From Nitrospira sp. CG24E (GTDB lineage: Bacteria; Nitrospirota; Nitrospiria; Nitrospirales; Nitrospiraceae), in contig NEWP02000008.1 of NCBI GenBank assembly GCA_002869895.2, positions 1-64,000 on the forward strand: a stretch of 64,000 nt of DNA. The letters run 5' to 3'. Positions within the stretch are counted from its first letter, which is position 1. Each line of letters opens with the position of its first letter. A program made the position numbers and the translations under genes. Of the stretch, positions 1 to 64,000 are shown in pieces. Under the pieces are notes generated by a model, which saw only the letters and a program-made list of their open reading frames with translations, ran no database searches and was not told where the DNA came from.

Positions 1-1131
1 GGCATCAATCCCTTGCGTGGGCAAAACAATGTGCAGGGGGCCTCGGATGTCGGCTGCCGCCCGACCTACTTCGCCGGCTACCAAAGTTTGGACGATCCGA
101 AGCTGGCGTCGCTGCATCAGACCATCACCGGTCGTCCATTGCCCGCCAGGCGCGGCATGAAAACCCCCGACATGTGGGAAGCGGCGATTGCCGGACGGCT
201 CAAGGGACTCTGGATCATCGGCTATGACGTCGCGCAGACCGACCCCAATTTGAAGAAAGTGCACGAGGCATTGAAACAGGTGGAGTTTCTGGTGGTGCAA
301 GATTTGTTTCTGAACGAGACCGCCAAGTTTGCGAAGCTGGTATTGCCCGGCGCATCCTTTCTCGAAAAGGACGGTACATTCACCAATCTTGAACGGCGTA
401 TCCAGCGGATCAGGAAAGTGGTGGAACCGCCGAATGGAATCCTTCCGGAGTGGCGGGTGGTCTGCGAAGTTTCAGCCCGGATGGGTTACCCCATGCCGTA
501 TCTGCATCCCTCGGAGATTATGGACGAAATTGCGGCGCTCACGCCGATGTTCTCTGGAGTGTCGTACGATCGGTTGGAATCGCATGCCGGTTTACAGTGG
601 CCGGTGCCGACTGTCAGGCACGAGGGCACAGGGCTGATGCATCAGGAGACCTTTCCGAAGGGAAAGGCGCGCTTTGTTGCTGTTGAGTACCTGCCGCCTG
701 GTGAATCCGCAAGCCAGGAGTATCCCTTTGTGCTGACCACGGGCCGCATCCTCCAACATTACAACTGCGGGGCCCAAACACGTCGGACGGACATTCTCGA
801 ATTGGTCGATACAGATGTGCTGGAGATGCATCCAGCCGATTTGGCGGGACTGCACCTGTGTGATGGTGAGATCGTTCGTGTCGTGAGTGCGCAAGGCGAA
901 GCCCTGCTTCCCGTCGTGCGGAGTGAGCGAGTCCTTCGGGGCCATCTCTTCACCAGCTTTCATTTTCCTGCTTCAACAGTGAATGCATTGCTCTCGTCGA
1001 GCGCGGATGAAAGTTCAAAGTGCCCGGAGTATAAGGTCTCTGCTGTGCGCGTGGAATCGATTCAACGGGACGAACTCGATCCGGAAGATGAAGCAGAACT
1101 GCGGCATATGCGGCACCAACTGATCACGTAG
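1..1131 (+). CDS. fdhA: Formate dehydrogenase catalytic (molybdopterin) subunit, C-terminal part, 5' truncated by window edge
   Basis: The frame is open from base 1, so the gene starts outside the window; 376 residues are visible. The first residues, GINPLRGQNNVQGASDVG, match the conserved segment of formate dehydrogenase alpha subunits before the last third of the catalytic core. Residues ~235-350 form the molybdopterin-dinucleotide-binding C-terminal domain (YPFVLTTGRILQHYNCGAQTRR, then a barrel containing SFHFPASTVN). The family oxidises formate to CO2 (or reduces CO2) using a Mo/W-bis-MGD cofactor and Fe-S clusters; the Fe-S part lies upstream. The formate/nitrite-type channel begins 30 bp downstream on the same strand, which supports formate as substrate. 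The active-site Cys/Sec is outside the window. Confidence 0.9.
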   Translation, partial: GINPLRGQNNVQGASDVGCRPTYFAGYQSLDDPKLASLHQTITGRPLPARRGMKTPDMWEAAIAGRLKGLWIIGYDVAQTDPNLKKVHEALKQVEFLVVQDLFLNETAKFAKLVLPGASFLEKDGTFTNLERRIQRIRKVVEPPNGILPEWRVVCEVSARMGYPMPYLHPSEIMDEIAALTPMFSGVSYDRLESHAGLQWPVPTVRHEGTGLMHQETFPKGKARFVAVEYLPPGESASQEYPFVLTTGRILQHYNCGAQTRRTDILELVDTDVLEMHPADLAGLHLCDGEIVRVVSAQGEALLPVVRSERVLRGHLFTSFHFPASTVNALLSSSADESSKCPEYKVSAVRVESIQRDELDPEDEAELRHMRHQLIT

Positions 1132-1133
1132 TG

Positions 1134-1160
1134 CCAGGCAAGGGGCAAGGGGCGAGAGGC
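1134..1160. repeat. G-rich short repeat (AGGGGCAAGGGGCGAG type), copy 1
   Basis: The spacer between the formate dehydrogenase and the transporter consists of the degenerate repeat CAAGGGGCAAGGGGCGAGAGG. It ends 2 bp before the ATG and so supplies the purine-rich region that would act as ribosome binding site. The same motif in both orientations recurs inside the lhr gene near 27026-27102. Confidence 0.55.
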
Positions 1161-1161
1161 C

Positions 1162-2067
1162 ATGGGAAACTTCACCAAAGACATTGGCGGAGATACTTTC
1201 GATTCTTTCGTGAAGCCTTTCCGCCTATCGCCTCACGCCTCTAGCCTAGAGCCGGAGGCGCAGCCGACTTTCGATGCCTACGCTCCTGCGCAGATCGCTC
1301 TGCGGGTGCGTGAAGCCGGCGAAACAAAAGCAACCATGCCGATATTGACCATGTTCGCCCTGGCTATCCTGGCTGGGGCCTTTATTGCGCTCGGCTCATT
1401 GTTCTTTACGATTACGATGACCACGGGAACCGCCGCTCAATCGCCGGCTTTTGGGTTGATGCGCGTGGCTGGCGGCCTCACGTTTAGTTTGGGGCTTATT
1501 CTGGTCGTAGTGGGAGGGGCGGAACTCTTTACCGGCAATAATCTGATTGCCATGGCCTGGGCGTCCGGTCGGGTGACGACATGGCAAGTCATGAGGAACT
1601 GGGGATGGGTCTATCTTGGCAATCTGGTTGGAGCGGTTGGAACGGCGCTCTTGGTATGGCTGGCCGGTGTGCAGACTATGAGCGAGGGCGCGGTCGGGGA
1701 GACAATGGTCCAGATCGCGCGCGGCAAGATCTCGCTCGATCCGGTCTCCGCGGTGGTCCGTGGCATCTTATGCAATGTGCTGGTCTGTCTGGCTGTGTGG
1801 TTGTGCATGGGCGCGCGGACTGTGACCGATAAGATTCTCGCCATCGTATTCCCGATCACAGCGTTCGTTGCCTGCGGGTTTGAACATTCGGTCGCCAATA
1901 TGTATTTTCTTCCAATCGGCGTGGCGCTTGCTGCAGGGACTTCGGCGCCACTCTCAGTCGCCGGCGCGTTCAGCAATCTTGCGCTGGTCACGCTCGGCAA
2001 TGTACTTGGTGGGACCGTCCTTGTTGCCTTGGTCTATTGGTCGGTATATTTGAGAAATTCGGAATAG
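1162..2067 (+). CDS. focA: Formate/nitrite transporter family channel (FocA/NirC type)
   Basis: 301-aa integral membrane protein of the FNT family, pentameric channels for formate, nitrite or related monovalent acids. The conserved start of the FNT core, FDAYAPAQIALRVREAGETKA, lies at ~residues 37-57. About six hydrophobic helices follow, with the FNT-typical GGAELFTGNN and GFEHSVANMYFLP segments. Position 30 bp after the formate dehydrogenase suggests formate uptake or export. The ~35 residues before the core are atypical for the family; their DNA (about 1207-1260) resembles the GTGAAGC-type repeat found elsewhere here, so the N-terminus may be extended by repeat DNA or the true start may be later. 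Formate versus nitrite specificity cannot be read from the sequence. Confidence 0.88.
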   Translation: MGNFTKDIGGDTFDSFVKPFRLSPHASSLEPEAQPTFDAYAPAQIALRVREAGETKATMPILTMFALAILAGAFIALGSLFFTITMTTGTAAQSPAFGLMRVAGGLTFSLGLILVVVGGAELFTGNNLIAMAWASGRVTTWQVMRNWGWVYLGNLVGAVGTALLVWLAGVQTMSEGAVGETMVQIARGKISLDPVSAVVRGILCNVLVCLAVWLCMGARTVTDKILAIVFPITAFVACGFEHSVANMYFLPIGVALAAGTSAPLSVAGAFSNLALVTLGNVLGGTVLVALVYWSVYLRNSE

Positions 2068-2239
2068 CAGGATGCTGAAAAAGACCCCCAGCTTCGTTCT
2101 CGGCTCATCGAAATCCTCAACGTACCCCTGAGGGTACGCCTCCGGTTTCGACTCGCCTGCGGCCTCGATTGGGAAAAGGCACGGCCCGGCGCGCCAGGGT
2201 AGGGCGGGTGAGAAATCTGGCCTGTTTGAGCATCCTGCA
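2067..2239 (+). repeat. Dispersed inverted-repeat element A, copy 1 (long variant)
   Basis: Starts GCAGGATGCTGAAAAAG and ends GAGCATCCTGC, giving near-perfect terminal inverted repeats. The centre has the GTACCC...GGGTACGCCTC hairpin typical of the family. This copy is ~173 bp, longer than the usual ~120 bp. It begins at the stop codon of the FNT gene and probably also serves as its 3' hairpin. Confidence 0.75.
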
Positions 2240-2329
2240 GGAGCGTCCGCCTATTGCGCCCCATGCACAGATCTTCAAAATTCTCGCATGCGGAGATAGC
2301 TTTCAGTATCCTGTCATGAAGAGGACTCC

Positions 2330-3689
2330 ATGGGTCGATCTTCCTGCAGCCCCTTAACCTTTCTCATCACTGGATTTAGCTGGCTCCTACTATCCTCCCT
2401 GATGGGATTGGCCATCTTTATCGGATTGGTCAATGGCACCCCGCTGCCCTCCTGGTTACGGTTGGTCCATGTCCATGGCCTTCTCATCGGTGGCATCCTG
2501 CAACTCATGGTCGGGGGGCTGCTTGCGTCTGGATCGCTCAATGGCCAGAGCGACCGAACTCCCTCGGGCTCCCATCTATGGCTGTTCGTAACCCTGAATG
2601 CCGCGACAGTCGGATTGCTCGTCGGGTTCGGATTCGGAAACATGCTGATCGTCGGTGCGGCTGGGATTGTCGTGATCGGATCAGTCATTTCCATCGCGAA
2701 ACGCGCCTGGCAGTACAAGCCACAGAGCCTTCCTCAATCGGCCGATCCTTCCTGGTTATACCGATTCTCCCTTATTGCGTTGCTCGGGGGCCTACTGGTT
2801 GGTGTCGCAATGGCCTTTCGACTGATGCCGGAATACTCTGCCCATGCGCGTCTTTTTCATCTCCATGCGATTCTGCTGGGTTTCATCACGATGGCGATGA
2901 TAGGCGCCACGCACCACTTCTTGCCGATCATCCTGAACACGACGCTCTACAGCCAACGACTTGCCAAATTCGTCATGGGATTACTCCCAACCGGTTTCAT
3001 CATCTTGATCGGCGGGTTTATCACCTCATCCCTCTATCTCGAACTTGCGATCGGCGGGCTGCTCATCCTCGGCATCATCCTCTATGCCTATAACCTCTTC
3101 CGTACCTGGGCAGCTTCAGGCCATCCTGGAAATGCCGCTTCCGACCACCTCTTCGTCGCAACATTTTTTCTGGTCCTTATGTATGGTCATGGGTGTGCTC
3201 GTCGGAACCAACTTTCTCCCACAACCTCCGGCACTGCCGTTTGGATCCTTACAGCTTGCAGCCTATACCCATATGGCCTTGATCGGGTTTATTCTACAGA
3301 CTGTCTTTGGAGCCCTCTCCTATGGCATGCCTGAAATGTTGGTCACCAATCGCGTCTCGATCAAGAAAAAGAAGGGACCCTATCGGAATCAACTGATAGC
3401 AATCATCGACCGGTGGCGGGCCATTCAACTGATTGGATTGAGTCTAGGGACGATGGGGTTCGGGCTACTCGCTGTCATGACCTGGAACGTCCCACTCGGT
3501 TCTCTCTCTCTTCAGATCGCGACCTGGATCACAGCCGGTCTGCTCCTGAGCAGCTTAACCCTCTTTTCTGCCAAACTCGCCTGGGTCTTGGGGATTCGTC
3601 CGTTGAATAGTCTTGCCCCCTCCGTGGTGCCAGAGGAAACCTTCCATCAACCTCTCAAGCGCGCGGTAGGCGAAATTCACCGGTTCTGA
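2330..3689 (+). pseudogene. Heme-copper oxidase subunit I-like polytopic membrane protein, frameshifted
   Basis: The first part (2330 to ~3180) and second part (~3182 to 3689) are in different frames and together make one ~12-helix protein of ~450 residues. Histidines sit in helix starts as in heme-copper oxidase subunit I/NnrS-like proteins: LVHVHGLLIGG, LFHLHAILLGF followed by ATHHFLP, and YTHMALIGF. The frame changes at TATGTATG (3178-3185). Removing one TATG restores ...FFLVLMVMGVLVGTNFLP, so a 4-bp tandem duplication is the likely cause. AGAGG six bases before ATG 2330 is the ribosome binding site. It could be an inactive gene, a slippage-switched gene, or a sequencing error. A role in NO or copper/heme handling is only inferred. 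Confidence 0.7.
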
Positions 3690-3863
3690 CCGCCCGTAGC
3701 TTTCCCCCTTCACCGAGTCAACGGTTTCGACTCCCGTCAGAATACCTAAACTACTGTCTTCTTTCGTAAAACTCCAAGGCCTATCGGCCAGCCTGTTTCT
3801 TGCTCTACCTATCGAGGTCTACCGTATGGCCTGCTTCCACGGGCCTCACTAGGAGGGGCATCC

Positions 3864-5105
3864 ATGAACGACCAGATTTCACAAATGGTTCCGGACCCCT
3901 GGCAGAGCCTCTTCCACCTCCTGACCATTCCGCTTGCCTGGATTCCTGACATGCAGCAGGCGTTAATCGGCTTCGTGTTGTCTCCAACAACTGGCTGGCT
4001 CGCCGGCATCTATTACTTCCTGTTGTTATTTCCAGCGCTCCTATGGATCGGCGCTGTCTGGTGCACGCACCTGACACTCTATACCCTGCCGTTCCGCTCA
4101 GGCCGGATTGAACTGCTCAAGACTCTGCTCCTTGCCTGGTGGGACATGGCGTTTTCCATTTGGATGTATTGGGTCGGGCTCGCCCGGTTCGTGATGGTCG
4201 TGTTCGGCTGGTTCTTCACGCTCGGCCGCCTGGCCCTCAAGCTTTTCGCCGAAACGATGAAGCAGCTTGTCATTCTCCCCTTCAAGATGACTGGTCAGAT
4301 GACGCAAAGTTATTTTCAGCCCGGTGTGCCCTGGATCGCCTTTCTCTTGCTGATCTTCTGGGGCCTGCTCGAAGCGACGATCTTCACCTACACACTCATG
4401 CCGACGATTACAGAGGTCTTGGCAGGCATTACGGGATCGGAGGCTTCGCTCATGACCGGCTCTATCCTGTATGTCTTTTTGTTCCTGCTCATCCTGGGCA
4501 GCTTCGCCTGTATTCAGGTCTTGGCCGATGCGATCAAGAACCATGAGTACCGCTATCTCGTGCAAATGCTGCTCGTCGAAGTCTTTGTCATGGTTTTTGA
4601 AGTGATGTTCCTCTACCGCGAACTCGTGGACGCGATCACGCCCTGGATCGCGCAGCAAACCGGCGAGCAGTTCAAGCTCGGTATCGGTTTCACGCTCTCT
4701 CTTGCAACCTTCAGCTGGGTCGGCGTCCGCGGCATGACCTGGTTCCTCTTCGGACAGTACGGCACACCCCCCTTGCGCTCGTTCATCTCGCGCCGCCCGA
4801 TGTATCAAGCGGCAACCGAAGACGAAACGAGCCGGCGAACTGCCACCGCGCCGGTGGTGTGGTGGCGCGCGCCATTGGACGACTTTAAGCGGGAAGTCGG
4901 ATGGCTGCACGAAAAGACCTCTGAACTGATGGAATACCTCATGCTCCCGGTGCTCCACGTCGTCGCAGCATTCCTGAACTTCGCCATGATCCTCGTGACC
5001 GGCAAGCCGGTCTTTATCATCCCCTTCAAGAGCCTGAAAGATGTCGTCGACGCGCGTGAACACTTGCCGGCTATCCGGTGGGAGACGAAGAAGGTCGCAT
5101 CATGA
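3864..5105 (+). CDS. Unknown polytopic membrane protein, 413 aa
   Basis: Not recognised as a named family. About seven to eight hydrophobic segments are spread over residues ~30-300 (for example WIAFLLLIFWGLLEATIFTY and SILYVFLFLLILGSFACI). A soluble charged stretch follows (~305-355), then a last hydrophobic segment near residue 365-385. A strong Shine-Dalgarno AGGAGGGG lies 7 bases before the ATG. Its TGA overlaps the ATG of the next gene (ATGA), so it is translationally coupled to a VWA-domain lipoprotein; the two probably act together at the cell envelope. Codon use looks like the neighbours and there is no sign of transfer. Confidence 0.7.
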   Translation: MNDQISQMVPDPWQSLFHLLTIPLAWIPDMQQALIGFVLSPTTGWLAGIYYFLLLFPALLWIGAVWCTHLTLYTLPFRSGRIELLKTLLLAWWDMAFSIWMYWVGLARFVMVVFGWFFTLGRLALKLFAETMKQLVILPFKMTGQMTQSYFQPGVPWIAFLLLIFWGLLEATIFTYTLMPTITEVLAGITGSEASLMTGSILYVFLFLLILGSFACIQVLADAIKNHEYRYLVQMLLVEVFVMVFEVMFLYRELVDAITPWIAQQTGEQFKLGIGFTLSLATFSWVGVRGMTWFLFGQYGTPPLRSFISRRPMYQAATEDETSRRTATAPVVWWRAPLDDFKREVGWLHEKTSELMEYLMLPVLHVVAAFLNFAMILVTGKPVFIIPFKSLKDVVDAREHLPAIRWETKKVAS

Positions 5106-5884
5106 ACCGGAAGCCAGTGGCGGCCATCCTGGGCGCTTTGGCCGGGATCGTTCTTCTGGGAACGCTGACGAGTTGCACCGGTGAACCGACCGAGCTGCGC
5201 AAACCAAAGTCCACCCTCTTTATCGGCGTGGATGCCAGCGGTTCATTCCGGAGTTCGGGCCATTATGAAAACGCCCTGTCGTTTTTAGCCCATTACATCT
5301 ATGGGCATATCAACGGACTCGGCGACCTGGAAAAACCACAGGCCATGTTTGTCGCGAGCATGGGTGGGAAACGCATGCGTGAGCCGAAAAGCTTTCATCC
5401 GATCCATGAATTCGAAGGAAAAGAGGTATCGCAAATCGAGGCCGAACTGAAAAAATGGTTTCCTCCTACCGACACCGTCACGGACTTCAATCCATTCTTT
5501 CATGAAGTTGCGCGGATCACAAAGGAACGAAACCTCGTCCTTATCCCGGTCAACGTCGTCATCATTACGGACGGAGTGCCTGATTCATCGGTCAGCGGCA
5601 TTAAAGCCGGCGCGCGAGAACTGTATGAGAAGATCGATCTGAAGCCGCTGGAATACCTCTCGCGCAACGTCACCCTGCGCCTGGCCTATGTCAGCCCAAA
5701 GGTCGGTGAACAATGGCGGACCCACGTACCCCGTCAGCGAGTCCGGCTCTGGACAGTCGACGCAGATGTGATGCAGGGCTGGAAAAACCAGATGCAGCCG
5801 GGAGCCGACATCCGTGAACAGGCCAAGTTCTGGCGCTGGTTGAGGGAAAACGTCGATTTCCGCATCCGGGCCAACAAGGGCTAG
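5102..5884 (+). CDS. VWA-domain lipoprotein
   Basis: 260 aa. The ATG at 5102 overlaps the stop of the upstream gene (ATGA) and gives a clean lipoprotein signal: MNRKPV, hydrophobic core, lipobox LTSC with Cys25. An earlier in-frame start would add residues before the signal peptide and is unlikely. Right after the membrane anchor is a von Willebrand factor A fold: TLFIGVDASGSF contains the DxSxS metal site (Asp44, Ser46, Ser48), and VVIITDGVPDSS carries the later Asp of the MIDAS. Such proteins bind ligands or partner proteins through a metal ion on the periplasmic side. The coupled membrane protein is the obvious partner. The exact function is unknown. Confidence 0.8.
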   Translation: MNRKPVAAILGALAGIVLLGTLTSCTGEPTELRKPKSTLFIGVDASGSFRSSGHYENALSFLAHYIYGHINGLGDLEKPQAMFVASMGGKRMREPKSFHPIHEFEGKEVSQIEAELKKWFPPTDTVTDFNPFFHEVARITKERNLVLIPVNVVIITDGVPDSSVSGIKAGARELYEKIDLKPLEYLSRNVTLRLAYVSPKVGEQWRTHVPRQRVRLWTVDADVMQGWKNQMQPGADIREQAKFWRWLRENVDFRIRANKG

Positions 5885-5931
5885 GAACCTGCCGCTCCCT
5901 CCTTCCGCCGAACTCTGCTACAATCCCCGCC

Positions 5932-6711
5932 GTGGAAGAACCGCTTGTCTTCAGCGATCCCCTTGGCCATCGCGTCTCGGCCATCCTGACGATTCCAGGC
6001 CAGAGCACAGACCGCATCGCAGTCCTCTGCCACGGGTTTCTCTCCGGCAAAAACAGCACGACGAACAAGACCTTGACCCGCATGCTGACGGAACGAGCTA
6101 TCGCTACATTTCGCTTCGATTTCTTCGGACAGGGCGAGAGTGATGGACCGTTCGAAGAACTCACGACAACCCTGGCCGTACAACAAACTGAAGCGGCACT
6201 GGATCTAGTGACCGCCAGGGGCTATGGAAGAATCGGGCTTGTCGGGTCAAGCTTTGGAGGACTCGTTGCCATCCTCGCTGCAGCCAAGCGCAGCAATATC
6301 GCCTGTCTGGCCCTCAAATGTCCTGTGGTGGACTTTGCGGAAGAACTTCTCTTAACGCTTGGGCCGGATGAGTTGGCACGGTGGAAAACCACGGATACGA
6401 TTCCGGACATCATAGGAGGGCAGGATCGAGTTCGTTTGCGGTATGAATTTTACGAAGACTCCCTCCGACAGATCGCCTATGGCCCGGCTGAACGAATCAC
6501 CATGCCCACCTTGATCGTCCAGGGTGAACAGGATGAATGTGTTCCCCTCCATCAAAGCAGGCGATTATGTGACGCGCTGGGAGGTCCGAAGAAGCTGGTT
6601 CTCCTCTCGGACGCGGACCACCAATTCACTCGCGGCGAAGACTTTCACCAAATGACCACAGCGATCAGCGATTGGCTCGTGACACATCTCCAGGAAAAGC
6701 GTGATTCGTGA
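5932..6711 (+). CDS. Alpha/beta hydrolase (serine esterase-type)
   Basis: 259 aa starting at GTG 5932; no ATG is available nearby. It has a compact alpha/beta-hydrolase fold with CHGF (oxyanion region, residues 33-36), the nucleophile elbow GSSFGG with Ser107, Asp201 in GEQDECVP and His230 in DADHQF, i.e. a complete catalytic triad. The sequence resembles the BAAT/dienelactone-hydrolase-like group of small cytosolic esterases. There is no signal peptide. It lies 47 bp after the VWA lipoprotein and may be co-transcribed with it. The substrate cannot be deduced. Confidence 0.82.
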   Translation: MEEPLVFSDPLGHRVSAILTIPGQSTDRIAVLCHGFLSGKNSTTNKTLTRMLTERAIATFRFDFFGQGESDGPFEELTTTLAVQQTEAALDLVTARGYGRIGLVGSSFGGLVAILAAAKRSNIACLALKCPVVDFAEELLLTLGPDELARWKTTDTIPDIIGGQDRVRLRYEFYEDSLRQIAYGPAERITMPTLIVQGEQDECVPLHQSRRLCDALGGPKKLVLLSDADHQFTRGEDFHQMTTAISDWLVTHLQEKRDS

Positions 6712-6890
6712 AGCGTATTTCGTTATTCGCGCAAGACTCGCGAGACATGCGAGACTGGCCGGGAGTGTCATCTTCGTGAGTCGCGCATGTCCAGCGTTTC
6801 TCGCTCACACTCGACAAACGACGAGTTAAGAACAACGCTCGAATACAGGTTGATCTACACCCAGCAGGTATGTAGCGACAGGCTCAATAG
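6712..6890. other. Intergenic spacer with remnants of the GTGAAGC heptad repeat
   Basis: After the hydrolase stop the sequence runs GTGATTCGTGAAGCGTATTTCG, a degenerate copy of the heptad repeat, followed by nondescript DNA without an open reading frame of coding character. Confidence 0.4.
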
Positions 6891-7012
6891 AATGCTCAAA
6901 ACGATCACCCAACGAGGCCGCAAACGAGTCAGAACCGGAGGCGTAGCCTCTCGGCTACGCTGAGGATTATGACGAGACGAGAACGAAGTTGGGGATCGTT
7001 TTCAGCATCCTG
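6891..7012 (-). repeat. Dispersed inverted-repeat element A, copy 2
   Basis: Reverse-oriented copy: it begins AATGCTCAAAACGATC and ends GATCGTTTTCAGCATCCTG. It contains the inner hairpin GGCGTAGCCTC/GGCTACGC and the GAGAACGAAGTTGG arm. It lies immediately beyond the 3' end of the leftward methyltransferase gene and thus separates two convergent genes. Confidence 0.75.
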
Positions 7013-7016
7013 ACGA

Positions 7017-7676
7017 TTAGTGGATGATGCCGCTGACAACCCAATGCCGATCATCCACCACATCGATAACCAATCGGCTCATATTCATCTCCGCCAATTG
7101 CGCCGCCACTTCATCTTCCGTGAACGAGGCCAGCAGGGAACGATAAAAATCCCGCCGCAAAATCTCCGGTTCCTCTGCCGCATAACGATCCACGATGGCC
7201 TGCGCCTCCTCCGGCGAGTCCGGTCTGAGCAGATCCATCACGAGCACGGGAGAATCTCGCTTCACCAGTTGCCGCAACCGATACCAAAACTGCAAGGGAT
7301 TGGGCACATGATGCAAGAGACTGTTGGAAACTGCGGCATCGACCGGTTCGACAAGCGAAACGGTCTGAAAATGTTCACAGTGGAAGGTAATCCGGTCTGC
7401 CAGGCCTGCCTGTTTCACCGCCTCGTCGGCCAGGCGAATCATTGGTCCCGATGCATCGACCGCGATGATGCGGCAGGCGGAAAGCGCCCGCGCGAGTCGG
7501 ATAGAAATATCGCCAGGGCCACAGCCCAAGTCGAGGACATGGCCCTCGGTGAACTCCGGAAAGTATTCGCGAAAGCGATCGACAAATCCCTGGTTCTCCT
7601 GTTCGAAATCCGCCCCTGCATAGGCAAGGGCCTGCTCAGGGTCATCCATCAGTTCAGGCTCAAGCGTGCGTTTCAT
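7017..7676 (-). CDS. Class I SAM-dependent methyltransferase
   Basis: 219 aa from ATG 7676 (an upstream in-frame TTG would add only eight residues). Motif I is VLDLGCGPGDIS and the acidic ribose-binding Asp is in IIAVDASGPMI. The HVPNP segment and hydrophobic VLVMDLLRPDS strand are typical of the ubiquinone/menaquinone-biosynthesis-like Methyltransf_11/25 group. The substrate is unknown. It ends four bases beyond repeat element A copy 2 and is the last of three leftward genes, separated by 31 bp from the MOSC gene. Confidence 0.8.
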   Translation of the reverse strand: MKRTLEPELMDDPEQALAYAGADFEQENQGFVDRFREYFPEFTEGHVLDLGCGPGDISIRLARALSACRIIAVDASGPMIRLADEAVKQAGLADRITFHCEHFQTVSLVEPVDAAVSNSLLHHVPNPLQFWYRLRQLVKRDSPVLVMDLLRPDSPEEAQAIVDRYAAEEPEILRRDFYRSLLASFTEDEVAAQLAEMNMSRLVIDVVDDRHWVVSGIIH

Positions 7677-7707
7677 GGGGCCACCAATCCTTAACCTCAA
7701 CCTTGGC

Positions 7708-8196
7708 CTAAACCTGCTTAATCGTCACCGCGTCTCCCGGTCTCACCATTCCCTCACGCAGCACCTTCGCATAGAGCCGACTCCACCCTGGATTCCTTTT
7801 CTGAGAAACACGCTTAAAGTCTCCGTCCCTGAACCAACGCGCGTTCTTCTCACAGGGAGTCGTATAACTCATGATCTCGACCTGGACCTCTGGCCCAACC
7901 TGTAATTTGTCTCCGGGCTTGAGCTTCTCCCAGTCAATACCGGCAATCGTCAGGTTCTCTCCGGAAGAACCGGCCTCGATCGGATGGCCTTCGTCCTGCA
8001 GCCGCTCAATCAGCTCTTGCGAGAACAGACAGACGGCCCGATCCGGCCCCCCATGGAATTTGAGATTTTGTTGCCGGTCGCCAGCGACACCGGCTGTCGC
8101 AATAAGGGCCTCCAGCACCGGACGTTTCGGCACCCCGCCATCCGACACGTTGATCTGGTACAGATGGGGATAGGGCGGTCTTCCAGTTTCGTTCAC
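7708..8196 (-). CDS. MOSC-domain protein
   Basis: 162 aa, almost entirely one MOSC (molybdenum cofactor sulfurase C-terminal) domain: GVAGDRQQNLKFHGGPDRAV, GSSGENLTI, and the conserved Cys in YTTPCEKNARWF, the residue thought to carry or transfer sulfur in this superfamily (YiiM-like). Its GTG start overlaps the prmA stop (GTGA), so it is translationally coupled. It may handle molybdenum-cofactor sulfur chemistry or detoxify N-hydroxylated compounds as YiiM proteins do; the choice is open. Confidence 0.85.
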   Translation of the reverse strand: MNETGRPPYPHLYQINVSDGGVPKRPVLEALIATAGVAGDRQQNLKFHGGPDRAVCLFSQELIERLQDEGHPIEAGSSGENLTIAGIDWEKLKPGDKLQVGPEVQVEIMSYTTPCEKNARWFRDGDFKRVSQKRNPGWSRLYAKVLREGMVRPGDAVTIKQV

Positions 8197-9080
8197 TTGT
8201 CCACTCCTTTGCAGGATTCGGCCATCAGCAAATCCAACGCCACCCAGCCCTCCTGTTCACACCGTTGAACCAGCAGGGCGCCGACCTTGGAGAACGCTTC
8301 GGCTATCTCCCGCTCTTGTTCGAGCAACATACCTGATAGCAAGAGCCGCGCACCCTGGCTCACGTATCGGGCCAATTCATCGCACAGTAGCAACAAGGCC
8401 TGACGATCGAGGTTGGCAAGAACCAGATCCGGTCGTAACGTTCCTTGCCGATCTATTTCAGCCAGCGTTCCGCACCGGAATTCGAGCTGGTTTCCAAACC
8501 CGTTCTCCGTGGCATAGTCCCGCGCACAATCGACCGCAACAGGGTCGCATTCTACTCCAAGAGCCGAGGCAGCCCCAAGCCGTAGCGCGACCATCGCCAG
8601 AATGCCGCTCCCAGCCCCAACATCCAATACACACTCGCCACCGTGAACGAGATCCTCAAGCCGCTCCAGTAACATCCGAGTCGTCGCGTGATGACCAGTG
8701 CCAAACGCCTGTTTCGGATCGAGCACAATCTCAATGTCCTGCGCCTGGAGCGCGACCGGTTCCCAACTCGGCCTGATCACAATCCGCCGACCGATCCGAA
8801 TCGGTCTGACCGACTGAGCCCATTGCCGATTCCAATCCTGATCGGGCAATTCCTCAATACGAATATCGCGCTCGCTCGAAGCATCCGGATCGAGTCCCAA
8901 TAACGTTCTACCCAGTTGAGCCTGTGCCTCCAAACTCCACTGTCGTTTCGGCCAATAGAGGTGGACCACCCCGTTCTCTTCCCATCCGCCTTGGATCGCC
9001 TGATCGGACAGGCAACCCAGCAACTCTCCCGCGTCGACAGTGGTCCGAATCTGGACATCGATCCACCCCTCTGATGTCAT
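8193..9080 (-). CDS. prmA: Ribosomal protein L11 methyltransferase
   Basis: 295 aa from ATG 9080; a longer frame upstream would run into the promoter region of the divergent gene. The N-terminal L11-recognition domain (residues ~1-90) is followed by a class I methyltransferase domain with the PrmA signature DPKQAFGTGHHATTRM, motif I VLDVGAGSGILAM, and VLANLD (the family's N-(L/I)-x motif where the substrate amine binds). PrmA trimethylates lysines and the N-terminus of L11. It is divergent from the MutS-type gene with a 48-bp shared upstream region. Confidence 0.9.
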   Translation of the reverse strand: MTSEGWIDVQIRTTVDAGELLGCLSDQAIQGGWEENGVVHLYWPKRQWSLEAQAQLGRTLLGLDPDASSERDIRIEELPDQDWNRQWAQSVRPIRIGRRIVIRPSWEPVALQAQDIEIVLDPKQAFGTGHHATTRMLLERLEDLVHGGECVLDVGAGSGILAMVALRLGAASALGVECDPVAVDCARDYATENGFGNQLEFRCGTLAEIDRQGTLRPDLVLANLDRQALLLLCDELARYVSQGARLLLSGMLLEQEREIAEAFSKVGALLVQRCEQEGWVALDLLMAESCKGVDK

Positions 9081-9128
9081 AATAGACGAGAGTTGACGCC
9101 CTCTCCCCCTTCCAGTAAGGTCGGCGCA

Positions 9129-11006
9129 ATGCACCAGAAACCCATCACGCCGATCACGAAGGCCCACTCACTGACCCGTCTGGTTGAGAAACTCGACCGG
9201 GTGATCGCTCTGGCGACTGCCGCTAGTTCTCGTATCACCCGCTGGCGTCTCATTCTCTTTATTGTCGGAGCGATCTGCACGATAGCTCTCTATAAAATGG
9301 AGTGGTATTTAGCAGGCAACGGGTCGCTCGCCTGTTTCGTCGTCTTGTTCTTGATTGTGGCCGTCTATCATAACAGGCTCGAAACCCGTATGCACCGGCT
9401 TCGGCTCTGGAAGCAGATCAAGCTCGTGCACCTGGCACGCCTCCGGCTGGATTGGACTCACATTCCCGCTCGGCCATCGAGCGCTCCTGAGTCGCATCCC
9501 TATGCCAAAGATTTAGACCTGGTCGGCCCCCACTCGCTCCTTCACCTGCTCGATACGACCGTCTCCTCACATGGGCAGGCTCGGCTGGCTGCATGGCTTC
9601 TTGAACAACCTCCGGGACCGGATCAATGGCTCCTGCGCCGGCGCCTCGTGCAGGAACTCATTCCACGATCTCTGTTTCGCGATCGGCTGGGGCTCGAAGC
9701 TCAGCTCATTGGCGAACAGGAAATCAACGGCCGACGACTGGAAGTAGTCCTGCAGCATGCAGTGGGATTTCCCCATCTCACCACCGTCTTGACGATTCAA
9801 ACTCTCCTCGCCGCCACAACAATCCTGCTCGGATTGGGCGCGCTGCTCGACTGGCTTCCGAATTATTGGATGTGGTCTTTCGCGGCCTACGCCCTGCTCT
9901 ATTTCAAGACCGATCAAGGCGAAGAGTTATTGGAGCATGCGGTGGGCGTACATCTCGAACTGGAAAAACTGGGAGCCGTACTTGGATTTATCGAACGGCA
10001 TGCCCGGTATGGTCACGGAGCGCTCGCAGACCTCTGGGCGCCGCTGCTCGTACCAGGCGTGAATCCACCACAACTTGTCCGGCAAGCAGCCCGCACCCTG
10101 CATGGAATCAGCGTCAAGGCCCATCCGGTCATCCATCTGATGGTCAACGCGCTCTGTCCCTGGGACCTCTGGTTCACCTATCGGCTCCGACAGATTCAAG
10201 CTCAGGTGGCTGCCCATCTGCCGACCTGGATGGACCGACTGGCCGAAGTCGAGGCAGTCTCGGCGCTCGCCACATTTGCTTCGCTCCATCCTTCCTATTG
10301 CTGGCCTAACCCACTCACCACGGATCCCCAGCGTAACGGAGCGCAGGCCAGACTGTCAGCCACAGGCCTCGCCCATCCGTTGATTCCCGAGACGCACCGA
10401 GTCTCGAACGATTTTGCCCTCGAAACATTGGGAACCGTCGTCTTGGTGACCGGATCCAACATGTCGGGGAAAAGCACCTTCCTCCGCACCCTGGGCATCA
10501 ATCTGTGCCTCGCCCAGGCTGGCGCCCCTGTGTGCGCCGGTATTCTTGAATGGAGCTGGGTGCGCCTCGCCACCTGTATTCGCGTGGATGACTCCCTCGA
10601 AGCAGGCCTATCTTTTTTCTATGCCGAGGTGAAACGCTTAAAAGGCCTGCTCGACGAGGCGACGGACCAATCCAAAGCGCCGGTACTCTTTCTGATCGAC
10701 GAAATCTTCAAGGGGACCAACAATCGAGAACGGTTGATCGGAAGCCGTTCCTATATTTCCGCCCTCTCGCACAGCCATGGCTTCGGCTTGGTGAGCACCC
10801 ACGATCTGGAGTTGACCGATCTCGACAATACGATTCCTAGACTTCGGAATGTCCACTTCCAGGAAACGGTAGCAGCCGGCGCCCTGCAATTCGACTACAA
10901 ACTCAGACTCGGTCCCTGCCCCACCACCAACGCATTGCGGATTATGGAGCTGGAAGGATTGCCGGTGCCCAAAGGAGATGTGGGCAAGCAGGTTACCGAT
11001 CCTTGA
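9129..11006 (+). CDS. Membrane-anchored MutS-family ATPase
   Basis: 625 aa from ATG 9129. The N-terminus has two hydrophobic helices (~residues 36-55 and 60-80). After ~160 residues comes a lever/core-like region with a further hydrophobic pair near residues 215-260. The C-terminal MutS domain V is complete: Walker A GSNMSGKST at ~442-450, Walker B LFLIDEIFKGTNN at ~519, and STHDLELTDL. The mismatch-recognition domain I of true MutS is absent, so this is one of the MutS-related DNA-binding-ATPase homologs of unknown role. Its 3' end overlaps the convergent gene by 14 bp. Confidence 0.85.
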   Translation: MHQKPITPITKAHSLTRLVEKLDRVIALATAASSRITRWRLILFIVGAICTIALYKMEWYLAGNGSLACFVVLFLIVAVYHNRLETRMHRLRLWKQIKLVHLARLRLDWTHIPARPSSAPESHPYAKDLDLVGPHSLLHLLDTTVSSHGQARLAAWLLEQPPGPDQWLLRRRLVQELIPRSLFRDRLGLEAQLIGEQEINGRRLEVVLQHAVGFPHLTTVLTIQTLLAATTILLGLGALLDWLPNYWMWSFAAYALLYFKTDQGEELLEHAVGVHLELEKLGAVLGFIERHARYGHGALADLWAPLLVPGVNPPQLVRQAARTLHGISVKAHPVIHLMVNALCPWDLWFTYRLRQIQAQVAAHLPTWMDRLAEVEAVSALATFASLHPSYCWPNPLTTDPQRNGAQARLSATGLAHPLIPETHRVSNDFALETLGTVVLVTGSNMSGKSTFLRTLGINLCLAQAGAPVCAGILEWSWVRLATCIRVDDSLEAGLSFFYAEVKRLKGLLDEATDQSKAPVLFLIDEIFKGTNNRERLIGSRSYISALSHSHGFGLVSTHDLELTDLDNTIPRLRNVHFQETVAAGALQFDYKLRLGPCPTTNALRIMELEGLPVPKGDVGKQVTDP

Positions 11007-11625
11007 GTAGGAGTGCGCCCCGATAGAAGAGATACATCCCGCCCATCTGAATCACGTGATAGAGATCATTGTGGTTAAAGTGGTCGTGGAGCGCGATCCC
11101 GTTGACCTGAACGGCCGCCGCCAAGAAGCTCGCCAGCACTCCTCCGCCTAACCAGAACGCACTCGTTGCCTTACGGGTCATGCCGGCATGAATCTGTAGT
11201 GCCGCTATGCTGAGATTTGTGAAGGCATAATCATAGATGGCAAAGCGAAAATCATCATGGGTCGCCATCCAGATCACATAAACAAGCAACTGGATATAGG
11301 GAATCGGCATGACGAACCGGCGCACCGATGGCACGATGCAGGAATTGAGAGTACCGACCAGTAGGAAGAAGCTCGCCAACCCGATGGCATAGACCATGAG
11401 CGTCCACAATTCCTGACGGACTGCCTGACTGAGAAGCATCGAAAAACCGTGAAAGGTCCCTCCGGCAAGCGAAGCCAGTCCAAAGCAAACAAACCCGGCA
11501 GACCAGGAGCAGACGCTCGCCTGCGCGCCCCCTATCCCCACTCTCCAGAGTCGCCAGGCGAAGATGGCGCAGAGTGCGACAAGCACATAGTCTGTCGCCA
11601 TCGTGGTTGGTTCGGAGAAAGACAT
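10993..11625 (-). CDS. Seven-helix membrane protein, ceramidase-like or DUF6962-like
   Basis: 210 aa from ATG 11625, four bases past the stop of the preceding gene, so part of a leftward operon. About seven hydrophobic helices are visible. Polar and His residues cluster as in the CREST/alkaline-ceramidase type fold: GGTFHGFSM in an early helix and ALHDHFNHNDLYHVIQM near the end, which could bind a metal. The enzymatic nature is inferred only from these residues. An upstream extension would overlap the preceding gene and is unlikely. Confidence 0.6.
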   Translation of the reverse strand: MSFSEPTTMATDYVLVALCAIFAWRLWRVGIGGAQASVCSWSAGFVCFGLASLAGGTFHGFSMLLSQAVRQELWTLMVYAIGLASFFLLVGTLNSCIVPSVRRFVMPIPYIQLLVYVIWMATHDDFRFAIYDYAFTNLSIAALQIHAGMTRKATSAFWLGGGVLASFLAAAVQVNGIALHDHFNHNDLYHVIQMGGMYLFYRGALLLKDR

Positions 11626-11629
11626 GTAG

Positions 11630-12082
11630 CTATGATGGCCGGGGAAGATTCGTGAGCCTGCCCCTGTGATATTGCCCAAAGGCAATGATGAAGCTTGCCA
11701 AGACCCAATGGAAAACAATGGGGATCGCCCCGCCGAACCATCGCGCCTCTGGATAGAGAATCATCTGCACGATGTACCGCAGGATCATGGAAGCCAAGTA
11801 CAGATAGCCGAAGACCAGCAGGCCCCGACCGAATAGAGGGCGCGACCGAACAAAGAATCCCTCGCCGCGAGTGAAATCGAGACAGACCTTACTGTACAGC
11901 GCGATGATCAGTAATTGAGAAGGCAGGAGGTAGGGATAGGGCAACAGACCGGAATACCAGGCTTCCATCGGCGGCAACCATGACACCCCGACAAAAGCCA
12001 CGAGCATCTGACCAACGACGCGCAGGCAAAAGGCAAACAGGAGTATCCATAAGAGCACCGCAAGTCTGCGAGGAGCAGACAT
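11630..12082 (-). CDS. Small four-helix membrane protein
   Basis: 150 aa from ATG 12082, which overlaps the TGA of the FAD oxidase gene (ATGA). About four hydrophobic helices (residues ~8-30, 40-65, 85-110, 120-140) and no recognised motif apart from conserved aromatic/charged loop residues. Translational coupling suggests it partners with the FAD oxidase, perhaps as electron acceptor or anchor. The longer in-frame stretch upstream is antisense to the oxidase frame and has no coding character. Confidence 0.6.
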   Translation of the reverse strand: MSAPRRLAVLLWILLFAFCLRVVGQMLVAFVGVSWLPPMEAWYSGLLPYPYLLPSQLLIIALYSKVCLDFTRGEGFFVRSRPLFGRGLLVFGYLYLASMILRYIVQMILYPEARWFGGAIPIVFHWVLASFIIAFGQYHRGRLTNLPRPS

Positions 12083-13566
12083 CACAACAGGTCCGCGAAG
12101 AGGCGGCGGTAATGTCGATACCAGTCGCTCTGAAACCGTTCTTGCGGATCGTACTTCCGTTTCAACCGTAGGAACTCGGCAAACTGCGGATAGCAGGACT
12201 CGACTTGCGCGCGGCTCGCCCACTTGTGATAGGTCAAGAAGTAGCTGCCGCCATGTTTGCCCGCGAGGTCGATCAATCGGCGGAAGGATGCCGCGGCCCG
12301 TTCGATGCCCTCCGACGTGTGGGTCACGTGAAGATTCAAGACGGTGCAGGCCCATGGCTCCCTGGCCCAGGCAAGAAACGACTCGTCGTCCCGTTCGATC
12401 AGACGGATCGTGCCGTAAATGACGTCGACCTGGTGTCTTCGGAAATCTTCCCGCATGTCCGAAAAGAATGACGCCAGTTCCCGACGAGGCACATAGAGTT
12501 CCGTGATCATTTCCGATCCGGAAGCTCCAGCGCTCATCTTGCTGTCGAGCGATCGGTGATAGCCTTCCGGGTAGTAACTCGTTTGATGCGTATCGGACCA
12601 ATAGATCTGTCCGTTCGTCGTCAGGTACTCACTGGAATAGACGTCGAATGCTTTCGTCTTATCCGCATGGGCCAAATAGAACAGCCGCAGCCATTGTTCC
12701 TCGGCAATTTCCCTCTGACGAGCGGGGATCGGCATGGCGGGATCGACCGGTTTGTAGCAGGAAAAGATGCCTCGCCTGAGAAAGTCCTCGGAAGCAGGAT
12801 CGAGGGCAAACTGACAATCCCCATAGAGAAATCCCTCGGCGATCCGTTGCTCGAACAATTGCATCACATCGTCGATTCGCACCAACTCGACGATACGCTG
12901 AAGCTTCTGTCTCTGCAAAAGCCGAAGCGTCACTGACAACACGATGCCGAAGAGACCATATCCACCGATCGCTAGCTTGAACAGATCGGAATTCTGCGAC
13001 CTGCTGCAGCTCACCACCTGTCCATCCGCTGAGACCAGCTTGAACGACTCGATATCCCCGACGAAGGGCTTGAGCTTCAGCCCCCGCCCATGGATATTGG
13101 CCGACAGGCCTCCTCCGATGCTCAGCCGATCCGCACCGGTTTGCTTCTGAACAATACCCCATCGCTTGGCGGCGCCCTCTTGCATGGCCAGGGTTGCCTG
13201 AATCAACTCCGGCCACTGCATGCCAGCTTCCACCTCGATCAGTCCGGAACCGGAATCGAAATTCAGCACTCGGTTGAGCGACTTGGTATCCACGTGCAGA
13301 GTGTCCGTACCGAACTGCTGGGCGCCCATCGCATGGCGCCCTCCAGCCACAGACAGGCTTCGCTCCTCTCGAATCGCACGTTCAATTACCCGCTGGATGT
13401 CCTCGGACGATCGCACAGAAATTACGTCTCGAACAGTCGTCTCATTCAGTCCCGAATGGACGTCGTTGAGAAGGGTACCGGGCTGGCGCGTCACCAACTG
13501 GGCACAGCCCCAAGGCATGACCGCCGCTGCACCGGCCAGCTTCAAGAATTGTCTTCGATCGATCAC
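12082..13566 (-). CDS. FAD-linked oxidase (BBE/GLO family), Tat-exported
   Basis: 494 aa. The N-terminus DRRQFLKLAGAAAV is a twin-arginine signal, followed by MPWGC, a possible lipobox. The PCMH-type FAD-binding domain spans ~55-230 (SVAGGRHAMGAQQFG, GLIEVEAGMQWPEL, GGGLSANIHGRG, GGYGLFGIVLSVTLRL). The C-terminal cap ends KYDPQERFQSDWYRHYR, as in sugar-lactone oxidases and other FAD/FMN dehydrogenases. It would oxidise an alcohol or lactone in the periplasm; the substrate is unknown. It is the first gene of a three-gene leftward operon with two small membrane proteins, and is divergent from the LplT-Aas fusion. Confidence 0.83.
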   Translation of the reverse strand: MIDRRQFLKLAGAAAVMPWGCAQLVTRQPGTLLNDVHSGLNETTVRDVISVRSSEDIQRVIERAIREERSLSVAGGRHAMGAQQFGTDTLHVDTKSLNRVLNFDSGSGLIEVEAGMQWPELIQATLAMQEGAAKRWGIVQKQTGADRLSIGGGLSANIHGRGLKLKPFVGDIESFKLVSADGQVVSCSRSQNSDLFKLAIGGYGLFGIVLSVTLRLLQRQKLQRIVELVRIDDVMQLFEQRIAEGFLYGDCQFALDPASEDFLRRGIFSCYKPVDPAMPIPARQREIAEEQWLRLFYLAHADKTKAFDVYSSEYLTTNGQIYWSDTHQTSYYPEGYHRSLDSKMSAGASGSEMITELYVPRRELASFFSDMREDFRRHQVDVIYGTIRLIERDDESFLAWAREPWACTVLNLHVTHTSEGIERAAASFRRLIDLAGKHGGSYFLTYHKWASRAQVESCYPQFAEFLRLKRKYDPQERFQSDWYRHYRRLFADLL

Positions 13567-13734
13567 TCTCGCCCCTCAGACTTTATGCCCAATCACGATG
13601 GGTCAGATTCAGCATTTGCCCTCAACCTATCAACTCTCCATCACTTGTCAACTAAACGTCTCTTCGTTTCCTTTGATCTTTCGACAACTTTTCAGCATAT
13701 TAGCGAGAGAAAGGCACGACGCCTATCTTCGCCC

Positions 13735-16700
13735 ATGGCCACTACCCCATTACATCCCCTTCGCGGCCTCCTCATTGCACAATTTTTCGGCGCATTCAAC
13801 GACAATGCCTGGAAACTCATGGTCGCTTTGCTGGCGATCAAGCAGGCCACCGCTCAGATGGCGCCTGGGCCGGAGATGGAGACCGCGGCACAGACGCAAA
13901 CGGCGATCACATTCATTATCTTCACCCTGCCATTGGTCTTACTCTCGTTAGTCGGCGGGACCTTGGCCGATCGCCTCAGCAAACGCACAGTCATCATCGC
14001 GATCAAATTCGTCGAGGTCTGCCTCATGAGCGTCGGCACTCTCGCGCTCTGGCTGAACCCCTCCGGCGGAATTCTGCCGCTGATCGTCTTATGCGGGATG
14101 GGAGCGCACAGCGCGCTCTTCGGCCCGTCGAAATACGGCATTCTCCCCGAATTGATTCCGCATGAACGTCTCGCTTCGGGCAACGGCCTGTTGGAGGTTT
14201 GGACCTTTGCCGCCATCCTGGGGGGAACAGCAGCCGGGGGCTTTCTCTTGCAAACCGCCGGTGACCATCTCTGGCTGGCGCCCCTTGCCTTGGCCCTCTT
14301 GTCTCTGGCCGGCCTGGGTGCAGCCTTTATCGTTCCCCGGGTCTCGCCGGCCCGCACATCCGGCGGTGTCGGCTCCACGATCCGCGGAGCCTGGGCCGCC
14401 ATTCAAACTGAACGATTGCTGCGCCTTGCCATCCCGGGAGAAATCTTTTTCTGGACGATCGCAAGCCTCTTCGCCCAGAACATACTCGTCTATGCCAAAG
14501 CCGTGCTGCACCTTTCGGATGCGATGTCGGGGCTCCCGCTCACGCTCTTGTCCGTCGGTATCGGCGCCGGAGCCCTCTTGGTCGGGCGACTGTCTCAAAA
14601 CCGGATCGAGTATGGACTGATTCCCTTGGGGGCCGTTGGCGCATCCATGGCGCTGTCCTTGCTCGGCGCACTGACCCCTCCATTGTTCGGAACGTTTCTG
14701 GTATTGGGACTTCTGGGAGTTTCCTGTTCATTTATTTTCGTCCCGTTGAATGCCATTCTTCAATGGAGATCGCCGGCCGATCGGCGAGGCGCTGTCATCT
14801 CTTTCTCCAACACCTGCGTCTTCACCGGAATCCTCTTGGGATCGCTCGCCGGTGGCTCCCTCGCCAGTGGTGGATTTTCGACGAGCGGCATTTTTCTCAT
14901 CACGGCAGGAGTGACCGTCTGCGGCACCCTGTGGGCCCTTTGGCTGATGCCAGATCTGTTCCTGCGGCTCTTGCTCATCATCTGCACAAATACGCTCTAT
15001 CGCCTCCGCATTGTGGGGCAGGAACATGTTCCCTCATCAGGCGGAGCGTTGCTCGTTCCAAACCATATGTCCTTCGTCGATGGCTTCTTGCTCATGGCCA
15101 GCGTCGACCGGCCCATACGGTTCGTGGTGGACGCCGCCTACGCAGAACACCCGCTGTTTAAGTGGTTGATGACCGCCATGAAGGTCATTCCCATCGCGTC
15201 AGGAGGCGGCCCCCGCATTATTCTTCGCGCCCTACGCAACGCAGGACAGGCGCTCGACGATGGAGAGATTGTCTGCATCTTCCCGGAAGGGCAGATCACC
15301 CGTACCGGCACTCTGCTGCCGTTTCGACGCGGCTTCGAACGGATTGTGAAGGGACGGCAGGCGCCGATCATTCCCGTGCATCTGGATCGCCTGTGGGGCA
15401 GCATCTTCAGCTTTGAGCGCGGGCGGTTCCTCACCAAATGGCCTGAGCGCATTCCCTATCCGGTCTCCGTGTCCTTCGGCGCAGCGTTGCCGTCGGACAC
15501 ACTGGCGTACAAACTCCGCGAAGCAGTTCGCACGCTTGGAGAGGCAGCCTGGCGCCTGCGCAAATCCTATCGTCGCCCCCTGCATCGTGAATTCATCCAT
15601 GCTATGAGGAGACATCCCTTTCGCTTCGCCATGGCAGACCAGACCAAGCCACACCTGTCGTCGCTCCAATCCCTGATCGGGTCCATCGTATTGGGTAGAA
15701 CGCTTCGACACCAGTGGGAAGGGCAGCGCCATGTGGGAATTCTCCTCCCACCGACTGTCGCCGGCGCATTGGTCAATGTGGCTGCTCTCCTGTGCGGGAA
15801 AACCAGCGTGAATCTGAACTACACGGTCGGCAAATCTGGCATCGAAGCAGCCGTGCGACTGGCAAGCCTGCGCACGATCGTGACCAGCCGAGTCTTTGTC
15901 GAGAAGGCCAAATTGGAGTTGCCGGACGGCCCCTCGATTATCTGGCTGGAGGACGTCGCCCGCACCATCGGCACAGGGCAGAAACTCCTGGCGAGTGTCC
16001 TCGCCCTCTGCGCCCCTGCGCGGCTGATCGAATTGGCCTGCGGACAGAACAGCCCCCTGACGATGGATGACCTGGCCACCATCATTTTCAGCAGCGGGAG
16101 CACAGGGGAGCCGAAAGGCGTGATGCTGTCTCACTTCAACGTGGACGCCAACGCTCAGGGAGCCAGCCAGATGCTCCATCTCTATCAAGACGAGCGGGTC
16201 CTCGGAATTCTTCCCTTCTTCCATTCGTTCGGGTATCTCGTATTCTGGTTAGCCATGTTCAATAACGCAGGCGTCGTGTTTCACCCCTCTCCGCTCGACG
16301 TCGCCGCCATCGGCGGACTCGTGAGCCGCTACCGCATCACGTTCCTCGTGACCACACCGACTTTTCTCCAACTCTATTGCCGCCGCTGTACGCCGGAGCA
16401 ATTCAGCTCACTGCGGGTGGTCCTGACCGGCGCCGAGAAACTTCCGTCCCGGCTCGTGCAGGCATTTGCCGATCAGTTCGGCATTGCCCCCATCGAAGGC
16501 TACGGCGTCACTGAATGCGCTCCTGTCATCGCTGTCAATTGCCCGGACTTCCGAGCAGCCGGATACTACCAGCCTGCCTCGCGGCGGGGCACTGTCGGCC
16601 AGCCGCTGCCCGGCGTATCGGTGCAGATCGTCGATCCCGACAGCTTTACCCCATTGCCACCGGACACTCCCGGCATGCTGCTGGTCAAGGGTCCCAATGT

Positions 16701-17157
16701 CATGAGCGGGTACCTGGGACGAGAGGATCTGACGGCCAATGTCCTGCGCGACGGCTGGTACATCACCGGCGATATTGCCACCTTGGACGAGGATGGATTC
16801 GTCACGATCACCGACCGACTGTCGCGCTTCTCGAAGATCGGCGGTGAAATGGTCCCGCATGGCCGCGTCGAAGAAGCTCTGCAGCAGGCAGCCGGCGCCG
16901 ACATGCAGGTCTTCGCCGTCACCGGCATTCCAGACGAACGCAAGGGTGAGCAACTTGCGGTGATGCACACTCTGGATGAGTCCCAGATTCCCGGCATCGT
17001 GGCCAAGCTCGCAGCAAGCGGCCTACCGAACCTCTATATTCCATCACGCACGAATTTCATCAAAGTCGACGCCCTGCCGGTGTTGGGCACCGGGAAAATG
17101 GATCTCCGGAGCCTCAAACGAATCGCCATGGAGCGACTTCAATCTCGTGAAGCGTGA
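13735..17157 (+). CDS. aas: LplT-PlsC-Aas fusion: lysophospholipid transporter / acyltransferase / acyl-ACP synthetase
   Basis: 1140 aa from ATG 13735. Residues ~1-420: 12-helix MFS transporter of LplT type (GLLIAQFFGAFNDNAWK). Residues ~430-620: PlsC-type 1-acylglycerol acyltransferase with NHMSFVD (443-449) and FPEGQITRTG (~516). Residues ~640-1140: AMP-forming acyl-ACP/CoA synthetase with FSSGSTGEPKGVMLSH (~785) and GYGVTECAPV. Together these flip lysophospholipid inward, activate a fatty acid and re-acylate the lipid, activities split between LplT and Aas in E. coli. A longer frame upstream is antisense to the FAD oxidase. The last residues (SREA) come from a heptad-repeat copy that starts at the gene's end. 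Confidence 0.92.
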   Translation: MATTPLHPLRGLLIAQFFGAFNDNAWKLMVALLAIKQATAQMAPGPEMETAAQTQTAITFIIFTLPLVLLSLVGGTLADRLSKRTVIIAIKFVEVCLMSVGTLALWLNPSGGILPLIVLCGMGAHSALFGPSKYGILPELIPHERLASGNGLLEVWTFAAILGGTAAGGFLLQTAGDHLWLAPLALALLSLAGLGAAFIVPRVSPARTSGGVGSTIRGAWAAIQTERLLRLAIPGEIFFWTIASLFAQNILVYAKAVLHLSDAMSGLPLTLLSVGIGAGALLVGRLSQNRIEYGLIPLGAVGASMALSLLGALTPPLFGTFLVLGLLGVSCSFIFVPLNAILQWRSPADRRGAVISFSNTCVFTGILLGSLAGGSLASGGFSTSGIFLITAGVTVCGTLWALWLMPDLFLRLLLIICTNTLYRLRIVGQEHVPSSGGALLVPNHMSFVDGFLLMASVDRPIRFVVDAAYAEHPLFKWLMTAMKVIPIASGGGPRIILRALRNAGQALDDGEIVCIFPEGQITRTGTLLPFRRGFERIVKGRQAPIIPVHLDRLWGSIFSFERGRFLTKWPERIPYPVSVSFGAALPSDTLAYKLREAVRTLGEAAWRLRKSYRRPLHREFIHAMRRHPFRFAMADQTKPHLSSLQSLIGSIVLGRTLRHQWEGQRHVGILLPPTVAGALVNVAALLCGKTSVNLNYTVGKSGIEAAVRLASLRTIVTSRVFVEKAKLELPDGPSIIWLEDVARTIGTGQKLLASVLALCAPARLIELACGQNSPLTMDDLATIIFSSGSTGEPKGVMLSHFNVDANAQGASQMLHLYQDERVLGILPFFHSFGYLVFWLAMFNNAGVVFHPSPLDVAAIGGLVSRYRITFLVTTPTFLQLYCRRCTPEQFSSLRVVLTGAEKLPSRLVQAFADQFGIAPIEGYGVTECAPVIAVNCPDFRAAGYYQPASRRGTVGQPLPGVSVQIVDPDSFTPLPPDTPGMLLVKGPNVMSGYLGREDLTANVLRDGWYITGDIATLDEDGFVTITDRLSRFSKIGGEMVPHGRVEEALQQAAGADMQVFAVTGIPDERKGEQLAVMHTLDESQIPGIVAKLAASGLPNLYIPSRTNFIKVDALPVLGTGKMDLRSLKRIAMERLQSREA

Positions 17158-17185
17158 AATGTTCATCGTGAAGCGTATCTCGCAA
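17145..17185. repeat. GTGAAGC/GTGAAAT heptad repeat, copy spanning the aas stop codon
   Basis: CGTGAAGCGTGAAATG and CATCGTGAAGCGTATC form a short array of the heptad. The first unit supplies the final codons and stop of the preceding gene. Confidence 0.6.
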
Positions 17186-17221
17186 GATAAGATCGCAACG
17201 ACCAAGTAGTGTGGCGAACTG

Positions 17222-18238
17222 ATGACTCTTTCCGAACAACGCTTCAAGCACGACGCTTCACGAGATACGGCTCAGAAAACCTTGATCGACTGCCATGTCC
17301 ATCTGGCCGCGCTGCCGGACGGCGACAACGGCTGTTACATCTCGCCCAAAATGCTCAAGAGCCCGCTGTTTCGGTTCCTTCTGTGGAAACACCGACTCTC
17401 TCCGTCGAACCCACGGGAAGCGAACCAGAAATACCTCGACGATCTGCTTACAGAATTACGCGCCTCCCGCCACGTTCAACAGGCCGTACTCCTCGGTATG
17501 GATGGGGTCTACGACCAGAATGGCCGGTTGGATCAGGCGCACACAGACTTTCTTATCGGCAACGACTATGTGCTGAAGACCGCGAAGGCCTACTCCGATG
17601 AATTCCTGGCCGGCGTCTCGATCAATCCGCAGCGACGAGACGCGGTCGAAGAAGTCCATCGTTGCGCCGACGCCGGAGCTTCACTGGTGAAGGTTCTCCC
17701 GAACGCACAACAGTTCAACCCGGCTGAGATACGCTACAAATCCTTCTACCGAGCTCTTGCCGATCGGAAACTGCCGTTCCTCAGTCACGTCGGCTATGAA
17801 TTTAGCCTGGTCGGGAAAGACCAGTCCGTCGGCGATCCGGAGCGACTCCACCTCGCACTTGATGAAGGAACCACCGTCATTGCCGCCCATGCCTGCAGCT
17901 ATGGACTGATTCTTTTCGAGAAGTTTCTCCCGACCCTGCGCGACTTCGTACAACGCTATCCTCATTTCTATTCGGACATCTCCGCCCTCACGCTGCCGAA
18001 TCGACTCAAGATGCTGCTGCATCTGCGCCAATATCCCGAGTTGCAGGAACGACTGCTCTTCGGCACAGACTATCCCCTGTCGGTCTTCCATCTGGCGGCC
18101 TGGGGACGTGTGTCGCTCGGCACACTTCGCGACATCGTTCGCACCAAGAATCGTTTCGATCGGCAAGTGTCGGTTTGCCGAGGGTTGGGACTCGGCTTTC
18201 GATCGCTGGGCGACATGATGGTCCAGCCTCCTTTGTAG
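17222..18238 (+). CDS. Amidohydrolase-family metal-dependent hydrolase
   Basis: 338 aa TIM-barrel amidohydrolase (COG2159-like). Metal ligands are visible: LIDCHVHLAA (His25, His27), Lys in SLVKVLPNAQ, LSHVGYE, IAAHACSY and the catalytic Asp in LLFGTDYP. No signal peptide, so cytoplasmic. The N-terminal ~20 residues precede the first strand and their DNA contains heptad-repeat-like sequence, so the functional start may be later. It lies 64 bp after the LplT-Aas fusion. Substrate unknown; the family includes decarboxylases and hydrolases of aromatic and cyclic compounds. Confidence 0.8.
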   Translation: MTLSEQRFKHDASRDTAQKTLIDCHVHLAALPDGDNGCYISPKMLKSPLFRFLLWKHRLSPSNPREANQKYLDDLLTELRASRHVQQAVLLGMDGVYDQNGRLDQAHTDFLIGNDYVLKTAKAYSDEFLAGVSINPQRRDAVEEVHRCADAGASLVKVLPNAQQFNPAEIRYKSFYRALADRKLPFLSHVGYEFSLVGKDQSVGDPERLHLALDEGTTVIAAHACSYGLILFEKFLPTLRDFVQRYPHFYSDISALTLPNRLKMLLHLRQYPELQERLLFGTDYPLSVFHLAAWGRVSLGTLRDIVRTKNRFDRQVSVCRGLGLGFRSLGDMMVQPPL

Positions 18239-18253
18239 CAGCTCTGCAGCACT

Positions 18254-18751
18254 ATGGCTCGAGACCAGATACTGGCCAGCCTCAGAGAAAGGATTCTCGC
18301 CTTCGCGACATTACGTATGTCGAGGGCACAGGCCGAGGACTTGGCTCAAGAGGTCCTGGTGGTCCTCCATGAGAAGTATGCGCAGGTGATCGAGTTGACC
18401 GAGTTGGTTCCCCTGACCTTTCAGATCCTGAGATTCAAGATGCTGGACGCCCATCGCAAATCGCTCAGGCGGAGTGAATATAATCAGGAATCGGTTGAAG
18501 ACCTTCCGCTCGCTGATCCCGACGATGACCCAGCGACACAACTCGATCAGAAGCAGCGGGTAGACCGGTTGCTGGCCGCCATAGGTCAACTCGGAGAGCG
18601 TTGCCGCGAACTCTTCAAGTGGAAGTTGGAAGGGAAAAGCTTTCCTGAAATCCAGAAGCTCATGGGACAAACCTCGATCAATACGGTCTACACCTGGGAC
18701 TTGCGTTGCCGGCAACAGTTGCTCGCGCTGATGGGAGGATCGTGGGATTAA
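18254..18751 (+). CDS. ECF-type RNA polymerase sigma factor
   Basis: 165 aa. Region 2-like segment at ~20-75 (MSRAQAEDLAQEVLVVLHEKY and FQILRFKMLDAHRKSLRR, the -10 binding helix). Region 4-like segment at ~105-160 (LGERCRELFKWKLEGKSFPEI, SINTVYTWDLRCRQQL). It starts 15 bp after the amidohydrolase. The downstream membrane protein with a short N-terminal cytosolic part is a likely anti-sigma partner, 111 bp away. Divergent from housekeeping sigma factors and small like other ECF members. Confidence 0.78.
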   Translation: MARDQILASLRERILAFATLRMSRAQAEDLAQEVLVVLHEKYAQVIELTELVPLTFQILRFKMLDAHRKSLRRSEYNQESVEDLPLADPDDDPATQLDQKQRVDRLLAAIGQLGERCRELFKWKLEGKSFPEIQKLMGQTSINTVYTWDLRCRQQLLALMGGSWD

Positions 18752-18809
18752 CTCAATGTTGAATGTTGAGCGTCCAATGTTTAGTGATGGAAGCAGTGTA
18801 TTGCTTGGC

Positions 18810-18852
18810 GTTTCACGACATTCGTTTCACGTTTCACCTTTTACGTTTCACG
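18810..18852. repeat. Heptad repeat array (TTTCAC(G) type) in front of the anti-sigma-like gene
   Basis: TTTCACGACATTCGTTTCAC followed by GTTTCACCTTTTACGTTTCAC fills the spacer up to the ATG region of the next gene. It is the complement of the GTGAAAC unit seen elsewhere. A preceding TCAATGTTGAATGTTGAGC-type short repeat (18753-18775) belongs to another simple-repeat class. Confidence 0.6.
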
Positions 18853-18862
18853 CGGCATCGCC

Positions 18863-20206
18863 ATGAGTGAGCACGACCTTGAAAAATTGCTAGGCGGCTT
18901 TACGGCAGATACGCTGACTTCGGAGGAGAAGCAGACGCTCTATGCCGCCGCCTTGCAAGACCAACAACTGTTCAATGTTCTAGCCGACGAGCAGGCCTTG
19001 AAAGAGTTGCTGTCCGATCCGGATGTGCGCCGAAAACTCCTCTCTGCTTTGGAGCAAGAGAGGACCTCAAGTCCCGGCAGTCCTCTATCATGGCTGGATT
19101 GGCTCCGCCGTCCGGCAGGTCTCGCCCTCGCCGGTGGTCTCTCGGCAGCTGCTCTCGCAGTCGTGTTGGGAGTCAGGATTTATGAGGACGGTCTGAGGCA
19201 AGCGGCGCAATCGGTCGCCACCGAAGAAGCAAACCCTCTGTCGAGGCCGACACCACAAACCAACGAGCCGCTGGCAAAGGCTAAAGAAAACGTAGCCCCA
19301 GCGACCGACCTTCCGAAGAAGGATATTGTGATCGATCATTCGGCCAAGCGAGAACAGCCCGTTCCGCCACAGCCTGAGGAGCAGCGCACATCCAATGCCC
19401 AGCACGACAGCTTATTGCAACAACGCGAGCAGGATGAAACCAGGAAGCCTGCCAACGAGACAATCGCTTCGGCCGGCAAGGCTGCAGGGGAAACGGCCTC
19501 ATTGGCAGATCAAAGACTCGCAGCAGGTTCTACCAGGCCAGCGGCCAGGCTGGAGTCTAAGCAGATAGAAACACCGACTGTCAGTGCCCGCGCACTCTTT
19601 TATGCCGGAGAGTCCCTTCGCCCCGACACCAGAAAGTCTCATGCCGAATCGGCACCCCAGGCAAGCCGACTGGAACGAAAATCTGAAGGGCTTTCGCAGC
19701 TAGGCAAGGCAGCCGGCACAGTCGCCCGACTCAGACCGCTGGGACTCCGCTACAGCTTCGTCGTTCGTGGAACAGATGGAAAGGAGCAAGAAGTAGACGG
19801 AGTATCCGCGTCGAGAAACATGCAACCGACTTTTCTCACCCTGGAGGCTAATCAAGAGGCCTATGTGCAGGTCTGGAAGACGGTTGGCTCCTCAATACCG
19901 AAACTGCAACTACCAGAAAAAGAAACCGGCGGGATCTCGCTAAAGCTGACCGTCGGTCAGCGACAACAGCTTGCACTACCAATTGAGAGTAGCCCCTTCA
20001 CCCTCACAGTCCGTCTTTCTCAAGTTCCGTTCGACTCAGTCGCAAGACAGAAATCCGGAATGTCAGACCGGTCCTCTCTCGATCAACTCCAAGAATCCAT
20101 CACCGAAGACAACCGCACCAACTCACGAGAACGAGCCACCTACATCGTCAGGCAAGATCCATCCACAACCGCTCAGATCACAGTCGATATTACCTTCGGA
20201 CAATAA
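18863..20206 (+). CDS. Membrane-anchored anti-sigma-like protein with DUF4384-like domain
   Basis: 447 aa. Residues 1-70 are a helical cytosolic part (MSEHDLEKLLGGFTADTLTSEEKQTL..., resembling anti-sigma N-termini but without a zinc motif). One transmembrane helix lies at ~88-107 (LALAGGLSAAALAVVLGV). A long Pro/Glu/Gln/Lys-rich low-complexity linker (~115-280) follows, then a folded C-terminal domain (~290-390) with YSFVVRGTDGKEQEVDG and EANQEAYVQVW, as in DUF4384. Position behind the ECF sigma gene supports a signalling pair sensing the periplasm. The function of the C-terminal domain is inferred by resemblance only. Confidence 0.65.
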   Translation: MSEHDLEKLLGGFTADTLTSEEKQTLYAAALQDQQLFNVLADEQALKELLSDPDVRRKLLSALEQERTSSPGSPLSWLDWLRRPAGLALAGGLSAAALAVVLGVRIYEDGLRQAAQSVATEEANPLSRPTPQTNEPLAKAKENVAPATDLPKKDIVIDHSAKREQPVPPQPEEQRTSNAQHDSLLQQREQDETRKPANETIASAGKAAGETASLADQRLAAGSTRPAARLESKQIETPTVSARALFYAGESLRPDTRKSHAESAPQASRLERKSEGLSQLGKAAGTVARLRPLGLRYSFVVRGTDGKEQEVDGVSASRNMQPTFLTLEANQEAYVQVWKTVGSSIPKLQLPEKETGGISLKLTVGQRQQLALPIESSPFTLTVRLSQVPFDSVARQKSGMSDRSSLDQLQESITEDNRTNSRERATYIVRQDPSTTAQITVDITFGQ

Positions 20207-20216
20207 TTCCAGTGTC

Positions 20217-20252
20217 TGAGGCTAAAGCTGCTTCCTCGCAACCTTAGCCTCA
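20217..20252. terminator. Possible hairpin after the anti-sigma-like gene
   Basis: TGAGGCTA (20217-20224) and TAGCCTCA (20245-20252) form an 8-bp stem with a 20-nt loop, eleven bases after the stop codon. There is no clear T-run, so termination is weakly supported. Confidence 0.3.
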
Positions 20253-20351
20253 AACTTAACCTTTCCAATACCGCCGGCAGAACTTCTTCAGCGCCCTGCG
20301 AGAGGGATCAGTATCGTTCCATCTATGGCTGCAAGGAACTTGACCCTTCGA

Positions 20352-20588
20352 TTACTCTCCACAGGCCTTAACCTTCCGCTCTTCCAGCGAGGTGATCGCT
20401 GCTTTTCGAGTCGCCATGTTTTCCGCCTTCTCGTCTGCAGGGGCACGAGTGTTCTGGTCCAGTGCTTCCGCATACAAGCGTGCAGCCTCGATACAATCTG
20501 GCGAGGGCGGTGTGGTCGAATCGCATGCCGCGACAAGGAATGTGCAGACTAGAATAGCGGTCATCAGTCCAACAAAACGCGTGGTCAT
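20352..20588 (-). CDS. Small lipoprotein, 78 aa
   Basis: MTTRFVGLMTAILVCTFLVAAC gives a lipoprotein signal peptide with lipobox VAAC (Cys22). The mature ~57 residues are polar and helical (ARLYAEALDQ..., ATRKAAITSLEERK) with two further cysteines (Cys32 and near the C-terminus) that could pair. No family recognised. Monocistronic, in a gap between two rightward units. Confidence 0.6.
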   Translation of the reverse strand: MTTRFVGLMTAILVCTFLVAACDSTTPPSPDCIEAARLYAEALDQNTRAPADEKAENMATRKAAITSLEERKVKACGE

Positions 20589-20811
20589 TGTCCACAGCCT
20601 CCAATGTTAAACACTAGATTTGGGGTCACACAGATCGGCATCTTACGCAAAATCGGCCTGCAAATTCCACTGCGATTGTCATATTGGTAGAAAGTCCGCT
20701 GCCCCCCTCTTCCGGTCTCCCGACGGCACAGATCGATGTCGACATTTTACTGGACCAACAACGATAATCTTTCTCGTTCCTGAAACGCCCGAGGATACCC
20801 CTCACTTGCCG

Positions 20812-21100
20812 ATGTCGATAGAACAGCCCGATTATCAGGGGCCGGCATTTTTGTCATACGGATTCCGCCCGTTTTTTCTCTGCACCGCATCGTTCGCCGG
20901 TGCGGTGCACGCCCTCACGACCGGCGCAATGGGAGCGATGACCTTAGCGGTGAGGACCCGTGCCAGTTTAGGCCATACAGGACGGCCCCTGCATGCTGGT
21001 CAACGCGGGTGCTCTTCTTCGAGTATTTGGGCCGGTCGCCGGGCTCTCGACGAATCTCATGCTTGGCGTAGCGGCAACTGCTTGGAAGCGACGCGTCCGT
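20812..21100 (+). pseudogene. NnrS-family protein remnant
   Basis: ATG 20812 begins MSIEQPDYQGPAFLSYGFR, the typical NnrS N-terminus (SYGFRPFF). After ~30 residues the frame jumps to VHALTTGAMGAMTLAV and TRASLGHTGRPLHAG, which belong in the middle of NnrS, so most of helices 2-6 are deleted. From 20993 homology continues one frame over as MLVNAGALLRVFGPVAGLS and NLMLGVAATAW, then ends at the 3' end of the neighbouring leftward gene. NnrS proteins are heme/copper membrane proteins linked to NO resistance. This copy cannot be functional. Confidence 0.82.
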
Positions 21101-21103
21101 TGA

Positions 21104-22366
21104 CTACAACAACGCGAGCTGCGCCTGTGCCCAAGCATTGCCCTTGGCAGCGGCTTTCTCGTACCATCCTCGGGCCACCGCAGAATCCTTCTGTACACCC
21201 TGTCCGTTGGCATACAACTGTCCGAGCTGTGCCTGTGCCCAGGCATTACCCTGAGCGGCAGCCTTCTCATACCATCCTCGGGCCTTTGTATAATCCTGCG
21301 GCACACCTCGCCCGTTGGCATAGAGCTGCGCTAGGTTGTACTGCGCCTGCGCAACGCCTTGGACTGCCGCCTGTTCCCACCACTGTCGCGCCTTCGTATA
21401 ATCCTGTGGCATACCCCGCCCATCGGCAGACATCTGCCCGAGTTGGTTCTGCGCCCATCCGTTTCCCTGGGTCGCAGCCTTCTCATACCATTCCAGCGCC
21501 GTCGCATAGTCCTGCGGCACGCCCCGCTTCCCATTTTCATACAGTTGGCCAAGCTGGTTCTGCGCCATGACATTACCCTCGGCCCCCCCCATCTTCAGCT
21601 GCTGCAGGTCCACGGAGGAAATATTTTCCGCAGCTGGGGTGGGCGTGCGTCCGGGAGCCTGTGCCATCAGTCGCTGCATGGATTCCAACTGACCCCGCTC
21701 TTTCTGCGCATCTGTCATCGGCAAATTTTTCGCGAGCGTCTCTCGTTCGTCTGACTGAGCCGGTCTGCTGGACAGACCATCCCGCACAGTCGCAGAGGGA
21801 CGAACCTGCTCTTCTTTCGATGCTACCGGCTCGCTCTTCTGAACGATCTCCTGTTCAATCACCTTGGCAGGTTTGTAGGACACAATGACTTTCGACGGTT
21901 TCGTCACCACGAACACGATAAGCCCTGAAAGTACTGCGGCTAAGACCAGCATGGCCATTCGGAAAGGGGTAAGCCACTCATGTTCATGGGGTCGCGCGCC
22001 GAAACCGTGGTCGGAATCCTTTTTACTCCGCTGCCGCGCCGGTCGGAATTCCCGCTTCTCATCTCGCTCGGGATTGGAAGAAAACGAGGTCTGGCAGGAA
22101 GGGCAGGTCACGGTCCCAACCGTCGGCGCATTCCCATTACTGTTGGTGCGTCGCCATGCATCGTACTGCTGCTTCACCACAGGATTACCGAGTGTCTCGA
22201 AGGCCTGATTGATTTTCCCGGTCCTCTGCTCCGCCTTGGCGAGAAGCTTGGGTTTATGGTGAAAGCGGTCGGGATGCCACACTTCCAATAGAAGCCGATA
22301 GGCCTGCTTGATCTCTTCGGGAGTTGCAGACTCCTCAATTTCCAGAATGGCGTAATAGTTCTCCAT
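21104..22366 (-). CDS. J-domain / transmembrane / Sel1-repeat protein
   Basis: 420 aa. Residues 3-70 are a J domain (YYAILEIEESATPEEIKQAY, HPD at 31-33). A CPSC motif (88-91) follows but lacks a second pair, so it is not a full zinc ribbon. One transmembrane helix lies at ~136-155. After a charged linker come about five Sel1/TPR-like repeats of ~36 residues (residues ~250-420; AxxxLGQLYxNGxGVxQDYxxA and EKAAAQGNAWAQ). The ~108-bp DNA repeats that encode them (about 21110-21560) also create spurious frames on the other strand. It could recruit DnaK to an envelope complex. Confidence 0.82.
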   Translation of the reverse strand: MENYYAILEIEESATPEEIKQAYRLLLEVWHPDRFHHKPKLLAKAEQRTGKINQAFETLGNPVVKQQYDAWRRTNSNGNAPTVGTVTCPSCQTSFSSNPERDEKREFRPARQRSKKDSDHGFGARPHEHEWLTPFRMAMLVLAAVLSGLIVFVVTKPSKVIVSYKPAKVIEQEIVQKSEPVASKEEQVRPSATVRDGLSSRPAQSDERETLAKNLPMTDAQKERGQLESMQRLMAQAPGRTPTPAAENISSVDLQQLKMGGAEGNVMAQNQLGQLYENGKRGVPQDYATALEWYEKAATQGNGWAQNQLGQMSADGRGMPQDYTKARQWWEQAAVQGVAQAQYNLAQLYANGRGVPQDYTKARGWYEKAAAQGNAWAQAQLGQLYANGQGVQKDSAVARGWYEKAAAKGNAWAQAQLALL

Positions 22367-22609
22367 AGGAGACGCTCCACTGCAATAGACATGGTCAGCT
22401 CCGGAGAGCCCACGTCGAAGAAGGATGGATCAAAATTCCGCCGATTATATTAACCTAGGATCTGCTCATACTGGAAGGACATCGATGTAAGAGACGCGAC
22501 CAACCAAAACCTGCGAAGGCGCCCTGTGCCAAACCGAAACTCGGTATTCCAAAAGCATGGACAACGGTTCCTTATCTCGACTCATCGCCGGCGATAAAGC
22601 CGACACCGG
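22367..22609. other. Intergenic spacer, nothing recognised
   Basis: 243 bp upstream of the J-domain gene and downstream of the immunity-type gene. It contains short inverted repeats (GTCGGCTTTATCGCCGGCGATG region near 22590 on the reverse strand) but no convincing gene. Confidence 0.3.
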
Positions 22610-23302
22610 CTACTTGCCGGTTGTGTCAAAAGTGAACGCGGCACCAGGCGGCAAATCTTTGACCTGCCGACCGACATCACCGCTCACCGCCAACCATTCC
22701 GTCATCGTCGCGATGTAGATGTTGTCGGTCGTGAAAGCCCCACCCATGATCGGCCAAACCTTAAATGCGTAACACTCTCCCTTCCCCAGCGGGCCCAGTA
22801 TTTCCTGCGCAGAAGCTGTGACCCCTTCGAACAACCAATCCTCTCGGAAACTCTCATCTTCAAATGCCGCGACGAAATTCTTGTCGTCTCTGATTTGTTT
22901 CGCAGTCACTTCCTCCGGAATCACACGCCACAAGGTGCTATCGTGGCAAACCACCAGGAGATTGCCGAACGCACTCTGCATCAGAATTTGAATGGGATCC
23001 GGCAACACCCAGGCCCATGTACTCCGCAAGACATCGAGGAGTACACCGTCGGGGCCTGACTGCTGCGGATACTCGGCCCAGTACAACACGTCACGGTAGT
23101 CTTGCTTCGCCGCTTCCACGAACTGCAGCAACTTGTCCTCGTTCCCCTGGCTCATGGTGAGAATGGCCATCTGCACCCGCTCACGTTCCTGTTCGTGGCT
23201 TTCGAGACCGTAGACGTCCAGAAGCTCCAGAACGGTCTTGGCAGACCGGCTGCTAAACAAATTCAAGACTGCCGTCATGACATCCTGGCGTGTGTGAGCC
23301 AT
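22610..23302 (-). CDS. Tdi1/DUF1851-type immunity protein
   Basis: 230 aa from ATG 23302 (an upstream in-frame start would add 15 residues). The C-terminal half carries the DUF1851 (T6SS immunity Tdi1 C-terminal) pattern: FGNLLVVCHDSTLWRVIPEE, ILGPLGKGECYAFKVWPIMGG, IYIATMTEWLAVSGDVGRQV. The N-terminal ~90 residues are helical and unassigned. Family members neutralise toxins delivered by neighbours. Here no toxin gene is adjacent, so this is an orphan immunity gene, next to a second immunity-type gene 63 bp upstream in the same orientation. Confidence 0.75.
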   Translation of the reverse strand: MAHTRQDVMTAVLNLFSSRSAKTVLELLDVYGLESHEQERERVQMAILTMSQGNEDKLLQFVEAAKQDYRDVLYWAEYPQQSGPDGVLLDVLRSTWAWVLPDPIQILMQSAFGNLLVVCHDSTLWRVIPEEVTAKQIRDDKNFVAAFEDESFREDWLFEGVTASAQEILGPLGKGECYAFKVWPIMGGAFTTDNIYIATMTEWLAVSGDVGRQVKDLPPGAAFTFDTTGK

Positions 23303-23365
23303 CTCAGAATTGTACGAGAGGAAGGGGCAGACCGAAACTATTTTCAAATTCGAAGGCGGGCCAAG

Positions 23366-23824
23366 CTAGAGCGTATGCTGAACCCATGTGTCATCCATCT
23401 GGTACTTCACGCTGTCGAGTAGCCAGCGGCCGTCTCGATTTCGAAGGCTGTACCGATAGTGGCCCCCACCAAGGATGGCCGTTCGATCCGTCTCCACGAC
23501 CGCAGCCTGCTGATCCGTCAGAGACACTGCAACCACCCGTTCGTTAGCCGGGTCGTACTCAGGCGGCTTCTGAAAGAATGGTGCCGCCAGCCTCCCCTGT
23601 GGCCGTTCGCACGCACGCGCCGTGCAATGCCGGCGAAACAGGACTTCGAGTTTGCCTGTGGCATACCCGGCGCTGCCTTCTTCTCCGGCAGCTTTGGCAC
23701 GCCGCTGTTCGGCAGACGCCTCGAGCTCCCAGCCATTCATCGCTGCGATGAACGAGATCACAACCGATTCAGGACTATCCACAGCGGTGACCTCCGAGTA
23801 TTCTCCTGCGCATAAGAGCCCCAA
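23366..23824 (-). CDS. NTF2-fold immunity protein
   Basis: 152 aa from a TTG at 23824; no better start is visible. It shows the NTF2-fold immunity pattern: SPESVVISFIAAMNGWELEA, LEVLFRRHCT, PEYDPANERVV, and the closing strand HYRYSLRNRDGRWLLDSVKY. This family protects against polymorphic toxins. There is no signal peptide. It is flanked by the Tdi1-like gene and an unknown gene, both leftward, forming a toxin-less immunity cluster. Confidence 0.75.
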   Translation of the reverse strand: MGLLCAGEYSEVTAVDSPESVVISFIAAMNGWELEASAEQRRAKAAGEEGSAGYATGKLEVLFRRHCTARACERPQGRLAAPFFQKPPEYDPANERVVAVSLTDQQAAVVETDRTAILGGGHYRYSLRNRDGRWLLDSVKYQMDDTWVQHTL

Positions 23825-23831
23825 GAAGCGA

Positions 23832-24161
23832 TCAATGGTTCCTGGAACTTTTTTTCAGCCCTGGAACCGGTTCGAAGTGGATCACGTAGCGACCGGAGAG
23901 CCAGGATTCTGCCAGTAGGTCGGCGCAGATTGATTCCGCCACACGAGTGAGCGATGCAAATACGGAGGTCTCAAGCATGGCTCTGCCACCAACAGCGACC
24001 GAGTCTACGATCGAGGTGATTTCGACCGCGAGCTCTTTACTGTCGGCCTGGAAGATGTAGTCGGGTGGATTAGGTCCTGCAGTGTAAGTAACACGACCCC
24101 TCCCAAGTGACTCGATATAGCACTGAAACGATGCGGCGCAATGCTCTTCATCAGGCTTCAT
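23832..24161 (-). CDS. Small unknown protein, possibly frameshifted at its end
   Basis: 109 aa, ATG 24161. The segment PPDYIFQADSKELAVEITSI resembles the D...E-x-(V/I) strand pair of restriction-endonuclease-like folds, but no lysine motif is clear, so no function is assigned. The frame ends right after an A7 run (T7 on the + strand, 23849-23855). In the alternative frame coding-like sequence continues for ~30 residues (LKKKFQEPLIASWGSYAQEN), so a homopolymer indel may have shortened it. It is the first gene of the leftward immunity cluster. GTTAGGC lies 11 bases upstream of its ATG. Confidence 0.5.
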   Translation of the reverse strand: MKPDEEHCAASFQCYIESLGRGRVTYTAGPNPPDYIFQADSKELAVEITSIVDSVAVGGRAMLETSVFASLTRVAESICADLLAESWLSGRYVIHFEPVPGLKKSSRNH

Positions 24162-24172
24162 GATGAGTGCCG

Positions 24173-24491
24173 CCTAACAATGTTTAGATGTACCCGCATA
24201 AGACACGGATCTTCGAGTTCCGGTTCGGAGAATACGCCTCGGTATTTATCGCCGACGGTCTGTGAACTCCTTTATACTTAACAGCTTCCTACCCGTCCAG
24301 CCATTCATCACAACCTCTTATGCGGATCGGCATACACTTTTCCTTTAATTAGGAGAGCAGCCAGATCCCCCTTCACCGCACTCAAATGATCCCTCAAAGC
24401 TCGCTCGTTTTCTCTTCAGGAATGGGGGCTGATTGATCTTCCACTGCGCGCGTCCAACGAGGGCCTTCCAGGCCGCGCGTTGCGCGAGCAC
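24173..24491 (-). repeat. Leader element shared with 48487-48697 (ends GTTAGGC before a gene start)
   Basis: Read leftward, it runs from a GC-rich inverted-repeat block at 24443-24491 (CTGCGCGCGTCCAACGAGG ... CCGCGCGTTGCGCGAGCAC on the + strand), through CTTATGCGGATCGGCATA (24317-24334), to CTAAACATTGTTAGGC next to the ATG of the first immunity-cluster gene. The same blocks in the same order occur in front of the restriction-modification operon. The ending resembles an integron-type core site. Confidence 0.55.
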
Positions 24492-24627
24492 AGAAGATCA
24501 TCAGGCTCAATCCCTTCCTCTGCTCCGGGAGCAAGAGACTAGCGTGGGTGCTGCTCTCACTCCATTTTCTGCGAGCAAGAAGGACGGTCTGGCTGCCCCC
24601 TATCCAAGATTGGTCGTTAAAACGACA

Positions 24628-24660
24628 ACGGCGAGGTGTGGGATCACCACACCTCGCCGT
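24628..24660. terminator. Strong symmetrical hairpin, likely bidirectional terminator
   Basis: A perfect 14-bp stem: ACGGCGAGGTGTGG (24628-24641), loop GATCA, and its complement (24647-24660). It is flanked by A-rich sequence on the left (GTTAAAACGACA) and T-rich on the right (GTCTTGCTTA). No protein gene lies within the surrounding ~650 bp, so which transcript it ends is unclear. Confidence 0.6.
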
Positions 24661-24704
24661 GTCTTGCTTAACGCCAGCCCGAAGGCTGACGCTTCTTGCC
24701 CTAT

Positions 24705-24826
24705 CAGTATGCTGAAAAAGTCCGCCAGCTTCGTTCTCGCTTCGCTCAGAGGCTCAACCTACTGAAATGTACGCCTCGCCTCCTCGCTAGCTGCGGCCTT
24801 GCTGAACGGCCATTTTGAGCATCCTG
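24705..24826 (+). repeat. Dispersed inverted-repeat element A, copy 3
   Basis: CAGTATGCTGAAAAAGTCC ... CATTTTGAGCATCCTG with internal CAGCTTCGTTCTCGCTTCG and CTGCGGCCTTGCTGAACGG arms. It lies 14 bp beyond the 3' end of the leftward gene at 24840. Confidence 0.8.
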
Positions 24827-24839
24827 TTTCCGAAGCCTG

Positions 24840-25835
24840 CTAAGTTCTGATAGAGAGAGATATCGACGTCAGACTGACTGCTTGATAGGCGAACACAGAA
24901 GCGCTCACCGTGGTGGTGGGAGACTCTGGTTGCCCGGCGGCGGGAGCCTGAGCTGTCTGATCACGATGACCGTGCAATTCATCACGCAGATCCTCTCGCA
25001 GTTTCTTGAGGAAGTCCGGTAGATATTTGCTGACTTTGTGGGATTCGACCCTCGTATCTTTCAGCGCATCCAAAACTTGTTGCACGAGAGATTTCTGCTG
25101 CGATGCATCCTGTGCCGGTGCGACGAGATGAGTCGCTTGGCCCGATGCCGGAGCCGCTGCGTCAGCCGATGGTTGGGGGGGCGCCGTGGTACCGGTAGAC
25201 GGTTGCGGGATCGCCGCAGCCGTCGAAGGCGCCCCACCCGGGGTAGTAGGAGGAATCGTTGTGCCGGGTACCTGCGATTGCTGGCCGGTCGGCAGCGCAG
25301 GCTGGCCGGTCGCCTCCGAAGCAATCTGGGCAGCGAAGAGCGTAACCGACCGTTCCACATCCACATTCAGGTCCAGACCCGAGAGAGAGGACAATCTTCC
25401 AAACCGCTCAGCCAACCTCGCCGTCTTGGCAAGCGCTTCATCGTCATTTCCGTTCAAGTATTGTTTGAAGATGTTGGAAACTTTTCGGAACAACTTCTCC
25501 AGATCCTTGACCTCTTGTTCATTCAAATCACCTTCGACCGTCACACCAAACTCTTGTTTGAGCGAAAACTCAGCGTACTTCGCTTCAACATCCACCGTCT
25601 TGCCATCGCCTTCGACGTGGGACTTGTAGTTCACGGCGCGGAAATTGGATTCAAGATTCGCCGAGAGGGTGATAGTATCGCCTTCCGCCGTCGTCACATT
25701 CAGACGGCCGGTGAAATCGTTGGAGACCGCGACCCCGCTGACCTTGGTATCCAATCGCTGGGTCCCAGCGCCATTCGCAGGGGTTAGGTTAAAGAACTGT
25801 TGCGGATCGACTTGAGTCAGAGCTTGGACTGGCAT
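24840..25835 (-). CDS. Conserved-type hypothetical protein with Pro/Ala-rich linker
   Basis: 331 aa from ATG 25835, preceded by GAGGAG at 7 bases. The N-terminal ~190 residues look folded: beta-rich (FTGRLNVTTAEGDTITLSANL) and then helical (GDLNEQEVKDLEKLFRKVSNIFKQYLNGN). Residues ~195-265 are a Pro/Thr/Ala/Gln low-complexity linker, and the C-terminal ~70 residues are helical (LVQQVLDALKDTRVES, DFLKKLREDLRDELHGH). No signal peptide or enzymatic motif. Family not recognised with certainty; the longer upstream frame is not supported. Confidence 0.6.
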   Translation of the reverse strand: MPVQALTQVDPQQFFNLTPANGAGTQRLDTKVSGVAVSNDFTGRLNVTTAEGDTITLSANLESNFRAVNYKSHVEGDGKTVDVEAKYAEFSLKQEFGVTVEGDLNEQEVKDLEKLFRKVSNIFKQYLNGNDDEALAKTARLAERFGRLSSLSGLDLNVDVERSVTLFAAQIASEATGQPALPTGQQSQVPGTTIPPTTPGGAPSTAAAIPQPSTGTTAPPQPSADAAAPASGQATHLVAPAQDASQQKSLVQQVLDALKDTRVESHKVSKYLPDFLKKLREDLRDELHGHRDQTAQAPAAGQPESPTTTVSASVFAYQAVSLTSISLSIRT

Positions 25836-25913
25836 AGGGCATCTCCTCGATTGATTAATTCGGTGCGACGTACTGCGCAGCTCTTGTATCGGCACAGATC
25901 CGGCCGATCTTTA

Positions 25914-26026
25914 GCAGGTGCTGAAAAAATCTGCCGCCCTTATTTATGCGGTCTGTTCAGTCTGTCTGGTTCCTTGGTCCGAAGAACAAAATAAACCAGA
26001 CAAACAAGACAGACCAGATAGACCGG
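25914..26026. repeat. Composite repeat: element A half-copy (7) plus TCTGGT-type palindrome B, copy 1
   Basis: AGCAGGTGCTGAAAAAATCTGCCGCCC (25912-25938) is the left end of element A. It is followed by CGGTCTGTTCAGTCTGTCTGG (25949-) and its imperfect inverse AACCAGACAAACAAGACAGACC...ATAGACCGG, giving a long imperfect hairpin. The same A-half plus B arrangement occurs at 55401-55502. Confidence 0.65.
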
Positions 26027-26129
26027 ACTGCTCTCCGAGTTTTTCTGCTGCCCGTTAGCACGCTTATGCTATAGTGGAGCCTGTCGACAATGTAGGAAGC
26101 CGTTCCCTTCCACACCAGGAGGTACCGAC

Positions 26130-26510
26130 ATGAAACGGATCGCTGTTTGGGCCATCATCCCAATGCTCATGCTGGGTGCGACCGGCTGCACCCTCAAAGC
26201 CACGATCAAACAGACCACGGATACTACCTCCAATGTCACGGGCACAACGTCCGGTCGCACCTGGTTCAATGAAGACGGCCTTCTGAATCCAGAACATAAA
26301 CTCACCGCCTTTGCCACTTTCAACCAGGCGAATGTGGAACAGGACCTCGCCAGAGGGCAGGGGGAATATGTCACATCGCTCGGCACCCTCATGGGATTGC
26401 CGAAGGACCGACAAGCAGCCTTTCACACGAAAGCGCAGGGAGCGTTCCAGACGCTCATGACCTCCGACCAGCAAGCCCGGCTCCAACAGTTGCGGATGCT
26501 GGCTCATTAG
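26130..26510 (+). CDS. DUF3015-like lipoprotein
   Basis: 126 aa with strong Shine-Dalgarno AGGAGG 7 bases before the ATG. MKRIAVWAIIPMLMLGATGC is a lipoprotein signal (Cys20). The mature part has Thr/Ser-rich TTDTTSNVTGTTSG followed by NVEQDLARGQGEYVTSLGTL and AFQTLMTSDQQAR, resembling DUF3015 (ARGEGE-L-SLA-L motif). Function unknown; probably periplasmic face of a membrane. Monocistronic. Confidence 0.65.
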   Translation: MKRIAVWAIIPMLMLGATGCTLKATIKQTTDTTSNVTGTTSGRTWFNEDGLLNPEHKLTAFATFNQANVEQDLARGQGEYVTSLGTLMGLPKDRQAAFHTKAQGAFQTLMTSDQQARLQQLRMLAH

Positions 26511-27025
26511 TCCACGCTCTTCAGAGGGTTGAACGGCGAAACCGCGCGAGAGTTGCAAGCAAGCGACTCCCGCGCATCTCGCGTGTCTCGCTTACAATTC
26601 TCGAACGACGAGCGATATCTGCTCACTCGGCCTGTCTGCTGCCTCACGCCCCAAAACAGTTCGCACCAGCACCCCGTCACGAATGACCACGTAGTTCGAG
26701 GGTACTGCCGGCACACGCGGACCAGGCAAGATGACCCCGGCAAGATTGAGCGGATCGCTGGCAGACAGTTTGATTTCATAAGAGGAATTGTTCACCTCGC
26801 TTCGCTTTCGTATCGATCGTAGCGCTTCGACTGCTTCCGGCAACGCAAATTGTTCCCCGGTAAAGCCTCCGACAAACCGCCCCCCACGAACCTCTCCTTG
26901 CAGCTCCATCCTGCGATACTGCTGCAGCAGATCGCGCCAGGACAAGACCAATGATTCCCGCCCCAACAGGTCACGGAACACCACGCCGTACCGACGTAAC
27001 AGCTGGCGCGCGACTCCCTCGCTTA

Positions 27026-27102
27026 AAGGTGAGGGGCCAGAGGCAAGGGGCGAGGGGACAGCAAGCGATTCTCCTCTAGCCCCGTGCCCCGTGCCTCTCG
27101 CC
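27026..27102. repeat. G-rich short repeat inside lhr (two inverted arms)
   Basis: GGTGAGGGGCCAGAGGCAAG and, after 25 bp, AGCCCCGTGCCCCGTGCCTC form inverted arms of the same repeat as at 1134-1160. In the lhr frame they encode a Gly/Ala/Ser/Pro-rich stretch at ~residues 1305-1330. Confidence 0.6.
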
Positions 27103-27848
27103 TTCGCATCTCGGAGCAACGACCATCGACCGGCCGCATGGCGAGGCCTGCGTGCACGTTCTCGCCCTTCCGCCCTCCGTCGATGGGGATCCATGAGCGA
27201 ACGCAGGTTGTCAAAACCATCCGCCGTCACCAACCCTGCCGCCACCAACTCCCACAGGCCGTTCTCGACTTCCGACGACAGGTGGCCGGTGCTCCCCACA
27301 AGATCGGCGAAGAAGCTCGCCCCACCGTCGCGCAAGGATCGAGAAAGGTTCTGCGCCACATCGCTCAATCCAGCCAGCGGATCGGAACCTGATGCCCGCT
27401 CGTCATCGCCGAATGAAGCGAGCAGCCAGGCTCCCTGTTCCCTTGGAAAGAGACTGATCGGTGCGACTGCCGTGGGAACAATCCGCCGGCTAGAACTGCC
27501 GGTAGATTCCTGAGCCAGTCGTGGATGTGGGCTGAGCCGACCCCAGCTCACCGCGCCGCTCAAACAAAGCCGGTCCAGCCATTCCGGTTCATACTTCGCC
27601 AGCCTTGTCCTGAGGAGCTGCGGCTCCCAGGCCGAAGCAGCAGTTTCGAAGCCGGCCAGCTGATTGATGATGTCCAGGAGGCCGGCTTCGCCATGGAGTC
27701 GAGACCCAGGTGAGACATGTTGCCACTGACATAAGAATCGCATGAACTCGGCGGCAGTCACTGGCTCGACTTCTTTCCGTAACTTGCCAATGGTCAGACG
27801 ATGTATACGCGCCAACAGGCGGCGGTGGCACCATTCGAACTCGTCTCC

Positions 27849-27878
27849 CGTGAAACGTGAAGCGTGAAGCGTAAAACG
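27849..27878. repeat. GTGAAAC/GTGAAGC heptad array inside lhr
   Basis: CGTGAAACGTGAAGCGTGAA continuing to GCGTAAAACG: four heptads, encoding RFTLHASRFT on the lhr strand at ~residues 1046-1056. Confidence 0.7.
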
Positions 27879-28093
27879 CCCGCGAAGGATCTGACCGGAT
27901 GTTTCTAGGCGAACCAATGATTGGTCAATCGTCTGGACCGGAAGATGCAACCGCGCCGCAAGCTCAGATGCCGTCGTTGGGCCGATACTCTCCATCCAGC
28001 CGAGTACGATGGCATCGATCGTGGCTTCCTCTCCACTCGCAAATGCTTTTTCAATTCGCTCTCGATTCTCTGTCGCCACCCACCCTCCGATAC

Positions 28094-28126
28094 CGTGAAG
28101 CGTGAAACGTGACGCGTGAAGCGAAA
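28094..28126. repeat. Heptad array inside lhr, second site
   Basis: CGTGAAGCGTGAAACGTGAC followed by GCGTGAAGCG, encoding LSLHASRFTLHG at ~residues 964-975. Confidence 0.7.
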
Positions 28127-29120
28127 GGTGACTGGCGCGGACGGACTTGACCAGCGTAGGAAAGAAATGCGCCCAATCGTCAGCCGTCGATTCCGGTACC
28201 CACACCAGCGTCAGCAGGGCATCGTGTAATTCATCAGGGTCGCGCACAATAGGCCAGGACTCCCGTTGCACCTCCTCAATCGCTGCTGGATCCAACGCGC
28301 CAACTTCACCTGCCAGCTGAGCCGGAAGCGTGCGCCGCATCTCCACTGCCCTCGCCCGCCGTTCTTCCAGCGGCGCATCGTCGAGAAACGCATAGGGATT
28401 GGCATTCAAGATCTCGTGCGAGAAGGGAGACGGCATCGGGGTATCGACCGCCACACAACGAATGGTCCCTCCTTCAATCCGTTTGAGAAGCTCGGTCAAA
28501 CCGTCGAGATCCATCGCCTCAGTAAAACAATCCCGCAGGGTCTCGTTCACCAGCGGATGATCCGGAATCAGCCGAGTCCGTTCACCGACCATATTGTCCT
28601 GGCAGGCCATGGCGTCTGGGAACACCGCGCCAAGCAGATCCTCCGCCTTCATCCGTTGAATCTGCGGGGGAACTTTTTTGTCCTGGGAGAAACGCAGCAA
28701 CTGCAATGCACGACTGACGTTCCAGCGCCAGCGTGTCATGAACATCGGCGCCTGAAGCACAGCGGGCAGTAAGACCTCGCGAACCGTATGGCTGTGCAGA
28801 AACCCAAATACCGCATCGAGCGGAAAACTGTGCTTCTCTCCAAGCGAGATCACAATCCCGTTGTCCGTCGCCGCTGCCTGCAATTCGAAATCGAAGGTCA
28901 CACAGAACCGTTTCCGCAAGGCGAGGCCCCAGGCGCGGTTGATCCGCCCGCCGAAGGGCGTGTGCAAGACGAGCTGCATCCCGCCGCTTTCATCGAAGAA
29001 TCGCTCGGCAACGATCGTCTCTTGCGTCGGCACGGTTCCGAGTACCGCCTTGCCTGCCAGCACATACTCGATGGCCTGCTGCGCGCCGCGCTGATCCAGG
29101 CTGCACTCTTCCTTCAACCA

Positions 29121-29150
29121 GCTGATCGCTGATAGCTGATGGCTGATAGC
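29121..29150. repeat. GCTGATAGCTGATG-type simple repeat inside lhr
   Basis: GCTGATCGCTGATAGCTGAT followed by GGCTGATAGC: four near-identical 7-8-bp units, encoding AISHQLSAIS at ~residues 622-632. A different repeat class from the GTGAAGC heptads. Confidence 0.65.
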
Positions 29151-30269
29151 CGGATCGGAAGAAGACACCCGCTCGGCTATCGCTTGGCGCAAGGTTGCCA
29201 CCTCTGCAGAAAGCTCTGCCGTCCTCGACGGTGCTTCGCCACGCCAGAATGGAATGTTTGGTGCTGCTCCGTGGGCATCTTCCACCCGCACCTTGCCCCT
29301 CTCCACACCCTTGATCCGCCAGGATGTATTGCCGAGCAACATGATGTCGCCGGCCAGACTCTCGACCGCGAAGTCTTCATCCACCGATCCCACGACCGTC
29401 CCTTCCGGCTCAGCCACCACGGTATAGTTCGCTGTGTCTGGAATTGCCCCTCCGGACGTAATCGCCGCAAGCCTAGCCCCCCGTCTGCCTTTGATACGGC
29501 GATTGATCCGGTCGTGGAACAGATGGGCCAGGCCTCGCCCGCGATTGGTCGCGATCCCATTTGCCAACATCCGCAACGCCTGATCGAACTCCGAGCGAAG
29601 CAATGATCGATAGGGGTCGGCCCGCCGGCAGAGATCGAACAGGTCGTCTTCCTGCCAGGTCTGAGTCGCAGCTGCTGCCACGAGGTGCTGCGCTAAAATA
29701 TCGAGCGGAGCCTGCGGCACAGTAATACGATCCAAGACTCCCGTCCTGATCGCGCGCATCAGTGCCGCACATTCGAGCAAGTCATCCCTCGTCATCGCAA
29801 AGAGACGGCCCTTGGGGATGGCCTTGATCCAGTGACCGGCCCGACCGACCCGCTGCAGGCAGGTGGCAATCGCGCGGGGCGAACCGATCTGACAGACAAG
29901 GTCCACCATGCCGATATCGATGCCAAGTTCCAGCGAGGCTGTCGCGACGACAACTCGCGTCTTGCCGCTCTTGAGCCGTTCTTCGGCCGACAAGCGAATC
30001 TGACGAGAAAGACTGCCATGGTGCGCCGCAACAGCATCGGAACCCAGATCTTGAAGTCGTTCTTCAAGTGCGTGCGATACTCGCTCTGCCAGACGTCTCG
30101 TATTGACGAAGACCAGGGTCGAGCGATGTTGCCGGACCAGTTCGGCGATGCGATCGTAGACATCGGCCCAAATGGCATTGGTAGCTACGGCGCTCAGTTC
30201 ATCCTTCGGCACCTCCACAGCCAGATCCATCTCGCGCTTATGCCCTGTGTCGATGATAATCACGTCGCT

Positions 30270-30350
30270 CGTGAAGCGTGAAGCGTCGTTCGTCTTTTGC
30301 CCTAGAACGGGTTGCGGCATCTTCACGAAATACGCTTCACGCTCCACGAG
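30270..30350. repeat. Heptad repeat arms inside lhr, third site
   Basis: CGTGAAGCGTGAAGCGTCG (30270-30288) and, inverted, CACGAAATACGCTTCACGC (30324-30342) flank ~35 bp. They insert ~27 residues between helicase motifs. Confidence 0.6.
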
Positions 30351-31057
30351 AGACGGAGATCTCGCACCGACGAGAAAACGGGCGATGGTTTCGATCGGCC
30401 GTTGCGTGGCGGAGAGCCCGATGCGTTGAGGTTTCGTGAACGTCAGCGCTTCCAATCGTTCCAGCGATAGAGCCAGGTGGGCGCCTCGTTTGTTCGGCGC
30501 AACAGCGTGAATTTCATCCACGATGACGGTGCGAACTGTCTGTAGCAGTCGGCGGCTTTTTTCTGCCGTCAACAAGATATAGAGTGACTCGGGCGTGGTG
30601 ACGAGAATATGTGGTGGCCGCTTGAGCATCTGTTGGCGATCTGTCATCGGCGTGTCGCCGGTGCGGACCAGCACACGGAGTTCCGGCATCAAGAGCCCGG
30701 CAGACAAGGCAGCTTGACCGATTTCAGCCAACGGCTGTTGCAGGTTTTTCTATATGTCGTTACTGAGCGCTTTGAGCGGTGAAACGTAAAGCACCTGTGT
30801 ATGGTCGTCGAGGTCACACGCAAGGGCCTGTTTGAAAAGATGATCGATGCAGGAGAGAAAGGCGGCGAAGGTTTTACCGGAACCGGTCGGAGCGGCGATC
30901 AATACATCCGAACCGGATTGAATCGCCGGCCAGGCCTGAATCTGGACATCGGTGGGTGTGCCAACCGACGACTCAAACCATTCAGCGATGAGAGGATGGA
31001 AGGAAGCGAGCGGCATGGCACGTGATCGTACCACGCCGCGTAAGGAAGCTCTACCAG

Positions 31058-32638
31058 CTAGGGGAGCGCCCGGACATAGATATCTGACGGCGCCACACCG
31101 CCCGCTAGTAAATTGCTCGCCTGCGACGTGAAGGATACAAAACCGCCGTTGCCGCTGATGGAGGGGATATCGCTCGCCGCATTCCCCGGCACCGGAACCA
31201 AGCTGTTATCCTTCGAGACATGACTCGTGGTCGGTCCGTTGCGATCATGCAGATAGATTTGTTGACCGCTTACACTTGCTGCCAAATTAGTCGCAAGAGA
31301 TGTAAAGGCCACGTACCGTCCGTCGCTGCTGATGGACGGTGCGCTGCTGCTTTGGTTCCCAGCATTGGGCACTCCGCTGTTGTCTCTCGATATCAAACTA
31401 TTGGTCCCATTCACCCCCGTGTTTCGGTCGTGAAGGTACACTTGCTGTCCGCTGAACCCGCCCACGATATCCGTCGCTCCCGACACAAATGCGACAAATC
31501 GACCATCGCCGCTAATTGTCGGATCACTGCTTACACCATTTCCAGCGGTCCCGCCCACAGTCTCCTTAGAAACAAGACTCGTGGTGCCATTCGGCCCACT
31601 CAGACGATCGTGAATGTAGATCTGTTGATTCAGTAGCGAACCAAGATTCGTGGACAGGGAGGCAAATGCCACGAATTGGCCGTCAGAACTGATGGCCGGT
31701 GTGGCACTCGCTCCATTGCCTGGCGCTGGAGTTGCGCTGTTATCTTTTGAAACGAGTGTGGTCTGACCGGTTTGCCGGTCATGCAGATAGATCTGAGTTC
31801 CGTTGACCCCAGCGACCAAATTCGTCGATGCCGACACGAAGGCCACGAATCGCCCATCGGCGCTGATCGCAGGCGCACTGCTGGCTCCAGTACCCACTAC
31901 ACCCCCGCTGCTTTTCGAAATGACGGTGGTCTGGCCGGCTTGGCGATCCTTCACATAGATCTGCTGACCACTGACACTCGCCACCAGATTCGTCGCCGAT
32001 GAAACAAAAGCGACGAGGCGCCCATCACCGCTGATCGAGGGCGCACCGCTGACACCAGTACCTGCATTCGTCACTGTCGGATCACTGTCTCGAGAAACGA
32101 GACTAGTCTGACTGGTCTGCCAATCATGCACATAGATCTGAGTGCCACTGATGCCGCTGACCAAGTTTGTAGCGGTCGACACGAACGCGATCAATTCGCC
32201 GGTGCTGCTCACTGATGGCAAAGAACTTCCACCGTTACCCGCCGTACCATTGCTGTCCTTGGAGATACGATCTGTCCTTGGATGGACGGCAAAGAGAACG
32301 GAACCGGTTGCAGTCAAGCCTATGCTGTCGGTTACGTTAAAATCGACGGTTGAATTTCCTGCTACTGTTGGAGTGCCGGTCACGATACCCGTGTTTGCAT
32401 CAAGGAACAAACCGGCCGGCAAGATGCCACCGAATACCGCCCAGGTAAATGGAGCCGTTCCGCCTGTAGCGGCCAGGGTCGAAGCATAGGCGCTGTTGAC
32501 CACACCGAAATCTGCTGAGGTTGTCGATACGGCAAAGGCTGCGAGGCTACTCCCACCGCCTCCGCCCCCACCGCCTGAGCAGGCTATCAGTCCAAACGCA
32601 AGAGCAATGATCGACAAGGCTGACGCAATGGGTTTCAT
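31058..32638 (-). CDS. Lipoprotein with Ig-like domain and PD40-type beta-propeller repeats
   Basis: 526 aa. Lipobox at Cys20 (GLIAC) followed by a Gly8 run. Residues ~35-115 form a putative Ig (He_PIG-like) domain (GGTAPFTWAVFGGILPAGL, GIVTGTPTVAG). Residues ~120-526 hold seven blades of ~57 residues with PSISGDGRFVAFVS and QIYLHDRQTGQTTLVS motifs, as in TolB/PD40 propellers. The encoding DNA is a tandem imperfect ~170-bp repeat. Likely surface or periplasmic binding protein; ligand unknown. It lies 42 bp downstream of the lhr start region on the same strand (upstream in transcription). Confidence 0.75.
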   Translation of the reverse strand: MKPIASALSIIALAFGLIACSGGGGGGGGSSLAAFAVSTTSADFGVVNSAYASTLAATGGTAPFTWAVFGGILPAGLFLDANTGIVTGTPTVAGNSTVDFNVTDSIGLTATGSVLFAVHPRTDRISKDSNGTAGNGGSSLPSVSSTGELIAFVSTATNLVSGISGTQIYVHDWQTSQTSLVSRDSDPTVTNAGTGVSGAPSISGDGRLVAFVSSATNLVASVSGQQIYVKDRQAGQTTVISKSSGGVVGTGASSAPAISADGRFVAFVSASTNLVAGVNGTQIYLHDRQTGQTTLVSKDNSATPAPGNGASATPAISSDGQFVAFASLSTNLGSLLNQQIYIHDRLSGPNGTTSLVSKETVGGTAGNGVSSDPTISGDGRFVAFVSGATDIVGGFSGQQVYLHDRNTGVNGTNSLISRDNSGVPNAGNQSSSAPSISSDGRYVAFTSLATNLAASVSGQQIYLHDRNGPTTSHVSKDNSLVPVPGNAASDIPSISGNGGFVSFTSQASNLLAGGVAPSDIYVRALP

Positions 32639-32777
32639 ACGGACATTCTCACGTTAAGATTCCCCTGAAACCTTTCTTACGCTGCTTACGCGATTATGAT
32701 AACCTCGCATGGATGAATTGCCTATAAGTAGTTGAATTTATGCCGCAGAAGAGACATCTCCAACGAGTCTATCCAGC

Positions 32778-33575
32778 ATGACACATCCAATCATCATTCT
32801 CGGTTCCGGCTATACAGGCAGATACCTTGCCGGTTCGTTGGCCACTACATCGCGCCCCTTCTTCGCCACGAGTCGCGAGCCGGACAGGAACCTCTCTTCT
32901 ATGCCGGCAGACAAGCGTATGAGATTCGACTTGCAACAGCCCTCGACCTGGCGGAACATTCCTGCCGGCGCCGATCTCATCTGGTGTTTTCCTGCCGCAC
33001 CACTCGATCAGGTCCAAGCCTTCTCTCGTACCTTCGACACGCCGGCTCGACGCATGGTCGTCTTGGGGAGCACCTCCGCCTATGAGGCGTCCGATCGCTC
33101 CGATGAATATCCTCCACCCTGGACGGACGAATCGGCCCCCCTCGACTTGAGCAAGCCACGTGTGCAGGGAGAAGAGTTCCTACGGAAAAACTGTGGTGCC
33201 ATCCTACTGCGCGTGGCTGGCATCTACGGACCAGGGCGCAACCCGCTTGATTGGATCAGAACCGGCCGCGTGAGCCCGACAGGCAAATATGTCAACCTGA
33301 TCCATGTCGAAGATCTGGCTTCCATCTGTCTGCTTGCGCTGGACAAGGGAAAGCGCGGAGAGGCCTATAACGTCAGCGACGGCCAACCCCATACCTGGAA
33401 TGAAATCTGCGCAACGGCGCAGCAACGCTGGGGCGTGACCGCAGCGGCAGCAAACGAAAACCCCTCACCGGGCAAACGAATCAGCAACGCCAAGCTCCGC
33501 TCAGAGCTCGGCTGCACTTTTAGGTACCCAGACTTATACGAAGCCATGGCATTGATTGAATCAGCAGAGGGGTAG
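32778..33575 (+). CDS. NAD(P)-dependent epimerase/dehydratase-like protein (YeeZ-type)
   Basis: 265 aa Rossmann-fold extended SDR. The nucleotide-binding loop is near the N-terminus: ILGSGYTGRYLAGSL (GxGxxGxxL). Further segments: VVLGSTSAYEA, GAILLRVAGIYGPGRNPLDW (GIYGPGR is typical of the YeeZ group), HVEDLASICLLAL and a C-terminal KLRSELGCTFRYPDL. The usual YxxxK pair is not evident, as in atypical SDRs. Substrate unknown. Divergently placed from the beta-propeller lipoprotein with a 139-bp gap. Confidence 0.8.
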   Translation: MTHPIIILGSGYTGRYLAGSLATTSRPFFATSREPDRNLSSMPADKRMRFDLQQPSTWRNIPAGADLIWCFPAAPLDQVQAFSRTFDTPARRMVVLGSTSAYEASDRSDEYPPPWTDESAPLDLSKPRVQGEEFLRKNCGAILLRVAGIYGPGRNPLDWIRTGRVSPTGKYVNLIHVEDLASICLLALDKGKRGEAYNVSDGQPHTWNEICATAQQRWGVTAAAANENPSPGKRISNAKLRSELGCTFRYPDLYEAMALIESAEG

Positions 33576-33580
33576 AGGCG

Positions 33581-33703
33581 CAGGATGGTCAAAATGGCTT
33601 CCAGCAAGGCCCGAGGCGATAAGAAACCGGAGGCGTACCCTTGGGGTACGTTGAGGATTTCTTCGAGCCGAGAACGAAGCTGGAAGTCATTTTCACCATA
33701 CTG
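33581..33703 (-). repeat. Dispersed inverted-repeat element A, copy 4
   Basis: Reverse-oriented copy: CAGGATGGTCAAAATGGCTT ... GGAAGTCATTTTCACCATAC, with GGCGTACCCTTGGGGTACG as inner hairpin and GAGAACGAAGCTGGAAG arm. It fills the gap between convergent genes. Confidence 0.75.
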
Positions 33704-35206
33704 CTAGCGGAGGAGGGCCATGACGGCCAGACAGACCAGTAAATTATTGATCGCGTGAGCCAGAATCCCCGGCAGCAGACTCCCGGTTTTTTCGTAGATC
33801 CAGGCCCAAAGCAGACCGCTCCAACAGACACTCAGTAATCCCACCAATCCATAGCCATGAGCCACACCGAAGATGCCGGCGCTGATCAGCGCAGCCGGCA
33901 GAAAACTGAACTTGCGGCGTAAAATGGCAAACAGCAATCCACGAAAGGCGAGTTCTTCGAACAACGGCGCAAAGACCACGTATTCGACTAAACTGAGGGT
34001 TGTCATCGAAGGTGAAGCCCAGACGAGATCTGCGTCGAACCATTCGGCCCAATGACTCGTCAGATGGAACGATTCCGACAGTCGTTCCACGACCCACCCT
34101 CCCCATAAACCGGCTGCCACAACCGCCAACACGGCTATCACCAGCCGACCGACACGGGCCCATCCTATTTCTAACCCAAATCCAGCATCGAAGGTCATAC
34201 CGGATGGTCTGAAGAGGTAACGATAGGCCAACAAGAGCAGCGGCGCATTTGCGAGCGGAATCGCCAAGACCCGGAACGGGACATTGTCGGACGGCGCAAC
34301 GATCACAAACAGTCCCGTCAACATCGCACCGATTGCGCCTCCACGCAGCAGCACTGCCGCTCCGACGCCACCAGGCCATGGAGGCGGGACTCCAGGTTCA
34401 TGCAAACGGATCCAACTGGACAACTCACTCCGTCTGAACCAAAGAAACACACAAACCGCAGTACCGGTCACCATCGCCCCGAATTCAACCAGCGTTAAAC
34501 GATGCGACCAAAGAAACTGGCGGTCGACACGCTCAGCCGCCTGTTCCTGAATCCTGGCTGCAAGCTCGATATCGTTGGCACGATGGGCTAAACGTTCAGC
34601 CAGGCGATCGTAGAACCAGCCGGCGGGCAACAACTCCGCCACTTCTGCTTGCCACAGGGCATAGCTGGCCGCATCGTGAACCGGCTCTTCGCTGTACGCG
34701 GCCATCACCAGATCGGCAAACTGAGGAAGCGGGTCTTCCGCCTTGGCCCATTCATGCGCGGAAAGGATCGCCTGCGAAGTATGGCCGGCTTCGGCTTGGA
34801 GAATCGCCAATTGGAGGGGCACCAATGGATCTTCAGAAATCTCCGACAGTTCTCGATACCATGCAATCTCGTGCGCCAGTTCGGTTTCGTTGTCGTTCGA
34901 TGTCCAAGCAAAGAGCTGCTGCTCCCACTTGGACGCGCGCTTCAGTCCCTCCTGCATATCCATAGTCCGGCTGACCATCAGATTGAGCGCTTGTTCAGGC
35001 GACTCGACCCGATCCAGCTTGGATGCCGATGCCGACATCCATAGAATCGATGCCAAAGCCATCAGAAGGAAGAGCGCAGACAACAGAGTGACCATGGGCG
35101 AGAACCGCCCGGAATAGATCCCGATCGGAGGCGGCACGTTTGAAGCCTGCCACCAGGACTTGGACGGTTGCGGATCACTGAGAGGTATAGGGGCTGGCTC
35201 CATCAT
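33704..35206 (-). CDS. CPBP-family intramembrane metalloprotease with long N-terminal region
   Basis: 500 aa from the ATG pair at 35206/35203; a longer frame exists but begins in the adjoining repeat. One N-terminal helix (~36-58), then a ~180-residue mostly helical periplasmic-type region rich in Trp/Glu, then six to seven helices. The CPBP/Abi domain (~400-495) has EELAFRG (Glu417-Glu418 and Arg), FGVAHG and LAHAINN, the three metal/catalytic motifs of type II CAAX-protease-like enzymes. The soluble insertion may select substrates. Role (protein processing, bacteriocin immunity) not predictable. Confidence 0.82.
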   Translation of the reverse strand: MMEPAPIPLSDPQPSKSWWQASNVPPPIGIYSGRFSPMVTLLSALFLLMALASILWMSASASKLDRVESPEQALNLMVSRTMDMQEGLKRASKWEQQLFAWTSNDNETELAHEIAWYRELSEISEDPLVPLQLAILQAEAGHTSQAILSAHEWAKAEDPLPQFADLVMAAYSEEPVHDAASYALWQAEVAELLPAGWFYDRLAERLAHRANDIELAARIQEQAAERVDRQFLWSHRLTLVEFGAMVTGTAVCVFLWFRRSELSSWIRLHEPGVPPPWPGGVGAAVLLRGGAIGAMLTGLFVIVAPSDNVPFRVLAIPLANAPLLLLAYRYLFRPSGMTFDAGFGLEIGWARVGRLVIAVLAVVAAGLWGGWVVERLSESFHLTSHWAEWFDADLVWASPSMTTLSLVEYVVFAPLFEELAFRGLLFAILRRKFSFLPAALISAGIFGVAHGYGLVGLLSVCWSGLLWAWIYEKTGSLLPGILAHAINNLLVCLAVMALLR

Positions 35207-35322
35207 CGTTCGGACTATAACATGCTGTTTTTCAACCTCGAAACCCCTCGGAGTGTGAAGCAGAGAACAAGCGTGGTTGTAATACACATGGCTGAAAGTG
35301 CTCCCACTCCGCTATACTGATG

Positions 35323-35470
35323 CGGTCTATGTGGTTCATCTGGTTTCTCTCGTTTCTTTGGTTTCTTGGTTCGGACAAGACAGAACCGCTCAACTGCATA
35401 GCTCAATTGAACGGTGGTGCTCGAGCCTGCCCAAACAAACCGGAAGAACCAAACAAACTAAATGAACTAA
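35323..35470. repeat. TCTGGT-type palindromic repeat B, copy 2
   Basis: CGGTCTATGTGGTTCATCTGGTTTCTC on the left and AACCAAACAAACTAAATGAAC on the right form two arms of a long imperfect inverted repeat directly upstream of the aminotransferase ribosome binding site. Confidence 0.6.
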
Positions 35471-35482
35471 ATTTGGAGTGCT

Positions 35483-36667
35483 ATGCCAGCTAAGAATTTT
35501 ACCCCCCCACGTCGGCTGTTGCTTGGCCCAGGCCCGAGCATGGTACATCCGCGAGTCCTGCGGGCCCTCTCCACTCCCCTGCTCGGCCACTTAGATCCGG
35601 CCTTTCTCGCGATCATGGATGAAATTCAAACCCTGTTGCGCTTCGTCTTTCAGACAAAAAATCGCTTCACCATCGCCGTCTCCGGCACCGGCTCGGCCGG
35701 TATGGAGGCGTCAATCGTAAATATCGTTGAGCCGGGCGATTCCGTCATCGTCGGAGTCAACGGCGTATTTGGCACAAGATGGGCTTCCATCGTCGAACGG
35801 TGCGGCGGCAAAGCGCTTCGCGTAGAAGCTCCATGGGGACAGATCATTGAGCCCGGTGCTGTGGAAGAGGTGTTGCAGCGATCCGGCCCGGTCAAAGCCG
35901 TAGCCATCGTACATGCTGAAACTTCGACCGGCGCCTGGCAGCCGCTTGAGTCGATCTCCCAACTCTGCCGTAAACATGACTCGCTTTTTCTCGTCGACAC
36001 CGTGACCTCTCTGGGAGGCGCACCGGTGGAAATCGACCGGTGGGAAATCGATGTTTGTTATAGCGCGACACAGAAATGTCTGAGCTGCCCGCCCGGTTTG
36101 TCTCCCTTTACCCTAAGCGATCGCGCCTTGGCCGCCATCAAAGCCCGGCGCGTTCCCTGCCAGAGTTGGTACCTGGATATGGCCTTGATCGAAGGCTATT
36201 GGGCCGAAGGCACCAGGGCCTATCACCACACGGCGCCGATCTCCATGCTTTATGCCCTGCGGGAAGCCTTACGGCTCGTCGAAGAAGAAGGATTGTCCGG
36301 CCGCTTCGCTCGCCATCAGCGTAACAGCGATGCCTTGATCGCAGGCCTGACCGAGCTCGGGCTTGAGCCCCTCTCTCCGATCGAGCATCGAGTGCCGACC
36401 TTGACCTGCGTCACGGTCCCCCCTCATATTCCCGAAGCGGAGATACGGGCAAATTTGCTCTCGACCTATGGCATCGAAATCGGTGGTGGGCTCGGCCCAC
36501 TCAAGGGGAAGGTCTGGCGTATCGGCTTGATGGGTGAATCATCCACCGAGGCTCACGTCTTGACCCTGCTCAACGCACTGGAAGGACTGTTTATCCGCGG
36601 CGGCTGGCTATCCACTCCCGGAGTCGCGCTCCAGGCTGCCTCACGGGTCTATAGCCGCAGGATGTGA
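35483..36667 (+). CDS. PLP-dependent aminotransferase, alanine/serine-glyoxylate family
   Basis: 394 aa class V aminotransferase. Start region LLGPGPSMVHPRVLRALS is the family signature. SGTGSAGMEASIVNIV binds the cofactor phosphate. HAETSTGAW and LFLVDTVTSLGG carry the Asp pairing with the PLP ring. SATQKCLSCPPG holds the Schiff-base Lys198. The family transfers amino groups to glyoxylate from Ala/Ser, or from purine-derived donors. The next gene, an amidohydrolase, overlaps by one base (TGATG), so the pair likely acts in one catabolic route. Confidence 0.87.
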   Translation: MPAKNFTPPRRLLLGPGPSMVHPRVLRALSTPLLGHLDPAFLAIMDEIQTLLRFVFQTKNRFTIAVSGTGSAGMEASIVNIVEPGDSVIVGVNGVFGTRWASIVERCGGKALRVEAPWGQIIEPGAVEEVLQRSGPVKAVAIVHAETSTGAWQPLESISQLCRKHDSLFLVDTVTSLGGAPVEIDRWEIDVCYSATQKCLSCPPGLSPFTLSDRALAAIKARRVPCQSWYLDMALIEGYWAEGTRAYHHTAPISMLYALREALRLVEEEGLSGRFARHQRNSDALIAGLTELGLEPLSPIEHRVPTLTCVTVPPHIPEAEIRANLLSTYGIEIGGGLGPLKGKVWRIGLMGESSTEAHVLTLLNALEGLFIRGGWLSTPGVALQAASRVYSRRM

Positions 36668-37878
36668 TGAAAGCCGTAACCATTCGCTCAGTTCGCGTCA
36701 TCGATGGGACCGGTCGAACGATCGAACGGGCTACGGTGATCATTCGCGGTAGTAGGATTGCCGCAGTCGGACCGGATCGAGAGCTCTCTTTCCCGCGAGG
36801 AACCATCAAGGTCGATGGCCGAGGCCTGACGCTCTTGCCGGGCTTGATCGACTGCCACGTACATCTCTGCCTCGGAGCAGAACCGGATGTCGTCGGTGCG
36901 ATCGCCCAGGAAACACCGGCCCTGACATTGCTCAAATCGAGCCGGGCTGCGCAGCGGACCCTGGAAGCAGGCTTTACCACTGTGCGCGATGTGGGATCGC
37001 GCGACCATTCCATCTTTACATTGCAACGGGCGATCGAGACAGGGCTTGTTCCAGGACCACGTATTGCTGCGGCAGGTTTGGCTATTTGCATGGTCGGCGG
37101 CCATGCGAGATTTATCGGCCAGGAAGTGGAAGGAGTCCAACAAGTACGTGCCGTCGTGCAAGCGCAAATTTCCGCCGGGGCCTCCGTCATCAAAGTCATT
37201 GCGTCAGGCGGCGTCCTGACACCAGGCACCTCGCCGGACCAAGCGCAAATGACTCTCGAAGAACTTCGGGCTGCGGTGGAAGAAGCGCAACGAGCCGGGC
37301 GAAAGGTCGCGGCCCATGCCCATGGGGCATCGGGCATGAAGAACGCAATCCATGCCGGAGTCCATTCAATCGAGCATGCCACGCTTATGGACGAGGAAGC
37401 CGCAGCCCTGATGAAACAGCAGGGCTGCTTCATGGTACCGACACTCTCCGCTCTGGCCACCACTGCCGCTTGCCGACTCGGGTGCGGTGTGCCGGAGAGC
37501 GCATTGGACAAGGCAAAATCGATGACGAAACGTCATGCAGTGAGTTTCAAGAATGCCCTGCGGGACGGAATCCGGATTGCGATGGGCACGGATGCGGGAA
37601 CGCCCTTTAACTTTCACGGCGAGAACGCCCAGGAACTCGAACGGATGGTGTCCTTCGGCATGAGCCCAATGCAGGCGATTCTGGCCTCAACTTCCGCTGC
37701 GGCGCAATTGATCGGAATTCAAGACCAGGTCGGAACCATTGAGAAGGGGAAACTGGCAGATCTCCTATTGTTCGAAGGAAATCCGCTTCGACGCATCGAC
37801 CTGCTCCGCGACCGCAGCCGCATCGTCGGTGTCATGCAAGCTGGTCGATTCGTGGCAGGGCCTCTTTCAAGGACCTGA
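36667..37878 (+). CDS. Amidohydrolase (imidazolonepropionase/prolidase-like)
   Basis: 403 aa from ATG 36667 overlapping the previous stop (TGATG). Metal-dependent amidohydrolase: N-terminal beta-sandwich, then LLPGLIDCHVHLCLG (His64, His66), Lys in ASVIKVIASGGVLTPG (probable carbamylated bridging residue), VAAHAHGASGM, GVHSIEHATLMD, and MGTDAGTPFNFHG with the catalytic Asp. The C-terminal VGTIEKGKLADLLLFEGNPL is typical of the family. It probably hydrolyses a cyclic amide or an N-acyl/dipeptide bond; no signal peptide, so cytosolic. Confidence 0.85.
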   Translation: MKAVTIRSVRVIDGTGRTIERATVIIRGSRIAAVGPDRELSFPRGTIKVDGRGLTLLPGLIDCHVHLCLGAEPDVVGAIAQETPALTLLKSSRAAQRTLEAGFTTVRDVGSRDHSIFTLQRAIETGLVPGPRIAAAGLAICMVGGHARFIGQEVEGVQQVRAVVQAQISAGASVIKVIASGGVLTPGTSPDQAQMTLEELRAAVEEAQRAGRKVAAHAHGASGMKNAIHAGVHSIEHATLMDEEAAALMKQQGCFMVPTLSALATTAACRLGCGVPESALDKAKSMTKRHAVSFKNALRDGIRIAMGTDAGTPFNFHGENAQELERMVSFGMSPMQAILASTSAAAQLIGIQDQVGTIEKGKLADLLLFEGNPLRRIDLLRDRSRIVGVMQAGRFVAGPLSRT

Positions 37879-37902
37879 AACGTGACATGCATTCATCGGT
37901 AC

Positions 37903-38073
37903 TTAATAGGACAGACAAGGCCAGATGAATTCGGGCTTCGAAGGATCGCCCCCGGCCAGAAGCCGACCTTTGTACCAGGAGGTCAATTTTCTCGTGAGTG
38001 GACAATCCCAATAGTTTTCAGATAACCGAACAACCAAACCCCTGAACCGCGTTATCCCAGCCGTGATGGTCAA
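37903..38073 (-). other. Short leftward ORF, possible gene remnant
   Basis: 56 codons from a TTG (38073) to TAA (37903). The translation includes YWDCPLTRKL, SWYKGRLLAGGDPSKPEF and ends IWPCLSY, a Trp/Cys-containing composition more protein-like than random. No ribosome binding site or family is recognised. It lies between the amidohydrolase and the defence island and could be the 3' remnant of a lost gene. Confidence 0.3.
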
Positions 38074-38122
38074 GCTCGCTGCTGAGTCTCAACATACAAA
38101 TTCAACGTCCAAGACTTACCCC

Positions 38123-39697
38123 CTAGTCCCTGCCCGAGCGCATGACGAATTCGGACCAGCGTCGCTTTGCCACTATCACTAGATAGAGATCGGCAACCCG
38201 CTTGGCCGAAACGGCGGAGGAAAGCGCCTCTTCATCCGTGGGCTTCCCTTCAAGGCGCTCGAACAACTGATTTCTGTCGGCTTCTTCGGGAATGATGGGC
38301 TCAATCACACTGTGTAAAGCCGTAATCAGTCGAGTGTCGTTGCCGTCCCAGTCTCCAAACCTCAGCATCGCCCGTCGCAGCGAGTTGAGGAAGGCGTCAC
38401 GAGCGCTGTTTCCGACCGATAGATGCAGATCGGTCTTGCTGAGCAGCACCAGCCCGTTGAGGTATTGTCCAAATATAGGTGCCGCGTCCTCGTCTGACAT
38501 GGGGCCAAAAGCCGCGAGACACATCATTGAGTTGGCGAGGTGTGCATCTTCCAGCGCGACCCGTTGGCGCTTGATTCCGTTAGAGCGTGCTTCGGCCCAT
38601 TCATTAAGAAGGCCGTGCACTCGACTGACGCAGGGCTCCAAATGGGGTGCGTCTAGATCTTGAATACTTTCGTAGTAGATCTCTGCTTGACTGGAGAGCT
38701 CGTACCAAAAAAAACCAGCGGTGCCGATGTTTAGCATCGCGATGTACAGCTTGCTTCGCGAAAGCCCGGCATCGAACAATCGATCAAGCGTTACACCATC
38801 ACTGATCGTCATTTCTAGCAAGAGCTCGTTCTTCTTGTTTCCGATAAGCTTGAGCTTCACCGCTTCCATCCGGCTATTCCAAAAGTTGAGCGCCTTCTGG
38901 CGGAGAGAATGGGAAGGTGTGTGCAGCCGTATTTTCATTACCCATTTGGGGTTCCCCTCCCCGGATTCTCCGGCTTGGCGAGAAAGCTCCTGCTGAAGGT
39001 GCGCCTGTTCTTCTGCCACGATCTTTGCGAACTCGTCACGCGCCCAGCGAATCCAGGCACGTGTGTCTCCCTTAAATTCCTCATGTTTTTGAATGAATGG
39101 TGGACTGAAGAGTCTTTTCTTTCCAAAATCGTCGCTAAGGGTATCGAGATACCACTCTAATTCCTCGTTTCGCTCGTCTGGAACTGGTGCTCCGCGCTCA
39201 AGCTCTAATGCGAGATTGGCCTTAGCAAGGTTTAAGATCGATGTTGCGTGATCGAGCAGTACTGCTTCGCGCGGCGGCGCTGAAGTATTGTCGGCGGTGT
39301 GATCAACATAGAGCCCTGCTATGCGGCGCGCATGCGTACTCTCGGCAAATTGGCGCGCGGCATCGAAATTCTTTGGATCGATCTTGCCGTCCGACATACT
39401 TGGTGACCACATAGCCCACATCAACTTAAAGACGTGATCGTCCAAGCGCCTTTCAAGCCACTTCCCGTCCAGGGCCGCACCAATGGTTGCACGGGAGGCA
39501 AGCATTCCAGCCTTCCCAATCTCCTCCATTGCTAAGATGGCCAAGTGATAAGCGATGTTTGGGTATGCATTGTCGTTCCCGAGCACCCGCTGCGCGCTTG
39601 CGACAAGATCCCCTGCGTGATCGAGGCAAAGTCGACGTTGCTCCAAGTAGGGAGCAGCGCCTCGGTTTTCCTTCAGTATCTCCGAACCTTCATCCAT
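38123..39697 (-). CDS. AbiV-like abortive infection protein with long C-terminal extension
   Basis: 524 aa from ATG 39697; the frame is open ~48 codons further upstream without a convincing start. The N-terminal domain has LEQRRLCLDHAGDLVASAQR and, at residues ~52-64, LAILAMEEIGKAG, the pattern of the HEPN-type AbiV family (Lactococcus AbiV blocks phage protein synthesis). The remaining ~350 residues are helical, with charged segments (RAWIRWARDEFAKIVAEEQA) and a last part from ~270 (HTPSHSLRQKALNFWNSRME) that I do not recognise. It stands alone, leftward, at the edge of the accessory island. Confidence 0.65.
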   Translation of the reverse strand: MDEGSEILKENRGAAPYLEQRRLCLDHAGDLVASAQRVLGNDNAYPNIAYHLAILAMEEIGKAGMLASRATIGAALDGKWLERRLDDHVFKLMWAMWSPSMSDGKIDPKNFDAARQFAESTHARRIAGLYVDHTADNTSAPPREAVLLDHATSILNLAKANLALELERGAPVPDERNEELEWYLDTLSDDFGKKRLFSPPFIQKHEEFKGDTRAWIRWARDEFAKIVAEEQAHLQQELSRQAGESGEGNPKWVMKIRLHTPSHSLRQKALNFWNSRMEAVKLKLIGNKKNELLLEMTISDGVTLDRLFDAGLSRSKLYIAMLNIGTAGFFWYELSSQAEIYYESIQDLDAPHLEPCVSRVHGLLNEWAEARSNGIKRQRVALEDAHLANSMMCLAAFGPMSDEDAAPIFGQYLNGLVLLSKTDLHLSVGNSARDAFLNSLRRAMLRFGDWDGNDTRLITALHSVIEPIIPEEADRNQLFERLEGKPTDEEALSSAVSAKRVADLYLVIVAKRRWSEFVMRSGRD

Positions 39698-39841
39698 ACA
39701 AAGTACCTGACTTGATGATTCGAATTTATGTCGATCCCAATCGAACAGTTTGCAGGTTTGGGCCGCGAGCCTGAGTCGGTTACGGTATTTCGGGAACTGA
39801 ATGTCCGCTTCTGCCAATTTGAATGACACCTTATTTCGCAA

Positions 39842-39994
39842 GCCTTGGATCGAAAGCGATCATCGCCTCGGTGACCGGCACGGAAACGGATCCCGCAGGG
39901 TTATTCGCGGCAGGTGAACACGCGGCGTACCGCGGGTGTGCTCGTGCGGCGGCGGCTAGGCTCGCCGCGCTATGCCGTCGGGCGCCACCGGCGT
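39842..39994. other. GC-rich spacer, no gene recognised
   Basis: Unusually GC-rich (for example GCGGCGGCGGCTAGGCTCGC), unlike the AT-richer AbiV-like gene on one side. No supported open frame. Confidence 0.3.
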
Positions 39995-40660
39995 TCAGTC
40001 CTCCACGCCCACGCCGATCACGATGAGCACCGCATAATCCTGCTTCGTGCAGCCCGCGACCGGAGGCATCGCTCCCCCTGGCGTAACGGGAAACGCCGTC
40101 TTCTGCGCGTTGGCCGGCGAGCACGACCCACCAACCGCCGCCGGTGTATAGCGCGCGGAGCGGCAGGCCAGGTGCGTCACGTCGTAGAGCGTCGCGCCTT
40201 GATCAAGCTCCCAACGTCTGTCCCCATTCCGGTCGGCGGGATGAATGGTCAGCACAGCCGTCACGGCGCGGGCGCCCGTGACCCGGTATTTACCAGGAGG
40301 GAGCGGAACGGTCGGCTGCTCCATGATCAAGCCGTGTTCCTCCAGCCACCAGTCCTTGTCGTCGAATTTCCAGCGCGCCGGGGCGATGCCACCGGCCTCC
40401 TTCAACCGTTGATAGCGGTTCAGCTCGACGCCCCGAGGACCCGGATCCAGAGGCCACAGACCCCACGATTGCGCGTCGCTCCCGGAAGTCGCACCCGGAT
40501 CGCCCAACGCCGCGATGAACTGCGTCGATATGCGCTGGACCTTCGTCTGACCTCCGCCTGCGGCGTGAACCGGCTGAGCCACGGCGGCGATCATTACCAA
40601 TAGTACCGTCGCCAGGCATGCGCGGCGAATGAGGTGCTGCGTGCTCCTCGTGAGCGCCAA
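39995..40660 (-). CDS. Secreted protein of unknown function
   Basis: 221 aa. A long n-region and hydrophobic core (ACLATVLLVMIAAVAQPVHA) make a Sec signal peptide. The mature part has DDKDWWLEEHGLIMEQPTVP, LPPGKYRVTGARAVTAVLTI and a Cys-containing tail (four cysteines that could form disulfides). Family not recognised. The gene and the spacer after it are more GC-rich than the surroundings, which suggests transfer from a high-GC donor. Its 5' side is bounded by a truncated element A. Confidence 0.6.
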   Translation of the reverse strand: MALTRSTQHLIRRACLATVLLVMIAAVAQPVHAAGGGQTKVQRISTQFIAALGDPGATSGSDAQSWGLWPLDPGPRGVELNRYQRLKEAGGIAPARWKFDDKDWWLEEHGLIMEQPTVPLPPGKYRVTGARAVTAVLTIHPADRNGDRRWELDQGATLYDVTHLACRSARYTPAAVGGSCSPANAQKTAFPVTPGGAMPPVAGCTKQDYAVLIVIGVGVED

Positions 40661-40680
40661 CCAGGCACCTCGCGGTACTA

Positions 40681-40735
40681 ACAGGATGCTGAAAAAGTCC
40701 GCCAGCGGCGTTCTCGCGTCGCTCAGAGGCTCAAC
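40681..40735 (+). repeat. Dispersed inverted-repeat element A, truncated copy 5
   Basis: ACAGGATGCTGAAAAAGTCC through GCGTCGCTCAGAGGCTCAACG matches the first half of the 60718 copy almost exactly, then stops abruptly at the higA remnant. The right half is missing. Confidence 0.8.
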
Positions 40736-40833
40736 GCGAGCTTCCCGGCCAATTCGCGGCCGCTCAGATTATTGGGATCCAGATAAACCTGGATAATGAA
40801 CTCGCCGGGATGGGGAGGATTGTGCATAGCCAT
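40723..40833 (-). pseudogene. higA: HigA-type antitoxin remnant, cut off by element A
   Basis: ATG 40833 starts MAMHNPPHPGEF, then IIQVYLDPNNLSGRELAGKL, the N-terminus of XRE-family HigA antitoxins. Homology stops after ~33 residues, exactly where element A begins, and translation ends three codons later (TGA 40723-40725). The helix-turn-helix is lost, so the product cannot be a working antitoxin; no HigB toxin gene remains. Confidence 0.75.
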
Positions 40834-40838
40834 TTAGA

Positions 40839-40871
40839 GAGAAACAAAGGGGTCTGACCCCTTTGTTTCTC
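40839..40871. terminator. Perfect 16-bp palindrome (GAGAAACAAAGGGGTC type)
   Basis: GAGAAACAAAGGGGTC (40839-40854), centre T, then its exact complement (40856-40871). It overlaps the stop of the VapC gene and ends six bases before the higA remnant start. It is likely a bidirectional terminator or a REP-like palindrome; the AAAGGGGTC/GACCCCTTT core is widespread in bacterial repeats. Confidence 0.65.
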
Positions 40872-41265
40872 ACGGGTGGATGACTTTCAAACCGAGCACA
40901 TCTTCAAATGGATCATAGTCACGGTCATTGTGGAGTAAGGCATGTCCTTCCAATAAACAAAACGTCGCGATCAGAGAATCGATCGTCTTGCGCACAGTTC
41001 GCCCGGCAGTTCTCAGTCGCCGATAGTTCAGAGCGGTTTCGACCGCGATTCCAACCGTCCCCGTCTCAAAAACCGCAAACTTCAACAGCTCCTCTTGAAC
41101 CGCCTCAAATTGTTTATCGGTGGTAATCCCCTGCAACACTTCACAGAGAATCAAATCGGTGAGACCCAACCGTTCTCTCGGCAACTGAGCTTCAAGCCAG
41201 TCGGTATGGGGAGTACGTGTTCCCCGCAGGTAATCGACCCATACCGTCGTATCGACAATAATCAT
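40870..41265 (-). CDS. vapC: VapC-type PIN-domain toxin
   Basis: 131 aa from ATG 41265, which overlaps the antitoxin stop (ATGA). PIN-domain ribonuclease with acidic residues in MIIVDTTVWVDYL (Asp5), TDLILCEVLQGI (Glu), IDSLIATFCL (Asp) and HNDRDYDPF. The family cleaves tRNA or rRNA when not bound by VapB. The stop codon lies at the border of a 16-bp palindrome. An upstream in-frame extension overlaps the antitoxin and is rejected. Confidence 0.88.
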   Translation of the reverse strand: MIIVDTTVWVDYLRGTRTPHTDWLEAQLPRERLGLTDLILCEVLQGITTDKQFEAVQEELLKFAVFETGTVGIAVETALNYRRLRTAGRTVRKTIDSLIATFCLLEGHALLHNDRDYDPFEDVLGLKVIHP

Positions 41266-41471
41266 GAAGCCGCCTTGATACGACCTTCCCGCATCGCGCC
41301 GAGATCTCCCTCCCACTCAATCTTGCCACGCAAACGGCGAATGCCTTCTTGTCCCTTCACCTTGATCAGCAATCGAAGACCCTCTTCCACCACCGCTTTC
41401 TTGGTCGACAGCCCGGTGGCCTTCATGGCTCGCTGCATCAAGCTATTGTCGATCACGATGTTGGTACGCAT
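41262..41471 (-). CDS. vapB: VapB-type antitoxin (DUF2191-like)
   Basis: 69 aa from ATG 41471. MRTNIVIDNSLMQRAMKATG and LSTKKAVVEEGLRLLI form the ribbon-helix-helix DNA-binding part typical of DUF2191/VapB antitoxins; the C-terminal ~30 residues (IRRLRGKIEWEGDL) would wrap the toxin. Translationally coupled to vapC. The pair is probably autorepressed, as is usual for RHH antitoxins. Confidence 0.87.
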   Translation of the reverse strand: MRTNIVIDNSLMQRAMKATGLSTKKAVVEEGLRLLIKVKGQEGIRRLRGKIEWEGDLGAMREGRIKAAS

Positions 41472-41504
41472 AGCGCCTCCGACAAGGAATGTGTAAATAT
41501 TCAC

Positions 41505-41698
41505 AAATGATGCACACGCGAATCAGGAGAAGCAAGCGAAGAGAACGTCGGTCTTGGTCGCGCAGGAAACGCGAGGCGGTCAAATCAGCCCTGCTAGCAA
41601 AATAGACTCATCCTGATTAACCATATCCCAATGAATCACCAGGTCAGAACAGACTCCCGGTACATTTTCCTATCCCTACAGATAACGCACAGTCCGAT
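41505..41698. other. Upstream region of vapBC, nothing else recognised
   Basis: Holds the presumed vapB promoter. No open frame or clear operator symmetry could be picked out by eye. Confidence 0.25.
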
Positions 41699-41747
41699 GC
41701 CTAACGCCACACTTCAGCAGCGGACCGTCCGCTGCAACCGGTTGTCA
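41699..41747 (-). other. attC-like hairpin between the R-M operon and vapBC
   Basis: On the + strand GCCTAAC (41699-41705) ... GCAGCGGAC (41717-41725), one base, GTCCGCTGC (41727-41735), then CAACCGGTTGTCA. Read leftward it is TGACAAC ... stem ... GCGTTAGGC. A 9-bp perfect stem with TT/AA continuing beyond two unpaired bases and a terminal GTTAGGC are features of integron attC sites. The R'' box (TGACAAC) is imperfect. Confidence 0.4.
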
Positions 41748-41805
41748 GCCCGCAAGTTCGCATACACACGGCACCTGTGATTACTCTCCTGCACGGTCAC
41801 AGAAC

Positions 41806-44335
<2,530 letters not shown>

Positions 44336-44343
<8 letters not shown>

Positions 44344-45982
44344 CGTCGTCGGATACCGCTTCGTCGGAAGTGTCGCTGTTGAAGTCCATCGGGCGGACTA
44401 TCTTCTCGATGAAGGCGATCTCACTCGCGGAGAGAGCATATTTCGCGTAGAGGTCCTCGTCCGTCCATTGCCTGGTCCATTTCTGGGTTGGCACAAAAGT
44501 GTAGACCTTTCGCGTTGTATCCTGCGATGGCTTGTGCAGGAGAATCAGGAGGCGCGTCAGCCGACAGGAGAGGTAGGATAAAACGCTTTCGGCCTGAGTC
44601 TTCGAGTCGAATGGGCCAATGCAGAGATACGTCTCCGAAGAGATGCTGCCTGGCTCCCCGAGAAATGGCGTGCTGAGGATCCGGTGTGGATAGGTATCTC
44701 TGTTGCCGGTCCCCGGAGCGGCCCGGCCCACATAAACCTTCCAGCTGTCGATGAGGTCAGTACCAGTCGTGATAGAGCTTCTAGGTGTGTATCCCTTGCC
44801 TCCGTTTTGATAGACCAGCACGTCACCGGCGCGCCTAACTGCCTTGCCCTTAAACGTTGTCTCTAGCCCGAACGGCTTTCTTGAACTAACCAGTCGGTCG
44901 AAACGCTTACGGTCAGGCAGGGACAGCGATTGCGATTCCCCACTCTCGACAGCAACGACCTTCTTAAGAATCGACAGCCCTTCATTGAAGCGGATGAAGA
45001 CATCAGCTCCCGCTTCAAGGAGTGGGCGGGTTGTTATCGAGGGCGGCTCATCCTTGTAGTACGTGGCGACCCGACAGGGTCCGGGATTGTCCCGGTCCCA
45101 GAGGAAGTAACAAACGCCACCCTTGAGGCCCACCCCAGGGAAGACGTCTGATGCGCTGAGGTAGTCGCTGATTGAGCGTATACGATTATCCGTAAGCATC
45201 GACTCTCTGAAGTCATCCAGTCCCTTGCCACCGGCGAACCAACGGGCAGGGATGACCAGCGACAGATAGCGCGGTTCCAGCCTCTTTGCCTGCTCTACAA
45301 AGAGATGGTAGATCGGCGCCGCGCTCTTACCGTAGCCGCCGTCGTCCAACTGATACGGCGGGTTTCCGATGATCACATCGAATTGCATATCGCCTCCAAA
45401 CAGCTCGGCGATCCGAGCCGTAATGTCGTCGGTGTGAATGAACGCGTACGCGTGGCTTTCGAGCCCTTCGCCACGATCGAGCGTCTTCTGGCCTGCCCCG
45501 CAGTAGGTGCACTTGCCATCCGCCCACGTGTGCTCCAATCTCTCGAACCAAATATTGCCGTTGTCACTGTCAAAGCCCTTGGCAATCGAGTGGTTTCCTT
45601 TGGCGTGCTTGGAGCAATACACGCTCCGCCGCGCCAACAGGCTAGTAAGGTACGTGATGCCGATGCCGAACACCTGCTTGGTCAGGATGTGCTCCACGCG
45701 CTCTTGGAGGTCGGGGATTTTCTTCTCCAACCCTGTGGCGAGGCGGCTGGTGATCTCGCGGAGGAACACACCGGATTTGGTAAACGGGTCGATGAATTTC
45801 ACCGACTTGTCCGCCCAGATGTTCGCACCGTTGTTGCCGGCGGCCCACGCCTCGGCAAGGGTGTCCAGCATCCTGTTGGAAAACTCGGGCGGTGTGAAGA
45901 CTTCGTCGTTGGAGAGGTTGGCAATGCAGGTCAAAACATCCGGATTGCGACCGCGCAGAGTGAAGGTGACTTGCTCGCTCAT
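44336..45982 (-). CDS. Eco57I-type N6-adenine methyltransferase subunit with NPPY
   Basis: 548 aa. NPPY at 207-210 ([16 protein letters not shown]) is the catalytic motif IV of N6-adenine MTases. The motif I position ([11 protein letters not shown], ~64-74) is degenerate compared with the usual DPx[13 protein letters not shown] (158-166) with upstream Cys/His residues looks like a zinc site. The C-terminal half (~250-548) resembles a target-recognition domain. Its ATG overlaps the stop of the PIN gene (ATGA) and its stop overlaps the helicase start. It may work with the other MTase subunit of the operon, which has an intact motif I. Confidence 0.82.
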
Positions 45983-46473
45983 GCGTGCGCCCCCAGCACG
46001 AAGCGTGCTTGTTCCGTGCGCAGCATTTGGTAGGGCGTCATGAACCGCACATCTAGGCCGAGACAGGCATTCGGTATCTTGATGCGCCCAGGTGAGTTGG
46101 AAGGAACCTCGTGGGTCACGACCACATGAGGGCCGGCCAGCGCATGGGCGAGCAGATAGAAATCAGCAGTCTGTAAAAATGTGTTGATGGCGGCCGGTAT
46201 GTACTGCTGCCCCGTGGCCCATGTGCTGACCTGGGTGAACTGTGGCGCCAGTGCCGGCGGTGTGCGCCGAAAGAGCGTAGGGCCGTGGGTCCTGGCCCAG
46301 TCCGACAACTCGTCCTGACCGGCTTCGATTTCATCAGCCACCTTGTCGATGCTGAACACCGATCCCGAATTGCCCTTGTGTACCAGCCAGTCCCAGAAGG
46401 CCGGGCAGAAATCCAGACCGTAGTGCAGGTTCTTCGCGGACATGAACACATTGGCATCCAACAGATAGCTCAC
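45979..46473 (-). CDS. DUF4411 family PIN-like protein
   Basis: 164 aa from a GTG at 46473 overlapping the stop of the ImmA/IrrE gene (GTGA). [15 protein letters not shown] (Asp6) and [15 protein letters not shown] provide PIN-type acidic residues, with a third acidic site in [33 protein letters not shown] is characteristic of DUF4411. DUF4411 genes often follow an XRE/ImmA-type gene as a toxin-antitoxin-like pair; here that pair is embedded in the restriction operon. Confidence 0.83.
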
Positions 46474-47621
46474 GCCGTCACTCCCAACTCGCGCGCGGCT
46501 TCGTAGAACGTGGCCGTCTTGCGCACGCCCAGCATGCGAAAGGCGTCCGGAAACGAGGTAAAGCCTTCTAGCGTGCTAGAGACGATGGCGCGGGCAAAGC
46601 GCTTGCTGGTGCGTGCACCCAGGCTGCGGTAGAAATCGCCACCACTGCCACTGCGTTCTTTCAGCATGCACAAGCGTTCCTGTTCCTCCTGGTAGTGCTG
46701 CCACAGCACAGTTCGACTGATGTAGCCTGCGTCGAACAGGCGACGCAAGGCCACCAGGGTGCTGACCTTGAACTCCCGCGCCAGCCGCTGAATTTCGTCG
46801 GGAATCGGAGCGTTGCGATCATGCGCTGGTCGCAGTTCTTCCAGGGGCATCAGCAGTTCCGCCGCGACCTGGTTGCACCAGCGCTCGGTTTGCTGCTCTG
46901 GCACCTGGCCCGCCTGCGTGTCCGACACGCCCGTTGCGCCCAGCCACACATGTGCCAGCTCGTGCGCCAGCGTGAACATTTGTGCGGTTTTACTGTCGGC
47001 GCCGTTCAAGAAGACCAGTGGCGCAAGGCTGTCGGCGAGTGCGAAGCCTCGAAACTCGCCCACATCCAGCTTGCGGTGACTGTTGCTGCCCACCACGGAA
47101 CTCACCATTACCATCACCCCGGCATCCTCGGCCTTGACAATCAACTGGCGCAGCGCCTCAGTCCAAGTGGGCAGCTGGCGACGTGCATCAGCAGACAAAC
47201 CCAGCGTCTCGCGCAGTCGTTGCGCTACCACCTCTGATGCTTCCTGCAAGCTGGCGCTGCCGACGAATGGCACGGCCGTCAAGCCGTGCATGCGGGCATG
47301 GTCTCGGTACCAGTCTTGTCGTTGCTGACACAGGTAAAGAGTGTCCAGCAGGTCGCTGCTGGGTTCGGCGAGTGCCTCGTCGCGCAGGGTGCGGAAGTCC
47401 GGCACCGGCAATGCCAGCGCGGGCGGCTGGGGCAGAAAAAAGTAGCCGATGGCCGTGTGTGTGAGACGAGCGAAGTCTTCCAGTTGCTTGAGCGTGGGCT
47501 GGGCCTCGCCGCTGAGCCACAAGGGCCACTTGTTGAAGCGTGCAATCAGATCGTCGTCGTGCAGGCGCGCGCGTTGTGCCGCCCAGCGAAGTACGGGGAC
47601 GGAAGCCGCCACGGTGGTCAT
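46470..47621 (-). CDS. ImmA/IrrE family metallo-endopeptidase
   Basis: 383 aa. The zinc peptidase motif HELAH is at 220-224 (MFTLAHELAHVWLG). Further conserved: FRGFALADSLAPLVFLNG upstream, and ERWCNQVAAELLMPLEEL after, with the third ligand Glu. The N-terminal ~60 residues (LRWAAQRARLHDDDLIARF and PTLKQLEDFARLT) look like a reduced XRE-type helix-turn-helix. ImmA/IrrE proteins cleave repressors or antitoxins, often in mobile elements. ATG overlaps the stop of the upstream MTase gene (ATGA). Probable partner of the DUF4411 PIN protein. Confidence 0.86.
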   Translation of the reverse strand: MTTVAASVPVLRWAAQRARLHDDDLIARFNKWPLWLSGEAQPTLKQLEDFARLTHTAIGYFFLPQPPALALPVPDFRTLRDEALAEPSSDLLDTLYLCQQRQDWYRDHARMHGLTAVPFVGSASLQEASEVVAQRLRETLGLSADARRQLPTWTEALRQLIVKAEDAGVMVMVSSVVGSNSHRKLDVGEFRGFALADSLAPLVFLNGADSKTAQMFTLAHELAHVWLGATGVSDTQAGQVPEQQTERWCNQVAAELLMPLEELRPAHDRNAPIPDEIQRLAREFKVSTLVALRRLFDAGYISRTVLWQHYQEEQERLCMLKERSGSGGDFYRSLGARTSKRFARAIVSSTLEGFTSFPDAFRMLGVRKTATFYEAARELGVTA

Positions 47622-48286
47622 GCCTCCTCCTTGGACAAGGGTGCAAGCGCATCCTTCGAAAATCCGACCGCCAGATCCCTCACCGACATCGGGGGATAGG
47701 TCTTGGTTGGCATGAAGATTTCATGCTTTCCGAGGCTGGCGAAGAGGTCTCCCTCCGCACTGTATGCCGACGCCTGCGTGAGTATGTCCAATCGAAAATC
47801 GCGACGCTGAAACTTCCCCTTGCCGAGGTAACCCCATTCGGCGAAGGTGATTGCCTGGCCGCTGCTGGTGCGCATAGTCAAGGCGTCACCGTGGATGAGA
47901 TTCTCCGATAGAACGTAGGAAGCGGCCCGATAAAGGTCATCCGACTCCTCGATATTCAGGTAGTCGGCGAGAATCTCCAGCATATTGGCGCGGCACTCGG
48001 TGATGTTATCCGGCAGCAGCTCGATGCCGTAGAGGCACATCAAGGCGAGCAGCGCGTAGTGTCGCTTTTCAAAGTCGGACTTTCCGAACTTCAGTTCGAC
48101 GGCAGCAAGCTTGCGCTGCAGAATCCGAACGAGGAAGTTCCCGCTCCCGCACGCCGGTTCCAGAAAGCGGGAGTCAATGCGCTCGGTCTCTCCCTTGACC
48201 AGGTCGAGCATCGCTTCAACCATCCACGCGGGGGTGAATACTTCCCCGTGGTCGGCGACACGTTGTTTAGACTTGACCAGGCTCAT
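47618..48286 (-). CDS. N6-adenine DNA methylase subunit with motif I only
   Basis: 222 aa from ATG 48286. QRVADHGEVFTPAWMVEAML and RFLEPACGSGNFLVRIL (EPACGSG, 43-49) are the start and SAM-binding motif I of type I/IIG-like N6 MTases. GIELLPDNITECRANMLEIL is motif II/III. The protein ends without the catalytic NPPY motif. The missing motif occurs in the Eco57I-type subunit two genes downstream, whose own motif I is degenerate, so the two may make one heteromeric enzyme. First clear gene of the five-gene overlapping operon. Confidence 0.8.
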   Translation of the reverse strand: MSLVKSKQRVADHGEVFTPAWMVEAMLDLVKGETERIDSRFLEPACGSGNFLVRILQRKLAAVELKFGKSDFEKRHYALLALMCLYGIELLPDNITECRANMLEILADYLNIEESDDLYRAASYVLSENLIHGDALTMRTSSGQAITFAEWGYLGKGKFQRRDFRLDILTQASAYSAEGDLFASLGKHEIFMPTKTYPPMSVRDLAVGFSKDALAPLSKEEA

Positions 48287-48483
48287 GGCAAACGCATTCG
48301 GATGACAGCTCGTAGCCGTGCGGACGGCGGTGGCGAAGGCGCTCGGCAAAGCGCAAGAAGTTCAGGTACGAGGGTGGGGCCGGGGTATTCCTCCGGCTTG
48401 AGCCCGAAGTTGGCGCGGAATTGGTCGGCGGTGTCCTTTTCGGGGGGTGCGATCCAGCGCAAGAGGCTCTTCCTCCAGGTCAT
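48267..48483 (-). pseudogene. Possible small gene before the MTase, frameshifted
   Basis: From ATG 48483 the frame reads MTWRKSLLRWIAPPEKDTAD and on to EEYPGPTLVPELLAL. In the next frame, from about 48370, coding-like sequence continues as YLNFLRFAERLRHRRPHGYE and ends at TAA 48267, overlapping the MTase start. A one-base indel near 48370-48375 would join the halves into a ~71-aa protein. No family recognised; GTTAGCC lies four bases upstream of the ATG. Confidence 0.35.
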
Positions 48484-48486
48484 GGC

Positions 48487-48697
48487 GGGCTAACAGTGTT
48501 TAGGCCGTATAACACGCGTTCGAATTCTTCGAGCATAACGCCATTATCGTTATCGCTTCAATGAGGTACGACTGTGAAACCATTTATCACGGGTTCTTAT
48601 GCGGATCGGCATAACACCTTTATAAGGGGTGGGTGGGATGATCCCAACTGCGCGCGTCCAACGAGGGCCTTCTGAGGCCGCGCGTTGCGCGAGCACG
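48487..48697 (-). repeat. Leader element shared with 24173-24491
   Basis: Contains, on the + strand, GCTAACAGTGTTTAG at the gene-proximal end, GTTCTTATGCGGATCGGCATA in the middle and AACTGCGCGCGTCCAACGAGG ... CCGCGCGTTGCGCGAGCAC at the far end: the same three blocks in the same order as in front of the immunity cluster. The last block has partial dyad symmetry (GCGCGCGT / GCGCGTTGCGC). Confidence 0.55.
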
Positions 48698-48739
48698 GGG
48701 ATCGTCCCAGCTACCCCGCCGCCTTTTTCAGCCATCCTG

Positions 48740-49234
48740 TTAGATGGCGTGATCGGGGAGGCGCAAGTCGAGGATGCGGCGGAGTCGTCGTTCTTCTGAA
48801 TGGAGGAGGCTGGAAAAGCGAAGCCCGATCCCTTCGGCAGAACGGGAACGCACAATGGCGCCGTCGACCATGATGGGATCATCATACTCGGCAGGATGGA
48901 ATTCCAGCATGACCTTACAGCCCATCGGAACACGTTGCTTCGTAAGCACACGGCACCCTCGGAGCGATAAATTCGAGACCGTCCCTTCCACCACGATACT
49001 CGTGCTGGGATCGTGGATGGGGCGAACCTGTGCCGGATACTCTACAGAAATTCGGTCATAGTTGCGGCGAGGGTTCGTCTTGAGCTTGCCGAGGAAGGTC
49101 GTAAAACGATGGGTACAGAGCTGACAGCGAAGGGGATAGATGGTAAAGGTGCTGAGCAGACGATCGGTAACACTGCGGCGTGGTGCAAGTCGAGTCTTCA
49201 GCGTCCCACATCTTGGGCATTGGCAGGTGCGCAT
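48740..49234 (-). CDS. PilZ-domain protein with N-terminal zinc ribbon
   Basis: 164 aa. CPRC (6-9) and CQLC (37-40) form a zinc-ribbon-like pair. The PilZ domain (~58-150) has RRNYDRISVEYPAQV (RxxxR-type c-di-GMP motif) and VSNLSLRGCRV (the (D/N)xSxxG motif). PilZ proteins bind cyclic di-GMP and control motility, polysaccharide or transcription. Alone and leftward. The N-terminal ribbon suggests a nucleic-acid or protein contact, which is inference. Confidence 0.82.
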   Translation of the reverse strand: MRTCQCPRCGTLKTRLAPRRSVTDRLLSTFTIYPLRCQLCTHRFTTFLGKLKTNPRRNYDRISVEYPAQVRPIHDPSTSIVVEGTVSNLSLRGCRVLTKQRVPMGCKVMLEFHPAEYDDPIMVDGAIVRSRSAEGIGLRFSSLLHSEERRLRRILDLRLPDHAI

Positions 49235-49335
49235 GGTCTGTGATGGCTCCCCGGCTGAGTGGTCCTGGATGCTAATTGTACAAATTCAGGAAACCATACG
49301 GCAACCCCCCCATTCGAGAGTCTAACTTCAGCGGG

Positions 49336-50535
49336 TCAATTGGGAATGAACTTAAATAATCCGCCTCCTTGCGTCATGATGTAGAGCTCGCCCGCAGCAT
49401 CTTCACCGAAGCTCGTCACAAAACTGCCCGGCGGACTGAGTAAAGGCCATTCTTTCTGGTCTGCCGGTTGACCATTCTGATAACGGAAACTCCTCACAAA
49501 GCCCGCACAATAATCTGCATAGAAGTAGGCGCCCTGCAGCGCCGGGCTGACAGATCCTCGATAGACATACCCGCCTGTCACTGAACAGGCGCCACCGAGG
49601 TGAGGGTAATCGAGTACCGGCAACGTCAGGCCGCCTGAGTTGCAATTGTTGGAAGGATCGAAACAAAGAAACCCTTCCATCAATCGCCAGCCGTAGTTGA
49701 GCCCTCGTCCTGCGTTCGGGGCGGGTGAGACGTTGATTTCTTCCCGTTCCCCCTGACCGACATCCCCGATATACAGATCGCTGGTTTGGCGGTCGAAGGA
49801 GAAACGCCAGGGATTCCGTAAGCCAAGACTCCAGACTTGCTGCGCGCCGCCGCCGATGAAGAACGGATTGGGGATGACATTACCGCAGGGTCCCCCAGTG
49901 CTGGGATTGAGACGAAGGAGTTTCCCGAGCAACGAAAATTGATTCTGGCCGTTGTTATTTGGGTCGCCTCCACTTCCTCCATCGCCGACGCCAGCATAGA
50001 GACACCCATCCGGGCCAAATGCCAGCATGCCGCCGTTATGATTCGCAAAGGTCGGGTGTGTCACCGTAAGAAGTGGCGTGGCCGGAGCAGAATCGGCGAG
50101 GTTTGGGTTCGTGGCATTTCTCAGGTAGCGAGCGATGACAATGTCACCTGAAGTGTTCGTGTAGAGGACGTAGAATTGGCGATTGGCAGCATATTGGGGG
50201 TCAAATGCCATGCCGAGGAGCCCTCGCTCGCCGCCGGAGGAAATTATTCCGGTGATATTGAGGAATAGTGTCGCGAGCAACGAATTGGCTGTTAGATCGA
50301 AAATGCGAATCAGCCCACCCTGTTCGACAATAAAGAGCCGGGTAGTATCATTGGCAGGTGCGGTCAGGAAGACCGGTGAACTGAGACTGGGAGTGATCGA
50401 TTGAAGCCGCAGACTTTCTGACTGTGGTAACGGTGGCGGCGAATCTTGGTCGGATCCGTTGCCAGAACACCCGGTAAGGGATCCTGTGATGACAACGACC
50501 AAACCAACCATCAACAGGCGGCAAATCGTTACCAT
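49336..50535 (-). CDS. PQQ-dependent sugar dehydrogenase-like lipoprotein (GSDH family)
   Basis: 399 aa. Shine-Dalgarno AGAGGGG before the ATG. Lipoprotein signal with lipobox LTGC (Cys23). Six-bladed beta-propeller of the glucose/sorbosone dehydrogenase family: IVEQGGLIRIFDL, GGERGLLGMAFDPQYA, HNGGMLAFGPDGCLYAGVGDGG (PQQ/Ca-binding His and Asp region), LGLRNPWRFSFDR, YIGDVGQGEREEIN. It would oxidise a sugar or alcohol on the outer face of a membrane; PQQ genes are not in this window. Single gene. Confidence 0.87.
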   Translation of the reverse strand: MVTICRLLMVGLVVVITGSLTGCSGNGSDQDSPPPLPQSESLRLQSITPSLSSPVFLTAPANDTTRLFIVEQGGLIRIFDLTANSLLATLFLNITGIISSGGERGLLGMAFDPQYAANRQFYVLYTNTSGDIVIARYLRNATNPNLADSAPATPLLTVTHPTFANHNGGMLAFGPDGCLYAGVGDGGSGGDPNNNGQNQFSLLGKLLRLNPSTGGPCGNVIPNPFFIGGGAQQVWSLGLRNPWRFSFDRQTSDLYIGDVGQGEREEINVSPAPNAGRGLNYGWRLMEGFLCFDPSNNCNSGGLTLPVLDYPHLGGACSVTGGYVYRGSVSPALQGAYFYADYCAGFVRSFRYQNGQPADQKEWPLLSPPGSFVTSFGEDAAGELYIMTQGGGLFKFIPN

Positions 50536-50617
50536 CAGCCCCTCTGCACCATACCAGGCTGTACGGCCTCAGCCTACTACAGGGTGCGGAGCTGCCGCAA
50601 GCCGCCCCTTTAGACTG

Positions 50618-52270
50618 TTACCGGTATCGAGCCAGGTAGGTACGCAAGGAGTGGCCGTCTCGCTCCCGGACCGTGACGATGATCCGCAATTGTTCGAGGT
50701 TTTGTTCGAGCGATTTTCCGCCCAGGTCGATCTTGCGTGTCGTGAAGAAATCCCGCACATCCCGTTCTAGTTCCAGTGTGGCAAGGTTGCTGATTCCGCT
50801 GCAGATGCGACGCATCCCTTGCTTGGGGAACAATTGATCCATCTTCTCCCAGTTCGTTTTCACAAAGTCCCAGGCTAATTCTCTGCCATAGACATTAGCC
50901 AGGGTAGCGCCGACGAGAAAGGGCGCGTCTTGGGTGCGGATTTCTCCTCTGATGGTTCGCGCGAGCGTTCGTTCGAGTAATGGCTTAGGTTGAAATGTTG
51001 CGAGCGAGAAAAGATAACGCCGTTCTTCCTGCGGTGTGGCAGCGGTGCGGAAGCGTTCGTTAAATTCGTCGTACCTGGTTGCGTCGCCCGTATGGGCGAG
51101 GAGCGCGACAAGCGAAGGCACGACATTGGGGTCAACGGCTGTTGCGTTGAGACGGTAGGATCCATAGAGTTCGACTGCCTCTTGTTGGATGGCAGGATCG
51201 TTGCCGAGCTTCCCCTGGGCGCCGATCAGTTCACCCCGCAATTGCTTCGTGCCTTCACTCTCGCCGCTTCGAGGCGCCCAACCCAACGAGGTAACGGCAG
51301 GACCGACCCTGCTGCGTACAAAGGCTTCGAACACCGGACGGTCCTCTGTGGTGATGATCCGATTCAAGAAAGAGAAGGAGTCGAGTAGCACGACCCAGAC
51401 ATTCTTGTCCTGCTCGGTCGTGAAACGGGCTGTCAGGTCAAGATAGTCGGTGAGGGGCATGAGGCCTGCGATGGCAGTGGCCCAGGCGTCGTTGATGAGA
51501 TTGAACCGCTCGGTGACAGCGAGTCGTTCGATGCCGTCCTTCAGGAGCCGATCCGGTAGTGCCGGCGCATAGCGTACCCGATAGAAGCCATGGCCTCCCT
51601 CGTTCAATAACACCGACTCCCAATCATGAGGGAGTGGGACTGCCGTTTCCTTTCCTGTCAGCAGCATGCGGGAGGTGTTGACCTTGCCGCCGGCTGTGAC
51701 TCTCATCTGAAGCGGAATCTGCCACGTGACGGGCGAGGGAGGAGGGGTAAGGGGTGCAGGGTTAGGCAGATAGGTAAAGCGCTGTTGGGACAGGACCAGC
51801 CGGCCCGACTGATTGATCTCGGCCGTAATGAGGGGAAACCCCGGTTGGAAAATCCATCCGTTCATCAGCTCAGGTACCGGCTGCTTGGCGATCTTGCCCA
51901 ACGACACCCAGAGATCGTTCGTGTCGGCATTCCCATAGGCATGTGCGTGCAAATAGTCGCGGACACCGTCGCGGAAAACCGTCGGACCGATGTGCTGTTC
52001 CAGCATGCGAAGCACCGACGCACCCTTTTCATAGGTCAAGACATCGAACATCGCCTCGGCATCTTTAGGGGCTTCCACCGGATATTCGATCGGTCTGGTA
52101 CTCTGCAACCCGTCGATAGCAAAGGCAGCAGCGCGTGAGATACCGAAACCGTCCCAACGTTTCCATTCCGGTTTCCAGGCGTCGACGGCCAGCATTTCCA
52201 TAAAGGTGGCGAAGGCTTCGTTCAGCCAGAGCCCATTCCACCAGGACATCGTCACCAAATCGGCCGGCAA
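50618..52270 (-). pseudogene. M1-family aminopeptidase, C-terminal part only
   Basis: From ~52270 to 50618 the protein is M1 peptidase: DLVTMSWWNGLWLNEAFATF (the Glu of NEAFA is the third zinc ligand), TYEKGASVLRMLEQHIG, and the long helical ERAP1-like C domain. The N-terminal domains and the HExxH zinc motif that should precede DLVTM are absent. Upstream of the break the frame runs for ~28 codons into a heptad-repeat stem-loop (52292-52381) encoding FYVSRLTFYV. Without HExxH the product would be catalytically dead. Confidence 0.82.
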
Positions 52271-52291
52271 GTTTGTCGCGGGGCCTCTTTC

Positions 52292-52381
52292 AAAGACGTA
52301 AAACGTTAAACGTGAGACGTAAAACGATTTCCGAGCCAGCCTTTTACGTTTCACCGTTCACGTCTCACGTTTAACGTCTTT
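52292..52381. repeat. Heptad-repeat stem-loop at the break of the M1 peptidase
   Basis: AAAGACGTAAAACGTTAAAC and GTGAGACG on the left, CGTCTCACGTTTAACGTCTTT on the right: two inverted arms of the GTGAAAC-type repeat. It joins the 3' end of the DnaJ-like gene to the truncated peptidase; the DnaJ-like stop codon arises inside it. Confidence 0.75.
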
Positions 52382-53012
52382 CATAGAACAGCTCCAGCGC
52401 TGCGGCAAAACCCTTCTTCCGTCCATTGCGAAACACCTCATCGAGCTGTGCACGTAGAGACCTGACGCCTCCCTCATCGCCTCGCGCGACCACGCCTTGG
52501 GACAGCAGCATCTCCGTCGCCACTTCGAGGAGTCGCTGTTTGCGCTCCTCCATCTCAGCTGTGACCAGCTCCTCCATGACTTCTGACGCCCGCTCCCGAA
52601 CGATCTCTTCCTTAAATGTATCGTACCCTTGATCCGCCACGGTCCGTTCACGGATCACGGCGAGTTCTGTCTTGATCCTCTTCACGTCTTTCATCAAGAC
52701 GGCGAACACTTCCTTGCGCCCCTCATCGAACAGCTTCTGCTCCATCTCGTCCAGGATGACGGCTGGATCAGCTGTTTCATCCCCTGCTGTTTCATCCCTC
52801 CAATTGAGCCGGTCATAGCTCCGACGCTTTTCCAGATCGCCGACGACTTCATAGGCCTCATTGATCTCACGGATCTTCAGTTCGGCGTGGGCACTATCGG
52901 GGTTGCGATCAGGGTGGTGCTGAAAGACCAGCTTCCGGTAGGCCTTCTTGATCGCATCGTCTGACGCATCCCGCGAAACCCCCAACACCCGGTAGAAATC
53001 GATTCGTGCCAT
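52371..53012 (-). CDS. DnaJ-domain protein
   Basis: 213 aa. J domain at residues 4-68 ([23 protein letters not shown] at 33-35, [14 protein letters not shown]). The rest is a charged helical region ([35 protein letters not shown]) without the Gly/Phe or zinc-finger parts of DnaJ, so it is a type III J protein that would stimulate an Hsp70 on a specific client. Its last codons and stop lie in the heptad-repeat stem-loop, so the original C-terminus may have been altered. Confidence 0.85.
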
Positions 53013-53041
53013 GGCGAGGGACTATAACATGGGGCTTTGGC

Positions 53042-53233
53042 AGCCCGCATTATTCATGACGGTTCGTCGCGAAATCGCGCAGTCGCGTTGTGAGACGGGC
53101 ACGCGGAGCCGTGAGGTCCCGAGGCGTACTTAAACAGTACGTCGAGGGAGCGAGCGGCGAGCCTGCTCGCCGAAGGCTCGTCGCAGCAGCGAATCCGCGA
53201 TTGCAGCAGAAGTGCTCGTGAATCATGCGGGCT
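53042..53233. repeat. 192-bp element with 15-bp terminal inverted repeats
   Basis: AGCCCGCATTATTCA (53042-53056) and TGAATCATGCGGGCT (53219-53233) are inverted with one mismatch. The interior has GCGTACTTAAACAGTACG, GCGAGCCTGCTCGC and GGCTCG hairpins and no open frame. Different sequence from element A but similar architecture. Confidence 0.65.
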
Positions 53234-53299
53234 AAGCTTCACCTTGACTCCCACGTGCAAGCTCCGTAGCCTGGCGCGACCCCAAGGATGAGGGTTGAT

Positions 53300-53354
53300 C
53301 TGGTTAGTTTCGTTCAACCAAACAAACCAGACAAACCAAATGAACAAGACAGAC
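53300..53354. repeat. TCTGGT-type repeat B, copy 3
   Basis: CTGGTTAGTTTCGTTCAACC and AAACAAACCAGACAAACC followed by AAATGAACAAGACAGAC, directly before the start region of the MFS gene. Inverted arms are short. Confidence 0.55.
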
Positions 53355-53371
53355 GCGCTTGAGAGGCTGAT

Positions 53372-54649
53372 GTGGTGGTAACAAAGTCATGGTGGCATGG
53401 CATCACACGGTACCAGTGGCTGGTCCTGTTTATTGCATGGCTTGGTTGGGTCTTCGATGCCATGGATGCCACGATTTACGCGATCGTCCTCCATCCAGCG
53501 CTGCACGATCTGCTTCATACCCCGGGCGGAACCGTCTCGCCCGAGCAAGTCGGCTGGTACGGGGGGATCATCTTCTCCATCTTTCTCATCGGCTGGGCCA
53601 TCGGCGGGGTGCTCTTCGGCATAGTTGCAGATCGTCTCGGCCGCACGAAGACCCTCATCATCACGATCCTGATCTATGCGGTCTTCACCGGACTCGCGGC
53701 CCTTTCGCAGGACTGGTGGCATCTGGCCATCTACCGTTTTCTGACGGCCCTGGGAATCGGAGGGGAATGGGCGGCAGGCGCGGCAATCGTGGCTGAAACC
53801 TGGCCGGAAGAAAAACGAGCCAAAGCAGCCGGCATTCTCCAGTCTGCCTGGGCGGTCGGGTTCTTCCTCGCTGCGTCGTTCAATCTACTCTTGAAGGGCT
53901 ATGGCTGGCGGGTGATGTTCGTGATCGGGGTACTCCCGGCCTTTGTATCGTTGCTGGTCCGCTGGCACGTGAAGGAGCCGGATCGGTGGGCCAAGGCCCA
54001 TGACCTGGTCGCGACGATCGGCCCCACCCATGTGACCGAGATCTTTCATCCTCCCTTGAGACGGTCGACACTTGTAGGCTCCGCCCTTGCCTTCGTTGCC
54101 GTCTTTGGTTTGTGGGGTGCGACAAACTGGGCGCCCACCCTCGTTCGCGAACTACCTGACATCAAGGGCTCCGATCCCGCAACCCTGTCCGCCTCTGTGA
54201 GTTACGCGATCATGGCGCTCAACGGGGGAGCCCTCTTCGGCTATTTGGCGTTCGGGCCACTGGCGGATCGATTTGGGCGGCGCGCTGTGTTCGCCTTTAT
54301 GTGCCTCGGCAGCCTCGTGATGCTGCCGACTGCGTATCTGGTGCCGACGACCTATGCCGGCGTCTTGCTATTGTTGCCGCTGCTAGGATTTTTCAACAAC
54401 GGCATCTTCAGCGGATTTCCGATCTATCTCCCCGAACTCTACCCCACCAGGCTGCGCGCGACCGGCGCAGGGTTCTGCTTCAATGCCGGACGTGTGCTGG
54501 CATCCACTGCACCGTTTCTCACCGGCTGGCTGGTGACGCAACTCGGCAGCTTTGGGCGGGCCGCGAGCACGGTAGCACTGATCTATCTCGTTGGATTGAT
54601 AGTCTTAATCTTTGCGCGGGAGACCAAGGGCAAGCCGCTGCCTGAATAA
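53372..54649 (+). CDS. MFS transporter (metabolite:H+ symporter type)
   Basis: 425 aa from GTG 53372 with GAGAGG 6 bases upstream. Twelve hydrophobic helices. Between helices 2 and 3 lies GVLFGIVADRLGRTKTLI (the GxxxDRxGRR-like A motif), repeated in the second half as GPLADRFGRRAVFAF. FDAMDATIYAIVLHPAL in helix 1 and GIGGEWAAGAAIVAETWP resemble the sialate/aromatic-acid/metabolite:H+ symporter group. Substrate unknown, likely an organic anion. Monocistronic. Confidence 0.85.
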   Translation: MVVTKSWWHGITRYQWLVLFIAWLGWVFDAMDATIYAIVLHPALHDLLHTPGGTVSPEQVGWYGGIIFSIFLIGWAIGGVLFGIVADRLGRTKTLIITILIYAVFTGLAALSQDWWHLAIYRFLTALGIGGEWAAGAAIVAETWPEEKRAKAAGILQSAWAVGFFLAASFNLLLKGYGWRVMFVIGVLPAFVSLLVRWHVKEPDRWAKAHDLVATIGPTHVTEIFHPPLRRSTLVGSALAFVAVFGLWGATNWAPTLVRELPDIKGSDPATLSASVSYAIMALNGGALFGYLAFGPLADRFGRRAVFAFMCLGSLVMLPTAYLVPTTYAGVLLLLPLLGFFNNGIFSGFPIYLPELYPTRLRATGAGFCFNAGRVLASTAPFLTGWLVTQLGSFGRAASTVALIYLVGLIVLIFARETKGKPLPE

Positions 54650-54716
54650 TCGCTACCAAATCGACGTCAAACACCGCAACACTTGACATCCCGGCAAAGC
54701 AGCCTATCTTCATACC

Positions 54717-55400
54717 ATGACGAACACACCACCACCCAAAGCCCTGACCTACGACGAGAAAAAATCCGCCGAGGCGGCCTTTGCAGGCCAACCATTTAAT
54801 GAAGCATGGTCTGCTTCAGCCCGAGCGGTCTACGACGGGATTGTGAGGGCCATGCCCCAGAGAGATGCCGCGACTTTCGCTCCTTCTCTCATTCCTTCTA
54901 TCGCCGAAGAATCCACAGAGGTTCCTTCCGCGCAGAGTGGACCTCTCCAGCCTCAAGAGCCCCTCGTCCAAGAGCAAGCCAGCGGGCAAGAGCCGATAGA
55001 GGGAACTGTGATGTCCCCAGCCATTCGAGACCGAGAAGCGGCGATTCAAGCCGGGACCTTGATCGATGTGACGGCAACAGCCCTGCAACTCGGCATCTCG
55101 TTCCCTGTCACAATCACCAGGCCGCTCTGGGAACTAGGGATCGTCACGAGCCAGTCGCTTCCCGAAGAGGATCAAACCGGCCGGCTGCGCGACATCTTGA
55201 TGGCTTTTCGCCTGCGATTGGCCAGTCTGACGACCGTGTCGCCCCTGCTCGACTTTCCGGTTCTGCTGGCCCTGCCGCCAAACCGAGTGCCTCAGCCTGT
55301 GCCGTTGTTCGCCCTCATTCAACCGGACCCGACGCACCAGGCAAATGTGACGCTCTTGTTACCGAGCGAAGTATCGCTCTCCATCACCTCTCTGAATTAG
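54717..55400 (+). CDS. DUF6573-like protein with Pro/Gln-rich N-terminal half
   Basis: 227 aa. Residues 1-100 are low complexity (Pro, Glu, Gln, Ser). Residues ~115-225 look folded: GTLIDVTATALQLGISFPVT, ITRPLWELGI, DQTGRLRDILMAFRLRLAS, LFALIQPDPTHQANVTLLLP, resembling DUF6573 domains found in accessory and plasmid genes. No signal peptide. Function unknown. It starts 67 bp after the MFS gene and may be co-transcribed. Confidence 0.6.
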   Translation: MTNTPPPKALTYDEKKSAEAAFAGQPFNEAWSASARAVYDGIVRAMPQRDAATFAPSLIPSIAEESTEVPSAQSGPLQPQEPLVQEQASGQEPIEGTVMSPAIRDREAAIQAGTLIDVTATALQLGISFPVTITRPLWELGIVTSQSLPEEDQTGRLRDILMAFRLRLASLTTVSPLLDFPVLLALPPNRVPQPVPLFALIQPDPTHQANVTLLLPSEVSLSITSLN

Positions 55401-55502
55401 GCAGGATGCTGAAAAAGGCCGCCTCAGCCTTGTTCTTTTGGTCTATTCGGTCTATCTGGTCTGTCTGGTCGACAAGATAGACCAAACAAACTGGATAGAC
55501 CC
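55401..55502. repeat. Composite repeat: element A half-copy (8) plus TCTGGT-type palindrome B, copy 4
   Basis: GCAGGATGCTGAAAAAGGCC (55401-55420) followed by GTCTATTCGGTCTATCTGGT and its inverse AGACCAAACAAACTGGATAG. Same build as 25914-26026. It sits between convergent genes. Confidence 0.65.
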
Positions 55503-55515
55503 GAAGAATTTTCCC

Positions 55516-56838
55516 TCAATCTGCTAAGCCAATAAGCTTCTGAACGAATGCACGTTCCTCCATCTCGGTTGTGATCGTTCCATCAAGGCACTCGTCCAGT
55601 AATTTCCCTAAGACGCTCTTGTACTGCGGTCCTGGTTTCAATCCCATAGACTGAAGATCCAGACCTGTCAGTGCCGTCTTGATCGACCTGTTTTTCATGT
55701 ATGCGGCAAGATATCGTTTCAGCAGACGTAGCCGCACTATATGCTGCATCGCGATCTGCCTCGCGAGAAGCAGCACGAGCGCCTCGTCTGAGAAATCGAC
55801 CAACAGACGATAGACCTGCGATGGTCGCATCGGCTTTGTATCGGCAAGTCTCTTCAGTGCGCGATCGATTCGACTTCCTCCGACCGTCACGTTCTTGGCC
55901 TGCTCCCGCGAAAGCGCAAGCCGCCGGATCATCGCTGCCACCACGAGTGGGCTGGACCCCATCGCCAGCGCCATCAAGTATAGGATCGGCCTATCGATCA
56001 CGGAACCCGGAAATCGGCTCGCCCACCAGGCAAGCGCCTTGGGGATGGCAATGACTGCTCGCTCCGCATTCTTCCTGTAATACAAACGGCGATGGAGGAA
56101 CCGGAATAGTTCCAACCGTGCCACCCGCGCAATGGTGCGCACAGGGTCCCGCTCGGCGAAGAGCAAAAGAATTTCGTTCCGCAACCGAGGACCGGAGAGT
56201 TGCTGGATGAGATTTGCAGAGGCTGCTTGCGCGAGGAGACGCCCTGTGCCGCGCTCCAAGAGAAAACCGAATCGTTGTTCGAACCGGATCGCTCTGAAGA
56301 TCCGCGTGGGATCGTCTTGGAAACTACCCTCATGCAGCACGCGGATTCTCCGCGCCAGAAGATCGAGTTCCCCTCCGTAAAAATCGATCAAGCGTCCGAA
56401 TTGCGCATCATTCAGTTGAATCGCCATCGCATTGATCGTGAAATCCCGACGGTAGAGATCCTCCTGCAATGACGCAGGCTCGACATCCGGCAGGGCGCCT
56501 GACTGCGCGTATGACTCTCGCCTGGTCGTCGCGATATCCATCTTCAGCCCGTCCTGGAAAATCAGCTGCGCCGTCGCAAACCGTTCAAACACCACAAGCC
56601 CTGCCCCATACCGATCCGCCACCAGCCGCGCAAAGGCGATCCCATCTCCTTCCACCGTAAGATCGAGATCCCCGTTCTTTCTCTTCAGCAAGAGATCGCG
56701 GACGACTCCTCCGACAAGATAGACTGACAGGCCTCGCTCATCAGCAAGCAAGCCGACTTGTCTCAACAGATGCAGCTGTCGCGGAGGCAGTCTGGTCAAC
56801 AGAGCGGTCTGCCTTACCTGGTTTCTCATAGTGCACAT
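55516..56838 (-). CDS. CCA tRNA nucleotidyltransferase / poly(A) polymerase family
   Basis: 440 aa. Class II nucleotidyltransferase: YLVGGVVRDLLL (GGVVRD 43-48) and NGDLDLTVEGDG with the metal-binding DxD (57-59); EDLYRRDFTINAMAIQLND is the RRD/DFTxN nucleotide-binding segment. RIRVLHEGSFQDDPTRIFRA and RFEQRFGF form the neck. A helical C-terminal part extends to 440. The product adds CCA to tRNA 3' ends or adds A residues; the long C-terminal region without HD motif fits the bacterial A-adding/CCA group. Single gene. Confidence 0.85.
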   Translation of the reverse strand: MCTMRNQVRQTALLTRLPPRQLHLLRQVGLLADERGLSVYLVGGVVRDLLLKRKNGDLDLTVEGDGIAFARLVADRYGAGLVVFERFATAQLIFQDGLKMDIATTRRESYAQSGALPDVEPASLQEDLYRRDFTINAMAIQLNDAQFGRLIDFYGGELDLLARRIRVLHEGSFQDDPTRIFRAIRFEQRFGFLLERGTGRLLAQAASANLIQQLSGPRLRNEILLLFAERDPVRTIARVARLELFRFLHRRLYYRKNAERAVIAIPKALAWWASRFPGSVIDRPILYLMALAMGSSPLVVAAMIRRLALSREQAKNVTVGGSRIDRALKRLADTKPMRPSQVYRLLVDFSDEALVLLLARQIAMQHIVRLRLLKRYLAAYMKNRSIKTALTGLDLQSMGLKPGPQYKSVLGKLLDECLDGTITTEMEERAFVQKLIGLAD

Positions 56839-56859
56839 TCTAGCAATCTCGTCAGAAGC

Positions 56860-56969
56860 CTGTCTGGTCTCTTTGGTTTTTTTGGTTTGTCTTGTTTGTG
56901 TAGTTGGTTTGGTTCGGAGAACGAGATATACCTAACGAATCATCCAGCTAGATGGACCAGATAGACCGC
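56860..56969. repeat. TCTGGT-type repeat B, copy 5
   Basis: CTGTCTGGTCTCTTTGG, then TTTGGTTTGTCTTGTTTG, and at the right end GGACCAGATAGACCG; long imperfect inverted repeat upstream of the CCA-adding-type gene and before the DRQ-repeat gene. Confidence 0.6.
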
Positions 56970-57052
56970 TTCAGCCGTTTACCTTTTTCCATTCTCACCG
57001 TCTTACTCAGTGACAGGTTGATCCACTCTCTCACATTCAAGGAGGACGAATC

Positions 57053-57307
57053 ATGAAGAGCAGCATGTTGAAAGCACTAACGATTGCCGGCTTGGTTATG
57101 GCTGTGGCGGCCCCAGCCGTCATGCCGACTCTTGTCATGGCGCAGGCCGATATCCGTCAGGAAGATCGTCGGGCAGATCGGCAGCAGGATCGGCAAGCGG
57201 ATCGCCAGGCAGACAGGCAGCAAGACCGGCAAAATGATCGACAGATGGATCGGCACATGGACCGACAAGCGGACCATCGCGTTGATCATGGTGGGCACGG
57301 GCGGTAA
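57053..57307 (+). CDS. Small secreted Asp-Arg-Gln repeat protein
   Basis: 84 aa. Strong Shine-Dalgarno AAGGAGG. A Sec signal peptide (AGLVMAVAAPAV...TLVMA|QA) is followed by ~45 residues made of DRQ/DRR units (RADRQQDRQADRQADRQQDR type) ending in DHGGHGR. The mature part is highly charged, with no hydrophobic core, and is probably disordered; the final His/Gly/Asp residues could bind metal. A strong terminator follows 22 bp after the stop. Function unknown. Confidence 0.7.
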   Translation: MKSSMLKALTIAGLVMAVAAPAVMPTLVMAQADIRQEDRRADRQQDRQADRQADRQQDRQNDRQMDRHMDRQADHRVDHGGHGR

Positions 57308-57329
57308 CTTCACTGGCCGAACGAAACGA

Positions 57330-57357
57330 GGGGCTCACGATCCGGATCGTGAGCCCC
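57330..57357. terminator. Terminator hairpin after the DRQ-repeat gene
   Basis: GGGGCTCACGATCC and GGATCGTGAGCCCC form a 14-bp perfect palindrome (57330-57357) followed by CCCTTCTT. It lies between convergent small genes and probably serves both. Confidence 0.8.
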
Positions 57358-57389
57358 CCCCTTCTTATCTCAACCCGACGGACTAACTC

Positions 57390-57716
57390 TTACTGATGCC
57401 GCTTCACCTGACGGTCGTGCTTCTCTCTGGCAAGATGGCGTGAAGCGCGATTCTGCGCTGCGCCAATTCTAGCCCTTTCCTTTTTCGTCACAACGCCATC
57501 CGACTTTGCTTTGTCTTCTATTTTGTTGATATGTCTCTGCTGCCTGTTCAGCCGGTTGGCCTCTCGCTTGTTGAGCTGCCCACTGGCAACCCCCTGATCG
57601 ATTCGCTGTTCCTGATTCGCCTGTCGCTGGTCGATCGCGGGCGTTTCAGTCTCCGCATAGGCCACCCCGGTCATCAGCAACGTCATCGCAGTGACCGTCA
57701 ACAATACTCTTTTCAT
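57390..57716 (-). CDS. Small secreted basic helical protein
   Basis: 108 aa. Shine-Dalgarno AGGAGG before the ATG. Signal peptide MKRVLLTVTAMTLLMTGVAYA. The mature ~87 residues are rich in Arg/Asn/Gln/Lys and helical (QANQEQRIDQGVASGQLNKR, EDKAKSDGVVTKKERARIG), with a repeated helix-turn-helix-like pattern (GVASGQLNKREANR and GVVTKKERARIGAAQ) like two degenerate EF-hand-style units without acidic ligands. Seen as a conserved hypothetical type in environmental bacteria; function unknown. Confidence 0.68.
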   Translation of the reverse strand: MKRVLLTVTAMTLLMTGVAYAETETPAIDQRQANQEQRIDQGVASGQLNKREANRLNRQQRHINKIEDKAKSDGVVTKKERARIGAAQNRASRHLAREKHDRQVKRHQ

Positions 57717-57882
57717 CGTGACCTCCTGGTGTATGGTTGTATGTCTCCTTGCATCGAGTCACCTGCGGCCCTTATGACGTGACCAGACGAAGACCGGCCT
57801 GACTCACAGGCCCTATAGACGATATTCGTACTGTACTGTGTTATTGAGAAAATGGAAGAAAAGAGAAGAATATGGAAACTAA

Positions 57883-58767
57883 TCAGTGGTCGCGCCCACC
57901 ATGGCCCCCACCACCATCGTCCCGCCCACCGCCTCCACCACCGCCGCTGCGATCATCCCGTCCCCCACGATCATCCCCGCGATCCTCCCGCCCACCACGA
58001 TCCGAGCCACCGCCCCGATCAGACCGATCCCCCCCACCAGATCCGCTACGATCCTGATCGCCGAATAGCTTATCGCCTCGCTCGCCCCTTGAAACCTTTT
58101 CCTGAATCGATTGCGTCGTCAGGCGTCCCTCTCGGAATTCTTGTCCATGCCGTTTCATTTCGCGCGCAAGGTCAGCCAATTCTGACGGGCGAAAGCCCTG
58201 TCGCATACCCTCCGCCACAATCGCCGCGCCGTCCTTCGAAGGGATATGCGCTTCCTTCATCACCGCCAAACTTTTGGCTCCCATCGCCAACGCATCTTCG
58301 CTCATCCGTTGCCCCTGATGCTGTCCGGCTCGGGCCAAATCGCGCACTTCATCGGCCGTGGCGCCACGACTGATCGCTTCGGCCATCGATTCCAAGGCTC
58401 GATGACTATTGCCCTGCCCTCGATCCGTGACTCCCTTCGCCGTCGACTCCTGCAGGAGCTCCTTGGCCGAATCGAAATGGGTTACCATCTGCCGCAGCAC
58501 CGCGTCGATCCGCTTCGGCTCGACACCCTTGGCCAATCCTTCCTTCACCTTGTTCGCCAACGACTCGATCGGAAAACCTTTCTCACCGGCCCTGATCACC
58601 TGTTCGAGCAGGGGATTCACGGCTTCTGCCGCATGCCCACGGGCTGCACGAAGCCGGTCGATCTCAGCCCGATCTTGATTCGAAAGGGACTCGGCAAACA
58701 CCGGCGCCGCCGTGAGGCACAGTGCCAGGCTGGCAAGCCGAACGAGTATGTGTATCGTGGGACGCAT
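57883..58767 (-). CDS. Secreted protein with Gly/Asp/Arg-rich C-terminus
   Basis: 294 aa. Sec signal peptide (LVRLASLALCLTAAPVFA). Residues ~30-225 are helical and structured (PLLEQVIRAGEKGFPIESLA, KVKEGLAKGVEPKRIDAVLR, repeated AxEGMRQGFRPSELADLARE-like units). Residues ~235-294 are a GDRSDRGGG/GGRDD low-complexity tail ending GHGGRDH. It is the last gene of a four-gene unit with an ECF sigma factor, anti-sigma protein and CBM48 lipoprotein, four bases after the lipoprotein stop. The tail may bind polysaccharide, metal or nucleic acid; not determinable. Confidence 0.65.
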   Translation of the reverse strand: MRPTIHILVRLASLALCLTAAPVFAESLSNQDRAEIDRLRAARGHAAEAVNPLLEQVIRAGEKGFPIESLANKVKEGLAKGVEPKRIDAVLRQMVTHFDSAKELLQESTAKGVTDRGQGNSHRALESMAEAISRGATADEVRDLARAGQHQGQRMSEDALAMGAKSLAVMKEAHIPSKDGAAIVAEGMRQGFRPSELADLAREMKRHGQEFREGRLTTQSIQEKVSRGERGDKLFGDQDRSGSGGGDRSDRGGGSDRGGREDRGDDRGGRDDRSGGGGGGGRDDGGGGHGGRDH

Positions 58768-58771
58768 CGTG

Positions 58772-59146
58772 TTATCGAACCACTACCACGCCATTCGTCA
58801 GTCCAAATCCATCCGTCACAAAGTCTTCCGCCAACGGCGGTGCCACCCACTCGTTGTCATTGACCAAATACATGAACGTGTGTTCTCCGGTCTGGAGTGG
58901 GGCTTCGGCGACCCACAACCCTCGCTCACCCGTTCGCTTCATGGGCATCGCTCCCTTGACCCAGCCGTTGAACGATCCCACCACACAGACCGTCTTGGCG
59001 ACGGGCGCCGACAGTGTAAACCTTATGCCACCGGTGACCTGCTTCGGCAACTCCAGCACGATCCTCCCGGCGCAGCCGCTCACCGCTGCGGTAAAGGCCA
59101 GGCCCAGCATTGCCCGTCGAAACGCTACCGCGATTCCGTTCACCAT
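58772..59146 (-). CDS. CBM48/AMPK-glycogen-binding-like lipoprotein
   Basis: 124 aa from ATG 59146. Signal and lipobox: MLGLAFTAAVSGC (Cys25). The rest is one E-set/AMPK-type glycogen-binding domain: IRFTLSAPVAKTVCVVGSFN GW with the conserved FNGW, then GLWVAEAPLQTGEHTFMYLV and FVTDGFGLTNGVVVV. It pairs with the anti-sigma protein upstream, which carries the same domain. Carbohydrate binding is the family norm but is not shown for such envelope proteins. Confidence 0.75.
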   Translation of the reverse strand: MVNGIAVAFRRAMLGLAFTAAVSGCAGRIVLELPKQVTGGIRFTLSAPVAKTVCVVGSFNGWVKGAMPMKRTGERGLWVAEAPLQTGEHTFMYLVNDNEWVAPPLAEDFVTDGFGLTNGVVVVR

Positions 59147-59199
59147 GGCCGGAAGAGTACCGGACAACCTCTTCCGTTGCAAGGGAACTGATCTTAGGT

Positions 59200-59886
59200 T
59201 TAGATACTGACATCGAGCACCGCATTCTGCGATCCGAATCCATCGCCGGCGCCATCGGCTGCAAAAGGATCGGCGATCCATTGTGTGCCGTCGATCACAA
59301 ACATGTACTGATACCGGCCAGGCTTGAGGACGATCGTCGCAGTCCACAGGCCGCCTTCGGACGGTTCAAGTTTCGTCTGGCTTGGATTCCAGCCGTTGAA
59401 GTCGCCGGCTACGGAAACAGACCGAGCGCCTGGTTGAAGCAGGACGAGTCGCACAAAGACCTTGGGCTCTTGTCCTGGCGCGAACGATGCGGTCTGCGCC
59501 TGACTCCCAGCCACCGGGACCGGCACCTCCACGATCCGTTCCGGCGCGAAGCGCAGAAAGCCGACAACTGCGACAACTATCACGCAGGCGGTCGCCAGCG
59601 CTCCGGTCAGATTCCATTCCAACGTGCGCGGCACAGTAAACAGTTCCGCCAACCGGCTGAAGAACCCTTTCGGCTGCGCATCAAGTTTGGCCAGCACTCG
59701 AGCGGTAAATTGGCTCGACGGAGCAATCCTGGGAAGCCGTCCTGCCTCTGCCACCACCATTTCAAGGTTCAACCACTGGCGGCGCAATCGGGGATCGGCA
59801 TCGACGGTTTCAAGAAACTGCACTCGTTCTTCGGGCGCCAAGTCCTGATCGAGAAACCGTTGGATCAAGAGATCCTGCTCATCCAT
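59200..59886 (-). CDS. Anti-sigma factor fused to a CBM48-like domain
   Basis: 228 aa; ribosome site GAGGTGA before ATG 59886. Residues 1-75 are a helical anti-sigma-like cytosolic part (DLLIQRFLDQDLAPEERVQF ... RLRRQWLNLE). A transmembrane helix lies at ~93-112, then a short linker and, at ~145-228, an AMPK/CBM48-type domain outside (VFVRLVLLQPGARSVSVAGD, FNGW, LWTATIVLKPGRYQYMFVID). It begins three bases after the ECF sigma gene stop, so the pair is co-expressed. The exported glycan-binding-like domain is an obvious candidate sensor. Confidence 0.8.
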   Translation of the reverse strand: MDEQDLLIQRFLDQDLAPEERVQFLETVDADPRLRRQWLNLEMVVAEAGRLPRIAPSSQFTARVLAKLDAQPKGFFSRLAELFTVPRTLEWNLTGALATACVIVVAVVGFLRFAPERIVEVPVPVAGSQAQTASFAPGQEPKVFVRLVLLQPGARSVSVAGDFNGWNPSQTKLEPSEGGLWTATIVLKPGRYQYMFVIDGTQWIADPFAADGAGDGFGSQNAVLDVSI

Positions 59887-59889
59887 AGA

Positions 59890-60492
59890 TCACCTCGCGA
59901 CAGGAGGCCGACTGTCATTGAACTCCGCCAACTCGCGACTCAATTGCACCCGCCCTTTGTACACCCGCATCTTCAAGGTATCTCCGCTTACCCCAAGAAC
60001 CTCTTCCATCTCTTCGTAACTGAGTCCTTCGACGTGCTTCATGATAAATGCTTCCCGGTAGAGAGGCGGCAACCGCTGGATCGCCCGGTCCAGATGGTCG
60101 GCCACTTGCTGCTGCGAGAGAATCCGTTCCGGCGTTCTGGCTTCGACCACATGCTCATCCGCCACTGTCTCCACATCGAGGTCGAGCTGCTCTGGACGTT
60201 TGGCACGAAGCCAATCTTTACACTTGTTCGCTGCAATCCGATAGAGCCAGGTCGAAAACTTCGCCTCCGCCCGAAAGGTCGGCAGGGCCTTGAATGCCGC
60301 AATGAAGGCCTCCTGCGCAAGATCTTCCGCATCGGTCCGATTCCCCACCATCCGATAGGCCAAACTATTCACGACCGTGGCATAGCGGTCGACGAGCTGC
60401 CCAAAGGCTTCGTGGTCCTGTTTGAGGCTGCGGGCGATGAGCCTGGCTTCATCGACCCACACATGTGGCTCAAGCGGCATACCCACCATCAT
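59890..60492 (-). CDS. ECF-type RNA polymerase sigma factor
   Basis: 200 aa. Region 2 at ~27-100: FGQLVDRYATVVNSLAYRMV, GNRTDAEDLAQEAFIAAFKA, FSTWLYRIAANKCKDWLR. Region 4 at ~135-190: LDRAIQRLPPLYREAFIMKH, EGLSYEEMEEVLGVSGDTLK, RVYKGRVQLSRELAE. Full-length ECF sigma factor. First gene of a leftward operon with its anti-sigma partner; probably autoregulated, as usual for ECF/anti-sigma pairs. A start at ATG 60480 is also possible. Confidence 0.9.
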   Translation of the reverse strand: MMVGMPLEPHVWVDEARLIARSLKQDHEAFGQLVDRYATVVNSLAYRMVGNRTDAEDLAQEAFIAAFKALPTFRAEAKFSTWLYRIAANKCKDWLRAKRPEQLDLDVETVADEHVVEARTPERILSQQQVADHLDRAIQRLPPLYREAFIMKHVEGLSYEEMEEVLGVSGDTLKMRVYKGRVQLSRELAEFNDSRPPVAR

Positions 60493-60717
60493 ATATCGAC
60501 TAGGCCGCTCAGCAAGCTTCTACTGATTAAGACGAGCGGCCGGCCGATTCGTAAACAGACAACTTCTGTGACCCGTGAGACAGATGAAATTTCTAAAACC
60601 GCAATGTTTTCAACGACGAGGGGTCTATTCGAGTCGTGCCATTCTACATTGTGCACAAGGCTGGCAGAAGGGGCGAGAAAAGCGAGTGTCTCTAGGGAAA
60701 TGTTAGGTATCTACTTA
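60493..60717. other. Upstream region of the ECF sigma operon
   Basis: 225 bp without an open frame of coding character. It holds the promoter region of the sigma operon. No clear -35/-10 pair could be assigned by eye. Confidence 0.3.
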
Positions 60718-60841
60718 GCAGGATGCTGAAAAAGTCCGCCAGCGGCGTTCTCGCGTCGCTCAGAGGCTCAACGTACCGAAGCGTACGCCTCGCCTCTTCG
60801 CTCGCTGCGGCCTTGCTGGACGGCCTTTTTGAGCATCCTGC
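60718..60841 (+). repeat. Dispersed inverted-repeat element A, copy 6 (best-preserved)
   Basis: GCAGGATGCTGAAAAAGTCC ... GGCCTTTTTGAGCATCCTGC. Terminal inverted repeats of 16 bp with one mismatch. Inner features: GCGGCGTTCTCGCGTCGCTC, ACGTACCGAAGCGTACG hairpin, GCTGCGGCCTTGCTGGACGG. Good reference for the family. Confidence 0.85.
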
Positions 60842-60916
60842 AGCGTTGTTGCCATCGGCGCAGTGTACAAGATTCCAATAGTATATTGTGCGTAAACTGA
60901 GTTTTTCCGCAGCCTG

Positions 60917-61810
60917 TTAGAAGCGATAGCTGACACCGGTAGACAACCCATAGTCCGGCGCTCCATTGGACAGCCCAACCGTGACCCCGCCGTTGAACCG
61001 CCACTCTGAGGAGGCCCTATAATTCATGCCAAAAAAGACATCTCGGATATTTTGATTTCCCGAGATAAGCGACCGGTATTCTTCGAAGTAGACGCTGCCG
61101 AACAGGTCCTTCGTGAAGTAGTAGCCCCCTCCGACGTCATACCACCACTGGTTCCTGAGATTCCGGCCTTCCGGTCGGCCGATGACGTTGAAGCCTCCAT
61201 CCAGAAATAGAATCCAGTTGTTTCCGACGAGCTTGGACAATTCCGCTCCGACTCCCTGGTCCATCTTGCCAGTCCCAAGCCCTTGCGACTCATCCGCTGT
61301 CGGCAGCTTCAAGCGGCCAGTGACCGCGATGAGGGGGGTCCAGCCCTTCTCCTCAACGATATAGTAGCGCCCCCTGAGAATGATGTCGCCTAGACCTGAA
61401 TTCGTAACCTTCTGGCCCTGAGCGCCACCTGTCACCAGCCCTTGGCATTCCGGCCTGTCTTCAGGCTTTCCCTGACCGGAATTGCTAAAACAGCTCTCGG
61501 GCAGAGTTTGTGTCGGCTGCCCGCCGACCAGTGTAGCCCCACCGGTTGTCGTCACAGTGACAAACGGAATCACCAGGGCGACATCGCCGTCTTTAAAGAA
61601 CCGGCGAATCGAGAGTGGCGCGTAGAAAAATGTGCTCGTCGTACTCGTCCCATAGTTTCCGCTCGAATAACTTGGGTTGAAGCCCACTTGCCAATTTCGA
61701 TCAGGAGTCGGTTGAGGTCCTAGATCCGTTTTCTCCGCGGCCAACCCCGCTGTGGCAATTCCCATGAGACAGACCACGATCCCGACAACCCTGCGACCCC
61801 ACTCGCCCAT
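60917..61810 (-). CDS. Outer-membrane beta-barrel protein (phenol-degradation meta-pathway/porin-like)
   Basis: 297 aa; Shine-Dalgarno GAAGGGAG before the ATG. Signal peptide (VVGIVVCLMGIATAGLAA). The mature protein alternates amphipathic strands and turns (WQVGFNPSYSSGNYGTSTTS, GDIILRGRYYIVEEKGW, TPLIAVTGRLKLPTADESQG, YDVGGGYYFTKDLFGSVYFE) and ends YGLSTGVSYRF with the C-terminal Phe needed by the Bam machinery. KLPTADE with GLGTG is typical of the MetA-pathway-like transporter group. An internal Cys pair lies in a loop. Confidence 0.8.
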   Translation of the reverse strand: MGEWGRRVVGIVVCLMGIATAGLAAEKTDLGPQPTPDRNWQVGFNPSYSSGNYGTSTTSTFFYAPLSIRRFFKDGDVALVIPFVTVTTTGGATLVGGQPTQTLPESCFSNSGQGKPEDRPECQGLVTGGAQGQKVTNSGLGDIILRGRYYIVEEKGWTPLIAVTGRLKLPTADESQGLGTGKMDQGVGAELSKLVGNNWILFLDGGFNVIGRPEGRNLRNQWWYDVGGGYYFTKDLFGSVYFEEYRSLISGNQNIRDVFFGMNYRASSEWRFNGGVTVGLSNGAPDYGLSTGVSYRF

Positions 61811-62021
61811 TGCGCGCTCCCTTCATTTCAACTGTTACGGTACTCTTGTCGTTCCCACTGACAAGCACCGGCTACAAGCTTCACAGGTAACAAACTATCC
61901 AATGTCCCGCCCATCTTCAATCTTTTTGAGGTAATAAAGGGGTAAAAAACGGAGAGAGCGATGCCGCCATTCGGCGACATCGCTCTCAACCCTATTTCGT
62001 GCCGTCATGTCGTGCAGCAGG
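61811..62021. other. Intergenic region with no supported gene
   Basis: About 210 bp between the barrel gene promoter and the stop of the next leftward gene. TTTGAGGTAATAAAGGGG near 61925-61945 could precede a gene, but no coding frame with good character follows. Confidence 0.3.
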
Positions 62022-62528
62022 TCAGTCGCGTCTCTCTCGTTCATGCCTCTCCGACCTATCGGGTCTCTCATGCCGTTCCGGATAATCGGGCCGATCCATC
62101 TGAACTGCTCGGGCATTATCGCGCCCATCCCGCCCATGCTCACCTGCCACACGGTCGGCGCGATCAAGGCCTCGAGATTCTCCTTCGATATGGACACGAC
62201 GATCCTCTCGCTGGTCTTCCTGCCGCATGTCACCATCACGACCCGATCCACTATGTAAAGAACCGGGTCCACTGTTTGCCGAACCATGGCCGCTATTGAC
62301 CGACCCTGGTCCACTGTTCTCGCTCCCGCCACGACCGCCCCGGTCATCGGTCCGACTGCTACCCCGATCGCTACCATCTTCGAGCCGGACACCGCTCGCC
62401 GTTCTCGGCGACGACTTGAGGATATCCACCTGCCCGTTCTGGATCGGAGAAGATGTCTGCGCCCACGCCGGAGTTGCCATGATGGCCAGAACACCGAGAA
62501 CCAGGATTGACCTTGTCGAATGTATCAT
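62022..62528 (-). CDS. Secreted Ser/Gly/Asp/Arg/His-rich protein
   Basis: 168 aa from ATG 62528 with AAAGGG upstream. Signal peptide (SILVLGVLAIMATPAWA|QT). The mature protein is low complexity: GSDRGSSRTDDRGGRGG, NSGPGSVNSGHGSANSGPGS repeats, then an acidic/basic RED/RER-rich tail ending RSERHERERRD. Probably disordered in the periplasm or outside. The competing frame on the same strand lacks a signal peptide and is rejected. It lies 18 bp after the DUF5666 lipoprotein stop, so co-transcribed with it. Confidence 0.6.
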   Translation of the reverse strand: MIHSTRSILVLGVLAIMATPAWAQTSSPIQNGQVDILKSSPRTASGVRLEDGSDRGSSRTDDRGGRGGSENSGPGSVNSGHGSANSGPGSLHSGSGRDGDMRQEDQREDRRVHIEGESRGLDRADRVAGEHGRDGRDNARAVQMDRPDYPERHERPDRSERHERERRD

Positions 62529-62546
62529 GATGGACTTCCCTTTCAA

Positions 62547-63974
62547 TTAGTCTTCCAGCTCCGCTTCGCGCCACGTCACGACCGTCCCGTTCAGCCTTCC
62601 CTTCACCTTGACCAAGGTGCCGACCGTCACAGCATTGAAGAAACCTGCACGGCCAATCAGCTGACCGTTGAGACCTTCGAAGTTGTCATTACTAATTCCC
62701 GACGTGTCGACCGCCACACCGAGAATCGTCAGAAACGGATCACCGAACGGTTGCTGAACCGGTCCTTGGAGATCCACATCGCTGTCTGGCGACCGCAGAA
62801 TAATGCGGGTTGCTATGACAGAAGTGGGACCACTCACACGGCCACGTACCCGGACGTGATTGCTATCCAGATCATTCAGAGTGATGGTATTTCCACCGTC
62901 TTTCAGCTCTGTCTGGCTGTTCACGGTAATGGTCAAACCGGGCAGCCCTGCAAGCGTCAACGTGTTGCCATTGATCGTTGCATTTCCTTCCAGCCGCACA
63001 CTCTCATGGAACTTCACATGCTTCGCCGTCAAGATTCCGTTCGCCAATCGACCCTCGGCAGACAACTTCGTCCCTACGACGATCTCATCGATCGTGCCGC
63101 CTCGGAATTCCGTGTTTGCCGTCGTCTGCACATGGGTGCTGCCGATGAAGAAATCGCCAAGCCCGTCGACTCGCGTCACAAATCCTTCCACTTCAAACTC
63201 GTCTGCTTGCTTCACTCCCTGATTCTCCGGCTCGACCTTGGTCGCAGTGAGGGTGGTCGTTCCGGAATTGAAGGTTGTTCCTTTCACTTCCACGAAGAGG
63301 TCATTCCAGTTGTTGCCGCTTGGACTCGGCATGTCGCCAATGATGGCACCGGCATAGTTCACCGTGAGGTTGCCGATTTGAAATGTAGTCGTAGCAGCGA
63401 CGTGGCCGCTGATGAATCCACGCACTTTGAGCGTCACCCCAGCTATCTTTTTTTCAATGAATGTTGCCTGGATTACACCATTGGGACGGATATGGCCGTT
63501 CACTTCCACGTTGTCACCGACCACGGACGTAACGTTATTGTCGAAGATCGTCGTGTTGTCGACCAAGACCGTCTGACCCATCACCACCAGACTCAATCCA
63601 TCGGCGGCGATCGACTGCACCAAACCCTCTACTGCATCCCTTTGCTGGACAGAATCGGCGGTATGTTCATTGCCATTGAACGAGCCGGTCACAAAGACGG
63701 TCATGCCCTCTTTGAGACCGCAGTGATTGGCCGGGCTGATATCGCACCGATTCGGTGTACCGTCATCTCGCCGCACTTCCACACCATTCGCCTCGAACTT
63801 CTTGCCGTTTACAAACACACTGCCAAAACCGGTAATAGTGCCGGATGATGCGGCTGATCCGCTGGCACTGCCTGTCGCCGGACTGGACGATCCCCCGCCG
63901 CTCCCGCAGCCTCCCAGCAATCCCACCAAGCCAACTGCACCGAAGAAATTGAATATGATTGATGACCGTCTCAT
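62547..63974 (-). CDS. DUF5666-repeat lipoprotein
   Basis: 475 aa; ribosome site GGAGGGG before ATG 63974. Lipobox LGGC (Cys23) followed by a Gly/Ser run. The rest is a series of ~65-80-residue beta-barrel (OB-like) DUF5666 units: GTITGFGSVFVNGKKFEANG, GLKEGMTVFVTGSF, AVEGLVQSIAADGLSLVVMG, VLVDNTTIFDN, FEVEGFVTRVDGLGDFFIGS, VRVRGRVSGPTSVIATRIIL. DUF5666 proteins are envelope lipoproteins of unknown function found in many environmental bacteria. It is first in a unit with the secreted low-complexity protein. Confidence 0.82.
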   Translation of the reverse strand: MRRSSIIFNFFGAVGLVGLLGGCGSGGGSSSPATGSASGSAASSGTITGFGSVFVNGKKFEANGVEVRRDDGTPNRCDISPANHCGLKEGMTVFVTGSFNGNEHTADSVQQRDAVEGLVQSIAADGLSLVVMGQTVLVDNTTIFDNNVTSVVGDNVEVNGHIRPNGVIQATFIEKKIAGVTLKVRGFISGHVAATTTFQIGNLTVNYAGAIIGDMPSPSGNNWNDLFVEVKGTTFNSGTTTLTATKVEPENQGVKQADEFEVEGFVTRVDGLGDFFIGSTHVQTTANTEFRGGTIDEIVVGTKLSAEGRLANGILTAKHVKFHESVRLEGNATINGNTLTLAGLPGLTITVNSQTELKDGGNTITLNDLDSNHVRVRGRVSGPTSVIATRIILRSPDSDVDLQGPVQQPFGDPFLTILGVAVDTSGISNDNFEGLNGQLIGRAGFFNAVTVGTLVKVKGRLNGTVVTWREAELED

Positions 63975-64000
63975 CGAATGACCCCTCCGTATTAGAAGTT

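Follow-up and report, generated by a model that had tools for sequence, protein, structure and literature searches.

Four adjacent genes in the window, by which we mean the whole 64,000-nucleotide stretch of Nitrospira sp. CG24E DNA that was analyzed, encode an ECF sigma factor, an anti-sigma factor, a predicted lipoprotein and a secreted protein, and the anti-sigma factor and the lipoprotein carry the same CBM48/AMPK-like domain. We propose, with a probability of roughly one half, that these genes form an ECF sigma/anti-sigma system in which the matched domains relay a signal across the cell envelope. The proposal is based on gene content, conservation, a promoter motif, domain identity and residue conservation.

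The four genes are all located on the minus strand, with gaps of 3 to 53 bp (Table 1). The source genome (3.45 Mb in 99 contigs, 98% complete) belongs to the Nitrospiraceae, and the closest named record of the anti-sigma factor among the matches listed was from Nitrospiraceae bacterium WB-IL-04, with 94% identity. The sigma protein contains both region 2 and region 4 according to Pfam, which identifies it as an ECF sigma factor. The unit is larger than first described, adding a conserved sigma promoter and a wider gene cluster. The arrangement of the second promoter copy and the Asp/Arg/Gln-repeat gene was similar in several relatives. No Pfam family above cut-off was obtained for the small secreted Asp/Arg/Gln/Gly-rich proteins at 57053-57307, 57390-57716 and 62022-62546. 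An inverted-repeat-like element of about 120 bp is located between the sigma and barrel genes (60723-60845). It was found in at least 40 places in the same genome (40 of 190 candidates scored), and is therefore a dispersed repeat that we excluded as a part of the system. An origin from a mobile element was also rejected, since the anti-sigma factor had no match in phage or plasmid collections.

Table 1. Features of the sigma/anti-sigma locus, with positions in the window.
Feature	Position	Strand	Basis
ECF sigma factor, 200 aa	59890-60492	-	Pfam Sigma70_r2 (E = 2.6e-22), Sigma70_r4_2 (E = 2e-14)
Predicted autoregulatory sigma promoter, GTTTAC-N16-CGTCTTA	60528-60556	-	Motif upstream of sigma
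Anti-sigma factor, 228 aa, periplasmic CBM48/AMPK-like domain	59200-59886	-	Pfam, NCBIfam
Anti-sigma transmembrane segment, about residues 93-113	59548-59610	-	Hydropathy window
Anti-sigma CBM48/AMPK-like domain, about residues 145-228	59203-59454	-	Pfam; phmmer to PDB chains
Partner, predicted lipoprotein with CBM48/AMPK-like domain, 124 aa	58772-59146	-	Pfam; lipobox VSGC
Secreted protein of 294 aa, helical repeats followed by a disordered Gly/Arg/Asp tail	57883-58767	-	Relatives and AlphaFold2 model
Predicted outer-membrane beta-barrel (Phenol_MetA_deg), recurrent neighbour	60917-61810	-	Pfam (E = 1.2e-9)
Secreted Arg/Gly/Ser-rich protein, frequent neighbour	62022-62546	-	Seen around family loci
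DUF5666 lipoprotein	62547-63974	-	Pfam
Second copy of predicted sigma promoter	56977-57005	+	Motif match
Small secreted Asp/Arg/Gln-repeat protein, 84 aa	57053-57307	+	48 bp 3' of second promoter copy
Small secreted basic protein, frequent neighbour	57390-57716	-	Seen around family loci

Pfam scores above cut-off confirmed the initial annotation of a CBM48/AMPK-like domain in both proteins. For the anti-sigma factor, AMPK1_CBM matched residues 153-227 (E = 1.4e-10; 41.7 bits versus a cut-off of 26.8) and CBM_48 matched residues 151-209 (E = 2.6e-9), and a phmmer search with the domain recovered PDB chain 5ot1 at E = 7e-8 and PDB chain 4y0g at E = 2.8e-5. The lipoprotein matched AMPK1_CBM with 32.9 bits against the same cut-off of 26.8 (E = 7.8e-8). 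Apart from these two proteins, no AMPK1_CBM match was found in the 3.45 Mb genome. The N-terminus of the anti-sigma factor matched no Pfam family; the protein matched NCBIfam antisigma with E = 5.4e-7, which is under the curated cut-off, and one relative (L236) displayed zf-HC2 at 6.8e-8. The 124 aa of the lipoprotein are counted from an internal ATG, the listed open reading frame starting upstream at a GTG, and its VSGC lipobox was identified by eye.

Within the family, the anti-sigma factor was matched at E<=1e-5 in 82 of 175 genomes. In 60 of these, the source genome included, the match was full-length; in three it was in pieces (G077, G103 and G120) and in the rest it covered the CBM domain only. 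The family set of 48 loci consisted of the window together with 47 of the remaining 59 full-length matches, the 12 cases without wide stretches being left out. The genes for the sigma factor, anti-sigma factor, partner and secreted protein were all present in 48 of 48 loci. In every locus the anti-sigma gene adjoins the sigma gene and encodes a single hydrophobic, transmembrane segment, the best window of which starts at residue 93-97. The partners have an N-terminal hydrophobic stretch and a cysteine; a simple lipobox pattern, never followed by aspartate, was matched in 31 of 48, and in the 17 that miss the pattern the cysteine still follows the hydrophobic start. The upstream neighbours include a beta-barrel gene in nearly all loci and the secreted Arg-rich protein and DUF5666 lipoprotein in most, some stretches ending short of these neighbour genes.

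The pairing of anti-sigma factor and lipoprotein noted in the initial annotation is conserved well beyond the family. A search of 84,980 species genomes identified at least 324 stretches encoding relatives, and the best 80 were taken as named loci, comprising 49 near loci (largely from the same genomes as the family set) and 31 distant loci. Using models built in this analysis, a partner CBM gene was called in 70 of these best 80 of at least 324 loci, which corresponds to 49 of 49 near and 21 of 31 distant loci. The phyla with the pair among the best 80 were Nitrospirota, Acidobacteriota, Gemmatimonadota, Balneolota and Rhodothermota, and its recurrence in these five named phyla suggests that envelope state is sensed in a manner not described before. 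The partner is located 3' of the anti-sigma gene in most loci and before the sigma gene in ten distant loci, nine of which are of Nitrospirota type by title and one of which is from an unclassified bacterium (L241). Among the loci without a partner, three (L225, L232 and L235) have the sigma gene at or near the start of a cut contig, where a partner would lie upstream. Five are from Atribacterota, of which L233 and L247 are located on contigs about 4.5 kb long. Elusimicrobiota accounts for another, and in the last (L239) no sigma gene was called. The Atribacterota, Elusimicrobiota and L239 loci indicate that the partner is not always present.

In 11 of 13 whole genomes reached through selected loci, Pfam revealed two AMPK1_CBM matches on the same strand, separated by about 0.2 to 1.3 kb, and in seven of the 13 the adjacent pair represented the only two matches; since the anti-sigma factor was the criterion for selecting these genomes, only the second domain counts as an independent observation. 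The two exceptions were Salinivenus, in which the partner domain falls under Pfam detection (CBM_48 at E = 0.0078, below both Pfam cut-offs), and an Atribacterota genome, which gave a single match. Relatives of the Phenol_MetA_deg-type barrel were found in 55 of the best 80 of at least 324 loci, including 8 of the 31 distant ones, and barrel-like genes follow the module in L226, L228 and L237, one scoring above the Pfam cut-off and two weakly.

In five loci the partner domain forms the C-terminal end of a predicted barrel protein of 366-419 aa. These are Fodinibius, Aliifodinibius, Salinivenus and two Gemmatimonadota (L243, L244, L246, L248 and L249), representing Balneolota, Rhodothermota and Gemmatimonadota. 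Of three barrel-fused partners analyzed with Pfam, one gave weak barrel matches, with OMP_b-brl scoring under its cut-off at E = 0.0048. An AlphaFold2 model of the Fodinibius protein (L243), computed from five sequences and of low confidence (pLDDT 51), displayed long strands throughout, and a Foldseek search of the PDB with this low-confidence model gave 18 matches at E<=0.001, all of them to outer-membrane barrels. Judging from such predictions, the partner is likely to be located at the outer membrane, apparently attached as a lipoprotein in Nitrospirota and Acidobacteriota and fused to a barrel in Balneolota, Rhodothermota and Gemmatimonadota.

In a tree of the domains (94 columns, 84 rows, 22 open forks), the anti-sigma and partner domains stay apart within lineages, with six label changes needed per group. 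A recent tandem duplication of the two domains was therefore rejected. One locus titled uncultured Nitrosospira (L220) groups with Nitrospira in this tree and is probably a mislabelled assembly.

The initial annotation had mentioned a secreted Gly/Arg-rich protein as the next gene. Such a gene is present, outside 58772-60492, but its product is a conserved helical protein that has a disordered tail. The AlphaFold2 model of the 294-aa protein has a mean pLDDT of 84, with 192 residues at 90 or higher, and is nearly all helical. No Pfam family above cut-off and no solved structure at E<=0.001 matched the protein or its model, respectively. In addition to the 48 family loci, relatives were identified in 76 of the best 80 of at least 324 loci; as the other four stop at the end of a contig, the helical protein is likely to be a component of the system, and is probably a periplasmic modulator.

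The search for a promoter motif, suggested in the initial annotation as a route to the sigma regulon, identified GTTTAC-N16/17-CGTC upstream of the sigma gene in 48 of 48 family loci. The motif was exact with N16 in 40 loci, exact with N17 in two and present with one or two mismatches in six, two mismatches alone being unremarkable for a stretch of this length. The extended pattern GTTTAC-N16-CGTCTWA gave 146 matches in 59 of 63 genomes with the anti-sigma factor or pieces of it and 16 matches in 16 of 112 genomes without it (75 genomes in all), as compared to 9 matches in all 175 genomes for the reversed-pattern control. The surroundings were taken for chosen sites, within clusters and at recurring distal places, among the matches listed. 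This provided 142 rows, corresponding to 135 distinct sites with a downstream open reading frame after removal of overlaps, and two more sites without one.

The sigma gene itself was the target at 40 of the 135 sites. A small lipoprotein was found at 34 sites (32 genomes) and DUF5666 at seven, and these two groups overlap in part in the kind of site they represent. The picking of reading frames sometimes chose DUF5666 over a preceding small lipoprotein; it also selected the wrong frame for the 84-aa gene of the window. The small lipoprotein is not a misread overlap with PilZ, since these are different genes at different loci. Asp/Arg/Gln-repeat secreted proteins, a loose grouping by low-complexity similarity, followed at 19 sites (15 genomes). 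Other targets, with families named by Pfam of cluster representatives, were an OMP_b-brl protein (seven sites), a YNCE-like propeller (three sites), YhdP/AsmA (two sites) and a TraF_2/PorV-like protein (two sites). The remaining sites represented further small clusters and 13 singles, several of which are probably chance matches or wrong reading frames. In the source genome the motif precedes the sigma gene and the gene for the 84-aa secreted protein. A further copy, which has one mismatch, is located at 64513-64541 of the contig, past the end of the window, upstream of a PilZ gene and a DUF5666 lipoprotein. A looser motif added three sites on another contig (C2), giving 5 sites in all versus 1 for the reversed control; two of the three are located ahead of genes for a response regulator and for a GT28-type glycosyltransferase. 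Thus, as predicted from sequence, the motif marks mostly envelope genes, and these target families are consistent with the control of envelope genes proposed in the initial annotation. A near-identical GTTTAC...CGTCTAA site recurs in four genomes in which no anti-sigma factor was found (G011, G019, G021 and G034; loci L151-L154), perhaps belonging to another ECF system with a similar promoter.

The conservation of glucan-contact residues was assessed relative to AMPK beta1, in which we take the contacts to be W100, K126, W133, L146, T148 and N150. In the family set, the equivalents of W100, W133 and N150 show no variation in either protein (48 of 48 anti-sigma domains, 48 of 48 partners). Both binding-surface tryptophans are thus kept in both domains, and the genes are paired in relatives; the initial annotation had named the loss of both features as the outcome that would speak against it. 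At the K126 position, all 48 anti-sigma domains have Met, as do 44 of the 48 partners (Ile or Leu in four). The L146 position is occupied by Phe in all family domains, and the T148 position by Ala or Ser in the anti-sigma factor and mostly by Gln in the partner. Across the best 80 of at least 324 loci, the equivalent of W133 is present in 79 of 79 anti-sigma and 70 of 71 partner domains, that of N150 in 78 of 79 and 70 of 71, and that of K126 in 0 of 79 and 2 of 71, while the position of T148 is variable. One of the 71 rows (L239) was labelled partner by rule and groups with the anti-sigma domains, to which it probably belongs, hence the 71 rows for 70 partners.

Seven cytoplasmic single-domain relatives, representing those with a CBM reading frame given among 13 lone-CBM stretches (L080-L092), retain the two tryptophans, lysine, threonine and asparagine in 7 of 7 cases, the leucine not being kept. 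That all seven lie beside glycogen genes was rejected: this holds for one (L092, with GlgC-like and MalQ neighbours), three adjoin a nucleotidyl transferase, and three had none of these genes among the scanned neighbours. Two further lone-CBM stretches adjoin GlgC-like or alpha-amylase/CBM48 genes, and some of the cytoplasmic proteins in L080-L092 are located beside TetR-like genes.

In the mechanism that we favour, the anti-sigma factor would hold the sigma factor at the inner membrane, with its CBM48/AMPK-fold domain projecting into the periplasm, and the second protein with the matching domain would sit at the outer membrane, either as a lipoprotein or as the periplasmic end of a barrel. 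The two domains may touch or share a ligand, and this contact would control cleavage of the anti-sigma factor. Perturbation of the outer membrane or of the partner would then free the sigma factor, which would transcribe its own operon along with outer-membrane, lipoprotein and small secreted protein genes. For this relay we infer the outer-membrane location, the contact between the domains, the proteolysis and the sign of the regulation. The initial annotation had suggested that the domains sense a polysaccharide, normally an alpha-glucan for such domains, or each other across the periplasm. Mutual sensing appears to be the best fit to the sequences; the sensing of alpha-glucans was not supported in the form proposed, given that among the best 80 of at least 324 loci the lysine is absent from every one of the 79 anti-sigma domains and from 69 of the 71 partner domains and that the threonine is variable. 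A glucan-operon reading was likewise rejected, as the scanned recurring target families include no glucan-metabolism gene (of the single-site targets, the scan covered two in the source genome), and MdoG, which acts on periplasmic glucans, had no match in that genome.

The main rival to a matched-domain relay that reports the state of the outer membrane is a glycan sensor, in which both domains bind a periplasmic poly- or oligosaccharide (capsule, a part of LPS or alpha-glucan) and occupancy alters the stability of the anti-sigma factor, a scheme that has been proposed for the CBM-bearing RsgI proteins of cellulolytic clostridia. The invariant aromatic residues could indicate that both domains bind a sugar, and the W100, W133 and N150 equivalents of the family set, the near invariance of W133 and N150 across the named loci and the glycosyltransferase and response regulator behind two loose-motif sites all agree with this. 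However, FNxW is shared by all of these cytoplasmic proteins and by AMPK and may thus be conserved for structural reasons, and the loose motif has 5 sites against 1 for its control. The lysine and threonine lost or varied here are kept in all seven cytoplasmic relatives, though only one of these lies beside glycogen-type genes, and the recurring targets argue against glucan metabolism. An aromatic platform that is kept while the polar contacts are changed points to a different ligand or to a protein surface. We consider a glycan sensor possible but doubtful, and a hybrid of the two readings is possible. In the rpoE-rseA-rseB operon, the order is sigma factor, anti-sigma factor and periplasmic partner. 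The resemblance to the present layout raises the alternative that the partner alone shields the anti-sigma factor from site-1 cleavage until displaced by misassembled outer-membrane components, the domain match stemming from an ancient duplication. Envelope targets are a further feature that the two systems have in common. The domain tree, without a recent duplication, is compatible with this, and an RseP homologue is present in the source genome; it says little, since the search matched 14 of 14 control genomes (9 above cut-off). Unlike that system, the proteins of the window have no RseA or RseB family among their Pfam matches (E 0.1), and the fusion to a barrel, seen in three phyla, sets the partner apart from RseB, which makes such a guard unlikely. 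Finally, the lipoprotein encoded in the sigma operon might be a structural protein of the envelope, with the anti-sigma factor sensing something else, as the Atribacterota loci with an anti-sigma domain and no partner would allow; that the pairing persists across five phyla through changes in gene order and fusion renders this very improbable.

Cell-surface signalling is the closest in logic to the relay that we favour. According to PMC11637429, FoxR and PupR use a C-terminal STN-like domain to bind the STN domain that the outer-membrane transducer carries, and for Fox the STN-STN binding is described to protect the anti-sigma factor from proteolysis. FecI-FecR-FecA and FoxI-FoxR-FoxA share with the present system an ECF sigma factor, an anti-sigma factor with one transmembrane segment, an outer-membrane partner (predicted here) and the same fold on both sides, but employ STN domains instead of a CBM48/AMPK-like domain and a lipoprotein or small-barrel partner. 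For the scanned proteins of the window and for three barrel partners, Pfam gave no match to STN, plug or TonB-receptor domains. RsgI of cellulolytic clostridia is, according to PMC6056542, a CBM-bearing anti-sigma factor, with SigI/RsgI being autoregulated. The extracellular carbohydrate-binding-type domain and the autoregulation (predicted here) are similar, whereas the present sigma factor has regions 2 and 4, the latter lacking in SigI, and the present system has envelope-gene targets and a second CBM protein. The AMPK beta/CBM48 glycogen-binding domains share the fold family, both tryptophans and the asparagine; the present domains differ in being exported and in having the lysine and threonine contacts replaced. 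Names such as glycogen-binding domain may thus mislead when given to exported bacterial proteins.

No prior description of an anti-sigma factor with a CBM48/AMPK domain was found in the part of the open-access literature searched, and a term search of PMC7406223 gave no match. We tentatively suggest, at somewhat less than even odds, that the genes represent an undescribed class of trans-envelope sigma signalling in at least five phyla, in which a glycogen-binding fold serves as a docking pair between the outer and inner membranes and the helical protein is a new periplasmic third component. Such a system would offer a second, apparently unrelated solution to the problem solved by cell-surface signalling, and it provides the nitrite-oxidising Nitrospira, including N. 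defluvii and N. moscoviensis, whose records contain the module, with a concrete candidate for envelope sensing, with a predicted promoter and targets. Elsewhere in the window, at 18863-20206 on the plus strand, a second protein appeared anti-sigma-like by eye and has a long C-terminal region.
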